Origin: a virus
Reading direction: 5' to 3' (one strand)
DNA: 64,000 bases
Virus record (IMG/VR): IMGVR_UViG_3300036820_000006
Location: 1 to 64,000 of that record
Numbering within the stretch: position 1 is the first letter of the stretch; every line of letters starts with the position of its first letter. Of the stretch, positions 1 to 64,000 are shown in pieces. Made by a program: the position numbers and the translations under genes. The notes under the pieces were generated by a model. It was not told the DNA's origin. It saw only the letters and a program-made list of their open reading frames with translations, and did not search any database.

Positions 1-47
1 ACCTTCATCAGAAGGAGCGCGTTCTTCTTTGCGCGCACGTTTACGCG

Positions 48-239
48 ATGCCATTCAAATCCAAGGCGCAGCAACGCTTCATGTTCGCGGCGGAATCGCG
101 TGGGCAGCTCCCGCGCGGCATGGCAGAGCGCTGGGCGCATGCAACTCCCAGCATCCGTTCACTGCCGCAGCGTGTGAATGCGCGCGCGACTCGCAGCGCC
201 AGTGGTAAGCGCATTAGCATACGAAAAGCGCGAGGCTAA
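48..239 (+). CDS. small basic phage protein
   Basis: A 63-residue, strongly basic protein that opens MPFKSKAQQRFMFA. This opening is typical of a widespread family of small phage and plasmid proteins of unknown function. The C-terminal half is Arg/Ser-rich (RATRSASGKRISIRKARG). No Shine-Dalgarno site is obvious directly before the ATG; a GAAGGAG at 11-17 is too far upstream. It starts the run of small genes leading to the capsid genes. The family link comes from the N-terminal motif only. Confidence 0.7.
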   Translation: MPFKSKAQQRFMFAAESRGQLPRGMAERWAHATPSIRSLPQRVNARATRSASGKRISIRKARG

Positions 240-244
240 CTCCG

Positions 245-667
245 ATGGCATTCGGTCGTGGCAGTTCCGGCTCCGGTAGCAATCCCAGTAACCGCTCTGG
301 TCTTGGCATGCGCAATTCGGTCAATCTGAATCGTTTCGCGATGCGTTTCGATCCCGTTCGCCGCATCAAGCGCAGGATTACGCGCGCCCCGTTCCGCCTC
401 AATGTGAACAAGCCCGCTAAGCTAAACCTGAACGGTCCCGGAGCTTCCGGTCGCGTTAGCAAGAACAGTTCATTCTCCGCCACTGGCTCCAGCGGTACGC
501 CTTTCACACCCGGCGCGCAACGCGGTGGCGGAGTCGGCTCTCGCGTCAGCGCGACCTCTGGCGGCGGCACCGCAGGCAGCAACTCCAGCGGCGGGCGCAG
601 CTCCGGCAGCCCAGGCTCCGGCAGCTCCGGCAGCAGCTCACCCTTCGGCAGCAATGGAACCTTCTAA
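245..667 (+). CDS. low-complexity Gly/Ser/Arg-rich protein
   Basis: A 140-residue protein made almost entirely of Gly, Ser, Asn and Arg. A more ordinary basic segment (about residues 20-65) is followed by a repetitive GGGTAGSNSSGGRSSGSPG-type tail. It starts 6 bases after the preceding stop, so the two genes are probably cotranscribed. The antisense frame is also open because of the biased composition, but the sense frame fits the direction of its neighbours. Function unknown; a disordered, nucleic-acid-binding or head-associated protein is possible. Confidence 0.6.
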   Translation: MAFGRGSSGSGSNPSNRSGLGMRNSVNLNRFAMRFDPVRRIKRRITRAPFRLNVNKPAKLNLNGPGASGRVSKNSSFSATGSSGTPFTPGAQRGGGVGSRVSATSGGGTAGSNSSGGRSSGSPGSGSSGSSSPFGSNGTF

Positions 668-688
668 CTCACTTCGGCCCAGAAAACC

Positions 689-717
689 TTGACCCATCTC
701 CCCTGTGCTTGCTATTC
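689..717 (+). promoter_or_regulatory. candidate promoter TTGACC-N17-CTATTC
   Basis: TTGACC at 689-694 and CTATTC at 712-717 are separated by exactly 17 bases. They lie just after the 140-residue gene and about 60 bases before the next ATG at 776. The -35 box and the following YATCTC match the site before the capsid gene (2778). Activity is inferred. Confidence 0.4.
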
Positions 718-775
718 CTTCGCAAGACGCTGCAGCCCCGTGCTTCAGCGGAACATTACTTAGAAGGAGTCTGAG

Positions 776-913
776 ATGGCCCGCGAACACGATGGTGGCA
801 AGCACGAGCACGAGAACAAGCGTGAAGGCAAGCGCGAGATGAAGAAGCACGAAGGCCGCAAGGAAGAGAAGCGGCGCGAGAAGCGTGGCAAGGAGCGCAA
901 GGAGAAGCGCTAG
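776..913 (+). CDS. 45-residue Lys/Arg/Glu/His-rich peptide
   Basis: A short open frame of 45 residues (MAREHDGGKHEHENKREGKR..., ending KGKERKEKR-like). It is composed almost entirely of Lys, Arg, Glu and His and is predicted to form one highly charged helix. A good ribosome-binding site (AGAAGGAG, 761-768) precedes the ATG by about 7 bases, and the codon choice matches its neighbours. No hydrophobic core is present. It could be a nucleic-acid-binding or virion-packaged peptide. Function unknown. Confidence 0.6.
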   Translation: MAREHDGGKHEHENKREGKREMKKHEGRKEEKRREKRGKERKEKR

Positions 914-994
914 CATCATGTGCTAGCCGCTTCTTATTGCACCACCACCACTACCTCTCCTCCCCCTCCCCACATCGAACGAAGGAGTTCCACT

Positions 995-1222
995 ATGAAG
1001 CACGAAGCAATCGACCGGGGCGACAAGATCGCGCACGACCGTGACCTCGAAGTGAGCTACGGTCGTCACGTTCCTCAGCCTTCAACCGTCAAGGGCCACA
1101 TTGATGCGTTCGGCGAGCTGGCAGGCTCGACCGATTCCGCGATGTCGCTGGTTCCAAAGCGGGACATCACTTTCGATGACTCAATCAACGACAACCGGCA
1201 CAACCAGCCCAAGTCGCACTAA
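995..1222 (+). CDS. hypothetical 75-residue protein
   Basis: The ATG at 995 is chosen because a clear GAAGGAG site (981-987) lies 7 bases upstream. A longer in-frame extension back to 920 reads as Thr/Pro low complexity. The product is hydrophilic (MKHEAIDRGDKIAHDRDLEV...) with no recognised domain. It belongs to the set of small genes that precede the scaffold and capsid. Confidence 0.6.
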   Translation: MKHEAIDRGDKIAHDRDLEVSYGRHVPQPSTVKGHIDAFGELAGSTDSAMSLVPKRDITFDDSINDNRHNQPKSH

Positions 1223-1323
1223 CCGCGAGGAAGAGTTATCCGCTGCGGCCGACCAGCCCAGCGAACTCTTCCCCCGTGATTGCGGCTTACAACTACGCGC
1301 TCTCGCGCTAGAGAAGCTACTCA

Positions 1324-1803
1324 ATGGCCTCGTCCTCACAAGCCCCGCCGCAAGGTTCCGCGCAGCCCGCCCCGCCTAACTTTTACTCGATGGCTGGCCA
1401 GATGCGCGCTAAGGGTGGGGGCGCGGCAGCAGGGGCTGGCGCGGCAGGCGCGCAACCCGGTCAACAGCCCGGCCAGCAGCAGTCGCAACAGACTCCAGCT
1501 CAAGGCCAAGGCGCTAATCAAGATCGCATGTTCATGCAGGCGGTCACGCAGCTTCTAGACGTTTTCAAAAAGCTCGGCGACATGAAGCCGAACGGCGCGG
1601 ATGTGACCAAGTTCACGCAAGCGATGTCCGATACCGCGCATGAAATGCTCAACTCAGTCTATAAAGGCCCCGGCGCGAAAGCTGGAGGCGGCACACCTGC
1701 CGACTCAACTGGTGACATGGGCGATTCAGCATCAGCCGGGGGGCTGGGTGGTGCGGCAGCTTCGGCGGCTCCTCCGGGCGCTGCGCCGGGCGGCGTCAGC
1801 TAA
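1324..1803 (+). CDS. Ala/Gln/Gly-rich structural-module protein
   Basis: A 159-residue protein. The N-terminal part (residues 1-65) and the last 45 residues are Ala/Gly/Pro/Gln-rich. They flank a plausible helical core at about 68-115 (RMFMQAVTQLLDVFKKLGDM, then TKFTQAMSDTAHEML). A weak GAGAAG site lies before the ATG. Its place just upstream of the putative scaffold suggests a head-assembly role. I do not recognise the family. Confidence 0.6.
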   Translation: MASSSQAPPQGSAQPAPPNFYSMAGQMRAKGGGAAAGAGAAGAQPGQQPGQQQSQQTPAQGQGANQDRMFMQAVTQLLDVFKKLGDMKPNGADVTKFTQAMSDTAHEMLNSVYKGPGAKAGGGTPADSTGDMGDSASAGGLGGAAASAAPPGAAPGGVS

Positions 1804-1851
1804 AGTATAAAAAGTTCAAAGTATCCAAAGTATAAAAAGTATCCAAAGTAA
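1804..1851 (+). repeat. A+T-rich direct repeats before the scaffold gene
   Basis: A short gap in which AAAGTATAAAAAGT occurs twice and AAAGTATCC occurs twice as interleaved direct repeats. It is far more A+T-rich than its surroundings and sits just upstream of the gene at 1878. It may help promoter opening or simply be slippage-derived. Confidence 0.5.
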
Positions 1852-1877
1852 TAATCTGACAAGGGAGACCTACCACG

Positions 1878-2624
1878 ATGCAAGAACTCGAAGAACTTCT
1901 TAACCTGCTCGGCGATGACGCGGCAACTGTACGCGCAGCTTTGGACAAGCACCCGGACGCGAAGCAGCGCGTTGCTGGTGCCGAAACCGTGTTCCGCGCA
2001 TTCGTCGATGGCGATCAGACCGCGCTGGATAATTACACGCGCAACAATCCGCCTGTCGCGCGCCCAGCCGCTACCGATTCTCCCGCGCGTCTCACCGCTG
2101 CGCCCGCCACGCCCGCGCTTGACATGACTGCGCTACTCGATCAACTGGAGCAGCGCCTTGATAAGCGTTACATCCCGGCCGATAAGTTCGAGGAGCGCGC
2201 CACTCAAACCGCTGAATCGCTGCTCACTAAGAAGCAGGGCGATCTGATCGGTAGCGCTATGAAAGGCGCGGACGAAATCTACACCATTCGGGCTTCGCAT
2301 CGTGAAGAGTTCGGCTCGCAGCTCGACGGGGCGAAGTTTGAGGAGTTCCTCAAAGCCAACACTGGCAAATTCGCCAGCATCACCGATGCTTACAACGCGA
2401 TGGTCTCAGACGCGCGTACAGAAGCCAAGATCGCCAAGGGCATCGCTGAAGGCCGCGCCGCGCTTGAAACCACCAACGTGCCCGGCACCTCGCTGCCGAC
2501 TTCAGCTACGCCGCTGGGTATGATGCTGCGCGCGAATAAAGATGCTAACGCTGTAGGGCGTGGCGAACATCTGGATAAAGCTGCAGCGGCGTTTCGCTCG
2601 TTGCAGACGCAGCGCGTGAACTAA
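1878..2624 (+). CDS. putative capsid scaffolding protein
   Basis: A 248-residue protein directly upstream of the major capsid gene, where podoviruses keep the scaffold. The sequence is mostly helical and charged (MQELEELLNLLGDDAATVRAAL..., then LLDQLEQRLDKRYIPADKFEERA). An Ala/Pro linker falls near residues 62-80 and a Lys/Arg-containing C-terminus ends the protein. This is the usual build of a scaffold that is removed after assembly. A ribosome site AAGGGAG (1860-1866) precedes the ATG. The call rests on position and composition, not on a recognised motif. Confidence 0.55.
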   Translation: MQELEELLNLLGDDAATVRAALDKHPDAKQRVAGAETVFRAFVDGDQTALDNYTRNNPPVARPAATDSPARLTAAPATPALDMTALLDQLEQRLDKRYIPADKFEERATQTAESLLTKKQGDLIGSAMKGADEIYTIRASHREEFGSQLDGAKFEEFLKANTGKFASITDAYNAMVSDARTEAKIAKGIAEGRAALETTNVPGTSLPTSATPLGMMLRANKDANAVGRGEHLDKAAAAFRSLQTQRVN

Positions 2625-2627
2625 CGC

Positions 2628-2657
2628 GTATATTCGGGTATATTCACGCATATTCAC
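2628..2657 (+). repeat. three 10-bp tandem repeats (GTATATTCNN)
   Basis: Three adjacent 10-bp units (GTATATTCGG, GTATATTCAC, GCATATTCAC) begin 4 bases after the scaffold stop codon and precede the terminator at 2693. One helical turn per unit makes a protein-binding site possible. Confidence 0.45.
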
Positions 2658-2692
2658 GGCATCAGCCAACATTTACGCAACAGTTTTCTGGC

Positions 2693-2735
2693 AATGCGCA
2701 GGGTTACCTAACAAGGAACCTTGCGCATTATTTTT
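2693..2735 (+). terminator. intrinsic terminator between scaffold and capsid genes
   Basis: A 13-bp stem (2693-2705 with 2717-2729, AATGCGCAGGGTT against AACCTTGCGCATT, one G-T pair) has an 11-base loop and is followed by ATTTTTG. This is a textbook rho-independent terminator. It would cut off upstream transcription before the capsid gene, which has its own promoter-like site. Confidence 0.75.
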
Positions 2736-2777
2736 GCACGTTCGCACGCCCGATAAAAATTCTGCGCAGGAAAATCA

Positions 2778-2806
2778 TTGACCTATCTCGCCGCTTCCCG
2801 ATAAGA
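2778..2806 (+). promoter_or_regulatory. candidate capsid-gene promoter
   Basis: TTGACC at 2778-2783 is followed after 17 bases by ATAAGA (2801-2806). The site lies between the terminator and the capsid ATG at 2877. Its 17-base spacer matches the spacer of the site at 5411 in 13 positions, which suggests a shared phage promoter rather than chance. The -10 box is weak against the sigma-70 consensus. Confidence 0.45.
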
Positions 2807-2876
2807 GTTAGCGCAGAAAGGATGCTCCCCAGCACTGCGGTAGGGTTGCTGGCACAACCTTGGAGGAATAACTCTC

Positions 2877-3863
2877 ATGGCCTACACAGGCAACCAGCAG
2901 CTCTATAACGATCTCACCTCGGTCACCTACCAGTACATTCTGCCCACCGTGGAAGATGTGTACTTCAAGGTTTCCACGATCTTTCCGTTCCTGTTCCGGC
3001 CGGGCAACTTCGAAACTTTCTCCGGTACGCAGATTCAGGTACCGATTCAGTACGCGCCACTCAAGGGCGGACCCACGGTAGATGGCGGAACTTTTGATAT
3101 CTCCTACGCGGAAACCGAAACCGCGATGGTGTTCACGCCGAAGGAATACTACACCTCCGTCACTCTCAGCAGGCAGCGCATCGCGCTCAACCAGGGTGAA
3201 GCCGCAGCTATGAGCTACGTGCAGATCAAGATGACCAACTTGTATCAGTCGATGATGCAGTATCTCGCACAAGATACCTTCCGCGATGGTCAGGGTACTG
3301 TCTCGGGCGTGAACGCGCTCGACGGCTTGCTTGCTGCGTGTGACGATGGCACCAACTACCCGCAGTATGGCGGTCTCGCCCGCTCGGGCATCGGCACCGG
3401 CCCCAACGCAGGCATCAATGGCTACTACCAGGCAGTGAATGCGCCGATCAGCGTTCAAATCCTGCAGGCAGCCATCGGTAACGGCTCGTTCGGCAATGTG
3501 CAGCCGAACCTGATGTTCACCACGCAGAACATCTGGGACACTCTCTGGCTGAGAATGTTCCCGGCGCAGCGCATCATGGACGAGGACCCCGGCGTCACCT
3601 CGTTCGGCCCCGCCTCGCTGAAGTTCTACGGCAACAAGCGCATCATGGTTGACCAGTACATCAGCTCTGGCTATGTATTTGGTGTCCGTGATGAGTTCCT
3701 CAAGGCTTACGTAGTCGAGGACCCGCTGTTCCAGTTCGGCTTCACCGGGTTCAAGGAGCTGCCTGACTCAGTTGACGGAGCCGGTCAGACCATGTTCCTC
3801 GGTGACATCGTGTACGCGCAGCCCAGGGTCAGCTTCATCCTCTCGGCCGTGCAGAACACCTAA
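2877..3863 (+). CDS. major capsid protein
   Basis: A 328-residue protein in the expected place after the scaffold, with its own terminator upstream, a candidate promoter and a strong GGAGG site. The N-terminal region (YILPTVEDVYFKVSTIFPFLF) and the C-terminal part (KFYGNKRIMVDQYISSGYVF) resemble HK97-fold major capsid proteins of podovirus-like phages: an N-arm, a mixed alpha/beta body, and a beta-rich end listing assay-like 'DPLFQFGFTGF' segments. A long hairpin follows the gene at 3872. The assignment is from family resemblance and gene order. Confidence 0.75.
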   Translation: MAYTGNQQLYNDLTSVTYQYILPTVEDVYFKVSTIFPFLFRPGNFETFSGTQIQVPIQYAPLKGGPTVDGGTFDISYAETETAMVFTPKEYYTSVTLSRQRIALNQGEAAAMSYVQIKMTNLYQSMMQYLAQDTFRDGQGTVSGVNALDGLLAACDDGTNYPQYGGLARSGIGTGPNAGINGYYQAVNAPISVQILQAAIGNGSFGNVQPNLMFTTQNIWDTLWLRMFPAQRIMDEDPGVTSFGPASLKFYGNKRIMVDQYISSGYVFGVRDEFLKAYVVEDPLFQFGFTGFKELPDSVDGAGQTMFLGDIVYAQPRVSFILSAVQNT

Positions 3864-3871
3864 GCAGCAAA

Positions 3872-3918
3872 GAGGTGGGAGGGGGAGTCCGCAGTCGGGT
3901 CCACTCTCCTTCCACCTC
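3872..3918 (+). terminator. strong hairpin after the capsid gene
   Basis: GAGGTGGGAGGGGGAGT (3872-3888) pairs imperfectly with ACTCTCCTTCCACCTC (3903-3918). There is no U-tract, so it is more likely a partial terminator or an mRNA-stabilising hairpin that sets high capsid expression over downstream genes. Confidence 0.5.
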
Positions 3919-3976
3919 CGTAGTGCAACCGGTCTGGGCCGTCCTAAAGCGCCTGTAGTAAACGGAGGTTCACCTC

Positions 3977-4555
3977 ATGTACACACCTTATGTTCGCATC
4001 TCTACCGGCAACCCCTACACCGTTCTCGACACGGTAGCGCGCAACCCCGTGGGCAGCATCTATTCGCCTCCGGTGAATGAGAGCTTGCCTCTTAGCACGA
4101 AGGGTCTGGGAGCGCAGCCGGTTTACAAGTACGTCTACTACAACTCGACGGCGAATCCTGCGCCTGTGGCCGCGCCTGCTCCGGTTTACTGGACGGATGA
4201 AACATTCACTACAGTTTCTGGAGTGGCGACCGAAGCTTTGTCAGTCACACTAGGCGTGTGCATTGCTGGTTACCTTCTGCCCAATAGCACAGCTATCTCT
4301 GGTCTCACTGCCGCTGAGCTGAATCAGAGCTACTGCTTTATCCAGATCGGTGGTTTGCTTGTTGGAGCGTACGCAGGCGGCTCCGCAGGCGCAGTTGGAG
4401 ATGTCATCTCTGGCGCAGCCACAGGCAACTGGTCTTATACTGCAGCCACTACTGTAGCTGCTACCAACAAAATCCTTGGTATTCAGTTGACTGCACAAGC
4501 AAGTTCTACCTTTGACGTGTTGGTTGGCGGTTACCAGACCTTCTGGGGGAGCTAA
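3977..4555 (+). CDS. putative head accessory/decoration protein
   Basis: A 192-residue protein right after the capsid gene, with a good CGGAGGT site. It has few charged residues and is rich in Ala, Gly, Thr and Val, with regular beta-like stretches (GVATEALSVTLGVCIAGYLL, TNKILGIQLTAQASS). This suits a capsid-surface protein. Its stop overlaps the next start by one base (TAATG). No family is recognised. Confidence 0.55.
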   Translation: MYTPYVRISTGNPYTVLDTVARNPVGSIYSPPVNESLPLSTKGLGAQPVYKYVYYNSTANPAPVAAPAPVYWTDETFTTVSGVATEALSVTLGVCIAGYLLPNSTAISGLTAAELNQSYCFIQIGGLLVGAYAGGSAGAVGDVISGAATGNWSYTAATTVAATNKILGIQLTAQASSTFDVLVGGYQTFWGS

Positions 4556-4947
4556 TGAGCTGTAATTTTTTCATTCAGAAGTTCACGTTCGAAAGTCAAA
4601 CAGCTTCCATTAGCGCGACCACGTTGTTCACACCAACGTCAGACGGAGACTTCTTAATACAAGTGACTGGAGATATCTTTGGACACGATAGCGGTGGGGA
4701 TACTTCCAGTCTGTCAGGCACAATAGCATGGACTGCCAACGATATTGACTACCAATGGCAGTTGAACATCATAAATACCTATGGAAATGCATCTCCCTTG
4801 AACTATGTATGGGAATCTCAACAAGGGACGTTCACCATTCACGCTAAGGCCGGACAGGCGGTTGCATTGACTACCTCATGGTTTCCCGTGGGTTCTCCTG
4901 TAGGCAGTCAGTATTATGACCTGTACATAACCATTTCTGGCGGCTAA
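4555..4947 (+). CDS. hypothetical beta-rich structural protein
   Basis: A 130-residue protein translationally coupled to the preceding gene. The alternating hydrophobic pattern (TPTSDGDFLIQVTGDIFG, DLYITISGG at the end) suggests a compact beta-sandwich, as in head fibres or decoration proteins. Codon use is more A+T-rich than the capsid gene, so it may be a recent acquisition. Function inferred from position only. Confidence 0.5.
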   Translation: MSCNFFIQKFTFESQTASISATTLFTPTSDGDFLIQVTGDIFGHDSGGDTSSLSGTIAWTANDIDYQWQLNIINTYGNASPLNYVWESQQGTFTIHAKAGQAVALTTSWFPVGSPVGSQYYDLYITISGG

Positions 4948-4960
4948 GGAGAACTAATTT

Positions 4961-5281
4961 ATGTCGATCACTTGGAAAGAAGGCGCTGACACTCGCCAGA
5001 ACATCGGGTTCTCGTGGATTCAACAGGAGAACTTGGCGACTTTCAGCAGCTCGGACTACGTGCTTGGTGGCTATCTGGTCAACCCAGCCGCGTTCGGCTT
5101 TGGCGTGCTGCATGGCTTCACAGTCATCGGTACTAACGGTACGCCCTCGGGCTACTGGTGGAGCTGCAACAAGGTCAACACCACAACTTACTACCTAATG
5201 GCATGGACCGGCGCGAGCCAAGCTTCTGCCAGCACGGATTTCTCCGCGCTCACGCTCAGCATTCTAGGCTACGGTTTCTAA
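4961..5281 (+). CDS. hypothetical structural-module protein
   Basis: A 106-residue protein with a strong AAGGAGA site before the ATG. It is rich in Gly, Trp and Tyr (SGYWWSCNKVNTTTYYLMAW), as in small virion surface proteins. It is the last gene before the terminator at 5330, so it closes the capsid transcription unit. Not recognised. Confidence 0.5.
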   Translation: MSITWKEGADTRQNIGFSWIQQENLATFSSSDYVLGGYLVNPAAFGFGVLHGFTVIGTNGTPSGYWWSCNKVNTTTYYLMAWTGASQASASTDFSALTLSILGYGF

Positions 5282-5329
5282 TTCAACGTTACCCCAACCT
5301 TGGTCGTGCGCCTGCTCCGCCGCCAAGCC

Positions 5330-5387
5330 GAACCCCAGCCCCGTGTCAGTTCCTTCTCCCTCTGACCTTGGCTGGGGTTCTGGTTTT
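5330..5387 (+). terminator. intrinsic terminator closing the capsid operon
   Basis: A perfect 11-bp stem, GAACCCCAGCC (5330-5340) with GGCTGGGGTTC (5370-5380), has an inner GTCAG/CTGAC pair (5345-5349 with 5362-5366). It is followed by TGGTTTT. Confidence 0.75.
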
Positions 5388-5410
5388 CTGCTGCGGATAT
5401 GCGGATTCTG

Positions 5411-5439
5411 ATGACTTATCTTGCTGCCTCGCGTTAGAG
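5411..5439 (+). promoter_or_regulatory. candidate promoter related to the capsid-gene site
   Basis: ATGACT (5411-5416), 17 bases, then TTAGAG (5434-5439), right after the terminator. The spacer (tatcttgctgcctcgcg) agrees with the capsid promoter spacer (tatctcgccgcttcccg) at 13 of 17 bases. Confidence 0.4.
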
Positions 5440-5506
5440 TGTGCGCGTAACGTTATAGGAGCCTGCCATCCCTGTTGTTCCGCCAGTACCGATTACCAAT
5501 CAAGTA

Positions 5507-6499
5507 TTGCCGAACCCCGGCGTGCTTCCTTATGTACAACAACAAAATTTTGGGCAAATGGTTGGCACAGTATTGTCCAGCAACCCTGCTTATGACTCAG
5601 AGACCGCCAAAGTTTCCTTAAATTCTCATATCCGCAAAATCTACGACCGCCGCACCTGGTACGGCCTGATGGTGCGCGGCCAAATCCAAACTACCGGCTT
5701 CATTCAAGGTGGCCAAGCCACGCTCACTACCAATAGCAAATCTGTCCAAGGTATCAACACAACTTGGACCCCCGCTATTATCGGCATGCAATTCCGCATC
5801 GGCTACAACACGCCGATGTACACCATCACCGGCTTGGATCAAACCGCGCAGGTTATCACGCTAGAACTCCCTTGGGGCGGCGTCAACTACACCGGTGTCG
5901 GCTATATCATCTCGCAGAACTACTTCTCCCCCGGCCCGAATATCAAATATCTCCACACCGCGCGCAATATGATGCAAGCGTGGCGGCTACACCTCGACCT
6001 CAATCAGCAATCACTCGATACTATCGATCCGTGGCGCATGAATACCTTCCAGCCTTGTGCGCTTGCGCAGATGCCGCCTGGCGCGAACGGTCAGTACATG
6101 GTCGAGCTATGGCCTACGCCTGCGATCATCCAAGCGCTACCATTTATCGCGTGCGTACAGCCGCCCAACCTCGTCGCCGATACCGACTCTATTGCCACTT
6201 ATATTCGCACGGACATTCTTGTTAAATTCGGCCAAGCTGACGCCTTGGTGTGGCGTGGCCCTAAACAAAATCCCTACTATGACATGATGGAGTCGCAACG
6301 GTTACGCAACGAGGCTGAGCAGGAGCTACGAGTGCTAGAGAGCAAAGACGAGGACTTGTATCGTCAATCCTTGATTTTTGAATACGAGCAAATGCGCTGG
6401 GCTCCTGATCCTTGGTCATTCGCGAGCGGCATGGGCGGCGCGAATTATGCTATCAATCATGGGATAGCTTCCGGGCCGGGCACCGGCTGGGGCTTCTAG
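5507..6499 (+). CDS. putative head-tail adaptor protein
   Basis: A protein of about 330 residues. The beta-rich N-terminal half (QATLTTNSKSVQGINTTW, VITLELPWGGVNYTGVGY) leads into a helical C-terminal half (ADALVWRGPKQNPYYDMMES, NEAEQELRVLESKDEDLYR), as in podovirus adaptor or gatekeeper proteins. The start is doubtful. The TTG at 5507 has no ribosome site. The frame stays open to 5459, and the only Shine-Dalgarno (TAGGAG, 5456-5461) sits 6 bases before an in-frame ATC at 5468. Initiation at ATC, or a point change from ATG, should be considered; the product would then be 343 residues. Confidence 0.6.
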   Translation: MPNPGVLPYVQQQNFGQMVGTVLSSNPAYDSETAKVSLNSHIRKIYDRRTWYGLMVRGQIQTTGFIQGGQATLTTNSKSVQGINTTWTPAIIGMQFRIGYNTPMYTITGLDQTAQVITLELPWGGVNYTGVGYIISQNYFSPGPNIKYLHTARNMMQAWRLHLDLNQQSLDTIDPWRMNTFQPCALAQMPPGANGQYMVELWPTPAIIQALPFIACVQPPNLVADTDSIATYIRTDILVKFGQADALVWRGPKQNPYYDMMESQRLRNEAEQELRVLESKDEDLYRQSLIFEYEQMRWAPDPWSFASGMGGANYAINHGIASGPGTGWGF

Positions 6500-6516
6500 G
6501 GAGAAGGAGCTGCGCA

Positions 6517-6999
6517 ATGCCAGCACTATGCACATCCTGCGGTCAGTCATCTGCACGCTACACACTGAAATTCTTCGGGGGTGGCACGCAAACCGTCTGC
6601 CACAAATGTGAACATCCAACTGAACGCCCAGCAGCGGTAGTCGCTAATCTGTTTGCAGGCGACGGTTTGGTGATGCAGCACGCTACCGATGAGCTAGGCA
6701 AACCGCTGCGTGCGACTTCGATGCGCGAGCTGCGCGAGCTGGAGAAGCGTTACCACTTCTCGTCCACCATCGCCGAAACCGACGAAGCCAATTTCAACTG
6801 CCCGCCGCCGCCGCGCATCACTGACCCGTTTGAGCAAATGACCAAGGACGGCAAATGGCTTTACCCTGATGTGGCTGAGCGCATGCTCAAAGAAATGCGC
6901 CAGAATGGCGAGCTGATTGAGCCCAAGCGTGACAAGCTGATCCAGCGCGATCCATTAGCGGAAGCGCGTCGCATGCAAGAGCTGACCGGTAGGCGCTAA
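6517..6999 (+). CDS. zinc-ribbon hypothetical protein
   Basis: A 160-residue protein; the ATG at 6517 follows a GAGAAGGAG site. The N-terminus carries two Cys pairs, CTSC (residues 5-8) and CHKC (about 28-31), spaced like a zinc ribbon. The rest is helical and charged, with no catalytic signature (RATSMRELRELEKRYHF, KMRQ-type repeats near the end). The role is unknown; such ribbons usually bind nucleic acid or protein. A bidirectional terminator follows. Confidence 0.6.
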   Translation: MPALCTSCGQSSARYTLKFFGGGTQTVCHKCEHPTERPAAVVANLFAGDGLVMQHATDELGKPLRATSMRELRELEKRYHFSSTIAETDEANFNCPPPPRITDPFEQMTKDGKWLYPDVAERMLKEMRQNGELIEPKRDKLIQRDPLAEARRMQELTGRR

Positions 7000-7030
7000 G
7001 CCACAACAAATCTACGATCACTAGACGCTA

Positions 7031-7060
7031 GAAAGGGAGAGCATAGTCGCTCTCCCTTTC
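7031..7060. terminator. hairpin terminator between convergent genes
   Basis: A perfect 12-bp stem, GAAAGGGAGAGC with GCTCTCCCTTTC, and a 6-base loop. It lies between the 3' ends of a rightward gene (6999) and a leftward gene (7094), so it can serve both. Confidence 0.7.
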
Positions 7061-7093
7061 TGCTTGCAAGCGTCCGCTTCTTTCAGCTCAGCA

Positions 7094-7657
7094 CTAAGGC
7101 GTAGGCGTCGAAAATTGAACTGCGATGCTTTGCGTCAACTGCTGCGGAGGCACTACACCGTTCACCAGCACGGTGAACTGCTGGTTCCACGTACTGACCG
7201 CGCCATCGCTATCTGTGACAGTGCAGCTCGCCGTGCCGACTACTGCACCGTTGGTGCTTGCAGCCACCGCAGTACACGTTGCGGTCACGCCATCCGAGTT
7301 CAACGTGACTGTAGCGCTGGGATCATTAAAACTGAAGCTGGCATTGCTGACCGTGCCGCCTGACGGCGTTACGCCATCCGCAGCCAGCGGTTGAATGGTG
7401 GCGGTTGAGGTTTGTCCTACATTAAACACGAGTGCGTTGTCGGCCATGATAGAGTCTCCTGTGGAATTGCTGAATTGAATTGCGATTTCGTGGGTGATCG
7501 TGCGGGGTTTGACGTAGCTGAGAATCTCTCGCAAGGTCCAGAGAATCTCTCTGAGTAGCCATACCTCTGATTCGAGCTGAGCAGGAGATGGCAGTGGCTG
7601 TGGTTGTGGCGGTGAATGGTGATGATGGTGTTCATGGCGACCGAACCAATCCAGCAT
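7094..7657 (-). CDS. lone leftward protein with Ig-like domain
   Basis: A 187-residue protein, the only leftward gene in the structural block. A strong AAAGGGAGG site precedes its ATG. The N-terminus has a His run (residues 8-14) and a Pro/Gln stretch, then a helix (LLREILWTLREILSYVK). Residues 70-170 form a bacterial-Ig-like repeat (GQTSTATIQPLAADGVTPSG, SATVTLNSDGVTATCTAV). Such domains on phage particles usually bind carbohydrate. Its orientation suggests an independently acquired cargo gene. Confidence 0.65.
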   Translation of the reverse strand: MLDWFGRHEHHHHHSPPQPQPLPSPAQLESEVWLLREILWTLREILSYVKPRTITHEIAIQFSNSTGDSIMADNALVFNVGQTSTATIQPLAADGVTPSGGTVSNASFSFNDPSATVTLNSDGVTATCTAVAASTNGAVVGTASCTVTDSDGAVSTWNQQFTVLVNGVVPPQQLTQSIAVQFSTPTP

Positions 7658-7789
7658 CTCGGAGGCCCTCCCTTTGCGTTAGAGCATAGCCTTGCTCCCA
7701 CTTACAACTCAACCATCTTCCGTACATTCGCGTAAAAATATCGACATCAGCCGCCTCTCTCCTGTACGCTACCCGCGCGAGGTTCTCTC

Positions 7790-8167
7790 ATGGCTCAGAA
7801 CAAGCAACAGGCAGCATCCAAGCCCGAGGCAGCATCCAAGCCCGCCATCCGTAGCGCGATGCTCGGAGCGGCGGCGTTCAGTGTCCCGGTCGGCCCCGCT
7901 ACGCTGGACGTATATCACGGTGAAGACCCTGCGCGTCTCTCTCTAGCTACCAAGACCGCCTCGATGTTCCACGATTACACTGATCTCTCTGGTGTCGAAA
8001 CCTCTTGGAACGCCCACCCGGAACAAGAGTACGAGCATCGCGGTCGCATGTCCGCCGCTACCGAATCCGAGGGGGCGCGCTCCCAAGTTCTACTCAACTC
8101 CGGCACCCGGCGAGGTTCGATGACCTTCAATTCTACCTTGCGGCCATCCCGCAGAGGAGACCAGTAA
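7790..8167 (+). CDS. hypothetical protein
   Basis: A 125-residue protein with an Ala/Lys/Pro-rich start (KQQAASKPEAASKPAIRSAM) and a polar remainder. A GAGG site precedes the ATG. It begins the neck/tail run after the reverse gene. It ends 3 bases before the next start, so the genes are coupled. No recognisable domain. Confidence 0.5.
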   Translation: MAQNKQQAASKPEAASKPAIRSAMLGAAAFSVPVGPATLDVYHGEDPARLSLATKTASMFHDYTDLSGVETSWNAHPEQEYEHRGRMSAATESEGARSQVLLNSGTRRGSMTFNSTLRPSRRGDQ

Positions 8168-8170
8168 CCC

Positions 8171-8731
8171 ATGGCTGATCGTGGCTTTGGCTATCAAGCT
8201 CTTGCCGGTACTCCGCAACCGGCGTTCGGCACTACGCTGGCTAGCGCAACGGTGCTTACTGCTGACCGTTACACCGGCAACACGGACCCGCGTTCAGCGC
8301 CGTCGCAGAGCACCACCACGGTAGGCACCGGGTTCAAGTTCTTCTTCCAGAAGAACGACCGTGTGATGGTCGGCCCCGCGAATGGGCTTGGCCCATGGGA
8401 CTCTGGCATTATTACTACGGTGAATAACTCCACAGGTGCGCTCACGATCAAAGGGCTCGTTACCACTCATGCCTCAGGTGAATGGATCATCCTGTGCGTG
8501 GCTTGTGCCGTGCTCAGCATCCAACCGGGCGGAGCGAACGCAGGCAGCATTTATATCGGCCCCGACATCACGGTTGGCGCGTTGTCGCCTACGCTATTCC
8601 GTGAAATCAACACTTCCTACGGCCCTTATGAGTTAGGATTATCAGCCTCGGGCAACGTCTGGGAGACTCAGGGTTATTGGCTCAACGGCACAGCCGCTGA
8701 CACTTTCCTCGCGGGCATTGTTACGATCTAG
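8171..8731 (+). CDS. hypothetical structural protein, beta-rich
   Basis: A 186-residue protein with a GAGGAG site before its ATG. The composition is Gly/Thr/Ala-rich with repeated beta-strand patterns (KNDRVMVGPANGLGPWDSG, TTVNNSTGALTIKGLV) that look like a small beta-barrel and a decoration-type end. The context between adaptor-like genes makes a virion component likely. Family not recognised. Confidence 0.55.
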   Translation: MADRGFGYQALAGTPQPAFGTTLASATVLTADRYTGNTDPRSAPSQSTTTVGTGFKFFFQKNDRVMVGPANGLGPWDSGIITTVNNSTGALTIKGLVTTHASGEWIILCVACAVLSIQPGGANAGSIYIGPDITVGALSPTLFREINTSYGPYELGLSASGNVWETQGYWLNGTAADTFLAGIVTI

Positions 8732-8740
8732 GAGCGCGCT

Positions 8741-9427
8741 GTGGCTACCACTACTGTTGCGCAACTGGGAACAGATACCTCAGCGCGATTGCAGGACCCA
8801 GAATTCATATTCTGGCAGCAAACCTATGAGGTTTGGGGTGGAATCGCGGAAGCACTCAACGAGATGATGCTCATGGTCGCGCGCCCGACCATTCAATTCA
8901 GTACATTGCTCACGCTTACGCCGAACACAGTCTGGCAGCAGCTTCCTAGCAACATGATTGCGATTACTGATATGCGCACGAATAACTATCGGTTGTGGAA
9001 GACATCTCTTTATACGATGGACAAGCTGCTTGCCAGTTGGTCATCGGATTGGACCTGCGACCGCGCCGACCAGCCTCAACGCTGGGGACCGCTGGGCATG
9101 ACTAAGTTCTTTGTGCATCCTGCGCCTATACAACCTATTCAAGTCATTGTCGCAGGTGTATGCAACCCAATCAGCGAACTCTACCCGCCGACCGGCAGCG
9201 AACAATCTCCTTTTCATTCTGAATTCGATGAGGCGCTATCGATGTACTCCGCTGCCTACTGCCGTTTTAAAGACCTTGGTGATGATGCACAGGAAGGATT
9301 TAGACTGTATCAACAATTTTTGGGCTTGGCGCAACGTCTCACCGTACTTGAAGACCGCAAAGACGCGCTCACATTCGCCCAGATGTTTGGTATGCCGGTT
9401 GCGCCCTCGCATGTGACGGCACGTTAG
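8741..9427 (+). CDS. putative adaptor/neck protein
   Basis: A 228-residue protein starting at GTG 8741 with GGAG just upstream. An N-terminal helix-rich part (FIFWQQTYEVWGGIAEALNE) leads into a segment with a beta-hairpin (KFFVHPAPIQPIQVIVAG). The end is helical (EALSMYSAAYCRFKDLGDDA, RLYQQFLGLAQRL). This resembles phage head-completion proteins of the T7 gp11/P22 gp4 kind in general build. The evidence is architecture and order, not a signature motif. Confidence 0.5.
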   Translation: MATTTVAQLGTDTSARLQDPEFIFWQQTYEVWGGIAEALNEMMLMVARPTIQFSTLLTLTPNTVWQQLPSNMIAITDMRTNNYRLWKTSLYTMDKLLASWSSDWTCDRADQPQRWGPLGMTKFFVHPAPIQPIQVIVAGVCNPISELYPPTGSEQSPFHSEFDEALSMYSAAYCRFKDLGDDAQEGFRLYQQFLGLAQRLTVLEDRKDALTFAQMFGMPVAPSHVTAR

Positions 9428-9496
9428 CCCTAACCACTGAGCAGGCTAACTGTTGTGGGTGATACACTTTTGCACATCTACGGGAGGAGCAGCAGG

Positions 9497-10087
9497 ATGA
9501 TTACAGAGCATGAAGAGGCGATAGAGCCACAACAGGCGCACGTGCAGGCGCAGGCGCAGGCGCACACACCCGCACTTGCACCCGTGCCGCAACAACAGCA
9601 GCCGGAGCCCCCGGACGCCGCTGGCGCACCCAGTGCGCGCGCTCAAGTAAGCAACTATCTGGATACCCCAATCATCACATCAGCAAGCCACGAAGATTCA
9701 CAGAGCGATTCAGAGTCCGCCAACGCCCCTCCCGGTACGGCGGACTCAATTTTTCGTCGATGCTCTTGCATCGGCGTGATGCCGGGGCGTGCCTGCACCC
9801 TCTGCAACAACACCAAATGGATGAAGCGCTGTCCTAACTGTTATGGCGTGGGCGCGGTGTTCCAAAACTCGCGGTCCAGTTACGAGCCGCGCAAAGATCG
9901 CTGCGGGTTCTGCATGGGTCGAGGCTGGATTGCGGCGCGCAGAGAAGAGGTGGCTGCTGCTACCAGCGCCGTGCCTGCTGCCAAGGGAGCTGCAATCCCG
10001 CCGCCTCAGACCCGCCCACGCGATGCCAAGCTGCCGGGCGCTGCGCCGCGCACCACGCGCCAGAATCGCGCCGGGCGCACAAGCTGA
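9497..10087 (+). CDS. DnaJ-type zinc-finger-like protein
   Basis: A 196-residue protein; the ATG at 9497 follows a GGGAGGAG site. Residues 1-85 are disordered (Gln/Ala/Pro). Residues 86-145 carry four Cys pairs: RRCSCIGVMPGRACTLC, then CPNCYGVGA and CGFCMGRGW. The CxxCxGxG form is that of the zinc-binding domain of DnaJ chaperones. No J-domain is present. The tail is Ala/Pro/Arg-rich. It may chaperone a virion protein during assembly, which is an inference. Confidence 0.6.
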   Translation: MITEHEEAIEPQQAHVQAQAQAHTPALAPVPQQQQPEPPDAAGAPSARAQVSNYLDTPIITSASHEDSQSDSESANAPPGTADSIFRRCSCIGVMPGRACTLCNNTKWMKRCPNCYGVGAVFQNSRSSYEPRKDRCGFCMGRGWIAARREEVAAATSAVPAAKGAAIPPPQTRPRDAKLPGAAPRTTRQNRAGRTS

Positions 10088-10095
10088 CCTTCACG

Positions 10096-10701
10096 ATGTC
10101 CCTCAACCAACGTTTCTCCGCCATTGTCACCGACGAACTTTCGCGCGCTTCCGTGCGCCTGGGCAAGCGCATCCTCCAGCTTTATCTTGCTGATCTCTCA
10201 GCTGCGCGTGCGAAGGAACTTGCTGCCGATTCCGGCTTCCTTGGCGAGCTGGTCGAACGTGCTATTGCCGACGCCTGTGACGCCGCGCGCCTCGCTGGTC
10301 GCGATATCACTAATCCTGCTGCCATCGTTACGCTAGCCAGCACGCATCCCTCTACTGCTACCCGCGACTCGCTCACCGTGCTCGATCATGCAGTGCGTTC
10401 TGCCCCTACACTTCATGGCATATCGCTCTTAGAGGCGGCAGCGGTGCTCAAGCGCCGGTTGGGCCGCGCGGTCGCTCCCGGTTCCATCCGCCTGATGCTG
10501 CGTCGCAACACCGAATTCCACTCTCTAATGGTCCGACGCGGCCGGGTTCAACTGCGCTCGGAGCTGATCGTGGAAAAGCTGGCAGAGCGGCATTCGCAAA
10601 AACTCCCGCCCCTGCCGCCCAAGAAACCTTCCCCCAAGCTCCCTCCTGACGCTATGCTAAGGCGCGCACAGTCGCGACCTGCTTCCAAGCGAGCGCGTTA
10701 G
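10096..10701 (+). CDS. basic helical hypothetical protein
   Basis: A 201-residue, Arg/Ala/Leu-rich helical protein. It has an N-terminal helix bundle pattern (RFSAIVTDELSRASVRLGKR) and a Pro/Lys-rich tail (LPPLPPKKPSPKLPP). The internal segment LEAAAVLKRRLGRAVAPGSI could be a helix-turn-helix. Nucleic-acid or membrane contact is possible. Unrecognised. Confidence 0.5.
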   Translation: MSLNQRFSAIVTDELSRASVRLGKRILQLYLADLSAARAKELAADSGFLGELVERAIADACDAARLAGRDITNPAAIVTLASTHPSTATRDSLTVLDHAVRSAPTLHGISLLEAAAVLKRRLGRAVAPGSIRLMLRRNTEFHSLMVRRGRVQLRSELIVEKLAERHSQKLPPLPPKKPSPKLPPDAMLRRAQSRPASKRAR

Positions 10702-10716
10702 GAGATCACTGCTGCC

Positions 10717-11700
10717 ATGTCTACCACTCCAAATCTCGGCTTACTTCTCTACGCCGCGCACGCATCCCCGTGGGACTCTGGCACTAATGGTAACTGGACC
10801 TTAGTAGATACCTTTGCGGCGACCTGTATTGTGAAATCGCCTTCGGCCGCGCAAATCCTGACCCAGCCCTCAGCCACTTATTTCTCAGTCAACGGGCTGC
10901 AAATTTTCGGCACCACGCCGGTCATTCCGTTTGCGGTCTCAGCCGGGAACTTCTCTGCCGCGCTTTCCATGCCCAGTGTGGGCACCCTCTCCGTTGACTC
11001 CAGCGCAGTTGGCAACGGCGGGGGCACGCTAGTTGCTACTGTTATCAATGCCAAAACCGGCTTCCAGCTCAACGGTGCAGCACCTTCCGGTCACTTTCTC
11101 GTAGGTGATGGCACGCACTATGTCGATTCTGCTTCGCTGCCGGGCGCGCTCTACTATCAGAATGTTGAATCCAATAGCGGCGCAGAAAACCAGCGTGCCG
11201 CGCTCAACTTTACTTCAGGCTTAACGGTTACCGACAACCCTGGCAACAATTCCACCGATGTTGCACTGTCTGACACCGGAGTCACGCCCGGCGCATACAC
11301 TATTGTCAATGCCACAGTTGGCGCGGATGGCCGTCTCACCGCCATTACGAATGGAACTCCTTCTACTTACAACCCCATCGCGCATGATGTAACCGGTTCG
11401 CGGGTGCTCAGCACCGTTTATCAGAACACTACCGGAGGCACGATGCGCGTTTACGGCTATGGCACGACTACCGGCTCAACGGTAGGCAGCACCGAAGCCC
11501 GTATCGGGCCTACAAACACACTCGTTATCACTACTGATACTATCTGGGCCACCACAGAAGGCGCTACCGTAGACACGGGCACTTTAGGATTCGCTTTTGA
11601 AGTTCAGAACAATTGGTACTATGCGGTTTATGCCAACACTTTCACCAATAGCATGGGTTCGGGCGTTACCGGTCTCGGAAAATGGTGGGAGGTTTACTAA
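10717..11700 (+). CDS. putative tail fibre or tail-associated protein
   Basis: A 327-residue, Gly/Thr/Asn/Ser-rich protein of low charge with repeats typical of fibre shafts (TAPSGHFLVGDGTHYVDS-like; GVTPGAYTIVNATVGADGRL). The phrase 'GAYTIVNATVGADGRLTAIT' is frequent in phage tail-fibre repeats. A C-terminal Trp/Tyr-rich end may be the receptor tip. A GGAG site precedes the ATG. Confidence 0.6.
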   Translation: MSTTPNLGLLLYAAHASPWDSGTNGNWTLVDTFAATCIVKSPSAAQILTQPSATYFSVNGLQIFGTTPVIPFAVSAGNFSAALSMPSVGTLSVDSSAVGNGGGTLVATVINAKTGFQLNGAAPSGHFLVGDGTHYVDSASLPGALYYQNVESNSGAENQRAALNFTSGLTVTDNPGNNSTDVALSDTGVTPGAYTIVNATVGADGRLTAITNGTPSTYNPIAHDVTGSRVLSTVYQNTTGGTMRVYGYGTTTGSTVGSTEARIGPTNTLVITTDTIWATTEGATVDTGTLGFAFEVQNNWYYAVYANTFTNSMGSGVTGLGKWWEVY

Positions 11701-11706
11701 GCTCTC

Positions 11707-12939
11707 ATGGCAATTCCCGGCAACGGCGTGCGCAGGGCTGTGGATGTTCTCGCAGAGGTGAGCTTTCATATAGTCGAACCAGTGCTCGACGCTATCATCA
11801 CTGCGACTGGCCCAGCAGGGTTCGGCGATCCTACTTTCGGCTATAACGGCGATTCATCCGATGGCGGCGGTTTTGGATTTGGGTTAGGCGATTACGCTAC
11901 GCTCTCAGTCCCGATAGAGTTCTACCTCTATCCCGGCGCACTCATCGTAGTGGACTATCGCGGGCCGAATGAAGAAGTGGCCGAAGTCACCTCGGTAGAC
12001 TTCCCCAGCAACACTTTTTATGCGACATTCGTTAACTCTCACTCAGCCGGAGAGCGCGTATTCGCGCCGACTTTTCCAACCCAGCAGCCGACCGATCCAC
12101 TGTGGACGCAGGCTGAGATGCTAGGCTACCTCGCCGATGCACAGAATGAGCTCCTAGCGCAGGTTCCAATAGTGTTAGAGCTATTCCCTGACCAGCAATG
12201 GCAGCTTGGCGTTACCACTTATGCGCTTCCAGCTACCGCTATTGAGCTGGAACGGGTCGCGGTGCAGAACAACTCGCTCGATTATGCGCTGAGCACGCTC
12301 ACGCGCACTGCAGGTGTTGTCACTGCCATGACTACTACCCCTACTCCTTTTTCGCCGTTGCTGGCCGTCTATGTAAACGGCGTAGCTGATTCCTCATTCA
12401 ACTCACTCACGCCTGCAAGCTCAGATTGGTTCTCGCTCACTGGCGTTTCAGCAGATGGCTACACGCTGACATGGAATGTACCGTCAACTTACTCAGACGC
12501 TAGCTCTACTGGCGGCACCATCTCACAACTTCTGTATCAGCGTTTGTATGAATCTTCGCAGGACCAGCTTGCAATGCGCGATCCTTACTGGTTCTATAAC
12601 CAAGAATCCGATGTGCCCACGATATTCTATGAAGATCGCACTGGCGTTTATCAGTATGGGGTTGCTCCGCAGCCGCGTGCGGGATTCTATGCGGACTTGA
12701 TTGCCAGCCAGCGTGACAGCACTGCGTTAACGCTGCTAGACGGCTTTGTTGCGCCCGATATTTTCGTCTACGCGATCAAATATAAAACGCTGCAATACGC
12801 GCTCACTAAAGATGGCGAGCAGCGCAGCCCTATGCTGGCACGTTATGCAGGCCAACGCTTTGATATGACTGTCCAGCTCGCACGGCGCTTCCTGCGTAAC
12901 ATGGTAGAGCCTCCACAATCACAAGGTAGACCCGCCTAA
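11707..12939 (+). CDS. putative tail/neck protein, adaptor-like
   Basis: A 410-residue protein. The N-terminal 100 residues are Gly-rich with a beta-barrel-like segment (LSVPIEFYLYPGALIVVDYR). A middle region has helices (AEMLGYLADAQNELLAQVP), a beta domain follows, and the C-terminus is helical (YAIKYKTLQYALTKDGEQ). The order resembles the proteins at 5507 and 8741, so the phage may carry several adaptor-like rings. No ribosome site is clear. Confidence 0.5.
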   Translation: MAIPGNGVRRAVDVLAEVSFHIVEPVLDAIITATGPAGFGDPTFGYNGDSSDGGGFGFGLGDYATLSVPIEFYLYPGALIVVDYRGPNEEVAEVTSVDFPSNTFYATFVNSHSAGERVFAPTFPTQQPTDPLWTQAEMLGYLADAQNELLAQVPIVLELFPDQQWQLGVTTYALPATAIELERVAVQNNSLDYALSTLTRTAGVVTAMTTTPTPFSPLLAVYVNGVADSSFNSLTPASSDWFSLTGVSADGYTLTWNVPSTYSDASSTGGTISQLLYQRLYESSQDQLAMRDPYWFYNQESDVPTIFYEDRTGVYQYGVAPQPRAGFYADLIASQRDSTALTLLDGFVAPDIFVYAIKYKTLQYALTKDGEQRSPMLARYAGQRFDMTVQLARRFLRNMVEPPQSQGRPA

Positions 12940-12949
12940 GGACGCTCTG

Positions 12950-13729
12950 ATGCCGCTACCGCCGAACATTCCGACCCGTCCAGCCCCGGCGCAGCCTAAC
13001 CTGCCGCTGCAGACCACGCAACTCAAGCTTTCTGACCTGCAGGAACCCGGCTTATCCACGCTAAACAACCTTTTCTCATCGATTCAAAATCAGATCACCT
13101 CACTCATTGGCGCAAATGGGCCAACCCCACTCCCTTCAGGCGCGAATATGGGCGGCGCTCCGGTGCAAAACATCGGCGAACCTCAATCTCCGGCCGATGC
13201 AATCTCAAAAGCGCATGCGGAGGCTAATTATTCCGCCACGGCGCTTGCTCCGCAGCTCGAAGCTGGCCAAAATACCGGCCTCAAAACCTATCGCGCACTC
13301 AATTCCAAGCAGCAGCAGGAGAGCTACTCTAATTTTCTCGAAGGTGTGCTTAACACCGCGCCCACTGCGAACACTTCCACTATCACTGGTACCACATCAG
13401 GAGGTTCAGCCGTGGTTTCGGTCTCGGCGGGGTCTCATCTGTTCGTTAGCGGTAATCAGAACTCTTATGTGCAGCGCACGGATACCATTTCGCTCGTTAG
13501 CGGGATGGGAGTTTACTATTACTACCTCAGCAAAGGCTCACAGACATTGGCCATCTCGCAACCTTATGCTGCCGACACCCAAGCGAATCGCACGCAAGCA
13601 AATCAGGATGGTACTGTCATTGTGGGCGTCGCTACTATTGATGGTTCAGGGCTGGTGACTAATCAATCAGCGGCCGGAGCGACTACCCCAGCCACCACTG
13701 GCAACTTCAGGTTGCTTACTCGTCTCTAG
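12950..13729 (+). CDS. hypothetical tail protein
   Basis: A 259-residue protein: a Pro-rich N-terminus (NIPTRPAPAQPNLPLQTTQL), a helical middle, and a Thr/Ser/Gly-rich beta C-terminal half (ANTSTITGTTSGGSAVVSVS, QTLAISQPYAADTQANRTQ). This is the pattern of short tail spikes or collar fibres. It ends just before the candidate promoter at 13745. Confidence 0.5.
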   Translation: MPLPPNIPTRPAPAQPNLPLQTTQLKLSDLQEPGLSTLNNLFSSIQNQITSLIGANGPTPLPSGANMGGAPVQNIGEPQSPADAISKAHAEANYSATALAPQLEAGQNTGLKTYRALNSKQQQESYSNFLEGVLNTAPTANTSTITGTTSGGSAVVSVSAGSHLFVSGNQNSYVQRTDTISLVSGMGVYYYYLSKGSQTLAISQPYAADTQANRTQANQDGTVIVGVATIDGSGLVTNQSAAGATTPATTGNFRLLTRL

Positions 13730-13744
13730 CTAGGTTCCTTTTCC

Positions 13745-13773
13745 TTTACACAGCCCTCCCCTCCGCGCTATTC
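13745..13773 (+). promoter_or_regulatory. candidate promoter for a near-leaderless transcript
   Basis: TTTACA (13745-13750), 17 bases, CTATTC (13768-13773). The -10 box is identical to that at 712. The next ATG is at 13784, so a transcript starting about 7 bases after the -10 box would have a leader of only a few bases. Confidence 0.4.
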
Positions 13774-13783
13774 TGCGCGCGCC

Positions 13784-14101
13784 ATGGCCCTGCGCATTCT
13801 AAAAGCTGACATCGATAGGCTGACTGCGCATATCACCGTGCAGGCCCAAGTCGAGGAGCATCATTCTGACGGCTCAACTACGCTGGGAGCGCCTGAAACC
13901 TTTGGCATCGACCGGGGCTCGCTGGAAGAAATTCATGGTTCCGGCGCTATGACTGAAGCCTCAGTTCACGTAGCGCTCGAACGCTGGCTGGCTGGAATGC
14001 ATGATATCGCGCTGGCTCGTAAACATACCCACGATCACGCCACTGCTGCGGTGAGCAGACTCGCGAAGACCACTCTACAGTTCAGCGAGGGAGCGCGCTA
14101 A
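13784..14101 (+). CDS. hypothetical 105-residue protein
   Basis: A 105-residue protein with a polar, His-rich composition (EEHHSDGSTTLGAPETFGI; ARKHTHDHATAAV). It starts right after the candidate promoter with no Shine-Dalgarno and ends one base before the nozzle-like gene. It may be a small chaperone or joint for that large protein. Not recognised. Confidence 0.5.
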   Translation: MALRILKADIDRLTAHITVQAQVEEHHSDGSTTLGAPETFGIDRGSLEEIHGSGAMTEASVHVALERWLAGMHDIALARKHTHDHATAAVSRLAKTTLQFSEGAR

Positions 14102-14102
14102 G

Positions 14103-17100
14103 ATGCCGCAGGATTCCGCTTACCGCTCTATTAGTTACATTTACAAGAGTCGCGGACTAATCGCGCGATATACGATTGACCAAACTCCTGAATTCTATTA
14201 CCTCGATCTGCTCAACTTCTTCGAGATTGCCGAAAACGCTATCGCGCCGCGCTACGGTACCCAGATCATCAATCGCGATCCTGATGGCACTGAATCGGGT
14301 AGCAATTACCTGTTTGACTTTCCAGTCACTACACTAGCCAAATTAACCTACCTCGCACAGCCTTACCGTTATGCCATTACCTCAGATGGCCAAGTGTGGG
14401 TGCGGGCCTCGAATTTGCAAGGCGCGTACACTTCGATCCACACTGGGCTATCCGGCCAGCCTGCGCAATATGTCATTACTAACTGTTTCCAAACGTCGCA
14501 GCCTTACATATTCTTCTACGATCAGGCCGCGTCGATCAAAACGTCAGGCTCGGGCACGCCCTCGCTCACTGGCTTAGACCCCTCAGGCACTACCGCGACG
14601 GCGCTGCCATTCTCTCCATTGCTAACGCTGATCGACAACTTTGGTCCATCCAATTTCTACAACTCGTCCGGGTTCTCCGTAGCATGGGCCTCTGAATCGA
14701 TCACCACGCTCACTGCAGGCAGCCTCTATTTCCCCACCGATTTCCCTGAATACATTGGCGTCGCCAACTCCGCTTCCGGCTATACAGGTGGAACTTATCC
14801 GCTCTCCGGGGGCAACCTTGGTATGGACCTTGGCACCTCGGTCACCGGCACCGGCATAAGCACCTATACCACACCGCCTTTTTTAGGATTTCCCTCAATA
14901 ACGCTGCCGCTAACCTCTAACATCACGCTGGCGGTTACTCTTTCAGCTAAGCTGCTGCTTTACTATGCGCTGGACTTTGCCCTCTGCACGGGGGTTGTAA
15001 ATTTTCAATACTCTATTGACGGCGGCACATCATGGGCTACCTTCTATACCTACGCAGCCTCGCGCGCGACGGTTACCTCCCCTACGGGTAATCCAGCGCC
15101 TGTGGGGCCGATTCTAATCTCCACGCCGGTATCTGGGCTCACTAACTTGGCCAATTTGGAAGTGCGTTTCACAATGACCTTGACTGCGCAAAAGTCTGAG
15201 GTTAATCCCAACTCCACGTTAGCAGGAAACATCGCATCTATCAGCGCAACCACCAACAACTCCGCCGCAGCTGATCCGTTTGATGGCGTGGTTGATGGCA
15301 TGTTGGCAGTATTCAATAACACGTCACTACCGTCGCCCGTGCCCATTGTGAATGTGACCTCTGCCGTACTCAACGGCGGCGTCTATAACAGTCTGATCAT
15401 TATGACTGCGCAGCCACATGGCTACAGCACTGGTTACAATGCAGCAATCTATGGTTCCTCATCTTCGCTGGTGGATGGATTCTATTTCGCGATCACAGTA
15501 AATTCTTCCAACCAGTTCACAGTCAATCTTGCCAATATCGATCCTACAGTCTCTTTTCTCTCGGCAACTGGCGGTGTGTGCTATGCAGGTCCCGGCGCTA
15601 ACACGACCAATCCTTCAACTTGTGTTATCGCGAATCACTACTCCACACCTTACCCTAGCCAATTCTCGGCATGGGGGTTCACACGGCCCCTGCGCGGAAT
15701 CGCGCCTGAGACATTCCCAATCTATTGCTGGGTTGGAACCGTAGCCCAGAACACTACTTCCACCTCTCCAGCGTTAGTCGGCAACACTATCGCGCTCGAC
15801 CTCAGCTTTAATAATCAAGTCACGGATGATGATCTAATCGTTATCACATTGCTGGTCGATAATCCCGCAGCTATAGATAATATTCGGTTGCAGTTTGATG
15901 TACGCGGCAGCCAGTACACCTCTAGCTATTACTACAAAGACATCGCGCCTGCTTATTATCAGCAATCCGTGCAGAATCTTGAAGACGCTTATACAGCTAC
16001 CGAGCAGCAAATCCTCGCAGGCACGTTAGGTATAACCACCCCAGCCACTCCCAACTCGACCACAGCGCAGCTACAACCCGGCAACTTTTCCACCGGCTCC
16101 GGCGCATGGGCTACCGTCTATCTGCGTCGGGGTGACTTCGTGCCTGTTGGCACTGCAGGCCAGCCAGGATTGGATTGGTCCGCAATCACGGGCTGGCAGC
16201 TCGTGATAACCACTAATACAGTCGGCGCAGCCACAGTTGCGGTGAACGGACTATATCTGCAATGGGGTTATGGGCCTAGCTCATTCGCAGGCATTGGTTA
16301 TGATTATCGCTACACGCCATACAATATCAACACCGGCACCGAAGGTAATCCATCACCTGAGCAGAAATTTTCCGAACAGTATGGCTGGCTCGCTTCGCTC
16401 ACGGCTCCGATATTTCTGCGCCAAGCGGTACAGATCACCGGCACATTCTTCGCTGATCCCCAAGTCACACACATTCGTATCTATCGGCGTGGTGGTATCG
16501 TCGCAGCCAATTGGTTCCAAATTGACCAAATCCCGAATATCCCCGGTGGCGGTGTGGACGGTTCCGGCCAGTTCATCTACAAAGATGTCATTTCAGATGA
16601 CGCATTGCTGCAAGGCTATCCTTTAGTGCTTGATAATGATCCGCCGGTCACCTCGTCATTATCGAATCCGCTGCTCACCACACTGGCCACTGCGCCTAGC
16701 TCGCCGGGCCAGTCTATCTATAGCATATTCACGCCGCAGCTTATCAAAGTACAAGCTAGCTCATTTGAGTTCGTGCCGACTCAAGTTATCACCATCGGCA
16801 CCGCGAATAACCTTGAAGTAGTGAATGTGATCTCAGGCGGCACTGGCCAGTTCACAGCGATTCTGCGTTTGCAGCATAATATTGGCGAAAATCTTTACTG
16901 TTATTCGCTGCCTCGCGTTTCATGTAATCTCTGTGCGCTGGCTTATGGCCAAGTTTGGCTGACGGGCGACAAGAATAATCCTCATTATCTTTATTTCAGC
17001 AAGGCATCACTGCCTGAGAATTTCGGCCCGCAAAACTATATGCCGGTGGGTTCACCCAATTACCCGATCACTATCGTGGTGAACTGGCGTGGTACTTTGT

Positions 17101-18284
17101 TTGTCGCTACCACGCAAACTTGGTGGATCATTCCCGGCGCGGCTGCGCGGCCACAGCCCACCGGCTCGATTCATGGCGCAGTTAGCTCGCAAGGGTGGAC
17201 GCAAACCGAAGGCGGCATTATGTATCAAGCTTCGGATGGCCTACGGGAATTCCAAGGTGCGGACGGCGCTTATCTCACACTTCCAGTGGAATTCCTATAT
17301 CGCAACACTGCGCTTACGCCGGTTCCATTGGTGGACCTGACTCAGCTCAGTTCTGTAGTGATGGCTTACTACAACAACTGGGTTTTCACTTCCTATATCT
17401 CGCAGAATTCCGGGCAGCGCTATCGGCTAATCTGTGATCTTGTGAACAACCGACGCTTTCACTACGACGATATCGCCGCGACCGCGATGCTATGGGAGCA
17501 GGACACCAATCAGCTTATCGTCGGCAAGCCGATTTACTTCGAAAACGATCTTTATGGCTATGCTGTAGTACAGGATCAAGTCACTTCACTTGGCAGCGAC
17601 GACTTAGGTTATTTCGGTGGTGTTCTACAGCAGATGCCTATCTACTGCTCAGTTGAGATGCCCTACACCGATCTGAACGCGCCTCACTATCCGAAGCAGT
17701 GGAACGTCGTCGAAGTGGACGTGGTAACGCAAAACCAATCGCTCACTACTGAGCTGCTGTTGGACACCGAACCACCTAGCTCGGTGACGCTCAACCCGAT
17801 CAACACGGGCGCTATGCGATCCAAGGAGCAGCTCAACGTTAACTCCGGCGACGGTACGCAAGCTTACTCGGCATCGATCAAGCACACTATTAGCTCGTCA
17901 GTGTTGGGTGTGATGCTGTTTCAAGACAATATCTATGCCACCCAGCTTGCCGACTACCGCCAATCGCTAGATTCTTATTGGATCAAGTTTGACTATGAAC
18001 AGTCCAAAATCGTGAAGCAAGGTTATTTCGACTACACCTCCACAGCCGATATCACGGTGAACCTTTATGTGGGGGGGATTATGGATCATCCTTATTACTC
18101 GTTCACGCTGCCTGCGGAGCCGCAGCGGCGTGTAGTACGTGAGTTATTCCCCGCATGGAAACCGCGCCTATGGCGCATGGTGATGACGAGTGATGCAGAT
18201 TTCCAGATATGGCGCGCACCTCAGATTGAATGGAAGCCGGTGCGTGAAGGCTCCGGGTTTGCTATATATGAGGTGAAGATGTGA
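14103..18284 (+). CDS. large tail nozzle-like protein
   Basis: At 1393 residues it is the largest protein of the structural block. Residues 1-900 are long Ser/Thr/Gly-rich beta stretches. Residues about 920-1390 carry blade-like motifs (YGQVWLTGDKNNPHYLYFSK, VVNWRGTLFVATTQTWWIIP, QTEGGIMYQASDGLREFQG) like the beta-propeller of podovirus tail nozzle proteins (P22 gp10, T7 gp12). It would sit at the distal end of the short tail. Its stop overlaps the GTG of the next gene (GTGA). Assignment is by motif pattern, size and position. Confidence 0.6.
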   Translation: MPQDSAYRSISYIYKSRGLIARYTIDQTPEFYYLDLLNFFEIAENAIAPRYGTQIINRDPDGTESGSNYLFDFPVTTLAKLTYLAQPYRYAITSDGQVWVRASNLQGAYTSIHTGLSGQPAQYVITNCFQTSQPYIFFYDQAASIKTSGSGTPSLTGLDPSGTTATALPFSPLLTLIDNFGPSNFYNSSGFSVAWASESITTLTAGSLYFPTDFPEYIGVANSASGYTGGTYPLSGGNLGMDLGTSVTGTGISTYTTPPFLGFPSITLPLTSNITLAVTLSAKLLLYYALDFALCTGVVNFQYSIDGGTSWATFYTYAASRATVTSPTGNPAPVGPILISTPVSGLTNLANLEVRFTMTLTAQKSEVNPNSTLAGNIASISATTNNSAAADPFDGVVDGMLAVFNNTSLPSPVPIVNVTSAVLNGGVYNSLIIMTAQPHGYSTGYNAAIYGSSSSLVDGFYFAITVNSSNQFTVNLANIDPTVSFLSATGGVCYAGPGANTTNPSTCVIANHYSTPYPSQFSAWGFTRPLRGIAPETFPIYCWVGTVAQNTTSTSPALVGNTIALDLSFNNQVTDDDLIVITLLVDNPAAIDNIRLQFDVRGSQYTSSYYYKDIAPAYYQQSVQNLEDAYTATEQQILAGTLGITTPATPNSTTAQLQPGNFSTGSGAWATVYLRRGDFVPVGTAGQPGLDWSAITGWQLVITTNTVGAATVAVNGLYLQWGYGPSSFAGIGYDYRYTPYNINTGTEGNPSPEQKFSEQYGWLASLTAPIFLRQAVQITGTFFADPQVTHIRIYRRGGIVAANWFQIDQIPNIPGGGVDGSGQFIYKDVISDDALLQGYPLVLDNDPPVTSSLSNPLLTTLATAPSSPGQSIYSIFTPQLIKVQASSFEFVPTQVITIGTANNLEVVNVISGGTGQFTAILRLQHNIGENLYCYSLPRVSCNLCALAYGQVWLTGDKNNPHYLYFSKASLPENFGPQNYMPVGSPNYPITIVVNWRGTLFVATTQTWWIIPGAAARPQPTGSIHGAVSSQGWTQTEGGIMYQASDGLREFQGADGAYLTLPVEFLYRNTALTPVPLVDLTQLSSVVMAYYNNWVFTSYISQNSGQRYRLICDLVNNRRFHYDDIAATAMLWEQDTNQLIVGKPIYFENDLYGYAVVQDQVTSLGSDDLGYFGGVLQQMPIYCSVEMPYTDLNAPHYPKQWNVVEVDVVTQNQSLTTELLLDTEPPSSVTLNPINTGAMRSKEQLNVNSGDGTQAYSASIKHTISSSVLGVMLFQDNIYATQLADYRQSLDSYWIKFDYEQSKIVKQGYFDYTSTADITVNLYVGGIMDHPYYSFTLPAEPQRRVVRELFPAWKPRLWRMVMTSDADFQIWRAPQIEWKPVREGSGFAIYEVKM

Positions 18285-19195
18285 TTACATCTCAATGGAG
18301 TCCGGAAGAGATAAAAGTTCTGAAAGATACCTATGGGAAGATGAAGGTAGAAGATATTCCTTTACCTAATAGAACTTCGTATGCACGACATTACATGGCG
18401 CATAAGTTAGGGATGAGACATGGTCGTCGTAACCTTTTGCGTAAGACTGCTTGGACTTTAGAGCAAGATAAACTAGTCAGAAATAACTATGGAAAAATCC
18501 CTGCCGGGGAGATATCTAAACTTATAGGTAAGAATGCTCACTGCGTGCATAACAGGGCTATAAAACTTGGTGTCTCGTCCATAGAAAGTAAGAAGCACAG
18601 CTGGGTACGTAGCATTCCTGATCTGTCATTTGGATTTATTGAACGCTACATTACGGGAGAGTCCGCACGAAAGTTAGCTGATGAGATTGGGATTAGCGAA
18701 AGTACCTTCGTTATTCGTCTGAAAGAACAAGGCATTCAACGAAGGACCGTAGCGGAAGAATGCCGGAAGCGGCTTCCTGCCATGCAAAAGATAGTAGCCG
18801 AACAGGCATCTACACTAGCTTGGCGTATACGGCAGAGTGCACATCTGCAAGGTATCTCGGTATCTGAATGGAAAGGTTTCTCCTCTGATCGATCTACCAT
18901 GCTTCATAATATGCCCGAATGGAAGGTGTGGCGTAGAGCCGTATTCACAAGAGATCATTACCGATGCGTACTTTGTGGCGCGGGTTATCGACCGAAACTT
19001 CCTTTAGACCCACATCACATAAAACCTAAAGCTAGGTATCCGGAATTGATGTTTGATGTGGCTAATGGCATTACACTCTGTCGTAGCTGTCATGCACCCA
19101 TGACACGTAAAGAACATTTATTCGAACCTCTGTTCCGCGCTTATCTAATGCCGGTATGGGAGCCCCAAATTAAGACGTACGAAGTAAAACTATAA
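18281..19195 (+). CDS. free-standing HNH endonuclease with SANT-like repeats
   Basis: A 304-residue protein starting with GTG inside the preceding stop. Two N-terminal repeats of the form W-(S/T)-x-E-x2-x-L-x3-Y-GK...A-x-KLG (residues 5-45 and 55-97) look like Myb/SANT DNA-binding modules, and a third helix-turn-helix segment follows (SARKLADEIGISESTFVIRL). The C-terminus is an HNH nuclease: RDHYRCVLCGAG, DPHHIKPKARYPE, NGITLCRSCH. Codon use is clearly more A+T-rich than the flanking genes. It is most likely a homing endonuclease inserted between structural genes. Confidence 0.85.
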   Translation: MITSQWSPEEIKVLKDTYGKMKVEDIPLPNRTSYARHYMAHKLGMRHGRRNLLRKTAWTLEQDKLVRNNYGKIPAGEISKLIGKNAHCVHNRAIKLGVSSIESKKHSWVRSIPDLSFGFIERYITGESARKLADEIGISESTFVIRLKEQGIQRRTVAEECRKRLPAMQKIVAEQASTLAWRIRQSAHLQGISVSEWKGFSSDRSTMLHNMPEWKVWRRAVFTRDHYRCVLCGAGYRPKLPLDPHHIKPKARYPELMFDVANGITLCRSCHAPMTRKEHLFEPLFRAYLMPVWEPQIKTYEVKL

Positions 19196-19211
19196 AAAAG
19201 GTGAAACTCTA

Positions 19212-19457
19212 ATGAAAGCTGCTATTGAAACTTCTGTGGCTGAAATTCATATCCCAACTGTGGCGTTTGGTCGGCAAGCTCGAACGCTATTAGCTAAACC
19301 GCGTTGCTGCGCGCATGAGGGAAAATGCTGTAACCTAGTTCGCTTCAGCATCGATGGGGACTATTTTTGCCAGAAACATTCAGACCTCTGGTGGGAATCG
19401 CATTACGTCGAGAATCACCGCGTCTCGCGGGTGGGCAGCCGGAGCTACGATTTTTAG
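19212..19457 (+). CDS. small Cys/His-rich protein
   Basis: An 81-residue protein after an AAAAAGGTGA site. A CCAHEGKCCN motif (residues 32-41) and FCQKH (57-61) form a likely zinc-binding cluster, followed by an aromatic stretch (DLWWESHYVENH). It follows the homing endonuclease and could belong to the same insertion or act on nucleic acid. Function unknown. Confidence 0.55.
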   Translation: MKAAIETSVAEIHIPTVAFGRQARTLLAKPRCCAHEGKCCNLVRFSIDGDYFCQKHSDLWWESHYVENHRVSRVGSRSYDF

Positions 19458-19527
19458 TGCTTGCCCTCACAACATCCCTTGATGTATGCTGCGTGCATTC
19501 TCAAGCATTCTCAAGGGGGAATCTCTC

Positions 19528-19821
19528 ATGCAGGTTATCGACGGCGGGCGCGCTCTGGTCGCTCAGCTCAGCCATCAACTTTATTCGTCGCCTACGCAGT
19601 CCGAGATTGAAGACGCGCTTAAGGCAGCGGCGGAACTATTGAACAAACTGGCTGGTGAGATGCTCAGCTCCGGTGACTTTACCGCAGCGAACAATGTCGT
19701 AGGCATGACGATGCAAGCTGCTGCGCTCACTGAGCAGGCGGGCACGCTGCTTAAGCAGCCGAGCGCGATTGCTTCGCCACAGTTCATGGGGCCAGGTGCG
19801 GGTCCGCGCAGGATGAACTAA
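19528..19821 (+). CDS. hypothetical helical protein
   Basis: A 97-residue protein; the ATG at 19528 is preceded by AAGGGGGAA. It is a helical, Ala/Leu-rich protein (IEDALKAAAELLNKLAGEML, MTMQAAALTEQAGTLLKQP) ending in Gly/Pro/Arg. The gap before it holds a TTGCCC...TATGCT pair with 18-base spacing and a repeated CATTCTCAAG. It probably belongs with the internal-virion genes that follow. Confidence 0.5.
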   Translation: MQVIDGGRALVAQLSHQLYSSPTQSEIEDALKAAAELLNKLAGEMLSSGDFTAANNVVGMTMQAAALTEQAGTLLKQPSAIASPQFMGPGAGPRRMN

Positions 19822-19833
19822 AGAGGAGTCGCT

Positions 19834-20658
19834 ATGACGCTGGATGAACTCCTCGCCGCGAGCACTGATGAATTTACTGACCCGCTACAGCTGGTGCGCG
19901 ATTCTTGTTACCGCTGGGGCAGTTGCCAGGCGATCCTCTATGACCGCGCTCGCGAGGAGCTTTTCCCACAACCTTATCTCGCTGAGCTTTACCAGCGCGC
20001 ACGCGCTTCAGGCCGCGCTAAGCTGGGCATACTGGAACCGCTGTTTTGCGGGCAGCGGGACCTGAGCTTGGATGCGATTACGAGCTACCTTGCGAGCGTG
20101 CCGCTGGTGGTGTTGGGGGAGTGGCGCGACTGGAACCCGCCCCCCGCCATTAGCGTGGAACGAATCAATGCTTTGGACCCGCAGATACGAGGCATCGTCG
20201 TCGCAGGTCAGATGAGACAGGCTTCATTGACCTCTCCCCACTTCCACCCGCTCGGCTTCTGCTTCCCCGCCCTAATGCCCAACATCGCCGCGCCGCAGCA
20301 TCAGCCCAGCTCGCCTAACTCCTTGTTCGGCGCTTATGCTTTCTTCGCTGAAGCGTGGCGCTCGCCGCAGCAACACGTGCTCACATATCTTGGCGTCAGT
20401 TACCTCTTCTACGAGTTCCGCGCTGCTGCCATCCATGGTGTGCGTTATGCGGACAACCACCTAACCGCACGCTGGATGCGTCAGTTCGGCTTCCGTGACC
20501 TCAGCCCGGCGCTGCCCAGCTATCTCTATCGCTACGCCACCGGGGAGCTTGCCTCCGGCGTAATCTCTTCCTGCCAGCGCGAGGATTTTGCTGACTTACT
20601 TCGGCAGGTGCTGCTAGGCTTGCGCGGAGAATCGGCTGGGAGCGCAGTGCAGCGATAA
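19834..20658 (+). CDS. GNAT-like virion-module protein
   Basis: A 274-residue protein with an AAAGAGGAG site before its ATG. The segment AAIHGVRYADNHLTARWMRQ followed by FGFRDL is the C-terminal half of a GNAT N-acetyltransferase fold (helix, Asn/Ala-R, then GF strand). A GNAT-like protein is common near the internal virion genes of T7-type and other podoviruses, where it may not be an active enzyme. A clear acetyl-CoA P-loop (Q/RxxGxG/A) is not seen, so catalysis is doubtful. Confidence 0.55.
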   Translation: MTLDELLAASTDEFTDPLQLVRDSCYRWGSCQAILYDRAREELFPQPYLAELYQRARASGRAKLGILEPLFCGQRDLSLDAITSYLASVPLVVLGEWRDWNPPPAISVERINALDPQIRGIVVAGQMRQASLTSPHFHPLGFCFPALMPNIAAPQHQPSSPNSLFGAYAFFAEAWRSPQQHVLTYLGVSYLFYEFRAAAIHGVRYADNHLTARWMRQFGFRDLSPALPSYLYRYATGELASGVISSCQREDFADLLRQVLLGLRGESAGSAVQR

Positions 20659-20696
20659 TTCGTTGTGCATTGGCCTCCCCTCTAAGGAGGTCGGCA

Positions 20697-21335
20697 GTGG
20701 GCTCGTCAAGCAAAGGCTTATCCAGCGGTGTGACCGGGGGTGAGCAAACCGCCGCGAACCAGCTAGCGTCTATCGGCAGTGCGCAGGCCGGTAATGCCAG
20801 TGCGCTCTTCAATATGGCTTTCCCATCTTTGGGTCAAGCAAATAGTTTTTATTCTTCGCTCGCCACCGGAAATCCGGGAACCATCGCCCGCGCTATCGCG
20901 CCAGCCGCGCAGCAAGTAGATGCCGCTACTGCAGGCGCGCGTCAGAACATCCTCAACAACGCTCCGGCCGGTGGCGAAAAGAACCTCGCGCTCGAACAGG
21001 CTGACGTGAACCAAGGCGCGCAGATAGGCAATCTTGCATCGCAAGGTTACAACAACTCGTTCAACGCGCTGGCGCAGCTAGGCCAAGGTGGTATCGGTCA
21101 GTCCAGCTATCTCGCAGGCACTGGCATCTATGGCACCTCGGCGGGCTCGAACATTCTTAGCAATCTAGGCAATCAACAGATTGAACAAAAAGGTGCCTCA
21201 ATGGGTTCGTTGGGAAGCTTGCTCGGCACTGGGGGCTACCTTGGCGGCGCGGCGCTCGGCGGCGGCGGTGGCGGTGGTAAAGGCGGCAGTGGCGGCGTTC
21301 CGGTTGCGCCACTGGCAATGTTTGGAGGGCTCTAG
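20697..21335 (+). CDS. putative internal virion protein (small)
   Basis: A 212-residue protein from GTG 20697, chosen for the strong TAAGGAGG site just upstream. It is rich in Ala, Gly, Gln, Ser and Asn, with helical repeats (AAQQVDAATAGARQNILNNA; LALEQADVNQGAQIGNLA) and a Gly-run C-terminus (GGGGGGGKGGSGG). The composition and position match the smallest ejected protein of T7-like phages (gp14-like). It overlaps the next gene by one base. Confidence 0.55.
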   Translation: MGSSSKGLSSGVTGGEQTAANQLASIGSAQAGNASALFNMAFPSLGQANSFYSSLATGNPGTIARAIAPAAQQVDAATAGARQNILNNAPAGGEKNLALEQADVNQGAQIGNLASQGYNNSFNALAQLGQGGIGQSSYLAGTGIYGTSAGSNILSNLGNQQIEQKGASMGSLGSLLGTGGYLGGAALGGGGGGGKGGSGGVPVAPLAMFGGL

Positions 21336-23434
21336 TGGATCAGACATCACCATTCAATCCGCAGGGGCCGCCCGATCTTGGCGCGCCATCGATGCCTAGC
21401 GTTACTCCTATGCTGCAGGATGCATCTCCAGTTAGCGCTACGCCGTTCGTGCCCACGCCGAACCCAGCGACGGCAGGGCAGAACCCTTATCAACCGTTGC
21501 AGCTGCCACAGCAGGGTATTCCTCCGGCTGAGATGCTAGCGCGCGGCCTGCCGGGAGAGCAACCGATTCAGAACCTCGGCGCGACCTCGCATGGCGGCGC
21601 GGCAGCGTACCTCGGCAACCAGCTCATGCGAGGTTTCATTCAGGGCCGCGCTGAAAACCAGATGAATCAAGCTGCGCAGTTCGCGAAGAATCAAGCTGGG
21701 CAGCAGCTTCTATACGATTCGGCTGCAAAAGATTACTACCGGCTTGCGCAGTCTGGTACTGATCCTAACTCGCCTGAGATGCAGGATGCCCAACAGCGCG
21801 TACAAGCTTCGTGGGACGGTTTGATGGGCCTGTACGGTCAGCATGTAAAGCAACCTAGCGGTAAGAATGCGCAGGGGGCACAGCAGCAGCCGCAGCCGTT
21901 CCCAATGCGGTTGATGAACGCACTGCATGGCGGCGACCCGAATCAGATCATGCCAGTGGTGTATGAAGGTCTGCAGAAGTCCGGGCCTCCAGTGTTTCAC
22001 CAAGCGCAGCCTTATATGACGCCGCAGTATCGCGCACAGGCGGGGCAGCAGCAAGGCACGCAGCAAGCAGCGGGCGAAGCTGGGGCCATTGGAACGCAGG
22101 GTCAGATCGGCACGCAACGGTTGATTGAGGAGCAACGGCAGCTAGAATTGGTCCAGAACCCGAATCCGCAACAACAACAGCGACTCAATGACGTTACCAA
22201 TTATCTGCGTGGATTGCCGGGTGAGGGTAAACAGTTTCTGCCAAAGTTCCAATTGTTCCGTGATTCGCAAGGCAACATCTCGTCGCTCGATGTCACGCGT
22301 GATCCTATTCCACAGGGACTCACGCCGGTTAGCGCGGCCACCTACAATCGCAAACCGTTGCAGGGTTGGGTACAAGTGGGCAAACAAGTCGGCAGCGTCT
22401 TCTATGATCCGTTCACTAATCAACCAGAGATGGGTACGCTTGATTACACTCGACTGCCTCCCCCCAGCGTAGCGCGGCTATTTGGTAGTATGACCAACAC
22501 CACAGGCACAATGGTAGACGCGAACGGAAATCTGCAGAAGTATGGAAAAACTAGCTCTACTCATCCGAATGTTCCATTGAACACCGCGCCGTTACCGGCT
22601 AGGTTCTCTGGCGCACCTCCTGCTACCGGGCCTGCTCCGGTAGGATTGCCACAGCAAGGTGGAGCAGCGGGACCGGCTGGGCCAACAGCAGGGGGCGGCG
22701 GCATTTCTAGCGTGCCCCAGCCTGCAGTTGCTGCCCTAGCTACTCTCACAGGCTTTGGTAACCCCCCTCCCCCACAGGCAAACGGCTCCTCCAACGGCTC
22801 TAATCTCACGCCAGTCGGATATGTTGGCTCGCAAGCTTACAAAGGTCTCATCAAGCAACATGATGCGGCGGTCAAGAATTATAACGATGGAACTGCGCTA
22901 CAGAGCTATGTCATGGGCGGCCCCGGTCAGCAAGGCGGCGGTCTGTTGCAGCAAGCGATGAATGGCGATCACACCGCGCAATATCTGCTGCTACTCAGTT
23001 ACCTCAAAGGCACCGTGGTGCAGCAAGGTTCGAACATCCGGCTCAATAATTCCGAGCTGAACAAGGCCCAAGCGTCGGCGCCATGGCTTTCGCGTATCGA
23101 GGCGCGCTTCGGGCAAGATGGCTATGTGACGCCGGACGGCGTGTCGCTCACGCCGCAGCAGATGCAGACTATGGCTGCAGGCATCCGCAACAAAACTGTA
23201 ACGCAGCAACAGGAGGCGCAGCGCATAGCACAGGAAATGGACGCGCAGAAACAAGCTGACATGGAAGCGGGTGGGTTACACACACGACCCGTTACGCATG
23301 CGGCTCCGGCTCCAGCTCCGGCTGCAAGCGGCGGTCAAAACCAAATTACTGTTGTGGACCCACGAGGCAAATCCCACTACTTCGCAACGCAAGCTCAAGC
23401 TGACCACTTCAAGCAACTTGCTGGAATTCACTAA
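21335..23434 (+). CDS. putative internal virion/ejection protein
   Basis: A 699-residue protein starting at GTG, overlapping the neighbours at both ends by one base. It has a Pro/Gln-rich N-terminus, helical Gln/Ala-rich regions (FIQGRAENQMNQAAQFAKNQ), and a Pro/Gly-rich linker at about 400-470. The C-terminal part is again helical (LTPQQMQTMAAGIRNKTVTQ) and ends HYFATQAQADHFKQLAGIH. It resembles the second ejected core protein of podoviruses. No enzymatic motif was seen. Confidence 0.55.
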   Translation: MDQTSPFNPQGPPDLGAPSMPSVTPMLQDASPVSATPFVPTPNPATAGQNPYQPLQLPQQGIPPAEMLARGLPGEQPIQNLGATSHGGAAAYLGNQLMRGFIQGRAENQMNQAAQFAKNQAGQQLLYDSAAKDYYRLAQSGTDPNSPEMQDAQQRVQASWDGLMGLYGQHVKQPSGKNAQGAQQQPQPFPMRLMNALHGGDPNQIMPVVYEGLQKSGPPVFHQAQPYMTPQYRAQAGQQQGTQQAAGEAGAIGTQGQIGTQRLIEEQRQLELVQNPNPQQQQRLNDVTNYLRGLPGEGKQFLPKFQLFRDSQGNISSLDVTRDPIPQGLTPVSAATYNRKPLQGWVQVGKQVGSVFYDPFTNQPEMGTLDYTRLPPPSVARLFGSMTNTTGTMVDANGNLQKYGKTSSTHPNVPLNTAPLPARFSGAPPATGPAPVGLPQQGGAAGPAGPTAGGGGISSVPQPAVAALATLTGFGNPPPPQANGSSNGSNLTPVGYVGSQAYKGLIKQHDAAVKNYNDGTALQSYVMGGPGQQGGGLLQQAMNGDHTAQYLLLLSYLKGTVVQQGSNIRLNNSELNKAQASAPWLSRIEARFGQDGYVTPDGVSLTPQQMQTMAAGIRNKTVTQQQEAQRIAQEMDAQKQADMEAGGLHTRPVTHAAPAPAPAASGGQNQITVVDPRGKSHYFATQAQADHFKQLAGIH

Positions 23435-26316
23435 TGGATGGAGCAACTCAACTCGGGGCGTCTGCAGGGGTTGGAACGTCGCCATCGACCGCTGCCCTGC
23501 CTACGCCTGCGCCCGTGGTTGTACCTTCAGCCGCTCCCGCCGCCAGCCCTACTGCCGCAGCGCCTATCGACTATGATGTGCTAGCTCAACAAGCGCGCGG
23601 CGGGGCCGCTCCGTCTACAGCGAGGGCGGGCAATATAGATTACGACGCGCTCGCACAGCAAGCGCGTACCGCACAAGCCACTTCACCGCAGCAACAGGTT
23701 GATCCAATTCGGCAATCGCTCACCGCCAACCCCAAAGGTGAAGGCATCTATCAGATGAAGAACGGCGCGGGCGGTTCGCTCGCTGTCCCCTTCAGCAACG
23801 TTGAAGCAATGCCGGATTTCCGCAACAATTTTGACAATGAGCAAGAAGCCGAGCGTTACCTCAAAGATAAATCTGCGGTGACACCGGGCTTCATCCACTC
23901 GACATTCAACGCCATCACTAAACCGATTCAGAACTACGCCGACCAAAAACTCGCCCAGTACACTTCTCCGCTTACTCCCGAGCGTAGACAGCAGCTTGCT
24001 CAGAACGGCTTCAAGACGGGTGATCTGAGGGCAGCTGACTTTATGCAAGGCACACTCAACGGCATCGGCGAGATGCTCAACCATCCAATCCAAACTGTGA
24101 GCGGCACAGTTGATAGCCTAGATAATCTTGCCGACTATATTCAGCAGAAACTGGTACCTACCGGTCTGTGGTCTCCTGCGGAACAAAAAGATGTGCCCAA
24201 AGGCGCTGCTGCCTTCACGCAGATGATACAAAAAATGGAGCAGCAGTATAAAAATAAGCCGCCATACTTCCTTGGCCAAATGCTAGGCCAAGCCATACTC
24301 GCCCATGGAGCTGGGGAAGCGTTCACACCAGTTGCGGGCGCGATCAAAGCCGCGCCGGAATATACTTCCGCCGCCGCCAACACTATGGCGAAGGAACTCA
24401 CGGGTGTGCGTCCACATATCGCGCAGCAGATGGTGGAAGACACCATGGATACGAATCAAGCTGCGCAGCAAACTGCTGCCGCTGAGAATGTGACCAACGC
24501 GCAGCAACATTCTGAACAGGTGCAAAGCGCATTGCAAGATACGCAGCAAGCTGAGGACCTGCACGCTAACGCCCAGCGCACCGCCCAGTCGGATCAACAA
24601 GCTGCTCATCAACAACAGGTATCCGATATCAATGATAAGAATCAGCTAGTACAGGACCAACATGCTGCCAAAGCTCAACGCATCCAAGCCAACAATGACA
24701 CTCTGCAGCAGCAGATCACGCAGCGCCAAGGTTTAGAGCAGCAGTATTCCGATGCCACCGATCAGTATTACCAAAAAGAAGGTGAAGTTCGCACAGCCGC
24801 CAAAGCTACTGAGAATCAGGCATGGGCACCATGGCATGCAGCCATGGACGATGTTCCAGTGGATTCTGATCGCATTATGCAGCCGTTGCAAAAGATATTC
24901 AAGAATTCGCCCGAGGCCAAACGAGCGCTCGCACAGCTTCAACCTGACCCGGAAGATGTTGGGGAGCAAGCTGCCAACGATCCGCAGGTGCAGCATTATC
25001 TGCAAGGGCGGCAGCAGGTAATGCAACAGCTATTCCCTAAAGGTGCTCAAGATTACGAAGGTCTGTCACCGATGCAACAAGATCAAGTGAACTCGATCAT
25101 GCGCAGCGGTGGCATGGAGCCGCCAGCGCTCGACTTTGATCCTGAAGATGGTGGCCAGATGACAGTGGGACAGATTCAACGTGCCAAGTCCATCCTTGGC
25201 CAGAAACTAATGAAGAATCAATACGAAGGTTACATAAAGGGGGAGATGCAGAAGGTCTATAACGTGCTCGACAACACGGTGAAAGCCGCGTCCGACGAGA
25301 ACGACATGGGCGACACCTATTCGGCGGCGAAGCAAGCGACTCAAAAGTTCAATCAGGCATTCGGTCGGGAGCGTCCGCGCATTATGACGCAGGACGAGCT
25401 GCGCATGAAACAAGCCAATCCTCAAGCTTACGCGCAACGCTTGCAGGATGAAAAGCTCGCTGCAGTAAGCTACCACGATCCCGAACTGGCGGATTCGTAT
25501 CGTAACGTGCAGCAGATGCGTCAGCAGCTCAGCGACACGCCTGAAGTCGAGCAGTTGCAGAAGAAGATTAAACCAGTGCCCGCGCCGCCCTCAGTGGGTG
25601 ACATTCGCCCTGGTATGGCGCTGCAGGAACACCCACCTGCGCCAGAGCCGGTACAGCTTCCTCAACCTAATCGTGCGCCAGTGCCCAATCGACCGGAAGA
25701 GGTTCAGCCCGAAGTTACTCAAGTGGGCACTGATGATCTAATGCAGAAGAATCGCGATACCTATACCCAAGCTGTGCGCTCGTTGCGTAACCGTGGCATC
25801 TGGTATGGCGCGGCGCTGCCTTGGCTCTGGGTTGTGCGCGACGTGATGCACGGCAACATCGAAGGCGCGGCTGGATCGGCCGTTGGTGCAGCGGTCTCTT
25901 CAGTTGGCAGTATCGTAGGGCTGACCAAGCTTTCCGATTGGATGGAGAAGCCCGAAGTTCGCGACTGGGTAGCTCGGCCGAATGAGCGCCAGATGCAGGA
26001 ATTCAACAAGCTCCCGCCAGAGCAGCGCAAAGTTATCGCTAGCGGCTTCGACAATATGTGGAAGGTTGCGAAGATGAAATCTATCGCGGGCAAACCGTTC
26101 AAAATTAGCCCGCTGCTGCTTGGTTTTATCGCTGCGAATCGACCGAAGAGTGGCGCAGAATTAGACGCGATCAAACAGAAAGCTCTGACTGAAATGGGCC
26201 AAGCAGGGGTCTCCTCGGAGCCTGATCCTGCCGAGGGTGTGGGAGCAGCAGCATCTCCTGCTGACATAATCGGTACGGGCCAACCGTCTGCCACTGCAGG
26301 AGCGCCGCCACAATGA
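23434..26316 (+). CDS. large putative internal virion/ejection protein
   Basis: A 960-residue protein. Near the N-terminus a motif is repeated: PIDYDVLAQQARGG (46-59) and NIDYDALAQQARTA (67-80), which recurs in podovirus internal proteins. Residues about 330-460 are a long Gln/Ala-rich coiled coil. Near 795-860 a hydrophobic Gly/Ala stretch (WLWVVRDVMHGNIEGAAGSA, VGAAVSSVGSIVGLTKL) could cross a membrane. This is the size and build expected of the protein that forms the DNA channel in the host envelope. No lytic transglycosylase motif was seen. Confidence 0.6.
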   Translation: MDGATQLGASAGVGTSPSTAALPTPAPVVVPSAAPAASPTAAAPIDYDVLAQQARGGAAPSTARAGNIDYDALAQQARTAQATSPQQQVDPIRQSLTANPKGEGIYQMKNGAGGSLAVPFSNVEAMPDFRNNFDNEQEAERYLKDKSAVTPGFIHSTFNAITKPIQNYADQKLAQYTSPLTPERRQQLAQNGFKTGDLRAADFMQGTLNGIGEMLNHPIQTVSGTVDSLDNLADYIQQKLVPTGLWSPAEQKDVPKGAAAFTQMIQKMEQQYKNKPPYFLGQMLGQAILAHGAGEAFTPVAGAIKAAPEYTSAAANTMAKELTGVRPHIAQQMVEDTMDTNQAAQQTAAAENVTNAQQHSEQVQSALQDTQQAEDLHANAQRTAQSDQQAAHQQQVSDINDKNQLVQDQHAAKAQRIQANNDTLQQQITQRQGLEQQYSDATDQYYQKEGEVRTAAKATENQAWAPWHAAMDDVPVDSDRIMQPLQKIFKNSPEAKRALAQLQPDPEDVGEQAANDPQVQHYLQGRQQVMQQLFPKGAQDYEGLSPMQQDQVNSIMRSGGMEPPALDFDPEDGGQMTVGQIQRAKSILGQKLMKNQYEGYIKGEMQKVYNVLDNTVKAASDENDMGDTYSAAKQATQKFNQAFGRERPRIMTQDELRMKQANPQAYAQRLQDEKLAAVSYHDPELADSYRNVQQMRQQLSDTPEVEQLQKKIKPVPAPPSVGDIRPGMALQEHPPAPEPVQLPQPNRAPVPNRPEEVQPEVTQVGTDDLMQKNRDTYTQAVRSLRNRGIWYGAALPWLWVVRDVMHGNIEGAAGSAVGAAVSSVGSIVGLTKLSDWMEKPEVRDWVARPNERQMQEFNKLPPEQRKVIASGFDNMWKVAKMKSIAGKPFKISPLLLGFIAANRPKSGAELDAIKQKALTEMGQAGVSSEPDPAEGVGAAASPADIIGTGQPSATAGAPPQ

Positions 26317-26519
26317 AGCTCGCACAGATTACCGATGATTTGGCGATTCAACCGCACAAAGTCACTGCAGTGAAACGTATTAGTGCACGCAAGACCGCGA
26401 TTTTCTGCTCCGGCCAATCTGCGCAGGATGGTAATTTTCTTGTGTTCAAACCTTATGGTGAGGTAATGGATATATTGCAGGAAGCGTTAGTAGATGAGGA
26501 GGCTCGATATGTCCGCTGA
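26313..26519 (+). CDS. hypothetical 68-residue protein
   Basis: A 68-residue protein coupled to the ejection gene by an ATGA overlap. The mixed alpha/beta pattern (KVTAVKRISARKTAIFCSGQ, DGNFLVFKPYGEVMDILQEA) is compact and domain-like. No family is recognised. Confidence 0.5.
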   Translation: MKLAQITDDLAIQPHKVTAVKRISARKTAIFCSGQSAQDGNFLVFKPYGEVMDILQEALVDEEARYVR

Positions 26520-26718
26520 CAAATCTGATGCACACTGGATGGAAAAAGCATTCGCCAACGCTCACCACCAGCTCAGACGAAAAACTCATACAAAGCCTGG
26601 GCAAAATATCTCCGCCCGCGCGCTCAAGCGGGAATCTGGGGCGAAATCGCTGAAAACGCGCCGCCAAGCGAACTTGGCGATGACGGCGCGGAAGATGAAC
26701 GCTCGACGAGGCAAGTAG
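26509..26718 (+). CDS. small basic phage protein
   Basis: A 69-residue basic protein; the ATG at 26509 has a strong GAGGAGG site 6 bases upstream. Sequence such as MEKAFANAHHQLRRKTHTK and ALKRESGAKSLKTRRQANLA resembles the small basic proteins common at the ends of phage structural operons. Its 3' end overlaps the convergent regulator gene by 95 bases. Confidence 0.55.
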   Translation: MSADKSDAHWMEKAFANAHHQLRRKTHTKPGQNISARALKRESGAKSLKTRRQANLAMTARKMNARRGK

Positions 26719-27091
26719 CAACTGCGCTAGCCTCGCGCATCTGTCGCCACAGCGCTTCACCTCTAATAGTGCGCGCAGGCTCAGGCAACTGCGCCACTCG
26801 CTCCAGCTCTTGCTCCCACGCCTCAGCAAACGTAGGAGGCTCACCTGCGCCGTTCATCAATCGCCATAGAATAGCTTGCCGGTCAAATCTGACCTGTTCA
26901 CATTTGCCGGTCTTCAATCCTATTATTAGCTGCCGCACGGCCCACGCGCTGAATTGAGGGCCTGCTGCAGCGTCATCCTTAGCAACCGGTACGCCTAGCC
27001 TGCGCGCCAGTCGCGCTACATCACCTCGCTTCACACCCAGCAGCTCGCTAACATCTTGCACCGTGAATAGAGGTTTATCTTCCGCGCGCAT
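26624..27091 (-). CDS. helix-turn-helix regulator (excisionase/MerR-like)
   Basis: A 155-residue protein whose N-terminus (PLFTVQDVSELLGVKRGDVA, then RLARRLGVPVAKDD) is a winged helix-turn-helix of the excisionase/MerR type. It is followed by the characteristic second part (GPQFSAWAVRQLIIGLK). The remainder is helical, with a Ser/Pro-rich end. It faces a KTSC-domain gene across a 28-bp gap with repeats, so it probably represses both. It lies in the middle of rightward late genes, which is unusual. The last 95 bases overlap the convergent small basic gene. Confidence 0.7.
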   Translation of the reverse strand: MRAEDKPLFTVQDVSELLGVKRGDVARLARRLGVPVAKDDAAAGPQFSAWAVRQLIIGLKTGKCEQVRFDRQAILWRLMNGAGEPPTFAEAWEQELERVAQLPEPARTIRGEALWRQMREASAVATCLVERSSSAPSSPSSLGGAFSAISPQIPA

Positions 27092-27119
27092 AGCGTTACT
27101 ATAGCGTTACTATAACGCC
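27092..27119. promoter_or_regulatory. 28-bp divergent operator with two direct repeats
   Basis: The whole gap between two divergent starts contains TAGCGTTACTA twice in tandem (the first copy begins in the regulator's start codon at 27091), then TAACGC. GCGTTA and TAACGC also form an inverted pair. It is too short for two ordinary leaders, so transcripts must be leaderless or start inside the opposite gene. TATAAC lies 3 bases before the rightward ATG. Confidence 0.6.
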
Positions 27120-27380
27120 ATGGCACAACGCCAGATTCCGATTCCCGAATCTTCGAACCTGCAGTCGGTCGTCTACGATGACGAGGCGATGGAGCTTATT
27201 GTGGTCTTTCATGGGGTCAGTGGTGGGAAAGCTAAATCGCCTAAATATGCAAACGCCACCTACCTTTTCAAATCTGTCCCTTCTAACGTGGTCGATGGCC
27301 TCGCGACCTCTGGCCTGCGTGCCACGGACTACTTCCGCAGCAACATCTATCGACAGTACATACATGAGCGGATTAGCTGA
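27120..27380 (+). CDS. KTSC-domain protein
   Basis: An 86-residue protein that matches the KTSC domain: SSNLQSVVYDDEAMELIVVF at the start, then YLFKSVPSNVVDGLATSG and DYFRSNIYRQY at the end. KTSC domains occur alone or fused to lysyl-tRNA synthetase-like and nuclease proteins, and are frequent in phages. They are thought to bind nucleic acid. No Shine-Dalgarno precedes the ATG. Its expression is likely governed by the adjacent operator. Confidence 0.75.
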   Translation: MAQRQIPIPESSNLQSVVYDDEAMELIVVFHGVSGGKAKSPKYANATYLFKSVPSNVVDGLATSGLRATDYFRSNIYRQYIHERIS

Positions 27381-27444
27381 TGAATTAGCTGCTCTAGCTC
27401 AGATTTCATAGCCTTACTCTCCGCTCTGGTGCTACGCTCCGCGC

Positions 27445-28338
27445 GTGTCCACCTTAGCGCAGGCAGTATCTAACTCGGCACCTTCTCTGTTAGCCGCTCA
27501 AGTGGCTGAACAGGCGCGCATCCAGGCTCCGCTTCATTCTGCAACTGCGCTTGCTAATGCGCTTGCTGAAATTTCTTCTGAGCCTGAAGGCGAAATCATA
27601 GCGCCTGCCTCTGCCGCCGCTACCGCTGCCCTGCGCGCACTCGCCGACCGCTTCTCCCGCGCTGTCGATCACATGCGGGTCGCCGCTTGTGAGCTGGCCT
27701 ACTGTGGCTACCGGCTGCAACAAGCTGCTGACTGGACTTCGTTAGGCTATCGCGATGAGATGGATTTTGCTTCCGCGCATGGCCTCAGCGATTCCACATG
27801 GCGCACCTACACCAAGCTTGGCGGCAGGCTCCAACACCTTGATCTCGCAGAGATGCAGGGCCTTACGCTAGCTGCCGCCAACCAAATCGTTCGCGTGAAC
27901 TGCGCGATCTGGGATGAATATCCATGGGTCGAGGAAGCCAAGCTGCTCAACGCGCGTGAATTCGCGATGCTGGTCGCCGACCGCAATCAGAAAGCGGCTG
28001 CGCTGCCCGCCGCGCTTGCCGCACCTCAACGCGCTGAACCGCGCATCCCGCTGGACGTGAATATCCCAGCGTCGCAGCAGCGCGTTATCAAGCAACAACT
28101 GGAAACAATTCGCAAACGTGAACACTTACCCACTGCTGCTGATGCGCTTACTAGCGCGCTATCCGCTGCTGAGCAATTCGCTGAACTCTCCGTAGTCGCG
28201 ACCGAACTCACCGCGTTGCCAGCTAGCTCGCCCCACGCGCGGACGCTGCTCGGTCAAATCCTCAGCACCCTTGGAGGGATGCCTGATGCCGCATTACAAG
28301 AAAAGGTTCCGTCTGCCCACGCCCTCGCCCGCGACTAG
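27445..28338 (+). CDS. hypothetical, possibly DNA-binding protein
   Basis: A 297-residue Ala-rich helical protein beginning with GTG. A central region (SLGYRDEMDFASAHGLSDST, then WRTYTKLGGRLQHLDLAEMQ and LTLAAANQIVRVN) has the look of an HTH-containing DNA-binding domain, as in some plasmid and phage replication or partition accessory proteins. The C-terminus is helical (QRVIKQQLETIRKREHLPTA). No ribosome site is seen. Overlaps the next gene by 53 bases. Confidence 0.55.
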   Translation: MSTLAQAVSNSAPSLLAAQVAEQARIQAPLHSATALANALAEISSEPEGEIIAPASAAATAALRALADRFSRAVDHMRVAACELAYCGYRLQQAADWTSLGYRDEMDFASAHGLSDSTWRTYTKLGGRLQHLDLAEMQGLTLAAANQIVRVNCAIWDEYPWVEEAKLLNAREFAMLVADRNQKAAALPAALAAPQRAEPRIPLDVNIPASQQRVIKQQLETIRKREHLPTAADALTSALSAAEQFAELSVVATELTALPASSPHARTLLGQILSTLGGMPDAALQEKVPSAHALARD

Positions 28339-28675
28339 GAGATTCATTGATGGACGCGAAGTTTGTTTCAATAATCCGGCCGGACGAGCGGAATATGAGC
28401 ACCGCAAACAGTTCTTGTGGGAGCAGCAGGGAGGTGATTGCGCCTACTGCCGCTGCAGAATGTCCCTCTCTCAATGCCGCCTCACCGGAGGCGATTGGCA
28501 GCCTCGGCAGCAACTCCGTGACGACCGCATTTATGACGAATGCGGCCGACAGATTAACTACCTCGTGCATAAAGATTGCCTGCGACCATGGCACGAACGT
28601 GAGCAAGAGTGCGCAGCGGCAGATGTCGCAGCGGCTGCGACGGTGGCTAACTTATCCGATTCTGTTCTTGCTTAG
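28286..28675 (+). CDS. HNH-like endonuclease, small
   Basis: A 129-residue protein; the ATG at 28286 follows GGAGGG at a 7-base distance. A Cys cluster (GGDCAYCRCRMS) is followed by DDRIYDECGRQINYLVHKDC, which matches the HNH core (Asp-Arg, Asn, His and a late Cys). It overlaps the preceding gene by 53 bases and the start of the next one by 53 bases. It could be a nicking or packaging-associated nuclease, or a homing enzyme. Confidence 0.6.
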   Translation: MPHYKKRFRLPTPSPATRRFIDGREVCFNNPAGRAEYEHRKQFLWEQQGGDCAYCRCRMSLSQCRLTGGDWQPRQQLRDDRIYDECGRQINYLVHKDCLRPWHEREQECAAADVAAAATVANLSDSVLA

Positions 28676-31600
28676 CTTCGCGCTAACGGCTGTGGCCTCG
28701 GCGCAAGCTTCCAATCTCGGTACAATCTCCGGCCAGGTGATGACCACTTATGGCACCCCAGCGCAGAACGTGCCGGTGCGTGTGTGCGCGATCACCGCGA
28801 TAGGTGTGCCCTGCTCGACTGCGGGCGTGACTTTATATTCCGATGCCAACCTGACGCATGCCATTAGCAACCCAATCTCCACCGATCAGTATGGGAATTA
28901 TGCAGCGTTCACCGTCAATGGCGTTTATCTAGTACAAGTAACGCCGCAGGTTGGGTTGACTTATGCTTATTATGATGCAACCGGTGCGGGCAGTGGTGGT
29001 GGCAGCGGCTGCCAGACCATCTCCAATGGCGGGGACTGTGTATCGAACGATCCGAGCGTGAGCCAAGATATCGCACAACCGACGAATACAGAGTTCTCGG
29101 TTGATTTCCCCGATGCTAACGGACAAGAGAATCAATTCAATCTCAATCAATTCAATGAGGAGACCTTCGACGCGGAGTTCAATGACGTGCTTCTCTACTC
29201 AAATTTTCAACCGATGGATATTGAGAGCGCTGCAGGCGGATTTCTTGGTGCATTTGACAATTTACCGGTGCAGTTCTCGTGGGATGCCAGCGGAAACGTA
29301 CTTAGTGGTGCAGGTAGACCTTCGATTGCAGTCAATTTTGAAGACCCATATCCGGGATGGAATATCCCGCATCCCGGTACTTTACAGACTGCCGCCGCAG
29401 AAGGGTTAGTGATCGAAAGCAATTCTCCAGTCCAAGAGGGAATGGCAATTTCAGCAAGCACTGGCCATTCTTACACGCTGTTCCCCGATTATGTAACCAC
29501 TCAAGCCATCGTGATTCAGGGCACGTTAGGACTATCTCAGAGTGTTATTGGCACATATGGAACGGGATGGTCGCAATCCGCTACGGCTACCGCAGGTGAA
29601 CTTGATTCGGTGGGATATACGGGCAACATCAACAATGTGTGCGGAGCCGATCCATGCACTTATGTCGCGCCAGACTTCACGTGGTCGGCAACACCAGTTT
29701 CATTTTCGGATTGCAATATAAACGTGGCCTGTACCGGTGTCAGTCCTAGCACTGATGGGACACCGAAGATCAATTATCAACACGCTTACACAATGTTAAC
29801 AATCTCTGGGTCTTCCTGTGCCAGTGGTGCATTCAATGGCACATGGGCTGCTTATGAATTATATTCAACACCCACTGCACCTACAGTACCTCAATCAGCC
29901 CTCTCAATTTGGGGAACGAGCATAACGGCCACATGTCCATCTGACCGTCCCACATTTACGTGGACTCCAGTGCTAGGTGCATACGGCGAACAGGTGCAGT
30001 TTATCGACGCGACTAATGGTGGTTTCAACACGCTAATGCTTCCAGCAAGCGCACCCGTCAGCAGCCAAATTACGGGATCGCTAGGCGCGAAACTCCCAAT
30101 TGGATATACCCCATCCTTGCAGATGTGGGTGGGCCGCACGGATGGCACTGGCAACACCATCACTATCACGCCTTGGCCTGGTGACACCATCAACGGTTCG
30201 GCGGGGGCTTACACTCTCTCAGTGCCGCAATACGGTGTCGTGCATTTCCTCTCGGATGGAATCCACAACTGGTATGCAGAAGGCGGCGGAGGAGGTTCTG
30301 GGCTGACGGGCCTCATGGGCGACTGCCTAGCGGGCGATGACTCATCGGCCTGCACAGTGCGCATGGTTCACGCGCTCAACGGAGCGAAAACACTAACCAT
30401 CGACTCTGCAAATTCTGCAGGCACCCCTCTGGCGCTGTACTACAACGACACCGCTACTGACATCGCCTACTCAACCTATGAAGACCCGACTATAGGGCAA
30501 CAGCCCAGCGGGCCTCCGTGGCTCCCGACCCCAGCGCCGGTATTTGAATTGGACAATCTAAATACAGGCTTCGGCGGCTTCTTATTGGAGCACTCCAAGA
30601 TATTTCCCAATCTAGGATTGAATTTCTTGGACGATAACCCCGACGCCAATCCAATCTCGGGCACAATCGGGGGTAGCTTCTGGTTTGAGGATGCAACATT
30701 CCTCGATTCCCAAACTACCGGGACGCAGCATTACATTGGGCTACTCACTGCTACCGGGAATGAAGATGATAACGTAGAAATCATTGCTGGCGGTGAAACG
30801 AACGGCCAAACAAATTTTGGAGAACAACGCACAGCACAGCTTCAATTTCCGCGTGAAGTCAACATTACGGGGTTGTTTGCTAGCGGGTCTTTTTCCGTAG
30901 ATCACATCAACATATCAGGCGGCGACGTACCGTGTACCTCCAACACACTCGACTTCTCCGTTAGCGCAACACTCAAGAAGATTCCCGCCTGCACGATCAA
31001 TACGATTATTCCCCCATTTGACGCTGACGACGTTTTTCTCAATTCATCAGCCATTGTTTATATGTATGCTGATGGCGCTTTCACCACGACGAATGCGGGT
31101 AACATCGTCTCTGCTCCATTGACGGCGGTTCCGGGCCAACTTTACATGGCTCTCTACTACGGTGGCACAGGGGGTTACTTCCACACCTCGCCGGGCGTGT
31201 GGCGCATCTACCCGGTGGGCGGAACAGGCAGTAGCGTAACCTGGCCAACATCTACCGACCTCGTTATCAGTAACGGCACAAACTCCCCCGCTGGACTCGC
31301 CGAGGTGGACAGCGACTGTGTTGTGGGTTCGGGCGGAGCGTGGGTAGCTGGTCCCTGCTCAGGAACGGGAAGTGGAACAAATGTGAGCGTCAACGGTGGC
31401 GGCACGCTGGCGACGGCTAACCTGAACGGAACGACCCCCACAGCAGGAACCAACGGCATCAACGTGACGTGGCAGGTCAGCAGCACGAACGTGAGCGCGG
31501 AGATTGTGGGCGATGGGAACGCGGCGCATTTCCTGAACGGGACGGGTGCCTTCTCTACACCGAGCGGAGGCATGGTCTACCCTGGCGCGGGGATCGCGAA

Positions 31601-33458
31601 CTCCACCGGCAGCGCCTGGGGCACGAGCTACACGGTGGGCAACTCCGGTACCGACATTCCGCAGCTTTCGAGTGGCTTGCTGAACGCGTCGATCCTGCCG
31701 CTGGCGACAACGGGAGCGTTCGGCGCGGTGAAGCCTGACGGAACGACGATCACCATTTCTGCGGGAGTGATTAGCGCGGTTGGTGGAGGAAGCGGCCTGC
31801 CCTGCTCGGGCACCTGCACGGCGGGAGTGTTACCACTCTTCGGCTCAGGCGGAACCTCGATTACAAACTCGCTGCTGGATTATGGCGTGACCACCGCGAG
31901 CACGTTCACCTTCGGCGCGGGCGTGGATATCAACTCCACATCTGACCCTTCACAGATTGGACTGACCTACAACACAGGTCATGCGCCAACTGTCGGCGGT
32001 GCGACCACTGCCACCTACGCCGTCAACTCTTCCGGGCAGGCGATTGTAGCGGATGGAAGCGGAGCATACTCGCGACCCTGCACAGTTGCGAACTTCAGTT
32101 CGATCTGTAGCGGCGGGGGTGGATCAGGTGCGGGCCTCATAACCTACTCTGGCCCCTCTCTCAGCCTGAGTGGAACGCAGTACTTCCCCATTGGTGGCGG
32201 CGGAGCAGCGAGCGCAACCGAAGCGAACGTCGATCTGGACTCTCCGGCGGCGGCGACGATCCAGAACTTCTCTGTGCAGATGAGCGCGGCTCCCGGAGCG
32301 GGGAACTCAGTCGCCTATACGTGGCGCAAAAATGCCAGCAGTACGACCCTGACCTGCACCATCAGCGGAGCCTCAGCAACATCCTGCTCAGACACGACGC
32401 ACTCGTTTACGGTAGCGGCGGCAGACCTGATGACGATTCAGGCAGTGACTACGGGCACAATCGTCGGCACGCCTACGGTGGTCATGGGTACGCAGTTTGG
32501 GATTGCAGTCTCTGCGGGCGTGACATCTTTTACCGGTGATGGCACAGTGTTGAGCAACTCGGCTTCAACGGGAGCGGTCACTGCAACTCTAACCAGCGCA
32601 GGATCCCATACAGTCCTCGCTAACCTGACAGGCTCCAGCGCGTCTCCGACGTATACGGCAACGCAAGGCACCGACTCCTCACTTTTGACTTCCGGTACTG
32701 TTTCCGGCACGGCTGCAACGCTCTGCACGGATGCAAATGGCGGAGCGACGACGGTTGGATGTACGAGCGGAGGTTCGAGTGGACCGACCTTCAAGGGGGC
32801 GGTCTATACGCCTGCTACCAGTTCGTCTACGACGGCTGCTACTACGCCTTCGCTTGCCGGAGTGAGCAGCAGCGATTTGCTGATCGTTTTCTGTCGGTCT
32901 TTATTTGGGAACACAGTAACGATTACGTCGTCGCCATCAGAAACGTGGAACACGCTTTCGTCCGTTGGGTCTAACCCAACGGCGACCGTGCAGATGGCAT
33001 GGGCAATTGCTGGAAGCGCGGCGTCGCATACGGTTACATGCACGCAGAGTGGAACCGGGACATTCCAGTCAGCCATGCTTCTGGACTACAGCGGGACTGG
33101 AACTTCACTCAACACCAGCGTCAACAATAGCGGCACTTCCAGCGGCGTTCAATTCCCATTCAACGCGGGGACGGGTGGCACCTATTCAGCAGCTACAACA
33201 GCTTCAACCTCGCAACGTACGCTGATTGTTTTCTGCAACGCGGTCGGCGATCTCAAGCCGTACTACGCCGGATATATCGACGGAATACACGCGAATCTTA
33301 GAGTCGTTGACGGCCCCGGAACCGGCACGGGATCGACTACGAGTTCCAGCGCATGTGAAGACATCGTAACCACGACGGCTGTCAATCCTTTGACAGCAAA
33401 CTTCGGATTCAATAGCAACTCCGGCTTCGCCAACACGCTCGCAGCCTTCAACTATTAG
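28623..33458 (+). CDS. giant exported fibre/adhesin-like protein with signal peptide
   Basis: A 1611-residue protein. The ATG at 28623 is chosen because it starts a classical Sec signal peptide (RLRRWLTYPILFLLSFALTA, cleavage near VASAQA); the frame is open 276 bases further upstream. Residues 30-110 look like a carboxypeptidase-regulatory/prealbumin-like domain (GTISGQVMTTYGTPAQNVPV). The rest is Gly/Ser/Thr-rich fibre sequence with phage-tail-fibre phrases (GAFGAVKPDGTTITISAGVI). It overlaps the upstream nuclease gene and ends one base into the next start. Signal peptides are not expected on ordinary tail fibres. Confidence 0.65.
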   Translation: MSQRLRRWLTYPILFLLSFALTAVASAQASNLGTISGQVMTTYGTPAQNVPVRVCAITAIGVPCSTAGVTLYSDANLTHAISNPISTDQYGNYAAFTVNGVYLVQVTPQVGLTYAYYDATGAGSGGGSGCQTISNGGDCVSNDPSVSQDIAQPTNTEFSVDFPDANGQENQFNLNQFNEETFDAEFNDVLLYSNFQPMDIESAAGGFLGAFDNLPVQFSWDASGNVLSGAGRPSIAVNFEDPYPGWNIPHPGTLQTAAAEGLVIESNSPVQEGMAISASTGHSYTLFPDYVTTQAIVIQGTLGLSQSVIGTYGTGWSQSATATAGELDSVGYTGNINNVCGADPCTYVAPDFTWSATPVSFSDCNINVACTGVSPSTDGTPKINYQHAYTMLTISGSSCASGAFNGTWAAYELYSTPTAPTVPQSALSIWGTSITATCPSDRPTFTWTPVLGAYGEQVQFIDATNGGFNTLMLPASAPVSSQITGSLGAKLPIGYTPSLQMWVGRTDGTGNTITITPWPGDTINGSAGAYTLSVPQYGVVHFLSDGIHNWYAEGGGGGSGLTGLMGDCLAGDDSSACTVRMVHALNGAKTLTIDSANSAGTPLALYYNDTATDIAYSTYEDPTIGQQPSGPPWLPTPAPVFELDNLNTGFGGFLLEHSKIFPNLGLNFLDDNPDANPISGTIGGSFWFEDATFLDSQTTGTQHYIGLLTATGNEDDNVEIIAGGETNGQTNFGEQRTAQLQFPREVNITGLFASGSFSVDHINISGGDVPCTSNTLDFSVSATLKKIPACTINTIIPPFDADDVFLNSSAIVYMYADGAFTTTNAGNIVSAPLTAVPGQLYMALYYGGTGGYFHTSPGVWRIYPVGGTGSSVTWPTSTDLVISNGTNSPAGLAEVDSDCVVGSGGAWVAGPCSGTGSGTNVSVNGGGTLATANLNGTTPTAGTNGINVTWQVSSTNVSAEIVGDGNAAHFLNGTGAFSTPSGGMVYPGAGIANSTGSAWGTSYTVGNSGTDIPQLSSGLLNASILPLATTGAFGAVKPDGTTITISAGVISAVGGGSGLPCSGTCTAGVLPLFGSGGTSITNSLLDYGVTTASTFTFGAGVDINSTSDPSQIGLTYNTGHAPTVGGATTATYAVNSSGQAIVADGSGAYSRPCTVANFSSICSGGGGSGAGLITYSGPSLSLSGTQYFPIGGGGAASATEANVDLDSPAAATIQNFSVQMSAAPGAGNSVAYTWRKNASSTTLTCTISGASATSCSDTTHSFTVAAADLMTIQAVTTGTIVGTPTVVMGTQFGIAVSAGVTSFTGDGTVLSNSASTGAVTATLTSAGSHTVLANLTGSSASPTYTATQGTDSSLLTSGTVSGTAATLCTDANGGATTVGCTSGGSSGPTFKGAVYTPATSSSTTAATTPSLAGVSSSDLLIVFCRSLFGNTVTITSSPSETWNTLSSVGSNPTATVQMAWAIAGSAASHTVTCTQSGTGTFQSAMLLDYSGTGTSLNTSVNNSGTSSGVQFPFNAGTGGTYSAATTASTSQRTLIVFCNAVGDLKPYYAGYIDGIHANLRVVDGPGTGTGSTTSSSACEDIVTTTAVNPLTANFGFNSNSGFANTLAAFNY

Positions 33459-34693
33459 TGAACACTATGAAGCGTATCCTTTCCATCCTCGCGCTCTTCC
33501 CGCTGGCCCTGCCCGCGCAAACCATCAACTACACCCCTGTGCGCTACACGGTTGCGATCTCCTCTGACGGCGGTGTCACCTATTCGCCGCTCACCAGCGC
33601 CTCCGGCATCGGCTCGGTTACCTACACGCCGCCTTATTTCGTGCCGATGTGTTCAAACGATGGCGGGGCTACCTATTCGCAATGCTCATTCTCGGGTGGC
33701 GGTGGCTCAGTGTCACTGACATCACCCAACTCCACACTGAGTTTGAGTCCGTCACCGATCGTTGGTACGGGAACATTGGATTTGAACCTGACCCACGCGA
33801 ACATCTGGACCGGATCGCAAACCTTCTCCAACGGCGGCGGCACGCCCGACACCGTGCAGGCCTACAACGATGGCACCGCAGGCGAGGGAGTATTTTTCAA
33901 CACAGGCGGTGCGCAAAAGGGCGGAGTCATGGACAATGCGGGGTCCTTGAATTGGACGAGCTTTGACACGGGCGGAAATTTCAGCCTCTGCACTACGGCC
34001 GATTGCGCGGCAGCAGATTTGGATATTGATTACATAGCCACGGGCAGCGGTTTCTGGAAAGTAAATCCGATTGGATCGGGAACGACGTTAGTGCTTGGAG
34101 CGTTTGGCCAGTCGATCAACGTGAATGGCGTTTATGTAGGCGGAGCAAACAGTGGAGTCACTGGAGCGATTACAAGCGTTGATGGTGACACAGGAAACAC
34201 ATCTTTGTCTGACACTGTGCATGTCAACTTAAGTATCGGCACCGCCAGTTCGCACACTGCAGAACTAACTGCAGAAGTCAGTGGAGTGGCGCTCCCCTAC
34301 ATCACAGGATCAACACAGTGCTTGCATGTCAGCACCGCAGGGCTCATCAGTGGATCTGGTGCGGATTGCGGTGGAGGCACGGCGAACATCGTCGCTTCGG
34401 CCGAGGTGGTTAGTTTCTCCGCTACGCCGACATTTTCCATCGCCTTCAACGTCTCGCGCATCGTGCTCACCGGAAACATCACCTCTTTCACCTTGGGAGC
34501 CGGAGCTGACGGCCAGAGCAAAACTCTGTGCTTCAAGCAGGGCAGCGGAGCCTACACCGTGTCACCGCCCAGCGCCGTTCATGGGTTCTTCACTCTCGGC
34601 ACGATTAGCGGCGACTGGAATTGCCAAGCCTTTACCTACGACAACACCGATTCCATCTGGCTCGCCTCGACTACAGGAGTTATCAACCAGTGA
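33458..34693 (+). CDS. exported fibre-like protein with signal peptide
   Basis: A 411-residue protein. GTG 33458 overlaps the preceding stop by one base; an ATG at 33467 is also possible. The N-terminus is a Sec signal (MKRILSILALFPLALPAQ, cleavage before T). The mature part is low-charge, Gly/Thr/Ser-rich and fibre-like (NGGGTPDTVQAYNDGTAGEG; ILGAFGQSINV-type strands). A C-terminal jelly-roll-like segment (NIVASAEVVSFSATPTFSIA) resembles phage fibre tips. The stop overlaps the next GTG (GTGA), so translation is coupled. Confidence 0.65.
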   Translation: MNTMKRILSILALFPLALPAQTINYTPVRYTVAISSDGGVTYSPLTSASGIGSVTYTPPYFVPMCSNDGGATYSQCSFSGGGGSVSLTSPNSTLSLSPSPIVGTGTLDLNLTHANIWTGSQTFSNGGGTPDTVQAYNDGTAGEGVFFNTGGAQKGGVMDNAGSLNWTSFDTGGNFSLCTTADCAAADLDIDYIATGSGFWKVNPIGSGTTLVLGAFGQSINVNGVYVGGANSGVTGAITSVDGDTGNTSLSDTVHVNLSIGTASSHTAELTAEVSGVALPYITGSTQCLHVSTAGLISGSGADCGGGTANIVASAEVVSFSATPTFSIAFNVSRIVLTGNITSFTLGAGADGQSKTLCFKQGSGAYTVSPPSAVHGFFTLGTISGDWNCQAFTYDNTDSIWLASTTGVINQ

Positions 34694-36738
34694 AAAAGCT
34701 CATCACAGTTCTCTCTTTTCTATGCTGCCTGAGTCTTTCTGCGCAGACCGTCAACGGCGTAGCCAATCAGAGCATATCCGGTCCCACTCTCACAGCACCC
34801 GGAGTCGGAGCGGCTGCGGCTGGCGATACGGGAAGTCCTTATGCGACTATCGCGAACGGTCTAATCAAGGCCAATCAGTTCACGTTCAGCGACGGGACCA
34901 ACGGATGGTGCGCCGCCCCCTTCTACTGCGGCCTCGCTCCAAGCTCCGGTCCCGTCGCTTATCAGATGTATGGCGCGGACGCGATCCTGACCATGCTGGC
35001 CTTCCCTGGCCGCTTCCAGGCGGCTGACTTTCTCAACCTGGTGAACAAGTTTGTAGGCGCGAAGAACACAAACGGCAGTGCAACCTATCCGGTTGGCGAC
35101 TTTCCGGAGGTCGTCAAGCAGGACGGAACGGCTGGCCAGTTCTGCTCCGGGAACGATCTCTATTGTCACTATGCAACCGGCGACGGTCGCATATCGGTTC
35201 CGCTCGCCCTCTACCTCTACTGGAAGCGCACCGGCGATCTGGCGCCGTATAGGGCGAACGTCGCAGCCATCATCACGGCACTGGCGATTCCGCCGCGCAA
35301 CGGCACTACGGGATGCATCACGATTGTGGCCGGGCAGGAAGACATCCCTGGTATCGGCTATCTCGAACAGATGCGCCCGATCGGCGATGTGGCCGATGCG
35401 AGTGTGTGGATGGCCTACGACTACGAGGCGCTGTATCTGATGGCGACCGCGGCCGGTGACACCTCCAACGCCAGCATCTTCAACACGCAATTCACGAGCC
35501 TGCAAACCTGCGTCACGACGACGCTGACCGACGGCTCGACCAAGATGCTGTGGTTCGCGAACGGTGCCCAGATGCACGAGCTGGACATTGTGGACTCGAC
35601 CCTTGCGGCGTATCCGTTGCTGGGCAGCAGCGTCGGGCCGCTGCTTTCGGGCACGCAAATCACAGCGATAGGCACCTGGCTCGACTCGAATTATTCGAGT
35701 CTGGTTGACACCCAGGGGTACGCAAAGATGGTCAACGCCTGTGACGTGGTGGGGAAGATTCCCTCGGGCGGGGGAGCCCCTTACACCTCCGACGGCACAA
35801 CGACAACCAGCTATCAGTGTGCTTTCTGGGCTACGTTCGGCGGGTATTTTGCCGATATTCTGAGCCCCGTCGACTTAGCTTCGGCGCAGTCATATATGGC
35901 CGCATTCCTCAACGGCATGTCGCCCGGCGTCGAGCACTATAACAGCGGAACTCCGGCCCTCGGCAACGCTCCATTGCTGATTACGGCAGGGCAGTCGATT
36001 CGCCTAGCCAGCGAGCTTATCCCGATGGACGTTCCGCCAATTACGACCGTGCTGTGCGCCGCCGACGGTTTCGGGCGCTGCACAAATTATTTGCCTGGAG
36101 ACGTCAACGTCGGCAACTTTCACGACCCGGCGGTGCCCATTCCGTTTCTGCTGAAGCAGACAGGGACCTACGCCTACTCCGGCTTCAACACGATTGACGC
36201 CTATCTTTTTCCGAATGCGGCCAACGGGGCAACGCTCGGTATGGCTCTGGGCACGGCAATCTCCAGCAACAACGTTCTTTATTTATCGTTCCACCCCAAC
36301 GGTTCGGGATCGACAAGCAACTTTGGCAGCCTTGACCTCTGGGGACATAACAACGAACTCACGTGGTGGCCATCCGGAGATGTTGGTGTCGGGGGTGCGT
36401 CAACTGACCAGAACAAACTCTTCTGGGTTGGATCGACGGCTCAGTTCAATGTCGATGCGAGCGGCAACGCGGCCACCTCCGGCACGATGGGCGCAGCGGC
36501 TTATAACCAGCACGCCGCCAGCAATACAGGGGGTACCTGCACGATGTCCTCCGGGACTTCCTGCACGATCACCTTGGGTCATACCTATACGACGCCTGTC
36601 TGTATTGTGACCCAACAGAGCGGCACGCTGACCGGCGGTGTAGTGGGTTGCACGGTTTCAGGAACGACAGTCACCATCACCGCCGCCACGTCGAATTCAG
36701 AGGCGTGGGGGGCGTTCGTGTTCGGAAATCCCAACTAA
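34690..36738 (+). CDS. exported six-hairpin glycosidase-like fibre protein
   Basis: A 682-residue protein from GTG 34690. It has a Sec signal peptide (KKLITVLSFLCCLSLSAQ, then TVNG). Residues 60-430 are helical repeats of the kind seen in (alpha/alpha)6-barrel glycoside hydrolases (ISVPLALYLYWKRTGDLAPY; DASVWMAYDYEALYLMATAA; QCAFWATFGGYFADILSPVD). Residues 490-680 are Gly/Ser/Thr-rich and end in a tail-fibre-type tip (TTPVCIVTQQSGTLTGGVVG). A surface-glycan-degrading function is inferred from fold pattern; catalytic residues are not identified. Confidence 0.55.
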   Translation: MKKLITVLSFLCCLSLSAQTVNGVANQSISGPTLTAPGVGAAAAGDTGSPYATIANGLIKANQFTFSDGTNGWCAAPFYCGLAPSSGPVAYQMYGADAILTMLAFPGRFQAADFLNLVNKFVGAKNTNGSATYPVGDFPEVVKQDGTAGQFCSGNDLYCHYATGDGRISVPLALYLYWKRTGDLAPYRANVAAIITALAIPPRNGTTGCITIVAGQEDIPGIGYLEQMRPIGDVADASVWMAYDYEALYLMATAAGDTSNASIFNTQFTSLQTCVTTTLTDGSTKMLWFANGAQMHELDIVDSTLAAYPLLGSSVGPLLSGTQITAIGTWLDSNYSSLVDTQGYAKMVNACDVVGKIPSGGGAPYTSDGTTTTSYQCAFWATFGGYFADILSPVDLASAQSYMAAFLNGMSPGVEHYNSGTPALGNAPLLITAGQSIRLASELIPMDVPPITTVLCAADGFGRCTNYLPGDVNVGNFHDPAVPIPFLLKQTGTYAYSGFNTIDAYLFPNAANGATLGMALGTAISSNNVLYLSFHPNGSGSTSNFGSLDLWGHNNELTWWPSGDVGVGGASTDQNKLFWVGSTAQFNVDASGNAATSGTMGAAAYNQHAASNTGGTCTMSSGTSCTITLGHTYTTPVCIVTQQSGTLTGGVVGCTVSGTTVTITAATSNSEAWGAFVFGNPN

Positions 36739-36759
36739 TTTTAGGCGAAGGAAACCACA

Positions 36760-39700
36760 ATGGGCGTAGGAGACATTCTCGGAGAAACCAGCAAGAGGCT
36801 AAGAATAGCCGCATCTCTTCTTCTGCTCTCGTTCATTCTCTTCCCGCTCGCCCTCTTCGCGCAGACGGTTCAGACCTTCGCGGTGCCGGCGGCTATAAGC
36901 GTCCCCGTGGATACCGTGCAGACCTGCAAAGCCATCGTGAACGGCTCTCTCAATCAGGCAGTGACGTGGAGTTCAACAGGAGGGATGTTGAGCGCGGGGC
37001 AAGATCCCAACACCGAAGGCATCACCTCCGCGAGCACGGGGACCTTCACGCTGACAGCAACCTCCGTTGCCGATGGGACGAAGACCGCGAGCTGCGTGGT
37101 TACCTTCACCGGCGATCCGTCCGTAGCGACAACCTATCCGCGGCTGATTCTTCCCGCCAGTCAAGTCGCTACCATGCAGGCCAAGGGGTTGACCAGCAAT
37201 CCTCTGTACTCCGCGATCTTTACTCCAGCACAAGCTGCGTATACAGCCGACTCGGCGATCTGGACGTTTTCGACGTGGAGCGGATCGGCCTGCACCGGAG
37301 GGTCGGGACCAAGCTCGGACCAGAGCCAGAACTTCGTGGAGAACGACGCCTTCTGGATGGCGCAAGTCGCGCTGATGGATAACAGTTCCAGCAACCGGAA
37401 CCAGTACGGCTGCCCAGCGCACGATGTCTTCATGACCAACATTGAATACGCCATCAATGGTGAGTTCAAGGTCGATGGAAACCGCATGTCGGGGAGCGCA
37501 GACCAGTTCGCGTTGACCGCCGACCTACTGCTGGGCGGAGGCTATCTCAGTTCCGCCGATCAGGCTGTAGTGCGAAACTTCCTCGCCGTGGTTGCGTACG
37601 ACCAGGTGAACTCCTTCTATGGCTCAGAGGGGGTTATTGGAAGCTACAACAGCGCGACGCAGTTCACGAATTTCGGGGATAGCAGCTACGTCTTCATGCG
37701 CGCCATGGGGAACAACTACACGCAGTCGCGCATGTTGATCCTCACGGCGGCGGCGCTTCAGTTCGACGACAACACGAGCGCCGACCCGCTGATGCCCACT
37801 GGGGGCGTAGTGAGCGCGCCGCCGCAAAATCAAGGCAGCACATGGACGGTAGGAGAGCAGTTCACCATAGGCTCCGGCGCGGCGGTGGGGCAATGCACCG
37901 CAGTATCGGGCGGCGCCTGCACGGCAACGGAAGTCATTACTGCCTCGACCGGGTATAACAACACCTCGAATCCCCTCAGCACAACAGCGACTTCGGGCAG
38001 CGGAACCGGCTTGACGGTGAATATCGTGGCGCTCAACACCTGCGGCGCGGCGCGAGGGACCTTATGCCCGGACGGCAGCGGGGGCGACCTGCACGCCTAT
38101 TGGGGCTACATGACCGGCGCGATGCTATACAAATACTGGGCCAACGAAGAAGACCCCGGCATCACGCAGCAGGCCTACAACGCCGCATACGCCAACCTGC
38201 CGTCCAATCCTTCATGTAGCACGGAGTGGGGCGGGACGGCCCCCTGCATGGGCAGCAGCCAAGGCGGGGAGGCAAGCGAGGGAACATTTTACGGCAATGC
38301 CTTCGCCGGATTTATTCAGACAGCGATTGCGATTCAGAATGCCGGGTACTTCAACCCGTCGCTGTACGGCCCGCAGATGAGCGCGCTGACTTCCAGCTAC
38401 AACGATCAGCGCATACTCGCCGATTACACGGCTATGACGGGGATGAGCGGACTTCAGGCCGAGCCTGCTCGTTGGAACTTCCTCACCAACGGCGATTCGG
38501 ACAACAATTACGTCTACCCAGCCAGCTACAGCACCGAATCGACGATGTTGATGGACGACTACCTTAGCGGAAGAACCGACCGCGCGAACAATCTGGAGTG
38601 GATTGTATTGAACAGCGCGTGGGGCGGGGCGGATGGAACCCATAGCTGCACGATGGGACCGTGCGGGTTCATCAACTCTCTCGCCGATCCTTTTGGCGAA
38701 GCGACGCTGCCGGACATCTTCATCGCGTTGCCAGCGGGTAACCCGGTGACCGTAAATCCTCCCACCGACCCGCGTGCGACGCTTCCGACCGACTGGTACG
38801 ACATCGGCAATCAGCATATCGCCGTGCGGGATAACGGTTGGGCCACGGGAACGGGAACGATCTTCTCCACCTATTGCACCAACACCCACATCGACCACGA
38901 ACACGGGTTTTGCGGAGGCTTTGATGTGTACTCGAACGGCGAGTACATCGCAAAAGGCCGGACGGAGTTCAACGACTACAACGATGCGATGAGCGCCGCG
39001 ATGTACAAGCAGACCGCTCCGGCGTTGCAATTCCCCGGCCAGACGACCTGCACCGTGAATCCTTCGTCAAACTTCTGTTCCTATTGGGAGGGGTTCACTT
39101 TCGGAGGGGAGATGTGGCACGGAACGCAAGGCGGAGTGGCCACGCTGCTGCATTCGGACTCGCCGGTCTACGTGGCCTCGACCGCCGACGACACAGTTCT
39201 CAACACGGGAGCCGCCACCAACAGCCACTACTCCCCATTCAATCAAACATCCCTGCGGTCTACCTCGCAAATCTATCTGCGCGGATCGCAACAGGTCATC
39301 ACCTACAACCGGGTCGCCACCGGGACGAATTCGTGGAACAAGTCGAACTTCTTCGTCACGACCGGAGCGCCGACGATCAGTGGCGGGACGGCGACGTGGC
39401 TGACCCGCTCGGGAACGCAGAAGGCCGCGTGGACACCTTTGCTCCCTGCCGGTGCGACGTTCACCAACGCCAGGTTGCCGCAGTATGTGACCATCACCGC
39501 CGCGCATTCCACACTGAACAGCGGCTCAACAATGCAGGCAACCTGCACGGTGACCTACGCGGACGGCTCGACGGCTGACGTATCGTCCCTGACGGGCTGG
39601 GCTGGGAATTTGACGTGGACGGTCGATACTCCGACCGTTGCCACCGTGGCATCGGCGGGCTTGATTACGCCGGTTGCGGCGGGCAGCTTCAATCTGCGCT

Positions 39701-40239
39701 GCGGCTGGCTGGGCGTGTATGGCAACGCCCCAATCACCATCACCTCCGGCTCGTCCAGTGGGACGACAAACGTTGTCGGCGACCAAGACCAGCTTGACGA
39801 CTGGGAGCCGTACACATTGGTCCAGGTTGATGCTGGGAACGCCACGAGCACGAACTTCCTCTCCGTATTGCAGTGGGGAGCGTCCAGCTTCACTCCTGCG
39901 ACGGCAACGGCGGTCACTTCGAGTTCGGGCCAGACCTTCGACGGCACTCTGGTGGGTACGACGCTGGCCATGTTCATGCGCGTTCCTGCTACGTTCACCG
40001 GCGTGACTTTCCCAGCCTCCAGCGCCACAACGCTGTACGTGGCGGACCTAACCCCGAACACGAGCTACACGGTTTCGGGCGCAGGGACTCCGGGTTCCTG
40101 CACAACCGATCCGGCTGGGGTATGCACCTTCTCTGCCACCGGGACAGGCAACATCAGCGTCAGTCCCGGTGGCGTGGCCGCACCGCCAGTCAATTTAACT
40201 GGGACTATCAGCATTACAGGAAGCGCGGTTATCCGATGA
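36760..40239 (+). CDS. exported heparinase II/III-like polysaccharide lyase
   Basis: A 1159-residue protein with a GAAGGA site before the ATG and an N-terminal signal (SKRLRIAASLLLLSFILFPL, then ALFAQ). Residues 35-120 are an Ig-like (BIG2) domain. Residues 125-650 form a helical barrel beginning YPRLILPASQVATMQAK, as in heparinase/alginate-lyase families. Residues about 670-900 carry a beta domain with THIDHEHGFCGGFDVYSNGE, like the conserved His-containing segment of heparinase II/III. A second BIG2 domain follows at about 900-1000 (TWTVDTPTVATVASAGLITP). Substrate unknown. Confidence 0.6.
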   Translation: MGVGDILGETSKRLRIAASLLLLSFILFPLALFAQTVQTFAVPAAISVPVDTVQTCKAIVNGSLNQAVTWSSTGGMLSAGQDPNTEGITSASTGTFTLTATSVADGTKTASCVVTFTGDPSVATTYPRLILPASQVATMQAKGLTSNPLYSAIFTPAQAAYTADSAIWTFSTWSGSACTGGSGPSSDQSQNFVENDAFWMAQVALMDNSSSNRNQYGCPAHDVFMTNIEYAINGEFKVDGNRMSGSADQFALTADLLLGGGYLSSADQAVVRNFLAVVAYDQVNSFYGSEGVIGSYNSATQFTNFGDSSYVFMRAMGNNYTQSRMLILTAAALQFDDNTSADPLMPTGGVVSAPPQNQGSTWTVGEQFTIGSGAAVGQCTAVSGGACTATEVITASTGYNNTSNPLSTTATSGSGTGLTVNIVALNTCGAARGTLCPDGSGGDLHAYWGYMTGAMLYKYWANEEDPGITQQAYNAAYANLPSNPSCSTEWGGTAPCMGSSQGGEASEGTFYGNAFAGFIQTAIAIQNAGYFNPSLYGPQMSALTSSYNDQRILADYTAMTGMSGLQAEPARWNFLTNGDSDNNYVYPASYSTESTMLMDDYLSGRTDRANNLEWIVLNSAWGGADGTHSCTMGPCGFINSLADPFGEATLPDIFIALPAGNPVTVNPPTDPRATLPTDWYDIGNQHIAVRDNGWATGTGTIFSTYCTNTHIDHEHGFCGGFDVYSNGEYIAKGRTEFNDYNDAMSAAMYKQTAPALQFPGQTTCTVNPSSNFCSYWEGFTFGGEMWHGTQGGVATLLHSDSPVYVASTADDTVLNTGAATNSHYSPFNQTSLRSTSQIYLRGSQQVITYNRVATGTNSWNKSNFFVTTGAPTISGGTATWLTRSGTQKAAWTPLLPAGATFTNARLPQYVTITAAHSTLNSGSTMQATCTVTYADGSTADVSSLTGWAGNLTWTVDTPTVATVASAGLITPVAAGSFNLRCGWLGVYGNAPITITSGSSSGTTNVVGDQDQLDDWEPYTLVQVDAGNATSTNFLSVLQWGASSFTPATATAVTSSSGQTFDGTLVGTTLAMFMRVPATFTGVTFPASSATTLYVADLTPNTSYTVSGAGTPGSCTTDPAGVCTFSATGTGNISVSPGGVAAPPVNLTGTISITGSAVIR

Positions 40240-40835
40240 GAGCTACGCTGCTCCTGCTCGCGTTGCAGTCGGTCGCATTGACATGGACGCCTTCTCCAAC
40301 CCCCGGAGCAGTATCGAGCGTCTATCGCATCGGAGATGCGTGTCCTTCAACTATTACAGGCGGTATCCAGCTTGCTAGCGGACTTACTGGGGCAACATTC
40401 ATCGATACCACCCCGGTTGCAGGCTCAACCTATAGCTACTACCTGACCGCCATCGCACCGGGCTATGCCACTTCACCTCCATCTAATTGTGTTACGGAGT
40501 CGATACCTAACCCAGCCCCGCCGCCCCCGCCGCCGCCACCGCCAGCACTCACGCCTGCCCTGCTCACAATTGGCGTTTCAGCCTCAAACGTAAATATGAG
40601 TAAAGTTTCCGTAGCGGTCAAAGCTGCCACTGGAAAAGTTGTGCCTCAAGGTACCGTTACATGGACCATACAAGGCACCACTATTTTCACCACCACACTC
40701 ACTCGGCAAGGCCAGACTTCCGCCTCAATATGCACCATGTTGATGCAGTTTTTGCCGGTCACTATTACATATTCCGGCAGCAGCACCTTTGCCCCATCTA
40801 CAATTACGCTGCCTGCTACAGGTTACAGAAATTGA
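40236..40835 (+). CDS. exported fibronectin/Ig-like protein
   Basis: A 199-residue protein coupled to the lyase by an ATGA overlap. The start MRATLLLLALQSVA is a short hydrophobic segment, a weak signal peptide. Residues 15-75 resemble a fibronectin type III fold (VALTWTPSPTPGAVSSVYRI; GSTYSYYLTAIAPGYATSP). A run of nine prolines (about 94-102) links to an Ig-like C-terminal domain (VTWTIQGTTIFTTTLTRQGQ). It probably binds a glycan or another exported protein of the cassette. Confidence 0.6.
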   Translation: MRATLLLLALQSVALTWTPSPTPGAVSSVYRIGDACPSTITGGIQLASGLTGATFIDTTPVAGSTYSYYLTAIAPGYATSPPSNCVTESIPNPAPPPPPPPPPALTPALLTIGVSASNVNMSKVSVAVKAATGKVVPQGTVTWTIQGTTIFTTTLTRQGQTSASICTMLMQFLPVTITYSGSSTFAPSTITLPATGYRN

Positions 40836-40943
40836 TTGTGTTAGCTCCATAGGGCGCTTTAAAGTGATTGCGCACCTTAGGGTATCTAACCTCAGGAAAT
40901 CCGACCCTCGAAGACGGTGCATCCTAAGGAGGAAAGTGGGCCA

Positions 40944-41276
40944 ATGCCGCCAGAGGGGTCAGCATTCATGCAAGCTAAGATCGATGGACTGGAAAAAGTG
41001 GTAGCAGGATTGTCGGCTACGATGGAAGCCAATCACAGGCAGAATCGTGGGGATATCCATCGATTGTTCGACAATCAACAGACCATCGCTGACTCAATTC
41101 GTGTAGGGTTAGATCATATCGCAGATAAAATTAGTATTCGCTGCGATGGAATTGAGAGCGATGTTATGGACTTAAGATTGAAGTGGGCACGCGCTACGGG
41201 CTACTCAGCAGCGGTAGCTGGATTATGCGCGCTGCTGTTCGAACTTATCAAATTGGGGATAGATCACATTCGATGA
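40944..41276 (+). CDS. XhlA-like coiled-coil membrane protein (lysis)
   Basis: A 110-residue protein: a coiled coil (GLEKVVAGLSATMEANHRQN...RLFDNQQTI) followed by a C-terminal membrane segment (ATGYSAAVAGLCALLFELIK). This is the arrangement of XhlA/haemolysin-like proteins that partner holins. AAGGAGG lies 11 bases before the ATG. An upstream CCTTAGG (40875-40881) can pair with CCTAAGG (40923-40929) and mask that site. It overlaps the SleB-like gene (ATGA), which supports a lysis role. Confidence 0.65.
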   Translation: MPPEGSAFMQAKIDGLEKVVAGLSATMEANHRQNRGDIHRLFDNQQTIADSIRVGLDHIADKISIRCDGIESDVMDLRLKWARATGYSAAVAGLCALLFELIKLGIDHIR

Positions 41277-41719
41277 ACAGTCATGCTGATTACGCGCTTC
41301 TCGCCTTATGTTTGTGGAAAGAAGATCGTTCTGGAGGAAACACTGGTATGACTGCTGTGGCCTGCGTAGTGCGCAACCGGGCCACACGTAATCACACCAC
41401 TTATTATGAGGAGCTAACTGAGCCTGAGCAATTCTCCTCACTAACCGCCAAAGGCGACCCGGAGCTGACGGTATTCCCCAAGCCGAACGACATCTGGTGG
41501 CAGGCAGCACAGCTTATCGCGGGCAATGTGGTCGATGGCAACGTGGCTGACATCACCGGAGGGGCGACGATGTATTATGCGCCCCGAGGGCTGGGGCCGA
41601 CCACTAAAACATTTACGCCACCTGGTGGCCAGCTGGTGCCGTTTCCTGAGGACTGGAATGCAACCGTGCTCACTTACACTGTAACCATAGGCGGACAACT
41701 CTTCTTTCGGCCGAATTAG
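41273..41719 (+). CDS. SleB-type cell-wall hydrolase (endolysin)
   Basis: A 148-residue protein of the hydrolase_2 (SleB) family. It begins DYALLALCLWKEDRSGGNTG with the catalytic Glu (residue 17), then MTAVACVVRNRATRN, EELTEPEQFSSLT and ITGGATMYYAP, all family hallmarks. It should cleave peptidoglycan as the phage lysin. It has no signal peptide, so export must rely on the neighbouring holin-like proteins. It follows the XhlA-like gene with a 4-base overlap. Confidence 0.85.
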   Translation: MNSHADYALLALCLWKEDRSGGNTGMTAVACVVRNRATRNHTTYYEELTEPEQFSSLTAKGDPELTVFPKPNDIWWQAAQLIAGNVVDGNVADITGGATMYYAPRGLGPTTKTFTPPGGQLVPFPEDWNATVLTYTVTIGGQLFFRPN

Positions 41720-41760
41720 CCCCTGAAAACTCTTTACTCACCTCTGGCTTGCATGCTCTC

Positions 41761-42105
41761 ATGCGGGCCATGAGCAAAGCATGGACATCATTGCAGACGT
41801 GGCTGAGCAAGCATTCCATCAGTTCCAAAACGATAGCCTCTGTATGGCTGTTTATCGTAGCGATGTTCTATGCAGAGCCAAGCTTCCGCGAATATGTAAA
41901 GCAGGCTTATACCCACCTACCGCTCTGGCTGCACGGTTTTATTGCGGGGGTGGTTCTGCCCGCGTGCTTGTTCTGGAAGACGTGGAAGACGGTGCGGGAG
42001 ACTCCAACAGCTTCAGTAGCGCGAACGGCCTCAGCGACTAGCTCAGCGAACAGCTCGGCGGCTAACTCATTCGGTTCTTCAGGCCCACTCAATCTCAACC
42101 AGTAA
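41761..42105 (+). CDS. putative holin
   Basis: A 114-residue protein with two hydrophobic segments (ASVWLFIVAMFYA at about 27-40 and HGFIAGVVLPACLFW at about 58-72), a basic loop between them, and a Ser/Ala/Asn-rich soluble tail. This fits a holin next to the SleB lysin. An alternative TTG start at 41749 exists. No clear Shine-Dalgarno precedes the ATG at 41761. Assigned by topology and context. Confidence 0.6.
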   Translation: MRAMSKAWTSLQTWLSKHSISSKTIASVWLFIVAMFYAEPSFREYVKQAYTHLPLWLHGFIAGVVLPACLFWKTWKTVRETPTASVARTASATSSANSSAANSFGSSGPLNLNQ

Positions 42106-42119
42106 GGGAGAAGGCAGCA

Positions 42120-42704
42120 ATGAAACAACTCACGCTCACGCTCAAGCCTAAGTCCAAGCTCGACCGCAGGTGCTTCCTCAAACTCACAGGCACGGCTGCG
42201 GCAATCACTGTGATACCTAGCTCGCTGCTGCTCTCTGGCTGCAATTCCGAATCCATCGTGCAGGGCCTCAACATCGTGCTTCAGTCGGCCGAAGGCATTC
42301 TCAACGTGCTTGCGCCCGGTGATCCATGGGCTGCGGATTTCCAGCAAGCGGTAGCCGCGCTGCAGCAGGCCGAGGCGGCATGGCAAGGCGGCGGCGCGAT
42401 CAACATTATCGTGTCGGCGCTGAACACGCTGGAAGCGGTCACTGCTGTGGTTCCGTTCACCGCGCCTTATTCTGCATTGATCGACATTCTCGTGGCTGGA
42501 ATTGAATCAGTGCTGCTGCTGATTCAGAACCAGAATCCATCAGTGTCGGTCGCAGCGGCCGCGACTGCGCACCCGAATCCGCACGAGGGCAAATATCATC
42601 TGGGCAGGCCACATGCATTTCAGACCCCGGTGGGCGTTTACCGCAAGGCATGGAATGATGCCGTGAAAGCGAACCCCGTGCTGGCGGCGGCTAAGCTGCA
42701 GTAG
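42120..42704 (+). CDS. Tat-type lipoprotein
   Basis: A 194-residue protein with AAGGGAGAAGG before the ATG. The N-terminus reads KLDRRCFLKLTGTAAAITVI, a twin-arginine (Tat) motif (Arg16-Arg17, Phe/Leu/Lys). It is followed by a lipobox LLLSGC (Cys41). It would be folded, exported by Tat and lipid-anchored. The mature part has helical segments (GLNIVLQSAEGILNVLA; AGIESVLLLIQNQNPSVSV). Lipoproteins of phages often act in superinfection exclusion or as outer spanins, but a Tat signal is very rare there. Confidence 0.8.
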   Translation: MKQLTLTLKPKSKLDRRCFLKLTGTAAAITVIPSSLLLSGCNSESIVQGLNIVLQSAEGILNVLAPGDPWAADFQQAVAALQQAEAAWQGGGAINIIVSALNTLEAVTAVVPFTAPYSALIDILVAGIESVLLLIQNQNPSVSVAAAATAHPNPHEGKYHLGRPHAFQTPVGVYRKAWNDAVKANPVLAAAKLQ

Positions 42705-42766
42705 GAGCTAGGAGCTGGGAGCTAGGAGCTGGGAGCTGGGAGCTGGGAGCTAGGAGCTGGGAGCTG
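42704..42766 (+). repeat. 9 x 7-bp tandem repeat GGAGCTR in a leader
   Basis: Nine head-to-tail copies of GGAGCTA/GGAGCTG start at the last base of the lipoprotein stop and reach 42766. The ATG of the protease follows at 42770. Every unit contains a GGAG Shine-Dalgarno core, so slippage would change the number and spacing of ribosome sites without altering the coding frame. Confidence 0.85.
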
Positions 42767-42769
42767 GCT

Positions 42770-43579
42770 ATGGCATTGAAGCGACTTTACACTGCTCTAC
42801 GCGATTCACTTGATCCGCGTGATAGAGTGCTGCCTCAACCCGCATCTCTTATGTCACCTTTGCCTACTGTGCCTAATGTGAGCTTAGCGCAATGGCTGGG
42901 GACTGTGAAGGACCAAGGAGCTACCGGGAGCTGCACGGCGCAAGCAGGCACGGGCATTTTAGAATGGCATTACAACCGCTTTAAATCTCAATCTCTGGCA
43001 TTCTCACCACAATTCCTGTATCGTGCCGAGCGGATTGTTGAGGGCGATGTCACGATGGATGGCGGCGCACAGTCTCGCACTATGATGAAAGTGCTGTGCC
43101 AGTATGGGACCTGTTTAGAAAGTAGCGATCCTTACAATGGGAATACCGGTTGGCAGCAGCCTACTACTCTAGCGCAACTAGCAGAAGCGCGTGGCTATCG
43201 CATGGGCGCTTATCATCGCGTCAGTGATCTTGAAACATTGAAAGGCGTGCTCAGGTCCGGTTATGTGTCCTCACTCGCTATTGAGGTTTACGAAAGCTTT
43301 GAGACGCAGCTGGTAGCGGAAACCGGTACTGTGCCAGTACCCGCTAAAAGTGAGCAGTTCCTTGGCGGCCATGAGGTTTATTGCTATGGCTATGACGATG
43401 TGCGCAGCGTGCTGCTATGCCGAAATTCGTGGGGACTGGACTGGGGCGCGGCTGGAGACTTCACTCTTCCGTATGGCTATTGGTCAGCGGGCTATGTGAT
43501 GGATTCGTGGTGCTGTCATTTTGGGTCTCCTTGGAAGCTAGCGCCGTCGCTAGCGAACCTACCCAACCAGCACCCATAG
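42770..43579 (+). CDS. papain-family (C1A) cysteine protease
   Basis: A 269-residue protein with all key papain-family residues. Gln49 and the nucleophile Cys55 lie in TVKDQGATGSCTAQAG. His201 is in LGGHEVYCYGYDD, and Asn219 is in RNSWGLDWG, followed by a glycine-rich end (AAGDFTLPYGYWSAGYVMDS). There is no signal peptide and no long inhibitory propeptide (about 45 residues precede the active-site block). Its leader consists of the 7-bp repeats. Phage C1A proteases are known but uncommon; targets could be phage, host or self-defence proteins. Confidence 0.85.
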   Translation: MALKRLYTALRDSLDPRDRVLPQPASLMSPLPTVPNVSLAQWLGTVKDQGATGSCTAQAGTGILEWHYNRFKSQSLAFSPQFLYRAERIVEGDVTMDGGAQSRTMMKVLCQYGTCLESSDPYNGNTGWQQPTTLAQLAEARGYRMGAYHRVSDLETLKGVLRSGYVSSLAIEVYESFETQLVAETGTVPVPAKSEQFLGGHEVYCYGYDDVRSVLLCRNSWGLDWGAAGDFTLPYGYWSAGYVMDSWCCHFGSPWKLAPSLANLPNQHP

Positions 43580-43859
43580 CTAACTTATCTATCTCCTGTG
43601 CAGGCATGCTCTGGCTCACTGCTTTCGCAGCAGCATCAGCTTTCATACGTGACAACCATTGCTGAGCCGCTTTGATGACGCACGCATCGCTGCAAGCATC
43701 GGTGGCCAGTATGCGGTTATAATGATAGCCATGAGGCTCCGCACCCTCCCATGGCACCACCTCAAAGCCAACTCCAGTTGAATAAACAGTGAACCAGTGA
43801 TTAGTTTCTTTCTTGATGGCATCGCAGATGCCACAAAATGTGGTTGGTTTGGTTGGCAT
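43461..43859 (-). CDS. hypothetical Cys/His protein
   Basis: A 132-residue protein with a strong AAAAGGAG site 5 bases before its ATG. The N-terminus holds FCGICDAI (residues 8-15) and a later TDACSDACVIKAAQQW, a possible metal site. Its last 119 bases overlap the 3' end of the convergent protease gene. It closes the leftward small-gene operon. Not recognised. Confidence 0.6.
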   Translation of the reverse strand: MPTKPTTFCGICDAIKKETNHWFTVYSTGVGFEVVPWEGAEPHGYHYNRILATDACSDACVIKAAQQWLSRMKADAAAKAVSQSMPAQEIDKLAMGAGWVGSLATALASKETQNDSTTNPSHSPLTNSHTEE

Positions 43860-43902
43860 GGCAACTCCTTTTGGTTTATTTAAATTAGATAGAATCGCTC
43901 AC

Positions 43903-44127
43903 TTAGTGGGCCTCCGATTTGGCCTTAGGTTTATAGGAATGCGCAGGAATTAGGCGGCTGACAATGAGCGCAAACGTTGCAAGCAGGAGCGCACATTGAC
44001 CTCCAGTAGACAGCGGCAAGCCGACCTCGAACCATGCTGACCCGGCGAACCAAATGAAGGCCACCATGCTCATACAAACCCCACTGACTACAAGCACCAT
44101 TCCAATCGCTAGCAGTATCTTCTTCAT
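43903..44127 (-). CDS. small membrane protein
   Basis: A 74-residue protein with two membrane segments (LLAIGMVLVVSGVCMSMVAF and QCALLLATFALIVSRLI) and a Lys-rich end (HSYKPKAKSEAH). A GAGGAGATGAGG ribosome site precedes the ATG. Small double-span proteins in this type of early operon may alter the host membrane or exclude rival phages; that is inference. Confidence 0.65.
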   Translation of the reverse strand: MKKILLAIGMVLVVSGVCMSMVAFIWFAGSAWFEVGLPLSTGGQCALLLATFALIVSRLIPAHSYKPKAKSEAH

Positions 44128-44177
44128 TCCTCATCTCCTCGCTCACCGGTTTTGAAATTCAGGGAAAAGCGGCTTGT

Positions 44178-44372
44178 CTACCTTTCGACTATTTCCCAGT
44201 CATCGGCAAGTAGGTCGAAGCCGTCTAGAATGTGCTCGCCACCGTCAGCGCATCCGATGGCGAGGAAGAACCACGGCACTCCACTCGACATCCAGACCTT
44301 GCCAGCATACTTAGCACGCTGCACCGAATGGCCATCTTTGCACCATTCCACCGCTTGTCTAATATCCGCCAT
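44178..44372 (-). CDS. DUF2829/Tad2-like small protein
   Basis: A 64-residue protein from ATG 44372 (a TTG two codons earlier is also possible). It follows the DUF2829 pattern: an N-terminal helix with AVEWCKDGHSVQRAKYAGKV, a central strand pair, and the end GFDLLADDWEIVER, matching the family's LAEDWEIVE signature. DUF2829 proteins include Tad2, which binds gcADPR signals and blocks Thoeris defence. It is shorter than typical Tad2, so a simpler homologue or a paralogue of other role is possible. Confidence 0.55.
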   Translation of the reverse strand: MADIRQAVEWCKDGHSVQRAKYAGKVWMSSGVPWFFLAIGCADGGEHILDGFDLLADDWEIVER

Positions 44373-44394
44373 TCTCAACCGCCTCTTTCTGTTT

Positions 44395-44598
44395 TCAATC
44401 TGACTTAGGTCTACCGTCTACAGGCAGGGCGCGTCCTTGTCGCTCTACTACGCGGCGCACTAAATCCAACATGCTAAGTACATCTTCAACGTCCTCGCGC
44501 GAGAAGGTTCCCCCAATGTCAATAGAGACCGATCCAGCAGTGAATCCCGTAGACTTGACGCCCGCTCGCACAATGAATAGTTCTGGCATCTCGCTCAC
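44395..44598 (-). CDS. hypothetical 67-residue protein
   Basis: A GTG-started, 67-residue protein (PELFIVRAGVKSTGFTAGSV; DVLSMLDLVRRVVERQG). It is preceded by AGGAGGG, and its start overlaps the preceding stop by 4 bases. It has a compact beta-then-helix build. No recognised family. Confidence 0.6.
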   Translation of the reverse strand: MSEMPELFIVRAGVKSTGFTAGSVSIDIGGTFSREDVEDVLSMLDLVRRVVERQGRALPVDGRPKSD

Positions 44599-44819
44599 TT
44601 CATCCCTCCTGATGCAGCCCCGCCCTTGGGTTCAGGGGGTTTTGCGGCGATTTCGGGTGGAGTGTCGAGAAAGCACACCAATAGGAGACCAATCGTGCTG
44701 AGCACTATGCAGGTAAAAGCTCCAACAGCCGAGTCCCACTTGTGGATTCCAGCTTCATACCCGCATGCCCACTCGCTAACAAACGTGATGATGAGCAAAT
44801 AAACCCACAAAGCTCTCAT
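44595..44819 (-). CDS. small membrane protein
   Basis: A 74-residue protein with an N-terminal hydrophobic helix (ALWVYLLIITFVSEWACGY) and a second one (FTCIVLSTIGLLLVCFL), then a Pro/Gly-rich tail. It is coupled at both ends by 4-base overlaps, so it is part of the operon. Function unknown. Confidence 0.65.
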   Translation of the reverse strand: MRALWVYLLIITFVSEWACGYEAGIHKWDSAVGAFTCIVLSTIGLLLVCFLDTPPEIAAKPPEPKGGAASGGMK

Positions 44820-45595
44820 TTCCGGCCGCCTTGATCTGTATTCCCCTGAGACTGAACCGAATCACGTTTCACAATCTTGCCGCAGCGGATGCAAGTGCGC
44901 GTTAGATCGCCGGATGCATTGGATACTGCCACTCCGCCACATACGCACCGTGGCCATACATCTGGATTCCCCTGAGACTGAACTTCACGGAGACGGGAGA
45001 GCACTGCCCTCAAGGCAGCATTCCAAGCTGATCGCCAAAGGATGTTGCTCGTCTCATCTCCTAAACTGTTGATGATCCTCTCTAGCTCTTCCTCTACTAG
45101 AAGGGGCTTGGAGGGGGGAGCGAGTTTGGCTTCGGCGGCTTCGGCACGGGCATTACGCCAAGTGCCTAGAACATCCGTTCCGCGTAAGCCTATCTCGAAT
45201 AGATGCACCGCCTGTTTCATGATCCATTTTGTGTGCGAAGCCCGCTCCGTATCCCGTTCCTTCTCTGCCTGTGCCAGCGACTCGTTCGCTGCCTGGAGTT
45301 GGGCCACCAACTCAGCCACTTCGGTATCCCGGGCATAGTACCCCCGCCTTGCTCCAGCTACAAAAATCTCGTCTGGTTCCTGACCGCCTCCATCGTCGAT
45401 GCACACTTGCCGAAGCCATTCGTTGAATCCTGAAGGCTTAGGCACGGCAGGAGCATTTCTACAGCCTTCTGTGGTGCAGAAGGGTTTGGGCGGCGCGAAG
45501 TTTGGATATCCGCACTGGTCGCATTCAGGCAATTCAGCCGAATTTGCCGATTTCAAGGCTGGTAGCTCAGGGGCGCACCCTTTGGGTTCAGGCAT
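44816..45595 (-). CDS. Cys-rich coiled-coil protein
   Basis: A 259-residue protein; the ATG at 45595 is chosen for the GAGGAG site just upstream. An N-terminal zinc ribbon-like part (CDQCGYPNFAPPKPFCTTEGC) is followed by a coiled coil (VAELVAQLQAANESLAQAEK). A C-terminal second ribbon (PRCVCGGVAVS...TCIRCGKIV) comes next, with a repeated QSQGN motif. It resembles phage Ead/Ea22-type mosaic proteins in general style. It starts inside the preceding small gene's end (8-base overlap). Confidence 0.6.
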   Translation of the reverse strand: MPEPKGCAPELPALKSANSAELPECDQCGYPNFAPPKPFCTTEGCRNAPAVPKPSGFNEWLRQVCIDDGGGQEPDEIFVAGARRGYYARDTEVAELVAQLQAANESLAQAEKERDTERASHTKWIMKQAVHLFEIGLRGTDVLGTWRNARAEAAEAKLAPPSKPLLVEEELERIINSLGDETSNILWRSAWNAALRAVLSRLREVQSQGNPDVWPRCVCGGVAVSNASGDLTRTCIRCGKIVKRDSVQSQGNTDQGGRK

Positions 45596-45731
45596 TGGAC
45601 TTCTCCTCTGGCTTGGCTTCTGATGCCCACGCGAGGATGCCAAGGAGATTACCCCAGCACTGCCGACACAATTTCCACGCCAATCCTTTGCGCCGGTACG
45701 CTCGATTGCAACCACCGTCATTGCATTTCAT
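45588..45731 (-). CDS. 47-residue Cys-containing peptide
   Basis: A short frame with a GGAGG ribosome site 8 bases before its ATG (45731). It encodes MKCNDGGCNRAYRRKGLAWK, then a CRQC pair (residues 22-25). Four cysteines suggest a small zinc finger. It ends 8 bases inside the next gene, as elsewhere in this operon. Confidence 0.55.
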   Translation of the reverse strand: MKCNDGGCNRAYRRKGLAWKLCRQCWGNLLGILAWASEAKPEEKSNA

Positions 45732-45788
45732 TTACTTTTCCTCCTCATCTGGTAGGGCTGCTGGGCTACATCCATACAGCCCAATCCA

Positions 45789-45929
45789 TTACGCCTTGTC
45801 GATACTAGTTTTGAAAATGTCAAGATGTTCCCGAAACTGGGCCGAAGTAATTCGGCTGTCGCGCAAATCGGCTAATTCCATCAGTAATATGAGGACTTCT
45901 GAGAATAGCTGTTTAGTCTTGGGGTCCAT
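45789..45929 (-). CDS. 46-residue helical peptide
   Basis: Preceded by GGGAGGAGG. Encodes MDPKTKQLFSEVLILLMELA, then DLRDSRITSAQFREHLDIFK, a two-helix peptide. It overlaps the end of the upstream gene by 17 bases. Typical of tightly packed phage early operons; function unknown. Confidence 0.55.
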   Translation of the reverse strand: MDPKTKQLFSEVLILLMELADLRDSRITSAQFREHLDIFKTSIDKA

Positions 45930-46680
45930 TTGATTCACCTCCTCCCTCGCGCGGTTCCTGTGGGCCGAGAGCGGCTACTTCGGGAATTGGCGGAAGCTTA
46001 TCGAGGTCTAAGCCATACTTCGCGGCTATCGTCTCATTCATCTTTCGCAACTGTTCGTCCTTGAAGTCAGGCAGGCGTCCGTTTTCAGCCTGTTCCCCGG
46101 ATGGGGGCGCGGGAATAGTTTTATTCCACTGGGCGCAAATCCAATCGGCCACCTCTGAGTCTTCACATTCCGCGATGGTATGGCCATTGGCAAAGACGGC
46201 GAACCCGTCGGATTGAAAAGTTCCGTTGATCGCAAGCCCGTAACTCGCTCGACCGGGATACATCTTGTGAGCCTGATGGTCATCACTCAGGGCCGCAGCT
46301 TCGGGACCAAGCTTGATTTCCGCTTGCTGCAACCGTTTCCGAAGATCATTGCAAATCTCAATCTGAGACTGAAGCGCAACTTGAAGGTCGCGATAGGAAC
46401 CGCAGTGAAGCGCAATATCAGCTTCTCGTGCATCGGCGAAATCCTTCAATTTAGCCGGGTCCACAGGTTGCAGGGCCGCAGCTTCGGGTGTGCTGGCCGG
46501 GTATGAAATAGATGGGTCAGCGAGGTAGCTTTCGCATAGGCAATAACAGCAACCTCTAGAACCGTCCGATTTCATATTGCAGCAATGCGCCACTCTTGTG
46601 TGATGGCACACATCACAAGGCACTAAATCTTCAAATGTGGGTACGCGCCCCACTTGCTTTCCCCCTTCTGCGCTGTTCAT
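45913..46680 (-). CDS. Cys-rich mosaic hypothetical protein
   Basis: A 255-residue protein with GAAGGAGA before its ATG. An N-terminal Cys/His cluster (CDVCHHTRVAHCCNM, CCYCLCESYL) suggests zinc binding. It is followed by a helical part (QVALQSQIEICNDLRKRLQQ) and a segment resembling phage mosaic proteins (GFAVFANGHTIAECEDSEVA, then DWICAQWN). Such proteins are built of exchangeable modules. Role unknown. Confidence 0.6.
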   Translation of the reverse strand: MNSAEGGKQVGRVPTFEDLVPCDVCHHTRVAHCCNMKSDGSRGCCYCLCESYLADPSISYPASTPEAAALQPVDPAKLKDFADAREADIALHCGSYRDLQVALQSQIEICNDLRKRLQQAEIKLGPEAAALSDDHQAHKMYPGRASYGLAINGTFQSDGFAVFANGHTIAECEDSEVADWICAQWNKTIPAPPSGEQAENGRLPDFKDEQLRKMNETIAAKYGLDLDKLPPIPEVAALGPQEPREGGGESNGPQD

Positions 46681-47039
46681 AAGGTCTCCTTCGCACGCAA
46701 TAGACGATCTATCTCAGCAGCAATAAGAGCGCCCGCTTTGGCGAGATTGCGAATAGGATCGGGTGAAGGTTTCCACCACTTCTCGTCCCACGGCCACCAG
46801 CCCTCGTTGTCGGCTCCGGGCACCTCATGGTCACTTACAATCTCCAGTGCGTGGGCGGCATAGGTAACCGCAGCTCCGATCATCTCTCCCGTGATGTGCT
46901 CGTCGTCGTGCTCCGGCGTCCATCCTTCGGCGCATATCTGTCGTCTACGCTCTGCTGCGATAAGTTCAGCACCATCCATCGTCATCTCCAATTTCTCCTG
47001 CTCTCCTACATTCCGGGGTACAGAGGGGTCAAAAGTCAT
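46677..47039 (-). CDS. conserved phage protein with WWPWD motif
   Basis: A 120-residue protein with GAGGAGAG before the ATG. It matches a protein family frequent in phages and prophages: AELIAAERRRQICAEGWTPE, HDDEH, then EGWWPWDEKWWKP and RNLAKAGALIAAEIDRLLR. The function of this family is not established to my knowledge. Overlaps the next gene by 4 bases. Confidence 0.7.
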   Translation of the reverse strand: MTFDPSVPRNVGEQEKLEMTMDGAELIAAERRRQICAEGWTPEHDDEHITGEMIGAAVTYAAHALEIVSDHEVPGADNEGWWPWDEKWWKPSPDPIRNLAKAGALIAAEIDRLLRAKETL

Positions 47040-47071
47040 AGGTGCTCTCCTCTGAAATCAGAACTACGGCC

Positions 47072-47377
47072 CTACTTGGGGTCAGGTTTGACGGGCATAC
47101 CGAGGCGTTCCCTCAACTCGTCTTTGTCAATATCTGCACACGCTTTTCGATATTCCGCATCGGTAAGCCATAGCAGCCAGTCGGGCCAACCCTTCAGCTT
47201 GCCAGAGCCATACTTCCAGTCATGAATCCACTCAGAGAATGTCCGTCGCCTGAAGCATCTCTCTAGCAACCGAACGCCCATAAGAATCACTACGTCGGGC
47301 GCATTCAACTCAATCAGCCGTTTCAGCCGGTCTCTCCTGATTCCATAGAGACTCCGTTCCACTATCAACTTACTCAT
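47072..47377 (-). CDS. hypothetical basic protein
   Basis: A 101-residue protein with AAAGGAGAAAG before its ATG. It is basic and helical (LYGIRRDRLKRLIELNAPDV; LLERCFRRRTFSEWIHDWKY) with a Trp-rich centre. Its start overlaps the end of the upstream 52-residue frame by 8 bases. Unrecognised. Confidence 0.6.
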   Translation of the reverse strand: MSKLIVERSLYGIRRDRLKRLIELNAPDVVILMGVRLLERCFRRRTFSEWIHDWKYGSGKLKGWPDWLLWLTDAEYRKACADIDKDELRERLGMPVKPDPK

Positions 47378-47528
47378 GGCTTTCTCCTTTCGGTGCGCTG
47401 AGGGCGTCGTAGCGGCGGATTATGGGGGCAGCCTTACTTTGCGCTTCCCTAAACTCGCCCATCGTAATTACATCTTGATATCCCCTCAGCGCTTCTACGG
47501 CTTCGCGGAGGAGGTCAGGCTTGACCAC
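47370..47528 (-). CDS. 52-residue frame, probably the second half of a TGA-split gene
   Basis: A GTG start at 47528 is possible but has no ribosome site. The product is a helical peptide (KPDLLREAVEALRGYQDVIT; RREAQSK-type helix). It is in the same frame as the frame ending at 47544, with only a TGA and five codons between, so the pair may be one gene interrupted by a stop. Confidence 0.45.
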   Translation of the reverse strand: MVKPDLLREAVEALRGYQDVITMGEFREAQSKAAPIIRRYDALSAPKGESHE

Positions 47529-47543
47529 ATCAGAGGCGGCTTC

Positions 47544-47690
47544 TCAAGCGTCTAACAATGGAATCATTACGAGTTGCGGATGAACGCAGATCGTGCGGTT
47601 CTCACTAGAAGCAGATGTCACTCCCTTGCGCAATGCTGTTATCAGCTCCGGTGACAACTCGGGCCGCTGGTCCTGCTTTCCATCACTCAT
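47544..47690 (-). CDS. 48-residue frame, probably the first half of a TGA-split gene
   Basis: Starts at ATG 47690 after AAGGTGAG. Encodes SDGKQDQRPELSPELITALR, then ENRTICVHPQLVMIPLLDA and TGA. The reading frame stays open past the stop into the 52-residue frame, giving a combined length of about 105 residues. Confidence 0.5.
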   Translation of the reverse strand: MSDGKQDQRPELSPELITALRKGVTSASSENRTICVHPQLVMIPLLDA

Positions 47691-47693
47691 GGC

Positions 47694-48053
47694 TCACCTT
47701 CTTTCCCGATGAGACTTTCTGGCGTTCAAGTGTTGCGCGCAGAAATCGCGACGGGATGCGAAGATGAACGAATCCGTCCTTGAAAGAGTTGTGACCCACC
47801 TCGGTCGGCAGTCCATGCGTGCGCACAACACCTTCATGCCGAGCCTGCCCGCTGCCAGCGTGAGCGCGTTCTTGATGCTCATGGGCGGAATGAAAACTTC
47901 CTTGGTCTGAGGATCATAATGCAAATGCTCACGCCATGTGCGCTTGCGATAAGCATCGTAAGATTCTTGGTCTTCCTTTTCGGTTTCGTGGTAACGAGAC
48001 TGCGAATAAGGTGATACTCCTTCAAGCTCGACGGTTGCGATGCGAACGGACAT
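47694..48053 (-). CDS. conserved-looking phage protein with probable frameshift
   Basis: A GGGAG site precedes the ATG. The first 74 residues look like a real phage family (ATVELEGVSPYSQSRYHETE; AYRKRTWREHLHYDP; IPPMSIKNALTLAAGRLGMK). After this the frame becomes Cys/Arg-rich and unconvincing. A shift of one base near 47826-47832 gives a better end (VVRTHGLPTEVGHNSFKDGF, VHLRIPSRFLRATLERQK) that stops at 47683 and overlaps the next ATG in the usual way. I infer a single lost base. Confidence 0.6.
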   Translation of the reverse strand: MSVRIATVELEGVSPYSQSRYHETEKEDQESYDAYRKRTWREHLHYDPQTKEVFIPPMSIKNALTLAAGRLGMKVLCARMDCRPRWVTTLSRTDSFIFASRRDFCAQHLNARKSHRERR

Positions 48054-48090
48054 TGAAATTCTCCCTTGGATTTGAGTTTGAGTTATGAAA

Positions 48091-48273
48091 ACGTTACGTT
48101 ACATTACATCAAGCAGCGCGAAGTTGAGACACGATGCAGCACGCAGCAGAACGTTACAGGACGCAACGTAGCGCTGCACTGTGATGCCCCATGACGCGTT
48201 GCGAAACGACGCCCAACAGCACAGAATGCTGCGACATGCGGCGTTACGTAGCGACACGGAACGTTACGCAATC
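48091..48273. repeat. 5-bp-phased purine-C array A
   Basis: From 48091 the dinucleotide at every fifth base is AC or GC in 29 of 37 consecutive positions, and its first base is a purine in all 37. The third base of the unit is G in about 26 of 36. The consensus is RCGNN (for example ACGTT ACGTT ACATT). It fills the gap between two leftward genes and has no coding explanation. Related arrays lie at 48822 and 57007. Confidence 0.8.
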
Positions 48274-48284
48274 TCTAGCAAGCT

Positions 48285-48791
48285 TTACTCTTGAATGGCC
48301 TTGGACCCGAAAAGTTTCAGTGTCTCATCCATCGGCAGTGGACGAGTACGATTGCCAACCGCATCAGCGATCACCTTCTGCGTGCGCTCAGTAGCGCCCT
48401 TCTGGATGAACTGCAGAATCGTCAGCGAGGTATTGTGTTGCAGCTTTGACTGTGCGCTGAGCGAGTCGTAATCGACTGCCTGCAACCGGCGCGATGCACG
48501 CTTGGCTGCCTTGCTGAGCTTGCGCAAGTCCGCAGTGCTTAGACTGGGAACTTCTTCATTGGGCACTAGCCGTACGCCTCGGCCCCAGTCCACCACAAAC
48601 ACCATGCCTTGTTCACTGAGCAGCTTATTAGTTGATGTGGTAAGGACGTTGCGTCGATGCCGCACATCACACCCACACAGGGCGTTCAGCTCGGTATACG
48701 TTACGGTCTCTCCCGGTTTGGCCTCGGCAAGCCGACGCAGAGCGATAGTAGTCTCAACCGCGAGATTACCCTTGATTGGAATATACGGCAT
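48285..48791 (-). CDS. hypothetical winged-helix-like early protein
   Basis: A 168-residue protein with AAAGGGAGA before the ATG. The N-terminal part (GETVTYTELNALCGCDVRHR, then FVVDWGRGVRLVPNEE) looks like a small winged helix with a wing strand. The C-terminal half is helical (KAAKRASRRLQAVDYDSLSA). It is the first gene after the strong promoter at 48935, preceded by array B in its leader. It may bind these arrays, which is speculative. Confidence 0.55.
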   Translation of the reverse strand: MPYIPIKGNLAVETTIALRRLAEAKPGETVTYTELNALCGCDVRHRRNVLTTSTNKLLSEQGMVFVVDWGRGVRLVPNEEVPSLSTADLRKLSKAAKRASRRLQAVDYDSLSAQSKLQHNTSLTILQFIQKGATERTQKVIADAVGNRTRPLPMDETLKLFGSKAIQE

Positions 48792-48821
48792 TCAGAATCT
48801 CCCTTTCTGATGATGCCAGTA

Positions 48822-48921
48822 ACAGTTCGGTACGGTACGTCACGTGACATGAAGGTGCGTTACGGGACATCACCTCACGGGACGGGACGATGCGGCGCGT
48901 AACAAAAAGATATGCAACATT
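48822..48921. repeat. 5-bp-phased purine-C array B
   Basis: Twenty consecutive 5-bp units; AC or GC occupies the phased position in 16, and a purine starts 19. Examples: ACGGT ACGTC ACGTG ACATG, then ACGGG ACGGG ACGAT. It lies wholly between the promoter at 48935 and the start codon at 48791, so it would be transcribed as the 5' leader. Confidence 0.8.
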
Positions 48922-48934
48922 CACGCCATCTACC

Positions 48935-48975
48935 GTTATACACATATAGCCACGAATCTGTCAACATATATGTGT
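48935..48975 (-). promoter_or_regulatory. strong early promoter with inverted-repeat operator
   Basis: On the minus strand TTGACA (48964-48959), 18 bases, TATAAC (48940-48935). A perfect 9-bp inverted repeat, ACACATATA (48940-48948) with TATATGTGT (48967-48975), brackets the -35 box. This is a good sigma-70-type promoter with an operator-like palindrome. It would drive the small-gene operon running to 43461. Confidence 0.7.
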
Positions 48976-48991
48976 GTACCAAATCGATGCT

Positions 48992-51900
48992 CTAAAATTT
49001 GACCTCCTGCAGCTCCGCCATGTTCGGCCCGCAGGCACATTCAATGCCCACTACCAGACCCTCTGGAGCGAGCTGTGGATGCACCAGCACATTACTCGGC
49101 CTACCGAACACGTCGCTGATATCATGCAACATCTGCGCACGCAAGCCTACTGGATAACAGAGCAGAATGCTGTCGTGAATCGTGTTGCACAGGCCGTAGC
49201 GCTCAGCCAACCCTTCACGATCTAGCGCTTTCAACCGCTCACGCAGGTCGCCGTGCGCCTCGCTCTGCACTCTGAATGCCATGGCGGCGTTGAACTGCTC
49301 GCCAGGTTTCCAGCTGCCTTTACCATCGGGCACGTAGACCTCGTAAAACCATCGCAACATTCCGTAGCGGTTCTTTAGCATGCCCTGCCGGTGCGCCTCT
49401 TCGCACACGTTGCGCTGCCATACGAACACCTTTGGGAACAGACGCTCAATAACAGTGCGGAACTCTCTAGCCTGCTTCAATGAGGCGAAATGTTCACGGT
49501 TCATTTCGTAAAGATGTGGCGGCATCAACCCCAACGCAATGCCAAGAATACTCGGCTTGGCCTGCCGGTCACGCACGGCTTTATAACGCTCATTGGACCT
49601 GAACCAGCGAAAGCGATCCATCAGCTCGTCGTCAGGTAGCGCGAACAGCTTATCCGCATCCGGCAGGCGCAGAAAGTTCCACGCCACAAAGCTGTGCATG
49701 TCCAGCCGTGCCATACGGCAGTTATGTGACAAGAATCCCTCCGCGATAAATGTTTTAGTACTCGTACCTAGTGCCACGACAGGATGATTTCCTATAGACT
49801 CAATTTTCAAAATCTTGGCGTCATGCGCAAGTTTTCCAAACACGTTCATGCCTTCTAGCCTAGACAAGCACTTAGGTAATAATCGCTTTGGTCTAAATTG
49901 CCCCAGCGCACGTATACCCGCGAATGGCTGCCCCACAAACCTAAATGTACGGCAATCTCGTTGGGGATTGTTAGCACTGTCCCCAAGGCTATAACCATAT
50001 TTAGCTAACATACTTGCTACCGAGTCCGCGATAATCCCAGGTCTCTGTGCGAAACTTAGCTGGCACCCATTACTAAGGGACCCCTCCCCATCCAAAATTC
50101 CGGCAATATATCCTTGATCCCATAGATCAGCACTCTTCCATGGCGGGGTAAACGTGCTCAAGTACATACCCGTAGCTAATTCATCAGCCCTGCGCCAGCT
50201 TACTCGTTGCTTAGTATCAAACTTAGCTAGCCATGTGTGTTCTATGCTGCATGTAACAACGCCTTGGTCAGTGGTAATGCGCACACACGGACGTTCAATA
50301 TAATCCACGGACTCAATTACGGATTTACGTAGCTTGCGTTTGCCCTCTATCGGAAACTCATCGAATCCCCAAAGTACCTCTCCCTCTCGCAGGTCTATGG
50401 CACGTCTCCATTGCAGGTCGGCCGTCAGAATACGAGTATCTGGGGCCACACAATAAGACTCATCTTCAGCTAAGAACCCTGTAATAAGGACATGATAACT
50501 TTTCAAATCCCAGTTCGCCAGCTCATACCCCGCTGGCGCTTCGATCATACTTTTTATAGCCTTACCCAACTTACCGTGGGCAGGGTAAGTTTGCGTAGAT
50601 GGATTGCGCGCACTTAGCTGTCCAGTCGCGGGCGCGAAGGTAAAAGTGGTGTGTACTCGGCCGTCGGCGTGCGGTTTGAACCCGTCAACATAAGTGCTCG
50701 ACATCTTTCCCATCTCACGGCATTCAATCACCTTCGTATAAAAGTCATCCTTGTGCCTAACTGCGAGACGTTCTAGCTCTTTTTTGTTGGTGGTGTCACT
50801 GCCTTTCTTGCGATCTTTGGGAATCTTATGCCCACGCACCCGCATATAATTCATCAGTTGCGGCGATGAGTTTGGTGAGAATTCATACACACGGCACCAG
50901 CGTGCAACCCCGGCAGTCTGTGTGCCAAGCTGCTCATCAAATACCTGCTGGCCAAACTGGCGCACATCAAAATAGAAGCGCTCACCCGGTTCCTCGACGC
51001 CATCTTCATCCGTGGTCGGCGGGTCCTCGAACATGCGCGCGCGGATCACCGCTATCTCGTCGGCAGTTACATTGCTATAACGATTAAGGTAAGCATTCTT
51101 GGCGGACTCGGTTAGCGCTTTCTTTGTCTGCTTGCCTTCCACCACCGGAATCCGAGTCGGCGTGATCTCTTCTAGCAGCTCTTTGACGCGAGGGGGCACT
51201 CCGGCATAACCATCCTTCGGCGTGATCTTTCTGGCGTCGGCGGGGAACCTGGCATCCAGCTCTAGCAGCAGCTCCGCACGCGTAGCATCAAACTGCGCGC
51301 CTAGCGCCAGCCTACGCTCATTATTAATCGGCAGGCCCCGCTGCTCCATTTTGGCTAGAATTGGCCGCACTGCTTCGACTTGGTTCTCATAGCCGACAGC
51401 GGCGCGCGCAGGCTGCGGGTCATACCATATCCCGCGATCTACCATAGTGCGGTACGAGACTGAATGAATACGCTGTGTCGCGTCCACGTCTACGCAGCCG
51501 TAGAACTCCAGATTGGTGCCGTTCAAATGCTTCCAGGGGAACGGGAACTGCGCATAGCTAGCAGCGAACTGCAGATGCGCGGGCAAATCCGGCTGCATAA
51601 AGTGGAACTGTTGTAAGGTATCGTGTACCGGCCCGGCAAGTTCGAGATAGGTGGCATTGCCGAAATCGCGCTGGCCGACCGCGCGCAGAACTTTCAAATC
51701 GAATAAATTGTAATTATGCCCCAGCTTCGGCAGCGGCAGTTTCAGCAGCCATCTTGTCGCTTGAATAAAAGGCTGCTTCCACGGCATCGCAATAGCTTGG
51801 CCTGGCGCGACGCTGAACTGACTTAGCCTAATCTGCGTATCGGTGAATCCATCCGTTGCGTCTTCATCTAGCGATGCCGATTCAAAAGTTTCGATATCGT

Positions 51901-52693
51901 GTGCCAGCGCGGTTAGTACGTGCTCAGCGGTACCGGGAATGCTGGCCAGCCACGCATCTGAACGCGCTTTTACATCGCGGCAGAAATCGTCCAACTGAAT
52001 AAGTGTTGGATGCAAGGTGTAATTTAGGTGGTTCTGTTGCAGCCACGCTGCTACTGCTTCAGCATCGTTATCCTGCAGCATGTCCAGAATAAAACTTTTA
52101 TCTTTACCGTAACGCACGTTGACCGCGCGTTGAATATCTCGCGCCAGCACGCCGGTGAGATGAATCGCGCCTCGGCGCAGGAAACTAGGATGATATGTAG
52201 GCACCACCAGAAGTTCGCAGCCTGCTGCTTCGCAGAACTCTGGCAGCGCGCGAAACACATAACCGCGCATATGGCTAATAGTGCGCTTTTCGCCCGAGAT
52301 GCCCGTCAAAGTGCGGAACGGAATGCCGCCAAGCGCCACTACAGTGCGCGGCTTGAACTTGCGAAAGAATTCCAATAGATTAGGCTGGCACTGATTGATG
52401 ACGGAGAACTCATAGTTAGTTCCAGCTAGCGCGTTCCCAAATGGTCTGCAGCGCAACGTATTCGAGATTGCGAACTGGTCGCGGGAGAATCCCAGCCGAC
52501 GCAGCGTGCGCTCTAAGACAGCTCCAGCTGGTGCGTATTTGACAAAAGGAGTTAGTTCACGCGCCTCGTTTTCTCCGCTGGCCTCGCCAATGAGAGCAAC
52601 GCCTAAGCTGCAGCTTCCTTCTGGCTGGGAGAAGTCAGTGCCAGCATTGTATAGATAGCAATTTCTACAGCTATCTGGCTTACTCCTGACCAC
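48992..52693 (-). CDS. uracil-DNA glycosylase-like/DNA polymerase A fusion with intein
   Basis: A 1233-residue precursor starting at GTG. Residues 1-195 are a family-4-like uracil-DNA glycosylase: Cys9/Cys12 (CRNC), Cys82 (LRCRP) and Cys102 (NQCQP) for an Fe-S cluster, GEASGENEARELTPF, and TYHPSFLRRG. Residues 260-420 are a DnaQ-like 3'-5' exonuclease (AHDIETF, GHNYNLFDLKVL, DVDATQRI). The polymerase follows: motif A NWDLKSYHVL, motif B ERYKAVRDRQAKPSILGI, motif C IHDSILL. Residues 748-991 are an intein; removal gives a 989-residue enzyme. It is the replicative polymerase of this phage. SPO1-type phages have a similar fused domain. Confidence 0.9.
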   Translation of the reverse strand: MVRSKPDSCRNCYLYNAGTDFSQPEGSCSLGVALIGEASGENEARELTPFVKYAPAGAVLERTLRRLGFSRDQFAISNTLRCRPFGNALAGTNYEFSVINQCQPNLLEFFRKFKPRTVVALGGIPFRTLTGISGEKRTISHMRGYVFRALPEFCEAAGCELLVVPTYHPSFLRRGAIHLTGVLARDIQRAVNVRYGKDKSFILDMLQDNDAEAVAAWLQQNHLNYTLHPTLIQLDDFCRDVKARSDAWLASIPGTAEHVLTALAHDIETFESASLDEDATDGFTDTQIRLSQFSVAPGQAIAMPWKQPFIQATRWLLKLPLPKLGHNYNLFDLKVLRAVGQRDFGNATYLELAGPVHDTLQQFHFMQPDLPAHLQFAASYAQFPFPWKHLNGTNLEFYGCVDVDATQRIHSVSYRTMVDRGIWYDPQPARAAVGYENQVEAVRPILAKMEQRGLPINNERRLALGAQFDATRAELLLELDARFPADARKITPKDGYAGVPPRVKELLEEITPTRIPVVEGKQTKKALTESAKNAYLNRYSNVTADEIAVIRARMFEDPPTTDEDGVEEPGERFYFDVRQFGQQVFDEQLGTQTAGVARWCRVYEFSPNSSPQLMNYMRVRGHKIPKDRKKGSDTTNKKELERLAVRHKDDFYTKVIECREMGKMSSTYVDGFKPHADGRVHTTFTFAPATGQLSARNPSTQTYPAHGKLGKAIKSMIEAPAGYELANWDLKSYHVLITGFLAEDESYCVAPDTRILTADLQWRRAIDLREGEVLWGFDEFPIEGKRKLRKSVIESVDYIERPCVRITTDQGVVTCSIEHTWLAKFDTKQRVSWRRADELATGMYLSTFTPPWKSADLWDQGYIAGILDGEGSLSNGCQLSFAQRPGIIADSVASMLAKYGYSLGDSANNPQRDCRTFRFVGQPFAGIRALGQFRPKRLLPKCLSRLEGMNVFGKLAHDAKILKIESIGNHPVVALGTSTKTFIAEGFLSHNCRMARLDMHSFVAWNFLRLPDADKLFALPDDELMDRFRWFRSNERYKAVRDRQAKPSILGIALGLMPPHLYEMNREHFASLKQAREFRTVIERLFPKVFVWQRNVCEEAHRQGMLKNRYGMLRWFYEVYVPDGKGSWKPGEQFNAAMAFRVQSEAHGDLRERLKALDREGLAERYGLCNTIHDSILLCYPVGLRAQMLHDISDVFGRPSNVLVHPQLAPEGLVVGIECACGPNMAELQEVKF
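49721..50452 (-). other. intein (244 residues) in the DNA polymerase
   Basis: Encodes residues 748-991 in frame. It starts with Cys (CVAPDTRILTADLQW, block A) and has CSIEHTWLAKF (block B). A single LAGLIDADG-type block follows (GYIAGILDGEGSL). It ends GTSTKTFIAEGFLSHN, with Cys as the first C-extein residue (CRMARLD). The DNA is visibly more A+T-rich than the flanking polymerase sequence, which suggests recent entry. It sits between motif A and the DMHSF helix, a highly conserved spot. Confidence 0.92.
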
Positions 52694-52874
52694 TCTTCTG
52701 CTCCTCTCGCTGCTTCCTGCGCAGCTTCTTCCACTGGCGTGCCGTCATGCCTGCAGGCTTCTTTGGTTGCGCGCGTGTGACCGGCAAGAAGCGCCCTGGA
52801 TGCAGAGGATCAGGACGGTTGTAGAGAGTCCGTATGCGAGTTGGTTCAAGTTGATCTTTCTTCTCTATAGCCAC
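52680..52874 (-). CDS. small basic protein between helicase and polymerase
   Basis: A 64-residue protein from GTG 52874. It overlaps the helicase gene end by 10 bases and the polymerase start by 14. It is Lys/Arg/Gln-rich (QPKKPAGMTARQWKKLRRKQ), ending in a charged helix. Coupling to both replication genes suggests a replication accessory role, unproven. Confidence 0.6.
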   Translation of the reverse strand: MAIEKKDQLEPTRIRTLYNRPDPLHPGRFLPVTRAQPKKPAGMTARQWKKLRRKQREEQKSGQE

Positions 52875-54313
52875 GGCAGCACTCTGGGATCGATCTTACA
52901 TTTGCGAGCCAGAGTATCCTTATCGCCTACCAAGCGCAACCCTTGCAGTGTTCTGCACCGCGATAGCGAGACATAGAGCATGGCTGGAGAGCCGAACATC
53001 CAACTACGAAAGTCAATCTGGCACCGGTCGAGCGATAAGCCTTGGATTTTATGCACAGTGCTCGCATACGCCAACCGGATAGGATAATACTCGATCTGCC
53101 CGATCACGTACCTCCTGACGCGGCCGCGATAGTGAACCTTCGCGATATAGCGACCGTCATCTGACTCTTTGGCTATGCTCTGCTCCACTGTTTCGTTCGG
53201 GCGCTCGCCTAGCTCCACACCGCGCACAATCGTCGGCACGTATACGATCTGCTTATTGCGTACCAGTTCAATCGCAATTACCCACTTGTTATCGCTGCCG
53301 ACTTGTTCAATCCCGAGTACATGCCCGCAATCACCATTCGCATACTCCAGCACGCCTGGTGAGCTATAGTTATTCGCTAGCAGCATCACATAAGCACCTT
53401 CACGCAGCACAGTCTGGTCGGGAATGTTCTTCCATTCAGAACGCTGCTTGCCCCAGCGGCGCGATGGCAGCAGCATCTTACGACCGCGAATGCGATCCAA
53501 CGCTAGCTGATTAGCGCGATCTACTTCGGCGTTCTGGCTGAGGATAGTAGTGCCATCAAAATCGCGATCAGTCATGTTGAAGAATTCAACCGAGGATGCA
53601 AGCAGGCTAGCGCATTCAGACCCGTTGCCTCGCCGCGCATGGTTGAGCGCCGACAGGAACTCAGCATCGCCTTGCCGCCACACTTTTGTGAGCCGGGTAA
53701 TGTTGTTGCCGAATCTGAGCCAACTACGCGCGTCGAAAGCCCATGGAGTTTTGGCTCGTGCTACTTTGCGCCCGCTAGAACTGCGTTCTGGAATGCTGGG
53801 GAGCTGGCAGAAATCACCACAGAGCACTAATCCTAAGGGTTCTTCCCCATCCTTAGTGTTCTGGTTCACATCATCGAACACATGCACAATCACATCTAGT
53901 TGTTCACAGGAAATCATGCTGATTTCGTCAATCACCACGTTACGGTAACCTTCGCGGCGCAGACTATGAAGCTTGTACTGCGCTGAACGTTTGAGGTAAG
54001 CATCGCGCAGTGAATCGGTATCGAAGTAGCCGAGCAGTGAGTGGATCGTGGTGGTGTTGAGGTTGACCGCCGAGATGCCGGTGCTCGCGCTCAGCACGGC
54101 ATAGCAAGGGTCCTCGGCGATGCGCTGCTTCAGCGTGAACGTCTTGCCAGTGCCCGCTGAACCGCAGAGGAACGAGCAAGGAGTTTCTAGTGAGCGCTGG
54201 GGCAACGGCTCCAACGCGGATTCACTTTCCTCGTCTATATATACAGGCTCGTCGGCCAGGGGCTCGTCGCCCAGCTCATCTAGCGCATCCAGCTCATCAT
54301 CGTAAACACTCAT
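52865..54313 (-). CDS. PIF1/RecD-like DNA helicase
   Basis: A 482-residue SF1B helicase. It has an acidic N-terminus (1-40), Walker A GSAGTGKTFT at 51-60, Walker B NVVIDEISMI, motif III LVLCGDFCQLPSIP, and the late motifs (ASTVHKIQGLSLDRCQID; YVSLSRCRTLQGLRLVG). These match PIF1/Dda/RecD2-type enzymes that unwind 5'-3'. It lies directly upstream of the polymerase and downstream of the HNH remnant, with a 4-base overlap. No strong ribosome site is visible, so translation may be coupled. Confidence 0.9.
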   Translation of the reverse strand: MSVYDDELDALDELGDEPLADEPVYIDEESESALEPLPQRSLETPCSFLCGSAGTGKTFTLKQRIAEDPCYAVLSASTGISAVNLNTTTIHSLLGYFDTDSLRDAYLKRSAQYKLHSLRREGYRNVVIDEISMISCEQLDVIVHVFDDVNQNTKDGEEPLGLVLCGDFCQLPSIPERSSSGRKVARAKTPWAFDARSWLRFGNNITRLTKVWRQGDAEFLSALNHARRGNGSECASLLASSVEFFNMTDRDFDGTTILSQNAEVDRANQLALDRIRGRKMLLPSRRWGKQRSEWKNIPDQTVLREGAYVMLLANNYSSPGVLEYANGDCGHVLGIEQVGSDNKWVIAIELVRNKQIVYVPTIVRGVELGERPNETVEQSIAKESDDGRYIAKVHYRGRVRRYVIGQIEYYPIRLAYASTVHKIQGLSLDRCQIDFRSWMFGSPAMLYVSLSRCRTLQGLRLVGDKDTLARKCKIDPRVLPWL

Positions 54314-54772
54314 GGGAAACTCGTTTCATCATCTATAGGCAGGCTGGGTTCAACCGCTACCGCTGCTACCTGTTCAAACATCTCCAGCGCACGCTCATCC
54401 GCTGCATCGCTCAGCATCTGAGCAGAGGTCTGTGGGCGTAGATTCTCGCTGGCGAAGAACTCTTCCCACTGAGCACGCTCACGCACATCCAACTGTTTGA
54501 GGAACCAAGCTTGCTTAGCGCTGACTGCATTATGCTCTGCTGTGCCTAAAATTTGAAGATTATCTGGGTGGGGGTTCAAGCGGTTGCGGTCTAAGTGGTG
54601 GATTACAACATCGTGTTCGAGTGCCCGTGGACCGAACTTAGCTAAATGCCACTAGCCGGTGAACGCGCATGCCGCGTAGAGGACCCGCACTCAGAACCAA
54701 GTACCCTTTTGAATCAATGGTAGTGCCGTCTCCCAGCTCGAACTTGCCTTTGCTGCCGCGTTCTTGGGGCAT
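54310..54772 (-). pseudogene. HNH endonuclease broken by a frameshift
   Basis: From ATG 54772 the frame reads PQERGSKGKFELGDGTTIDS and GMRVHRLVAFS, then stops. A one-base shift at about 54644 (AAA/TTT run) continues LAKFGPRALEHDVVIHHLDR, NRLNPHPDNLQILGTAEHNA, a clear HNH core with His-His and Asn. A helical C-terminal extension (residues of the last 70) then runs to the helicase start, which it overlaps by 4 bases. The single-base error sits at a homopolymer; it is either true decay or a sequencing error. Confidence 0.7.
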
Positions 54773-54839
54773 TACGTTTGAGCGCCCTTCAGAGAGTTAG
54801 AAGCCCCGGCAGAGTATCCGACTGCCGGGGCCATTTATG

Positions 54840-54912
54840 TGCGAACCGAGGGGATCGAACCCTCGACATCACGATTACAATTCGTGCGCTCTATCCACTG
54901 AGCTAGGTTCAA
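54840..54912 (-). tRNA. tRNA-Thr(UGU)
   Basis: A cloverleaf on the minus strand: D stem GCTC/GAGC, anticodon stem CACGA/TCGTG with loop ATTGTAA (anticodon TGT), T stem GAGGG/CCCTC. The acceptor stem is weak at its end (TTGAACC with GGTTCGC: one T-C mismatch and one wobble). Just upstream stands GCGAAC, so removal of six bases would restore a perfect GCGAACC/GGTTCGC stem. No CCA is encoded. Confidence 0.75.
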
Positions 54913-54954
54913 GTTCGCGGTTGTCAGTGCTCCACAGCACCGAACATAGTTGGC

Positions 54955-54994
54955 TCTGTCTAATCACGCTGCTCTACCACTGAGCTACTCCCCC
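54955..54994 (-). tRNA. 5' half of a tRNA (fragment)
   Basis: GGGGGAG, TA, then a perfect D arm (GCTC-AGTGGTA-GAGC) and AGCGTG..., a standard tRNA 5' half. No matching anticodon-to-acceptor part follows on the minus strand. It is probably a remnant; compare the 3' half at 55046. Confidence 0.5.
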
Positions 54995-55045
54995 TCAGGG
55001 CAGCGAACGTATCTTTGAGTGAGGTCAGAGATCGCATTCGCTGCT

Positions 55046-55081
55046 TGGAGGGGAAGAAGGGATTCGAACCCCCGACCACGC
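55046..55081 (-). tRNA. 3' half of a tRNA with encoded CCA (fragment)
   Basis: Minus strand: GCGTGGTC variable region, T arm GGGGG-TTCGAAT-CCCTT (two G-T pairs), acceptor strand CTTCCCC, T discriminator and CCA. CTTCCCC pairs with GGGGGAG of the 5' half at 54994 (one G-T). The order on the strand is reversed (3' half first). It may be a recombined remnant or an attachment-site-like fragment. Confidence 0.5.
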
Positions 55082-55211
55082 TTTTTGGGCCTTCTACTCT
55101 GTGCTGCTTCTGCTGCCGCATCAGTCTCTTGGGTGATAGCCTTAGTCTGCGCTCGCGGTACATGGCCGAGAGACTTCCTTTAGCTTGATCCCTGAGTCTG
55201 AGCCTTGAGTT

Positions 55212-55239
55212 ACCCCTCGCGGGGTCACCCAAACTTGGG
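55212..55239. other. two small adjacent hairpins
   Basis: ACCCC/GGGGT (55212-55225) and CCCAA/TTGGG (55228-55239) lie in the gap between tRNA-Met and the tRNA fragments. They may be processing sites or weak terminators for the tRNA transcript. The rest of the 54773-55314 gap holds only the tRNA and fragments listed; frames across it look like tRNA shadows. Confidence 0.3.
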
Positions 55240-55314
55240 AAATGCTGGCGGGACAGATTTACGACCTTGCCTCTTACCTCTCGGAACGGTCATGCGAGCG
55301 GCCAGCATCGAATT

Positions 55315-55390
55315 TGGTTGCGGGGGCTGGACTTGAACCAGCGACCTTGTGGTTATGAGCCACCTGTTCTACCAACTGAACTACCCCGCC
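55315..55390 (-). tRNA. tRNA-Met(CAU)
   Basis: A complete 76-base cloverleaf: acceptor GGCGGGG with CCCCGCA, D arm GTTC-AGTTGGTA-GAAC, anticodon loop CTCATAA, T stem GCTGG/CCAGC, encoded CCA. Base 1 and base 72 do not pair (G-A), as in initiator tRNAs (C-A), and the 3' end equals that of bacterial initiator tRNA. The D arm is elongator-like. It may be initiator-like or an elongator with a degraded end. Confidence 0.85.
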
Positions 55391-55443
55391 TTGGTGGACC
55401 GGTTTGGCTCCCGCCGCCCCAGCCCGAAAACTTTAGCGCTATC

Positions 55444-56213
55444 TTACTTCTCCTGCAGGGGCTTGAACAGCCAGCCATAAATCGCCGCGCCGACTGCCGT
55501 GCCCTTCGGGTCCTCAATCGTCTGCTCATTAGCCCGCGAGCGCGCTTTCTGCACAGCGCGAATCAGTTGTTCTGAGCGATCCATCAGCTCGGCCTTCTTA
55601 GCGGGCGTAATCAAGCTCGACCACTCCTGTTCCAGAATTGTGCCCACAGCTACATCTTTGGTGACCAGTGTAAACTTGCGCTGGATGCTTATCAGTAGCA
55701 GGTGCTAACGTCAGCGGCTCCTGTACTTTCTGCGTGCGCGTCTTGGTGACCTCTCTGGCCTTGAACACATGCGCGCCTTTAGCGCTATCATGCGTGAAGC
55801 CCTTAGCCGGGTCCAGAGTAGGAATCGAGCGCACTAAGTCTTGCGCCTCCTTTTAGGCGCTTCTCCAGTTGCAGCAGGAACGTTGCAGGCGCGTCCTTTA
55901 GGACTACAGCATCATCTTCCAGTACCACGTCCGACTTGGCATGCGTGTTTGCCATGTCGATGTTGTAAGCCGCATCCAGCGAGCGGTCTAAAATCTTGCT
56001 GATCCATTCCACCTCGTCGGTTACGGTAGATTGGATATCTGATTGCGCCTCGGTCTTGGGCAGCGCGCCTTCATCGTTCGGCGTGAACGTGACGCGCTTC
56101 TCCTCAAACAGGTGGCGCTTACCAGCGAACGTCGCCTGCAGATCAGTACGCGTCTTCTGCGCCTGACCGCTGAGGTTGTTATTGGTTGCGAGTAGCTCGT
56201 GAAGCTTTGCCAT
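55444..56213 (-). pseudogene. phage DUF7873-like protein broken by two frameshifts
   Basis: Three consecutive frames fit one protein of about 255 residues. The first starts MAKLHELLATNNNLSGQAQK (AAGGGAGA site). It continues as KEAQDLVRSIPTLDPAKGFT after a shift at an AAAA run (55851-55854), then as FTLVTKDVAVGTILEQEWSS after a shift near 55672. Motifs such as APATDKHPAQ, WSSLITPAKKAEL and LIRAVQKARSRANE match a conserved phage family that I know as DUF7873. Both shifts are at short homopolymers, which points to assembly error. Confidence 0.65.
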
Positions 56214-56282
56214 TAGACGATCTCCCTTAGATGTGGACGATGCTCAATGTAGCATGTGGTAGTGAACGGTGTCAAGTAGCCG

Positions 56283-56639
56283 TTAGATCAGCATAAGAAA
56301 TTCATCATCGCGGTTGTCGTTCAGCGTAACGGTGTCGTCATCCATCAAAGCTAGCGCTGCCAGCGCGCGGTCGAATTTTTCCAAACAGGGCTTATTCGGC
56401 GTATCTGGATAACAAGGCATTTTCAGGCCGCGATAATCCAGTAGCTCCGTAATATCTTCGATTTTGCTAGCCGTCTTAGCTCGTGCGGTAAACTTCTCTG
56501 CAGTCTCTACTACGCGCTTCTGCCACTTCTCGAAACCTAGGAGTGACGCGGCTACCGCTTTGATGTGGTCCTTCTCAGCCTCAGCGCGCTTCTTCTGAAT
56601 CGCCGCGATCAGCCTCACTTTATTCACTTTCACGTTCAT
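56283..56639 (-). CDS. helical hypothetical protein
   Basis: A 118-residue protein; the ATG at 56639 is chosen for the GGGAG site before it. Longer in-frame sequence upstream overlaps a hairpin and reads poorly. It is helical and Lys/Ala-rich (KVRLIAAIQKKRAEAEKDHI; KWQKRVVETAEKFTARAKTA), with an acidic end (DDDTVTLNDNRDDEFLM). It often pairs with the DUF7873-like gene in my recollection of phage maps, which I cannot verify. It may act in replication. Confidence 0.6.
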   Translation of the reverse strand: MNVKVNKVRLIAAIQKKRAEAEKDHIKAVAASLLGFEKWQKRVVETAEKFTARAKTASKIEDITELLDYRGLKMPCYPDTPNKPCLEKFDRALAALALMDDDTVTLNDNRDDEFLMLI

Positions 56640-56687
56640 TGCAATCTCCCTATCCACTAATGAATTTTCTACGGAGTAGAACCAGAA

Positions 56688-56988
<301 letters not shown>

Positions 56989-57006
56989 TCCAAGTTTGGA
57001 ACCGTT

Positions 57007-57080
57007 ACGCTACGAAACTATGCGGGACTGTAAGATATGGGACAATGCGCCACGTCGAGTTACGCGGCGGCACGATAGTT
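57007..57080. repeat. 5-bp-phased purine-C array C
   Basis: Fifteen consecutive units; AC or GC holds the phased position in 11 and a purine starts all 15 (GTTAC GCTAC GAAAC TATGC GGGAC...). It reaches the stop codon of the gene at 57079 and adjoins the hairpin row. Same style as arrays A and B. Confidence 0.7.
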
Positions 57081-57834
57081 ACTTCTTCGGAAAATATCCG
57101 ACGACGACAGCCTGCGCCCGCATCGCAACGTCACCGAGCTTGCCCGGCACTGTGATTTCCGGCACGCGCTTACCGTCACGTTCTGGAAACCGGTGCATCC
57201 CTTTCACGCGCTTCGGCAAACGCTCGCCGCGCTCTTTGTAAAGTTCCACAGTGTCCTGATCGGGCTGACCTTCCCATGAAGTTTCGATTTCGAGCGTGGG
57301 CTCGCTGGCCAGCGTCTTCTGGAACAATTCTTTCAACTGACCCGCACTCATATTGCTAGGCACCTTCACGCCGAGGCATTGCAGAATTCTGACCATCGCA
57401 ATTCCGCCATTTCTCGCCGTCCGGCTATCGACGAAGCGATCAAAAACCGGAATATTATCGAACTTCCCACTGGGGTCCTGAATGCGGCACTCCAGCGCCG
57501 TGCTCACATACAGCTTCGGCTTACCATTCGCCAGAAAAACAGGCTTTCCCGGCGCGCCCTTGCTGTAGTCCATGTCCTGCTTCACGGCGAACAGCACTTC
57601 CTTGCCGTCAGCATCCTTGACGTTCAACTGTTTTAGCTTGGCAGTGTAACGGCCATCCGGCACGGGCGGCGGGAACTCGTATGGGTTGGCGCTGGCATCG
57701 AACTCCAGCGATTCTTCCAGCAGCGAGGGATCGTTCAGGTCCACTGACACGATTTGTTGGTCATCGGCGGCGCTGTCAGTGGACACACTACCAGCGGTCT
57801 CGTCGGCGTAGATAGGTTGAGCGAAATCAGTCAT
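57079..57834 (-). CDS. putative single-stranded-DNA-binding protein
   Basis: A 251-residue protein with AAAAGGAG before the ATG. An acidic, disordered N-terminus leads into a beta-rich part (PVPDGRYTAKLKQLNVKDAD; FDRFVDSRTARNGGIAMVRI) with an OB-fold-like pattern. Its place between RecA-like and polymerase/helicase genes is where phages put the ssDNA-binding protein. The acidic tail seen in most such proteins is N-terminal here. Inferred. Confidence 0.5.
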   Translation of the reverse strand: MTDFAQPIYADETAGSVSTDSAADDQQIVSVDLNDPSLLEESLEFDASANPYEFPPPVPDGRYTAKLKQLNVKDADGKEVLFAVKQDMDYSKGAPGKPVFLANGKPKLYVSTALECRIQDPSGKFDNIPVFDRFVDSRTARNGGIAMVRILQCLGVKVPSNMSAGQLKELFQKTLASEPTLEIETSWEGQPDQDTVELYKERGERLPKRVKGMHRFPERDGKRVPEITVPGKLGDVAMRAQAVVVGYFPKK

Positions 57835-57900
57835 GCGAAAACTCCTTTTAGTGTCGAGATGCTTAGAGGATTTGAGTTACCAGATGGGTGGTTTTAGGTG

Positions 57901-58185
57901 CTAAACGTGTATCGTGGGGTGCTGCTGCGCGTTGTGCTGCGCGCTGTGCTGAGTCTGCTGCGCGCCCTGCCCATTGTTCCGGGCATCATCGTACAACTGG
58001 CGCAGCTCCCGCGACAGGTACTTCGCGAGCGAACGCTCGTCCGCTGCGGCCTTCTTCGAGAAGAACTCATGCACCTCGCTGGGTAGCGAGATGGTTACAG
58101 TGTTAGTGTCGGCAGCGACGGCAGCAGGCTTCTGCTGACCGGTCTGCGTTTTTGTTGCGTCTGCTACGTCTGCTACGTCTGCCAT
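57901..58185 (-). CDS. ribbon-helix-helix-like regulator
   Basis: A 94-residue protein with GGGAGAG before its ATG. The centre, NTVTISLPSEVHEFFSKKAA followed by DERSLAKYLSRELRQLY, is a beta strand plus two helices as in ribbon-helix-helix DNA-binding proteins. The N-terminus is Ala/Asp/Val-rich and the C-terminus is Gln/His-rich. It probably controls the replication operon. Confidence 0.6.
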   Translation of the reverse strand: MADVADVADATKTQTGQQKPAAVAADTNTVTISLPSEVHEFFSKKAAADERSLAKYLSRELRQLYDDARNNGQGAQQTQHSAQHNAQQHPTIHV

Positions 58186-58205
58186 AATGCTCTCCCTTTT
58201 GCTGC

Positions 58206-59219
58206 TTACTTTGCTGCAGCCACGGCCTGCTGGCCTCGGCCGAACTTCTGGTCAATCGCTGCGCGCCACTTTGCTACTTCATCACCTTGCTCTGCGTTTA
58301 GCGCGTCAATTGTTTGCAAATAAATGTCTAAGCCATGCTCAGTGGTTGGTTCGTAGTAACCGCCAGGAAATTTCTTCATCAGTTCTGCTACTTTCTCCGG
58401 CGCGACGCGAGGTTTAGCTGGGAACATAATCCCAGTAGAGGGATCGGGATGCTTGACGAAGTAAGTGCGCACCTTGGTATCCACCATGGTGGAGTCCACG
58501 AGCTTCTTTGCATCCTTGGGATCGGGAACCTGCACCACAGTTTCGACTGGGTAGCCTTCGCTGTGCAGGCAATCGCCTACCCAGCTGGGCACCAACGCGG
58601 TCGCTTTCTTGCCCGCGATCTGCGGGCCATAGATAGTAGAGCGGTCATCCTCTTCAGTGCGCGATTCGAGCGCAGTGAACAATACATACTCACAGGGCAG
58701 AGAGCTGAAGTTAGTTACGAGTGAGTAGAGAGTGTTCTGCACGAAGCCGTAGTGAGCTTTGGAGTTCCCAGCAAAAGTTTCGTTCACCACCTGCCCATCT
58801 ACAATCACGCGCTGTGTAAACGGCGACGTAGCTTCCTCTCCGGTTTTGATCTGCTTGTCGGCAAGATGCCGCATCAATGCTTGGCTAATGCTGGTCAAGC
58901 CTTCCACAATCATGCCGCCCCACTGTGACCAGTCCACCCTGCGCAGGTTCACTTTAGTTGCTTCACTCGCGCTCACATCCTCCGGCCAGTAGCCTTGACT
59001 CACGCGCCGCAGCACCGGCAGCGGAATCTCCATGTTGCCTCGATACGCTTGTACAACTCCCGCTCTGATCTCTGGGTCCAGCGGTGCCCACCCGCCGCCG
59101 TCCATTGAAAACAACAAAGTTCCTTTTCCGGTTTTCTGATAGATGTAGCGGGCGAAATGTTTGGCTGCAGTGGTTTTGAAAACCCCCGAAGCCCCGTAGT
59201 TTATGCCGGTGCGCGCCAT
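58206..59219 (-). CDS. RecA-like P-loop ATPase (Sak4-type)
   Basis: A 337-residue protein with a near-N-terminal Walker A (NYGASGVFKTT, residues 7-17). The aromatic-rich following segment (GTLLFSMDGGGWAPLDPEIR) matches phage Sak4/RecA-like single-strand annealing and repair ATPases. A later region (CEYVLFTALESRTEEDDRST) contains a likely Walker B/sensor strand. Its neighbours are a nuclease and an SSB-like protein, making a recombination module. An AAGG-type ribosome site lies upstream. Confidence 0.7.
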   Translation of the reverse strand: MARTGINYGASGVFKTTAAKHFARYIYQKTGKGTLLFSMDGGGWAPLDPEIRAGVVQAYRGNMEIPLPVLRRVSQGYWPEDVSASEATKVNLRRVDWSQWGGMIVEGLTSISQALMRHLADKQIKTGEEATSPFTQRVIVDGQVVNETFAGNSKAHYGFVQNTLYSLVTNFSSLPCEYVLFTALESRTEEDDRSTIYGPQIAGKKATALVPSWVGDCLHSEGYPVETVVQVPDPKDAKKLVDSTMVDTKVRTYFVKHPDPSTGIMFPAKPRVAPEKVAELMKKFPGGYYEPTTEHGLDIYLQTIDALNAEQGDEVAKWRAAIDQKFGRGQQAVAAAK

Positions 59220-59221
59220 CT

Positions 59222-59482
59222 CTAAGCTGCCTTCCGCTTTTTTGTTCGTTGGGCTATCGCGCGGGATTTCTGACGCGCCTCAAACTCAGCTTTGTGCTCA
59301 GCAATGTAAGCTTCGGCAGCATGCTCTAACCAGTCACGCATTACCCAGCCTCGATGACGCGCTTCCTTCTCGCCACGAAACGAAATGATGTCGCGTGTAC
59401 TTTTTCTAAGCTTCACGTGCTCAGCGGTAAGTGGATCGTTCTGGGCCTGTTCGGGGTCAATATATCCGAAACTTTTGGGCAT
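59222..59482 (-). CDS. hypothetical charged protein
   Basis: An 86-residue, helical, highly charged protein (DPLTAEHVKLRKSTRDIISF; EHAAEAYIAEHKAEFEARQK) with an AAAGGAGA site before its ATG. It ends 2 bases before the RecA-like gene. Perhaps an accessory of that ATPase. Not recognised. Confidence 0.6.
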   Translation of the reverse strand: MPKSFGYIDPEQAQNDPLTAEHVKLRKSTRDIISFRGEKEARHRGWVMRDWLEHAAEAYIAEHKAEFEARQKSRAIAQRTKKRKAA

Positions 59483-59746
59483 GGTGTTAGTCTCCTTTGT
59501 TGCGAGGCGCGGGCGGCGTTTGACGGCGTTGGCCGCAGCTTATATTTGCCAGCCTATTGCGGTTATTGCCCCTTGGTGCGAGTGCGAGTGCGAGTTAGGG
59601 TGAGATTTTGCTTCAAATGCTGATCTACGCAAGCTACTACCTGCGCTACAGTGCGCAGCGATGCGACGCGTTCGAAGCTGGTTCGCGGTTGGTTCGTAGC
59701 TAGTGTGGAAGCTATCATGGCGGATGCTGTCTTGGATGTAAGAGAT

Positions 59747-59775
59747 GTTGTACCACTTTGCTGCACGGTCGTCAA
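59747..59775 (-). promoter_or_regulatory. candidate promoter in a non-coding gap
   Basis: On the minus strand TTGACG (59775-59770), 17 bases, TACAAC (59752-59747), inside the 59483-59803 gap. It would start a transcript for the genes from 59482 leftward. The gap otherwise holds a CGAGTG hexamer repeated three times (59578-59596) and no convincing gene. Confidence 0.5.
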
Positions 59776-59803
59776 CGATAAAATGGAGCAGCCGGGACGC
59801 GGG

Positions 59804-60112
59804 TTAGTTGGGGATTTCCACAATGCGCTCACCTTCACCCTTCTTGGCCTGCAGAATGCCACTTTGCGCTGGGCTTAGCGCTTGATTCATGGCATCCTTG
59901 GCCTCCGCGAAGCCATAAGCGCAACCGGAGGCGAAGGCACGCGCGATCTCGTAGCGCGCTATCGCAGGAGTCAGCTCGCGGCCATTGAGCTGCGCCTCGC
60001 GCACATCGCAGTAAGGCCGCATTCCGTTTTTGCCTTCTTCTAGCGCTTGCTGGTAATCGTCAGTGGCATAGCTATCGATGTTTGTGAGCTGGTCTTTTTG
60101 GCTATCGGTCAT
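59804..60112 (-). CDS. hypothetical protein
   Basis: A 102-residue protein; the ATG at 60112 is preceded by GGGAGG, and its start overlaps the nuclease gene end by 11 bases. It is helical and mixed-charge (DSYATDDYQQALEEGKNGMR; YEIARAFASGCAYGFAEAKD), ending RIVEIPN. Coupling suggests a partner of the nuclease. No family recognised. Confidence 0.6.
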   Translation of the reverse strand: MTDSQKDQLTNIDSYATDDYQQALEEGKNGMRPYCDVREAQLNGRELTPAIARYEIARAFASGCAYGFAEAKDAMNQALSPAQSGILQAKKGEGERIVEIPN

Positions 60113-61919
60113 GTGCAGCCTCCCCGGTTTCGACTGGATGGTTAGGAATTCTGATCTGGAACAGTTCCGAGCGTTCAGGATGCTCCCGCAAATCAGTTCC
60201 ACTACCACTATAACACACGAGAAAATACGAACATCTACCTGGATAAGAGCAGGCCGAGCGGGTCTGCGCGAACCGTTTGTTCAATTCAGAGCGGAACTGC
60301 GCGGGGTTGTTTTGTACTGCTTGCACAGCAGCCACGTCCGCAGCGATCTGGACTTCAATCGCTTCCAGCTGTTCGAGCATATCGCGCATGTCATCCGAAT
60401 TGCGCATGACAGCAATAGGCGGGATAAACTGCGCTGCCAACGGGTCGAGCGCATAACCGGCTGCGTCGTAAGCGTCGGGCTGGATATCACCTTTATCCAG
60501 CAAGTCGACCCACTCGGCGATGGGCATGTAGCGCCATACTGGAGCTTTCTTCCACGCCTGCCAGCTGAGACGATGCTCTTTGCCCGTGAGGTCGCAGGTG
60601 ACATAGCTATGCGCCCACTTGCGGTCCTCAGCCGTGATGCCGTCCATTTTGTAAGCGCGCACTAGCGGCGAGGAGTTGACGTAGCGCCCTGGTTGAACGA
60701 GGTCGTTCTTATCTTGCTCGCGGCGGCCTTTGATGAGGTATTCATAGCGCACGCCGAGGATGCGGGGAGGTTCGGGGAGGCTGGTGAGGAACTCCTGTGT
60801 AGATTCCGTCACCAACTCTCGTACTTCGGCTAATGTATCTTTGCGTTCATCTTGGATGAGCCTCCAAGCTTCAGCCATGCGCCGCTCCACATCCACCGCT
60901 TCACTCAGCCCCTGCATATCCACCTCCGCGTCCATCGCGCGGCGGCGATCCCACTGGCCGGTAGTTTTATAGCTGAGCAGATATAGATCATTGGTAGCGC
61001 GCTCCAACAGCAGGCCGTCATGGCGAGAAGCGAACCATAGCTCGGCCGGTTCTCCTGTGAAGCTCTCAGGCAGCTCGGCTAACCGCCAACTCCCCTCGCG
61101 CTCTACCTCCAATACCTCGAACTGTTCGAGCAGCGGGCGCAGCCTCCGGCGCGCATACGCACGCACCATCGCTTCAACCAGCGCGGCTAGCTCCAGCTTC
61201 AGGTAGTCATCAATGCCGCTTTCATTCTGCTGCACCTTGATTTGGATTTCGTTCAGGCGCTCGTCATCTTCTGCCGCCACACGCTTAGATGACTCAGGAT
61301 AGACAGGATAGATGGGTGCGCCGAAGTCCAGAGAAGCTGCAATAGGTATGGGCCAAGACATGCTAGTATCCCGATGCCCCATCGGCGGCTCAGGCGGCAA
61401 CCCCGCGTCCACCTCGTCGAACGAAACTATAATCGCCGACTCTTCTATCCTCGGCGCGGTCGGTCGAGCAGCGCTATCGCCGCCAGTGCCCACATTACCA
61501 GCGATACCGCCCACACTATTGGCATCCAGCGCTCCCTGTTCCAACGTGTCCAACTCTACGCCGTGCTCGGTAGCGGCAGCAAGATCGGCGAGAGCTGCGG
61601 CGACGGCGGCGTCTTCTATTAGACGCGCATCAGTCAACTGATATGATCCGCATTCGACCTCAAACAACGTTGCTAGCTTCTGTTCTAACGACAGGGGGAT
61701 TCCATCGGAGCCGAAATTTAGCGTGCTAATTCTGTTCTGTCCTTCGCGTAGCAATACTTCCAACCCTGTGTGAACCGCGCCACCAATCACCAAATGGATC
61801 GACTTGCGCACCGGCACAATCCCGCGTTTGGATTCGCCTGCGTGATATTCCAAATACCTCGCGCGACGGCAACGCAGATAAGCCTGATAGCGCGAACGGT
61901 CCACATAAATGCGCTTCAA
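60102..61919 (-). CDS. PD-(D/E)XK nuclease (RecB/Cas4-like)
   Basis: A 605-residue protein starting with TTG inside the preceding stop and preceded by GAGGTG. It begins RYQAYLRCRRARYLEYHAG, and a GGAVHTGLEVLLREG segment follows. The catalytic region ASRHDGLLLERATNDLYLLS runs into YKTTGQWDRR (the D...ExK-type core). A C-terminal Cys cluster, TRSACSYPGRCSYFLVCY, is the Fe-S site of Cas4/AddB-type enzymes. A poorly ordered insertion sits at about 150-230. It likely processes DNA ends for recombination with the RecA-like protein. Confidence 0.75.
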   Translation of the reverse strand: MKRIYVDRSRYQAYLRCRRARYLEYHAGESKRGIVPVRKSIHLVIGGAVHTGLEVLLREGQNRISTLNFGSDGIPLSLEQKLATLFEVECGSYQLTDARLIEDAAVAAALADLAAATEHGVELDTLEQGALDANSVGGIAGNVGTGGDSAARPTAPRIEESAIIVSFDEVDAGLPPEPPMGHRDTSMSWPIPIAASLDFGAPIYPVYPESSKRVAAEDDERLNEIQIKVQQNESGIDDYLKLELAALVEAMVRAYARRRLRPLLEQFEVLEVEREGSWRLAELPESFTGEPAELWFASRHDGLLLERATNDLYLLSYKTTGQWDRRRAMDAEVDMQGLSEAVDVERRMAEAWRLIQDERKDTLAEVRELVTESTQEFLTSLPEPPRILGVRYEYLIKGRREQDKNDLVQPGRYVNSSPLVRAYKMDGITAEDRKWAHSYVTCDLTGKEHRLSWQAWKKAPVWRYMPIAEWVDLLDKGDIQPDAYDAAGYALDPLAAQFIPPIAVMRNSDDMRDMLEQLEAIEVQIAADVAAVQAVQNNPAQFRSELNKRFAQTRSACSYPGRCSYFLVCYSGSGTDLREHPERSELFQIRIPNHPVETGEAAHDR

Positions 61920-62440
61920 TCGTCACCTCTTGGCGCATCATCATCATCTTCCGGTGTATCGCTCTCAGGCACCCGTTTCGTAAGCGTGTCCTCTTTGGTG
62001 AGATTGTCCAAGCCGCTGAAGATATCGCTTAGCTTCAGCCCGACAAGCACCGGGTCGGTTGCCTCAGCAGCGGGCTCAACGGCAGGCTCTACTGCGACGC
62101 GCGTTTCTGGGATTCGCTTACCCTCTAACCGATCCTGCATAACCGCTTCTGTGCGCGCATATTGCTCAGCAGTGTTCGCCATTACGCAGCGTGGGCAATA
62201 TGAGTGGTAATATTCGTGATCTTTGCAATGCGCTGCTTGTGCTAAACCCGCGCCCAGCCCTGCCGCGCCCAGCCCTGCGTTATCCAAAAGGGAAGAAGCA
62301 AACCCAGCCCCCAGCGCATTCCCCGGCTCCTGTCCCGACAGCGTTTCCCCAGCTGGAGCAGAAGACTGAGGCTCTCTCACTCCCCCGCCTTTCCCGCCTA
62401 ACTCCAGACCTGCACTGTCGCGACGCTCATGCGCACCCAT
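61916..62440 (-). CDS. hypothetical protein with acidic tail
   Basis: A 174-residue protein; the ATG at 62440 is preceded by GGGGGAG and a candidate promoter. An in-frame extension to 62647 has no ribosome site and runs across that promoter, so I leave it out. Features: a Gly/Ala-rich middle, a Cys/His motif (CKDHEYYHSYCPRC) that may bind zinc, and an acidic end (VPESDTPEDDDDAPRGDD). It is the first gene of the leftward replication operon. Confidence 0.55.
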   Translation of the reverse strand: MGAHERRDSAGLELGGKGGGVREPQSSAPAGETLSGQEPGNALGAGFASSLLDNAGLGAAGLGAGLAQAAHCKDHEYYHSYCPRCVMANTAEQYARTEAVMQDRLEGKRIPETRVAVEPAVEPAAEATDPVLVGLKLSDIFSGLDNLTKEDTLTKRVPESDTPEDDDDAPRGDD

Positions 62441-62464
62441 GTTCGCTTCTCCCCCAGCGCTATA

Positions 62465-62493
62465 CGCTAACAGACCCTTCCTGTGCCAGTCAA
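62465..62493 (-). promoter_or_regulatory. candidate promoter of the leftward replication operon
   Basis: TTGACT (62493-62488), 17 bases, TTAGCG (62470-62465), then TATAGC. It sits 25 bases before the start codon at 62440. The -10 box resembles that at 5434. Confidence 0.35.
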
Positions 62494-62675
62494 CACCTTT
62501 TTCCACAGCGCGATACCGTGTTAGTTTGAGCTTGACTTTCCACCACGGTACTTCAGGATGGCGTTCTCGTTTGCTGCCGCTACCGTTCGTTGCCAATGGG
62601 AAGGAGCACAGCATACACCTCACACCACCCTGCTGCATAGACCTCACTGGGAACCCTGTCGAGAACTCCGCTGGC

Positions 62676-62739
62676 CCCCCCCCCCCCTAGTTATGTTTTT
62701 AGCTCGCTCTAACCCCACATTTTATGACTGGAAAAATGT
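62676..62739. promoter_or_regulatory. divergent control region: poly-C tract and inverted repeat
   Basis: A run of 12 C (62676-62687) precedes a perfect 7-bp inverted repeat ACATTTT (62717-62723) and AAAATGT (62733-62739) with a 9-base spacer. Both lie in the 62441-62826 gap between divergent genes. An operator for either side is plausible; I see no other gene in the gap. Confidence 0.4.
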
Positions 62740-62826
62740 AGCTTTTCCCGCCCGCCCTGACTACACTTCACCTCACCTTCGTGGCTCACGAAAAGGCCGT
62801 ACCAGATACGCCAAGGACGCCTAAGA

Positions 62827-63975
62827 ATGTTTAACAACGATGATGACCTTGTGGACCCTCTGCTCGTAGCAGAGGATGACGAACCTGGTACAGACCCCAT
62901 CGCCCAACCTACCTCAGAAGATTTAGACGAAATTGGCGTAGACGTGCTGCCTCGGCCGGAGCGCGATCCGCTATGGCTGCGCGACGCTAGCTTCCAGATG
63001 CCTCCGAATCCGCCAGTGCCGGGCTTGTTTACCCGCTGCAGTATCAACTTGCTGATCGGCCCGACTTTCGTAGGCAAAACAGTGCTAGCGCTCACCCAAC
63101 TGGATCACTACACCGCTACAGGTCAGTTTCTTGGCTACCAGTTGCCCCAGGGCGCATCGCCGGATGCTTGTGCAGCCATCGTGGCCACTCAGGGTCTCAG
63201 TTCGTTCCATGGGCTGCTGCGCAGTTTGCGGCTGCCCGCAATCACCAGCCCCGTCAAGTTCCCAATAGAAGAGTGGGAGATGCGCACCAGCGAGACCATG
63301 ACGGAGGGGTTGGTGCGCCTATGGAAGAAGATGTCCCGGCTGGCTCAGCAACCGATTAGATTGCTCTATGTTGAGGGGTTCCAGAACCTGCTCGAAAACG
63401 GCAAGCTCAACGACCCGCGCTCAGTGCAGGAATTTTATACCAAGCTTCGTCAGTTCTGCGCAGAGTATCGCGTCACCATTTTGGGCAGTGTGCCTCAGGG
63501 CAAGATGCGGAAGGGTGAGAGCTATGCACTAGTCGGTGAACGCGTTTACGGGTCGGTGGCGTGGGCTAACGAGGCTGATACGGTGATCGGCATGGAGCAG
63601 CTTATGGTGCATCTGCCGGTCGAGCTGCGGCCGAGCTTTCGCAAGATCACTATTCAGGTGCGTGGAGTCGGCACTGAGATTCGCTGGGTGGACTTCAACG
63701 ACCGGGGCAGGCTGGAGGTGATCGACCGAGCTAAAGAGCTAGCGACTGAAAATCCAACGTTCGCAATGCTGGACCGGATTCTGGGGCAGGCGCTCCCCGG
63801 CTCGGAATGGTCGCGCGAGGAATTGTTCGAATGGGCAGAACGCACTGACGTGGACGTGTCCATGCGCTCCATGGAGCGCTGGATTGCCTCGCGCTGCGAC
63901 ACTTCATTGAGTCTGCTGGTGAAGGTTGGTACGGGGCCGCGCAATCGGCGTTATAAGAAACCCTTTACGAACTAG
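62827..63975 (+). CDS. RepA-like replicative helicase ATPase
   Basis: A 382-residue protein with an acidic N-terminus (1-50), then LLIGPTFVGKTVLALTQLDH (Walker A, about 78-85) and a Walker B strand LLYVEGFQNLL. A following sensor region (RVTILGSVPQGKMRKGESYA) and the C-terminal winged-helix-like part (WSREELFEWAERTDVDVSM) match RepA/AAA_25-type hexameric helicases of phages and plasmids. It faces away from the leftward replication genes. It has no clear ribosome site. Confidence 0.7.
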   Translation: MFNNDDDLVDPLLVAEDDEPGTDPIAQPTSEDLDEIGVDVLPRPERDPLWLRDASFQMPPNPPVPGLFTRCSINLLIGPTFVGKTVLALTQLDHYTATGQFLGYQLPQGASPDACAAIVATQGLSSFHGLLRSLRLPAITSPVKFPIEEWEMRTSETMTEGLVRLWKKMSRLAQQPIRLLYVEGFQNLLENGKLNDPRSVQEFYTKLRQFCAEYRVTILGSVPQGKMRKGESYALVGERVYGSVAWANEADTVIGMEQLMVHLPVELRPSFRKITIQVRGVGTEIRWVDFNDRGRLEVIDRAKELATENPTFAMLDRILGQALPGSEWSREELFEWAERTDVDVSMRSMERWIASRCDTSLSLLVKVGTGPRNRRYKKPFTN

Positions 63976-64000
63976 CTCGGAAAGGCTTAGGGTGTCACTT

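Follow-up and report, generated by a model that had tools for sequence, protein, structure and literature searches.

How little DNA can hold the starts, promoters and control site of two divergent genes is the question raised by a locus in the 64,000-nucleotide stretch of viral DNA analyzed here (the window), in which a gene for a helix-turn-helix (HTH) protein and a gene for a KTSC protein point away from each other. The initial annotation had placed their starts 28 bp apart, noted a tandem repeat between them, and read the whole as an autoregulated switch with leaderless starts set within the late genes. The sequence and the ORF list bear out the distance, with a 28-bp gap between the start codons at 27092-27119, and the repeat proved to be an exact tandem pair of TAGCGTTACTA (Table 1).

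Table 1. Features of the divergent HTH/KTSC locus, in window coordinates
Feature	Position	Strand	Remarks
Small basic late gene	26509-26718	+	Shine-Dalgarno (SD) sequence present
HTH gene, 155 aa	26624-27091	-	Single winged-helix (MerR-superfamily-like) DNA-binding protein
Period-11 tandem run ATAGCGTTACTATAGCGTTACTATA	27090-27114		TAGCGTTACTA twice plus part; candidate direct-repeat operator
TAGCGTTACTA, exact tandem pair	27091-27101 and 27102-27112		
Candidate -10 of HTH gene, TATAGT	27098-27103	-	6 nt from ATG; -12 to -7 if leaderless
Palindrome GCGTTA-CTA-TAACGC	27104-27118		Candidate dyad operator
Candidate -10 of KTSC gene, TACTAT	27108-27113	+	6 nt from ATG
KTSC gene, 86 aa	27120-27380	+	Pfam PF13619, E 1.8e-7
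Weak candidate -35 of HTH promoter, GTGCCA	27121-27126	-	17-nt spacer; inside KTSC gene
Next gene, 297 aa, no assigned function	27445-28338	+	GTG start; no core SD; TACGCT 6 nt before GTG

Both genes are judged real from sequence comparison, being divergent in relatives and under purifying selection. The KTSC domain passes the Pfam gathering threshold (31.2 against 25 bits for PF13619), and between two relatives, G002 and G003, its gene differs by 17 synonymous and 0 non-synonymous codon changes. The HTH gene of the same pair shows 34 synonymous and 7 non-synonymous changes outside its antisense overlap; without selection, non-synonymous changes would be expected to make up about 0.7 of the total. 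Inside the overlap the HTH frame has 2 synonymous and 10 non-synonymous changes, so the last residues of the protein appear unconstrained in this pair. In the window the 3' ends of the HTH gene and of the small late gene are antisense to each other over 95 bp. The KTSC gene was judged by hand, since greedy gene sets substituted an overlapping minus-strand ORF that we regard as spurious. In the parts of the papers available, KTSC is described as an RNA-binding domain in jumbo phages (PMC7824862) and as a DNA-binding domain (PMC9503650), and a reference title names a euryarchaeal KTSC single-stranded DNA-binding protein. PDB sequence searches with the KTSC and HTH proteins returned nothing useful. 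Two other minus-strand genes of the window were recorded along the way: a 187-aa ORF within the plus-strand late block (7094-7657), Ig-like by eye and with no Pfam match, and a 1233-aa DNA polymerase A (48992-52693) that carries a uracil-DNA-glycosylase domain at its N-terminus (Pfam) and in which inspection by eye suggests an intein-like insertion ahead of the polymerase part at the C-terminus.

Related loci were gathered via the head protein, 66 in all, and 50 of these records were searched, the 16 omitted being mostly short contigs. An HTH protein 35-38% identical to that of the window occurs in 3 of the 50, a homologue of the gene at 27445 also in 3, and a KTSC domain in 22. Direct searches of viral contigs with the HTH, KTSC and 27445 proteins gave no matches, the HTH and major head proteins had no match in INPHARED phages, genome contigs yielded relatives of neither the HTH nor the head protein, and profile A1 returned the same three HTH records and nothing further. 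In each of these three (G001, G002 and G003) the HTH and KTSC genes are divergent. The surroundings of KTSC were inspected in 6 of its 22 records, namely these three and G007, G009 and G011. In the latter, where no HTH gene was detected, KTSC lies downstream of co-directional late genes, an arrangement that supports the proposed placement of the locus among late genes. KTSC has an SD-like sequence in G007 and G011; in G009 it has none, but its ATG overlaps the stop codon of the gene upstream, and a homologue of the small late gene stands immediately before KTSC. Since three relatives without the regulator have KTSC in a co-directional late operon, the regulator probably came to the locus later than KTSC. 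In the simplest history, antisense insertion of the regulator would have cut KTSC from its operon, giving KTSC a promoter of its own.

No Shine-Dalgarno sequence precedes the HTH or the KTSC start, and each gene carries a TAnnnT at about -12, the hallmark that the available part of PMC3160421 gives for leaderless genes (a TANNNT some 12 bp upstream of the start codon). When the A of each start codon is taken as +1, canonical T-12, A-11, T-7 and T-18 are found on both strands, and positions -6 to -2 read AACGC before both starts. This gap is the only one of the window's 901 CAT...ATG pairs (8-70 bp) with TAnnnT exactly 6 nt away on both sides, and across the related loci, 66 in number and 1.1 Mb in length, a single pair among 13,715 has that arrangement. 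The signature was also counted before the first ATG of genes without SD, in 14 close loci (window excluded) and 52 distant ones. At 6-7 nt it precedes 13 of 93 first ATGs against 12 of 861 internal ATGs in the close loci (Fisher p 6e-8), and 25 of 301 against 36 of 2283 in the distant loci (p 3e-9). Read from these sequences, the leaderless signature is characteristic of the phage group, and the predicted leaderless divergent starts of HTH and KTSC, which the initial annotation had proposed, are therefore well supported. A hand-picked set of 25 other window genes has SD-like sequences in 22 and TAnnnT at 5-8 nt in none. The TATAAC to which the initial annotation had pointed (27111-27116) does lie 3 bases from the rightward ATG, but it was rejected as the -10 element in favor of TACTAT, whose distance of 6 nt fits the group-wide spacing.

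The start signals of the relatives vary. KTSC of G001 has TATACT 6 nt before its ATG and no SD; in G002 and G003 an SD is present, a TATTGT lies 23 nt upstream, and the start is not of the leaderless type. The HTH gene of G001 has TAGGAT, overlapped by AGGA, 7 nt from an internal ATG, and those of G002 and G003 have TAAACT at 13 nt. Homologues of the gene at 27445 have TAnnnT at 7 nt (G002, G003) or 9 nt (G001) and no GGAG-type motifs. Further arrangements were seen in other loci of the group. L005 has two minus-strand leaderless-type starts with the -10 inside a perfect palindrome, one at 1138 (TTACACGG-AA-CCGTGTAA) and one at 4458 (TTACAT-n6-ATGTAA, with TTGACA upstream), and these palindromes are candidates for further operator-promoters in the phage group. 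In L003, divergent ORFs at 14390 (minus strand) and 14472 (plus strand) lie 81 bp apart, each preceded by a TAnnnT 6 nt from its start and one of them starting with GTG, and in L008 an inverted repeat with 13-bp arms overlaps the plus-strand start codon at 14877, with TAnnnT 7 nt upstream.

The two predicted promoters interlock, in that -11 of one is -18 of the other. They share -7T, -11A and -18T on both strands with bacterial bidirectional promoters, and their predicted starts lie 29 bp apart, outside the 7-25 bp (commonly 18) of that class. For KTSC no -35 is recognizable, the corresponding position reading CGCGCA with 2 of 6 matches. The period-11 repeats overlie both candidate -10 hexamers, the right copy of TAGCGTTACTA is part of the palindrome, and the two start regions are mirror images, with arms at 27089-27098 and 27113-27122 that are 90% complementary. 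The repeat is beyond what a first-order Markov model yields: neither 30 simulated copies of the 64-kb window nor 20,000 random 31-mers contained a period-5-30 run of at least 14, whereas 632 of 20,000 random 31-mers held a palindrome with an arm of at least 6. The real window contains 8 short tandem arrays, so tandem duplication is not rare in it and the repeat alone is weak evidence of function. A GGAGCTG-type array at 42704-42767, which stops just short of a papain-like protease gene (42770-43579), resembles a multiplied Shine-Dalgarno sequence.

Those 8 arrays also mean that slippage could have created the repeat. The promoters might then be leaderless and divergent with no local operator, the repeat being a slippage copy of a bidirectional -10 and the protein acting elsewhere, an explanation that we consider unlikely, though by no means negligible. 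A one-unit ancestor would have had 18 bp between its starts, which is the most frequent spacing of such promoters in bacteria in the part of PMC10268837 available, and an 11-bp duplication would bring them to 29. Every repeat unit holds a -10 for each direction, and the relatives do not have the repeats. The duplication nevertheless measures about one helical turn and leaves both hexamers at -12 to -7, which fits a binding site, and it adjoins a mirror-oriented half-site, as a binding site might.

The distribution of the motif gives the operator reading no help from other sites. Scans of the three regulator-bearing relatives (palindrome arm of at least 5, direct repeat of at least 7) found neither the repeats nor the palindrome; in G001 they returned one palindrome with an 11-nt spacer and an 8-nt direct repeat at distance 37, both within the KTSC gene and unlike the window element. 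That 0 of 3 such relatives have the repeats counts against a switch, as do the KTSC starts of G002 and G003. Beyond its two exact copies here, the TAGCGTTACTA motif does not occur in the 99-kb record (99,275 bp), so the idea of a regulon was dropped and none backs an operator. A possible third copy, a 12-mer with one mismatch at 27407-27418, was likewise set aside, matches with at most 2 mismatches numbering 6 in the window against 3.8 expected.

The HTH protein was compared with its relatives by alignment and by structure prediction, the models having modest confidence (mean pLDDT 66.8 and 59.1; four sequences). The relatives' proteins are two-domain proteins of 268-303 aa. The alignment of the window protein to them begins at a KPLF motif and covers only their second half, so the window protein corresponds to one winged helix, the second, plus the helical tail. 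Its model has helices at 11-18 and 22-32, strands at 37-39 and 44-47 and a helix at 49-63, which is the HTH, two-strand wing and helix of the MerR-superfamily winged helix, at moderate confidence. The G002 regulator is modeled as two successive winged-helix-type units, the second of which matches MerR-type domains in its fold list; the window may have lost a domain or the relatives may have gained one. Pfam HTH_17 scores 17.9 bits against a cut-off of 27, and the protein is therefore regarded as related by fold and not classed as HTH_17. The NCBIfam model 'excise' (E 0.053, under its cut-off) and PADLOC mad1 (E 0.0017) match the winged helix only. The VIA-align matches, whose coverage is mainly the winged helix, are led by pSK1 Par (Z 8.5, rmsd 1.4 A, 53 residues) and include RacA (Z 8.5, 2.5 A, 59 residues), Xis (Z 6.0, 2.7 A, 53 residues), BldC (Z 5.9, 3.0 A, 55 residues) and MerR-type regulators.

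The same comparisons can be read as pointing to a structural DNA binder of the partition or packaging type, with the repeats as its loading site and no switch at all. The pSK1 Par domain is bound to centromere DNA in the top match, the Foldseek rows include 7lwr, a viral packaging protein, and the gene is located in the late block. The unit is present in just two copies, however, the relatives are without it, and fold similarity does not demonstrate function; we regard this explanation as very improbable.

In the parts of the sources available (PMC5859096, PMC11963761), BldC binds direct repeats head to tail and RdfS negatively autoregulates. Because the repeats lie over both hexamers and the fold class contains direct-repeat binders and autorepressors, autorepression is our leading guess, and the autoregulated switch of the initial annotation is plausible. 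Under the reading that we favor, to which we give a little less than an even chance, the 28-bp gap is a compact bidirectional leaderless promoter, and the winged-helix protein binds the GCGTTA elements and represses both genes. We infer transcript starts, binding, direction of control and timing in the gap as follows. Each RNA would have the A of its start codon as its first base. The leftward TATAGT and the rightward TACTAT would be offset by one 11-bp repeat, which sets the starts 29 bp apart and pairs each promoter's -11A with its counterpart's -18T; two polymerases would be unable to load together. The winged-helix protein would be produced from the better promoter, GTGCCA-17-TATAGT, and would sit on the direct repeats or the dyad, over both hexamers. 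Once bound, it would limit its own synthesis and keep KTSC off until its level falls. A more specific proposal, that the promoters are interlocked and mutually exclusive and that the 11-bp units are half-sites for a one-domain repressor which replaced a fused two-domain ancestor, is decidedly unlikely.

Control of the SoxR kind, in which the protein would repress its own promoter and activate KTSC, is improbable in our judgment. In its favor are the poor match at the -35 position of the KTSC promoter, the MerR-superfamily fold of the regulator, and the example of SoxR, which activates soxS and directly represses the divergent soxR (PMC12825309, in the part available). Against it stand the lack of a visible -35 at a 19-bp spacing for KTSC and a candidate dyad that overlaps the rightward -10 instead of lying between -35 and -10.

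If repression of both genes from the gap is correct, the locus illustrates how compact a regulated divergent switch may become: with no leader required by either message, start codons, promoters and operator would fit in 28 bp. It would provide a simple test of polymerase competition and of a repressor at starts one extra helical turn apart. An uncultured phage group would also use leaderless starts widely, which is relevant to predicting genes in phages of this kind.

Phage regulator pairs with leaderless messages are already known, and bidirectional promoters are common. The combination of a 29-bp interlocked geometry, two leaderless messages and a 28-bp gap beside a late gene had no match in the literature examined. 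In PY54, both cI and cro mRNAs are leaderless by RACE, with a palindromic operator near the starts (PMC4488713). The window locus resembles it as a phage regulator gene pair with a shared region, leaderless mRNAs (predicted here) and a palindrome near the starts. In PY54 both partners are repressors, belonging to a temperate immunity region, whereas here the KTSC late gene is one of the partners, a gap of 28 bp separates the two and the regulator has a winged-helix fold. With the bacterial bidirectional promoters (PMC10268837, PMC12825309) it shares a near-symmetric -10 region with -18T, -11A and -7T on both strands; unlike them, it has two separate hexamers, starts predicted beyond the 7-25 bp of PMC10268837, and two messages that are both predicted to be leaderless.

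Among regulators, SoxR at PsoxS-soxR (PMC12825309) is similar in that a MerR-superfamily protein is encoded divergently to its neighbor across a bidirectional promoter, but the window protein has no detected sensor domain and the neighbor's promoter has no 19-bp spacer. The oligomeric winged helices of the BldC, RdfS and Xis type appear similar in predicted fold by Foldseek and VIA-align; the window protein differs in a largely helical or disordered C-terminal extension of about 90 residues, the relatives' regulators are two fused winged helices, and the repeat here, a candidate site, is 11 bp. As in the bacterial TANNNT leaderless genes (PMC3160421), about 12 bp separate the first T from the start codon, here in uncultured phages and on both strands of one 28-bp gap.
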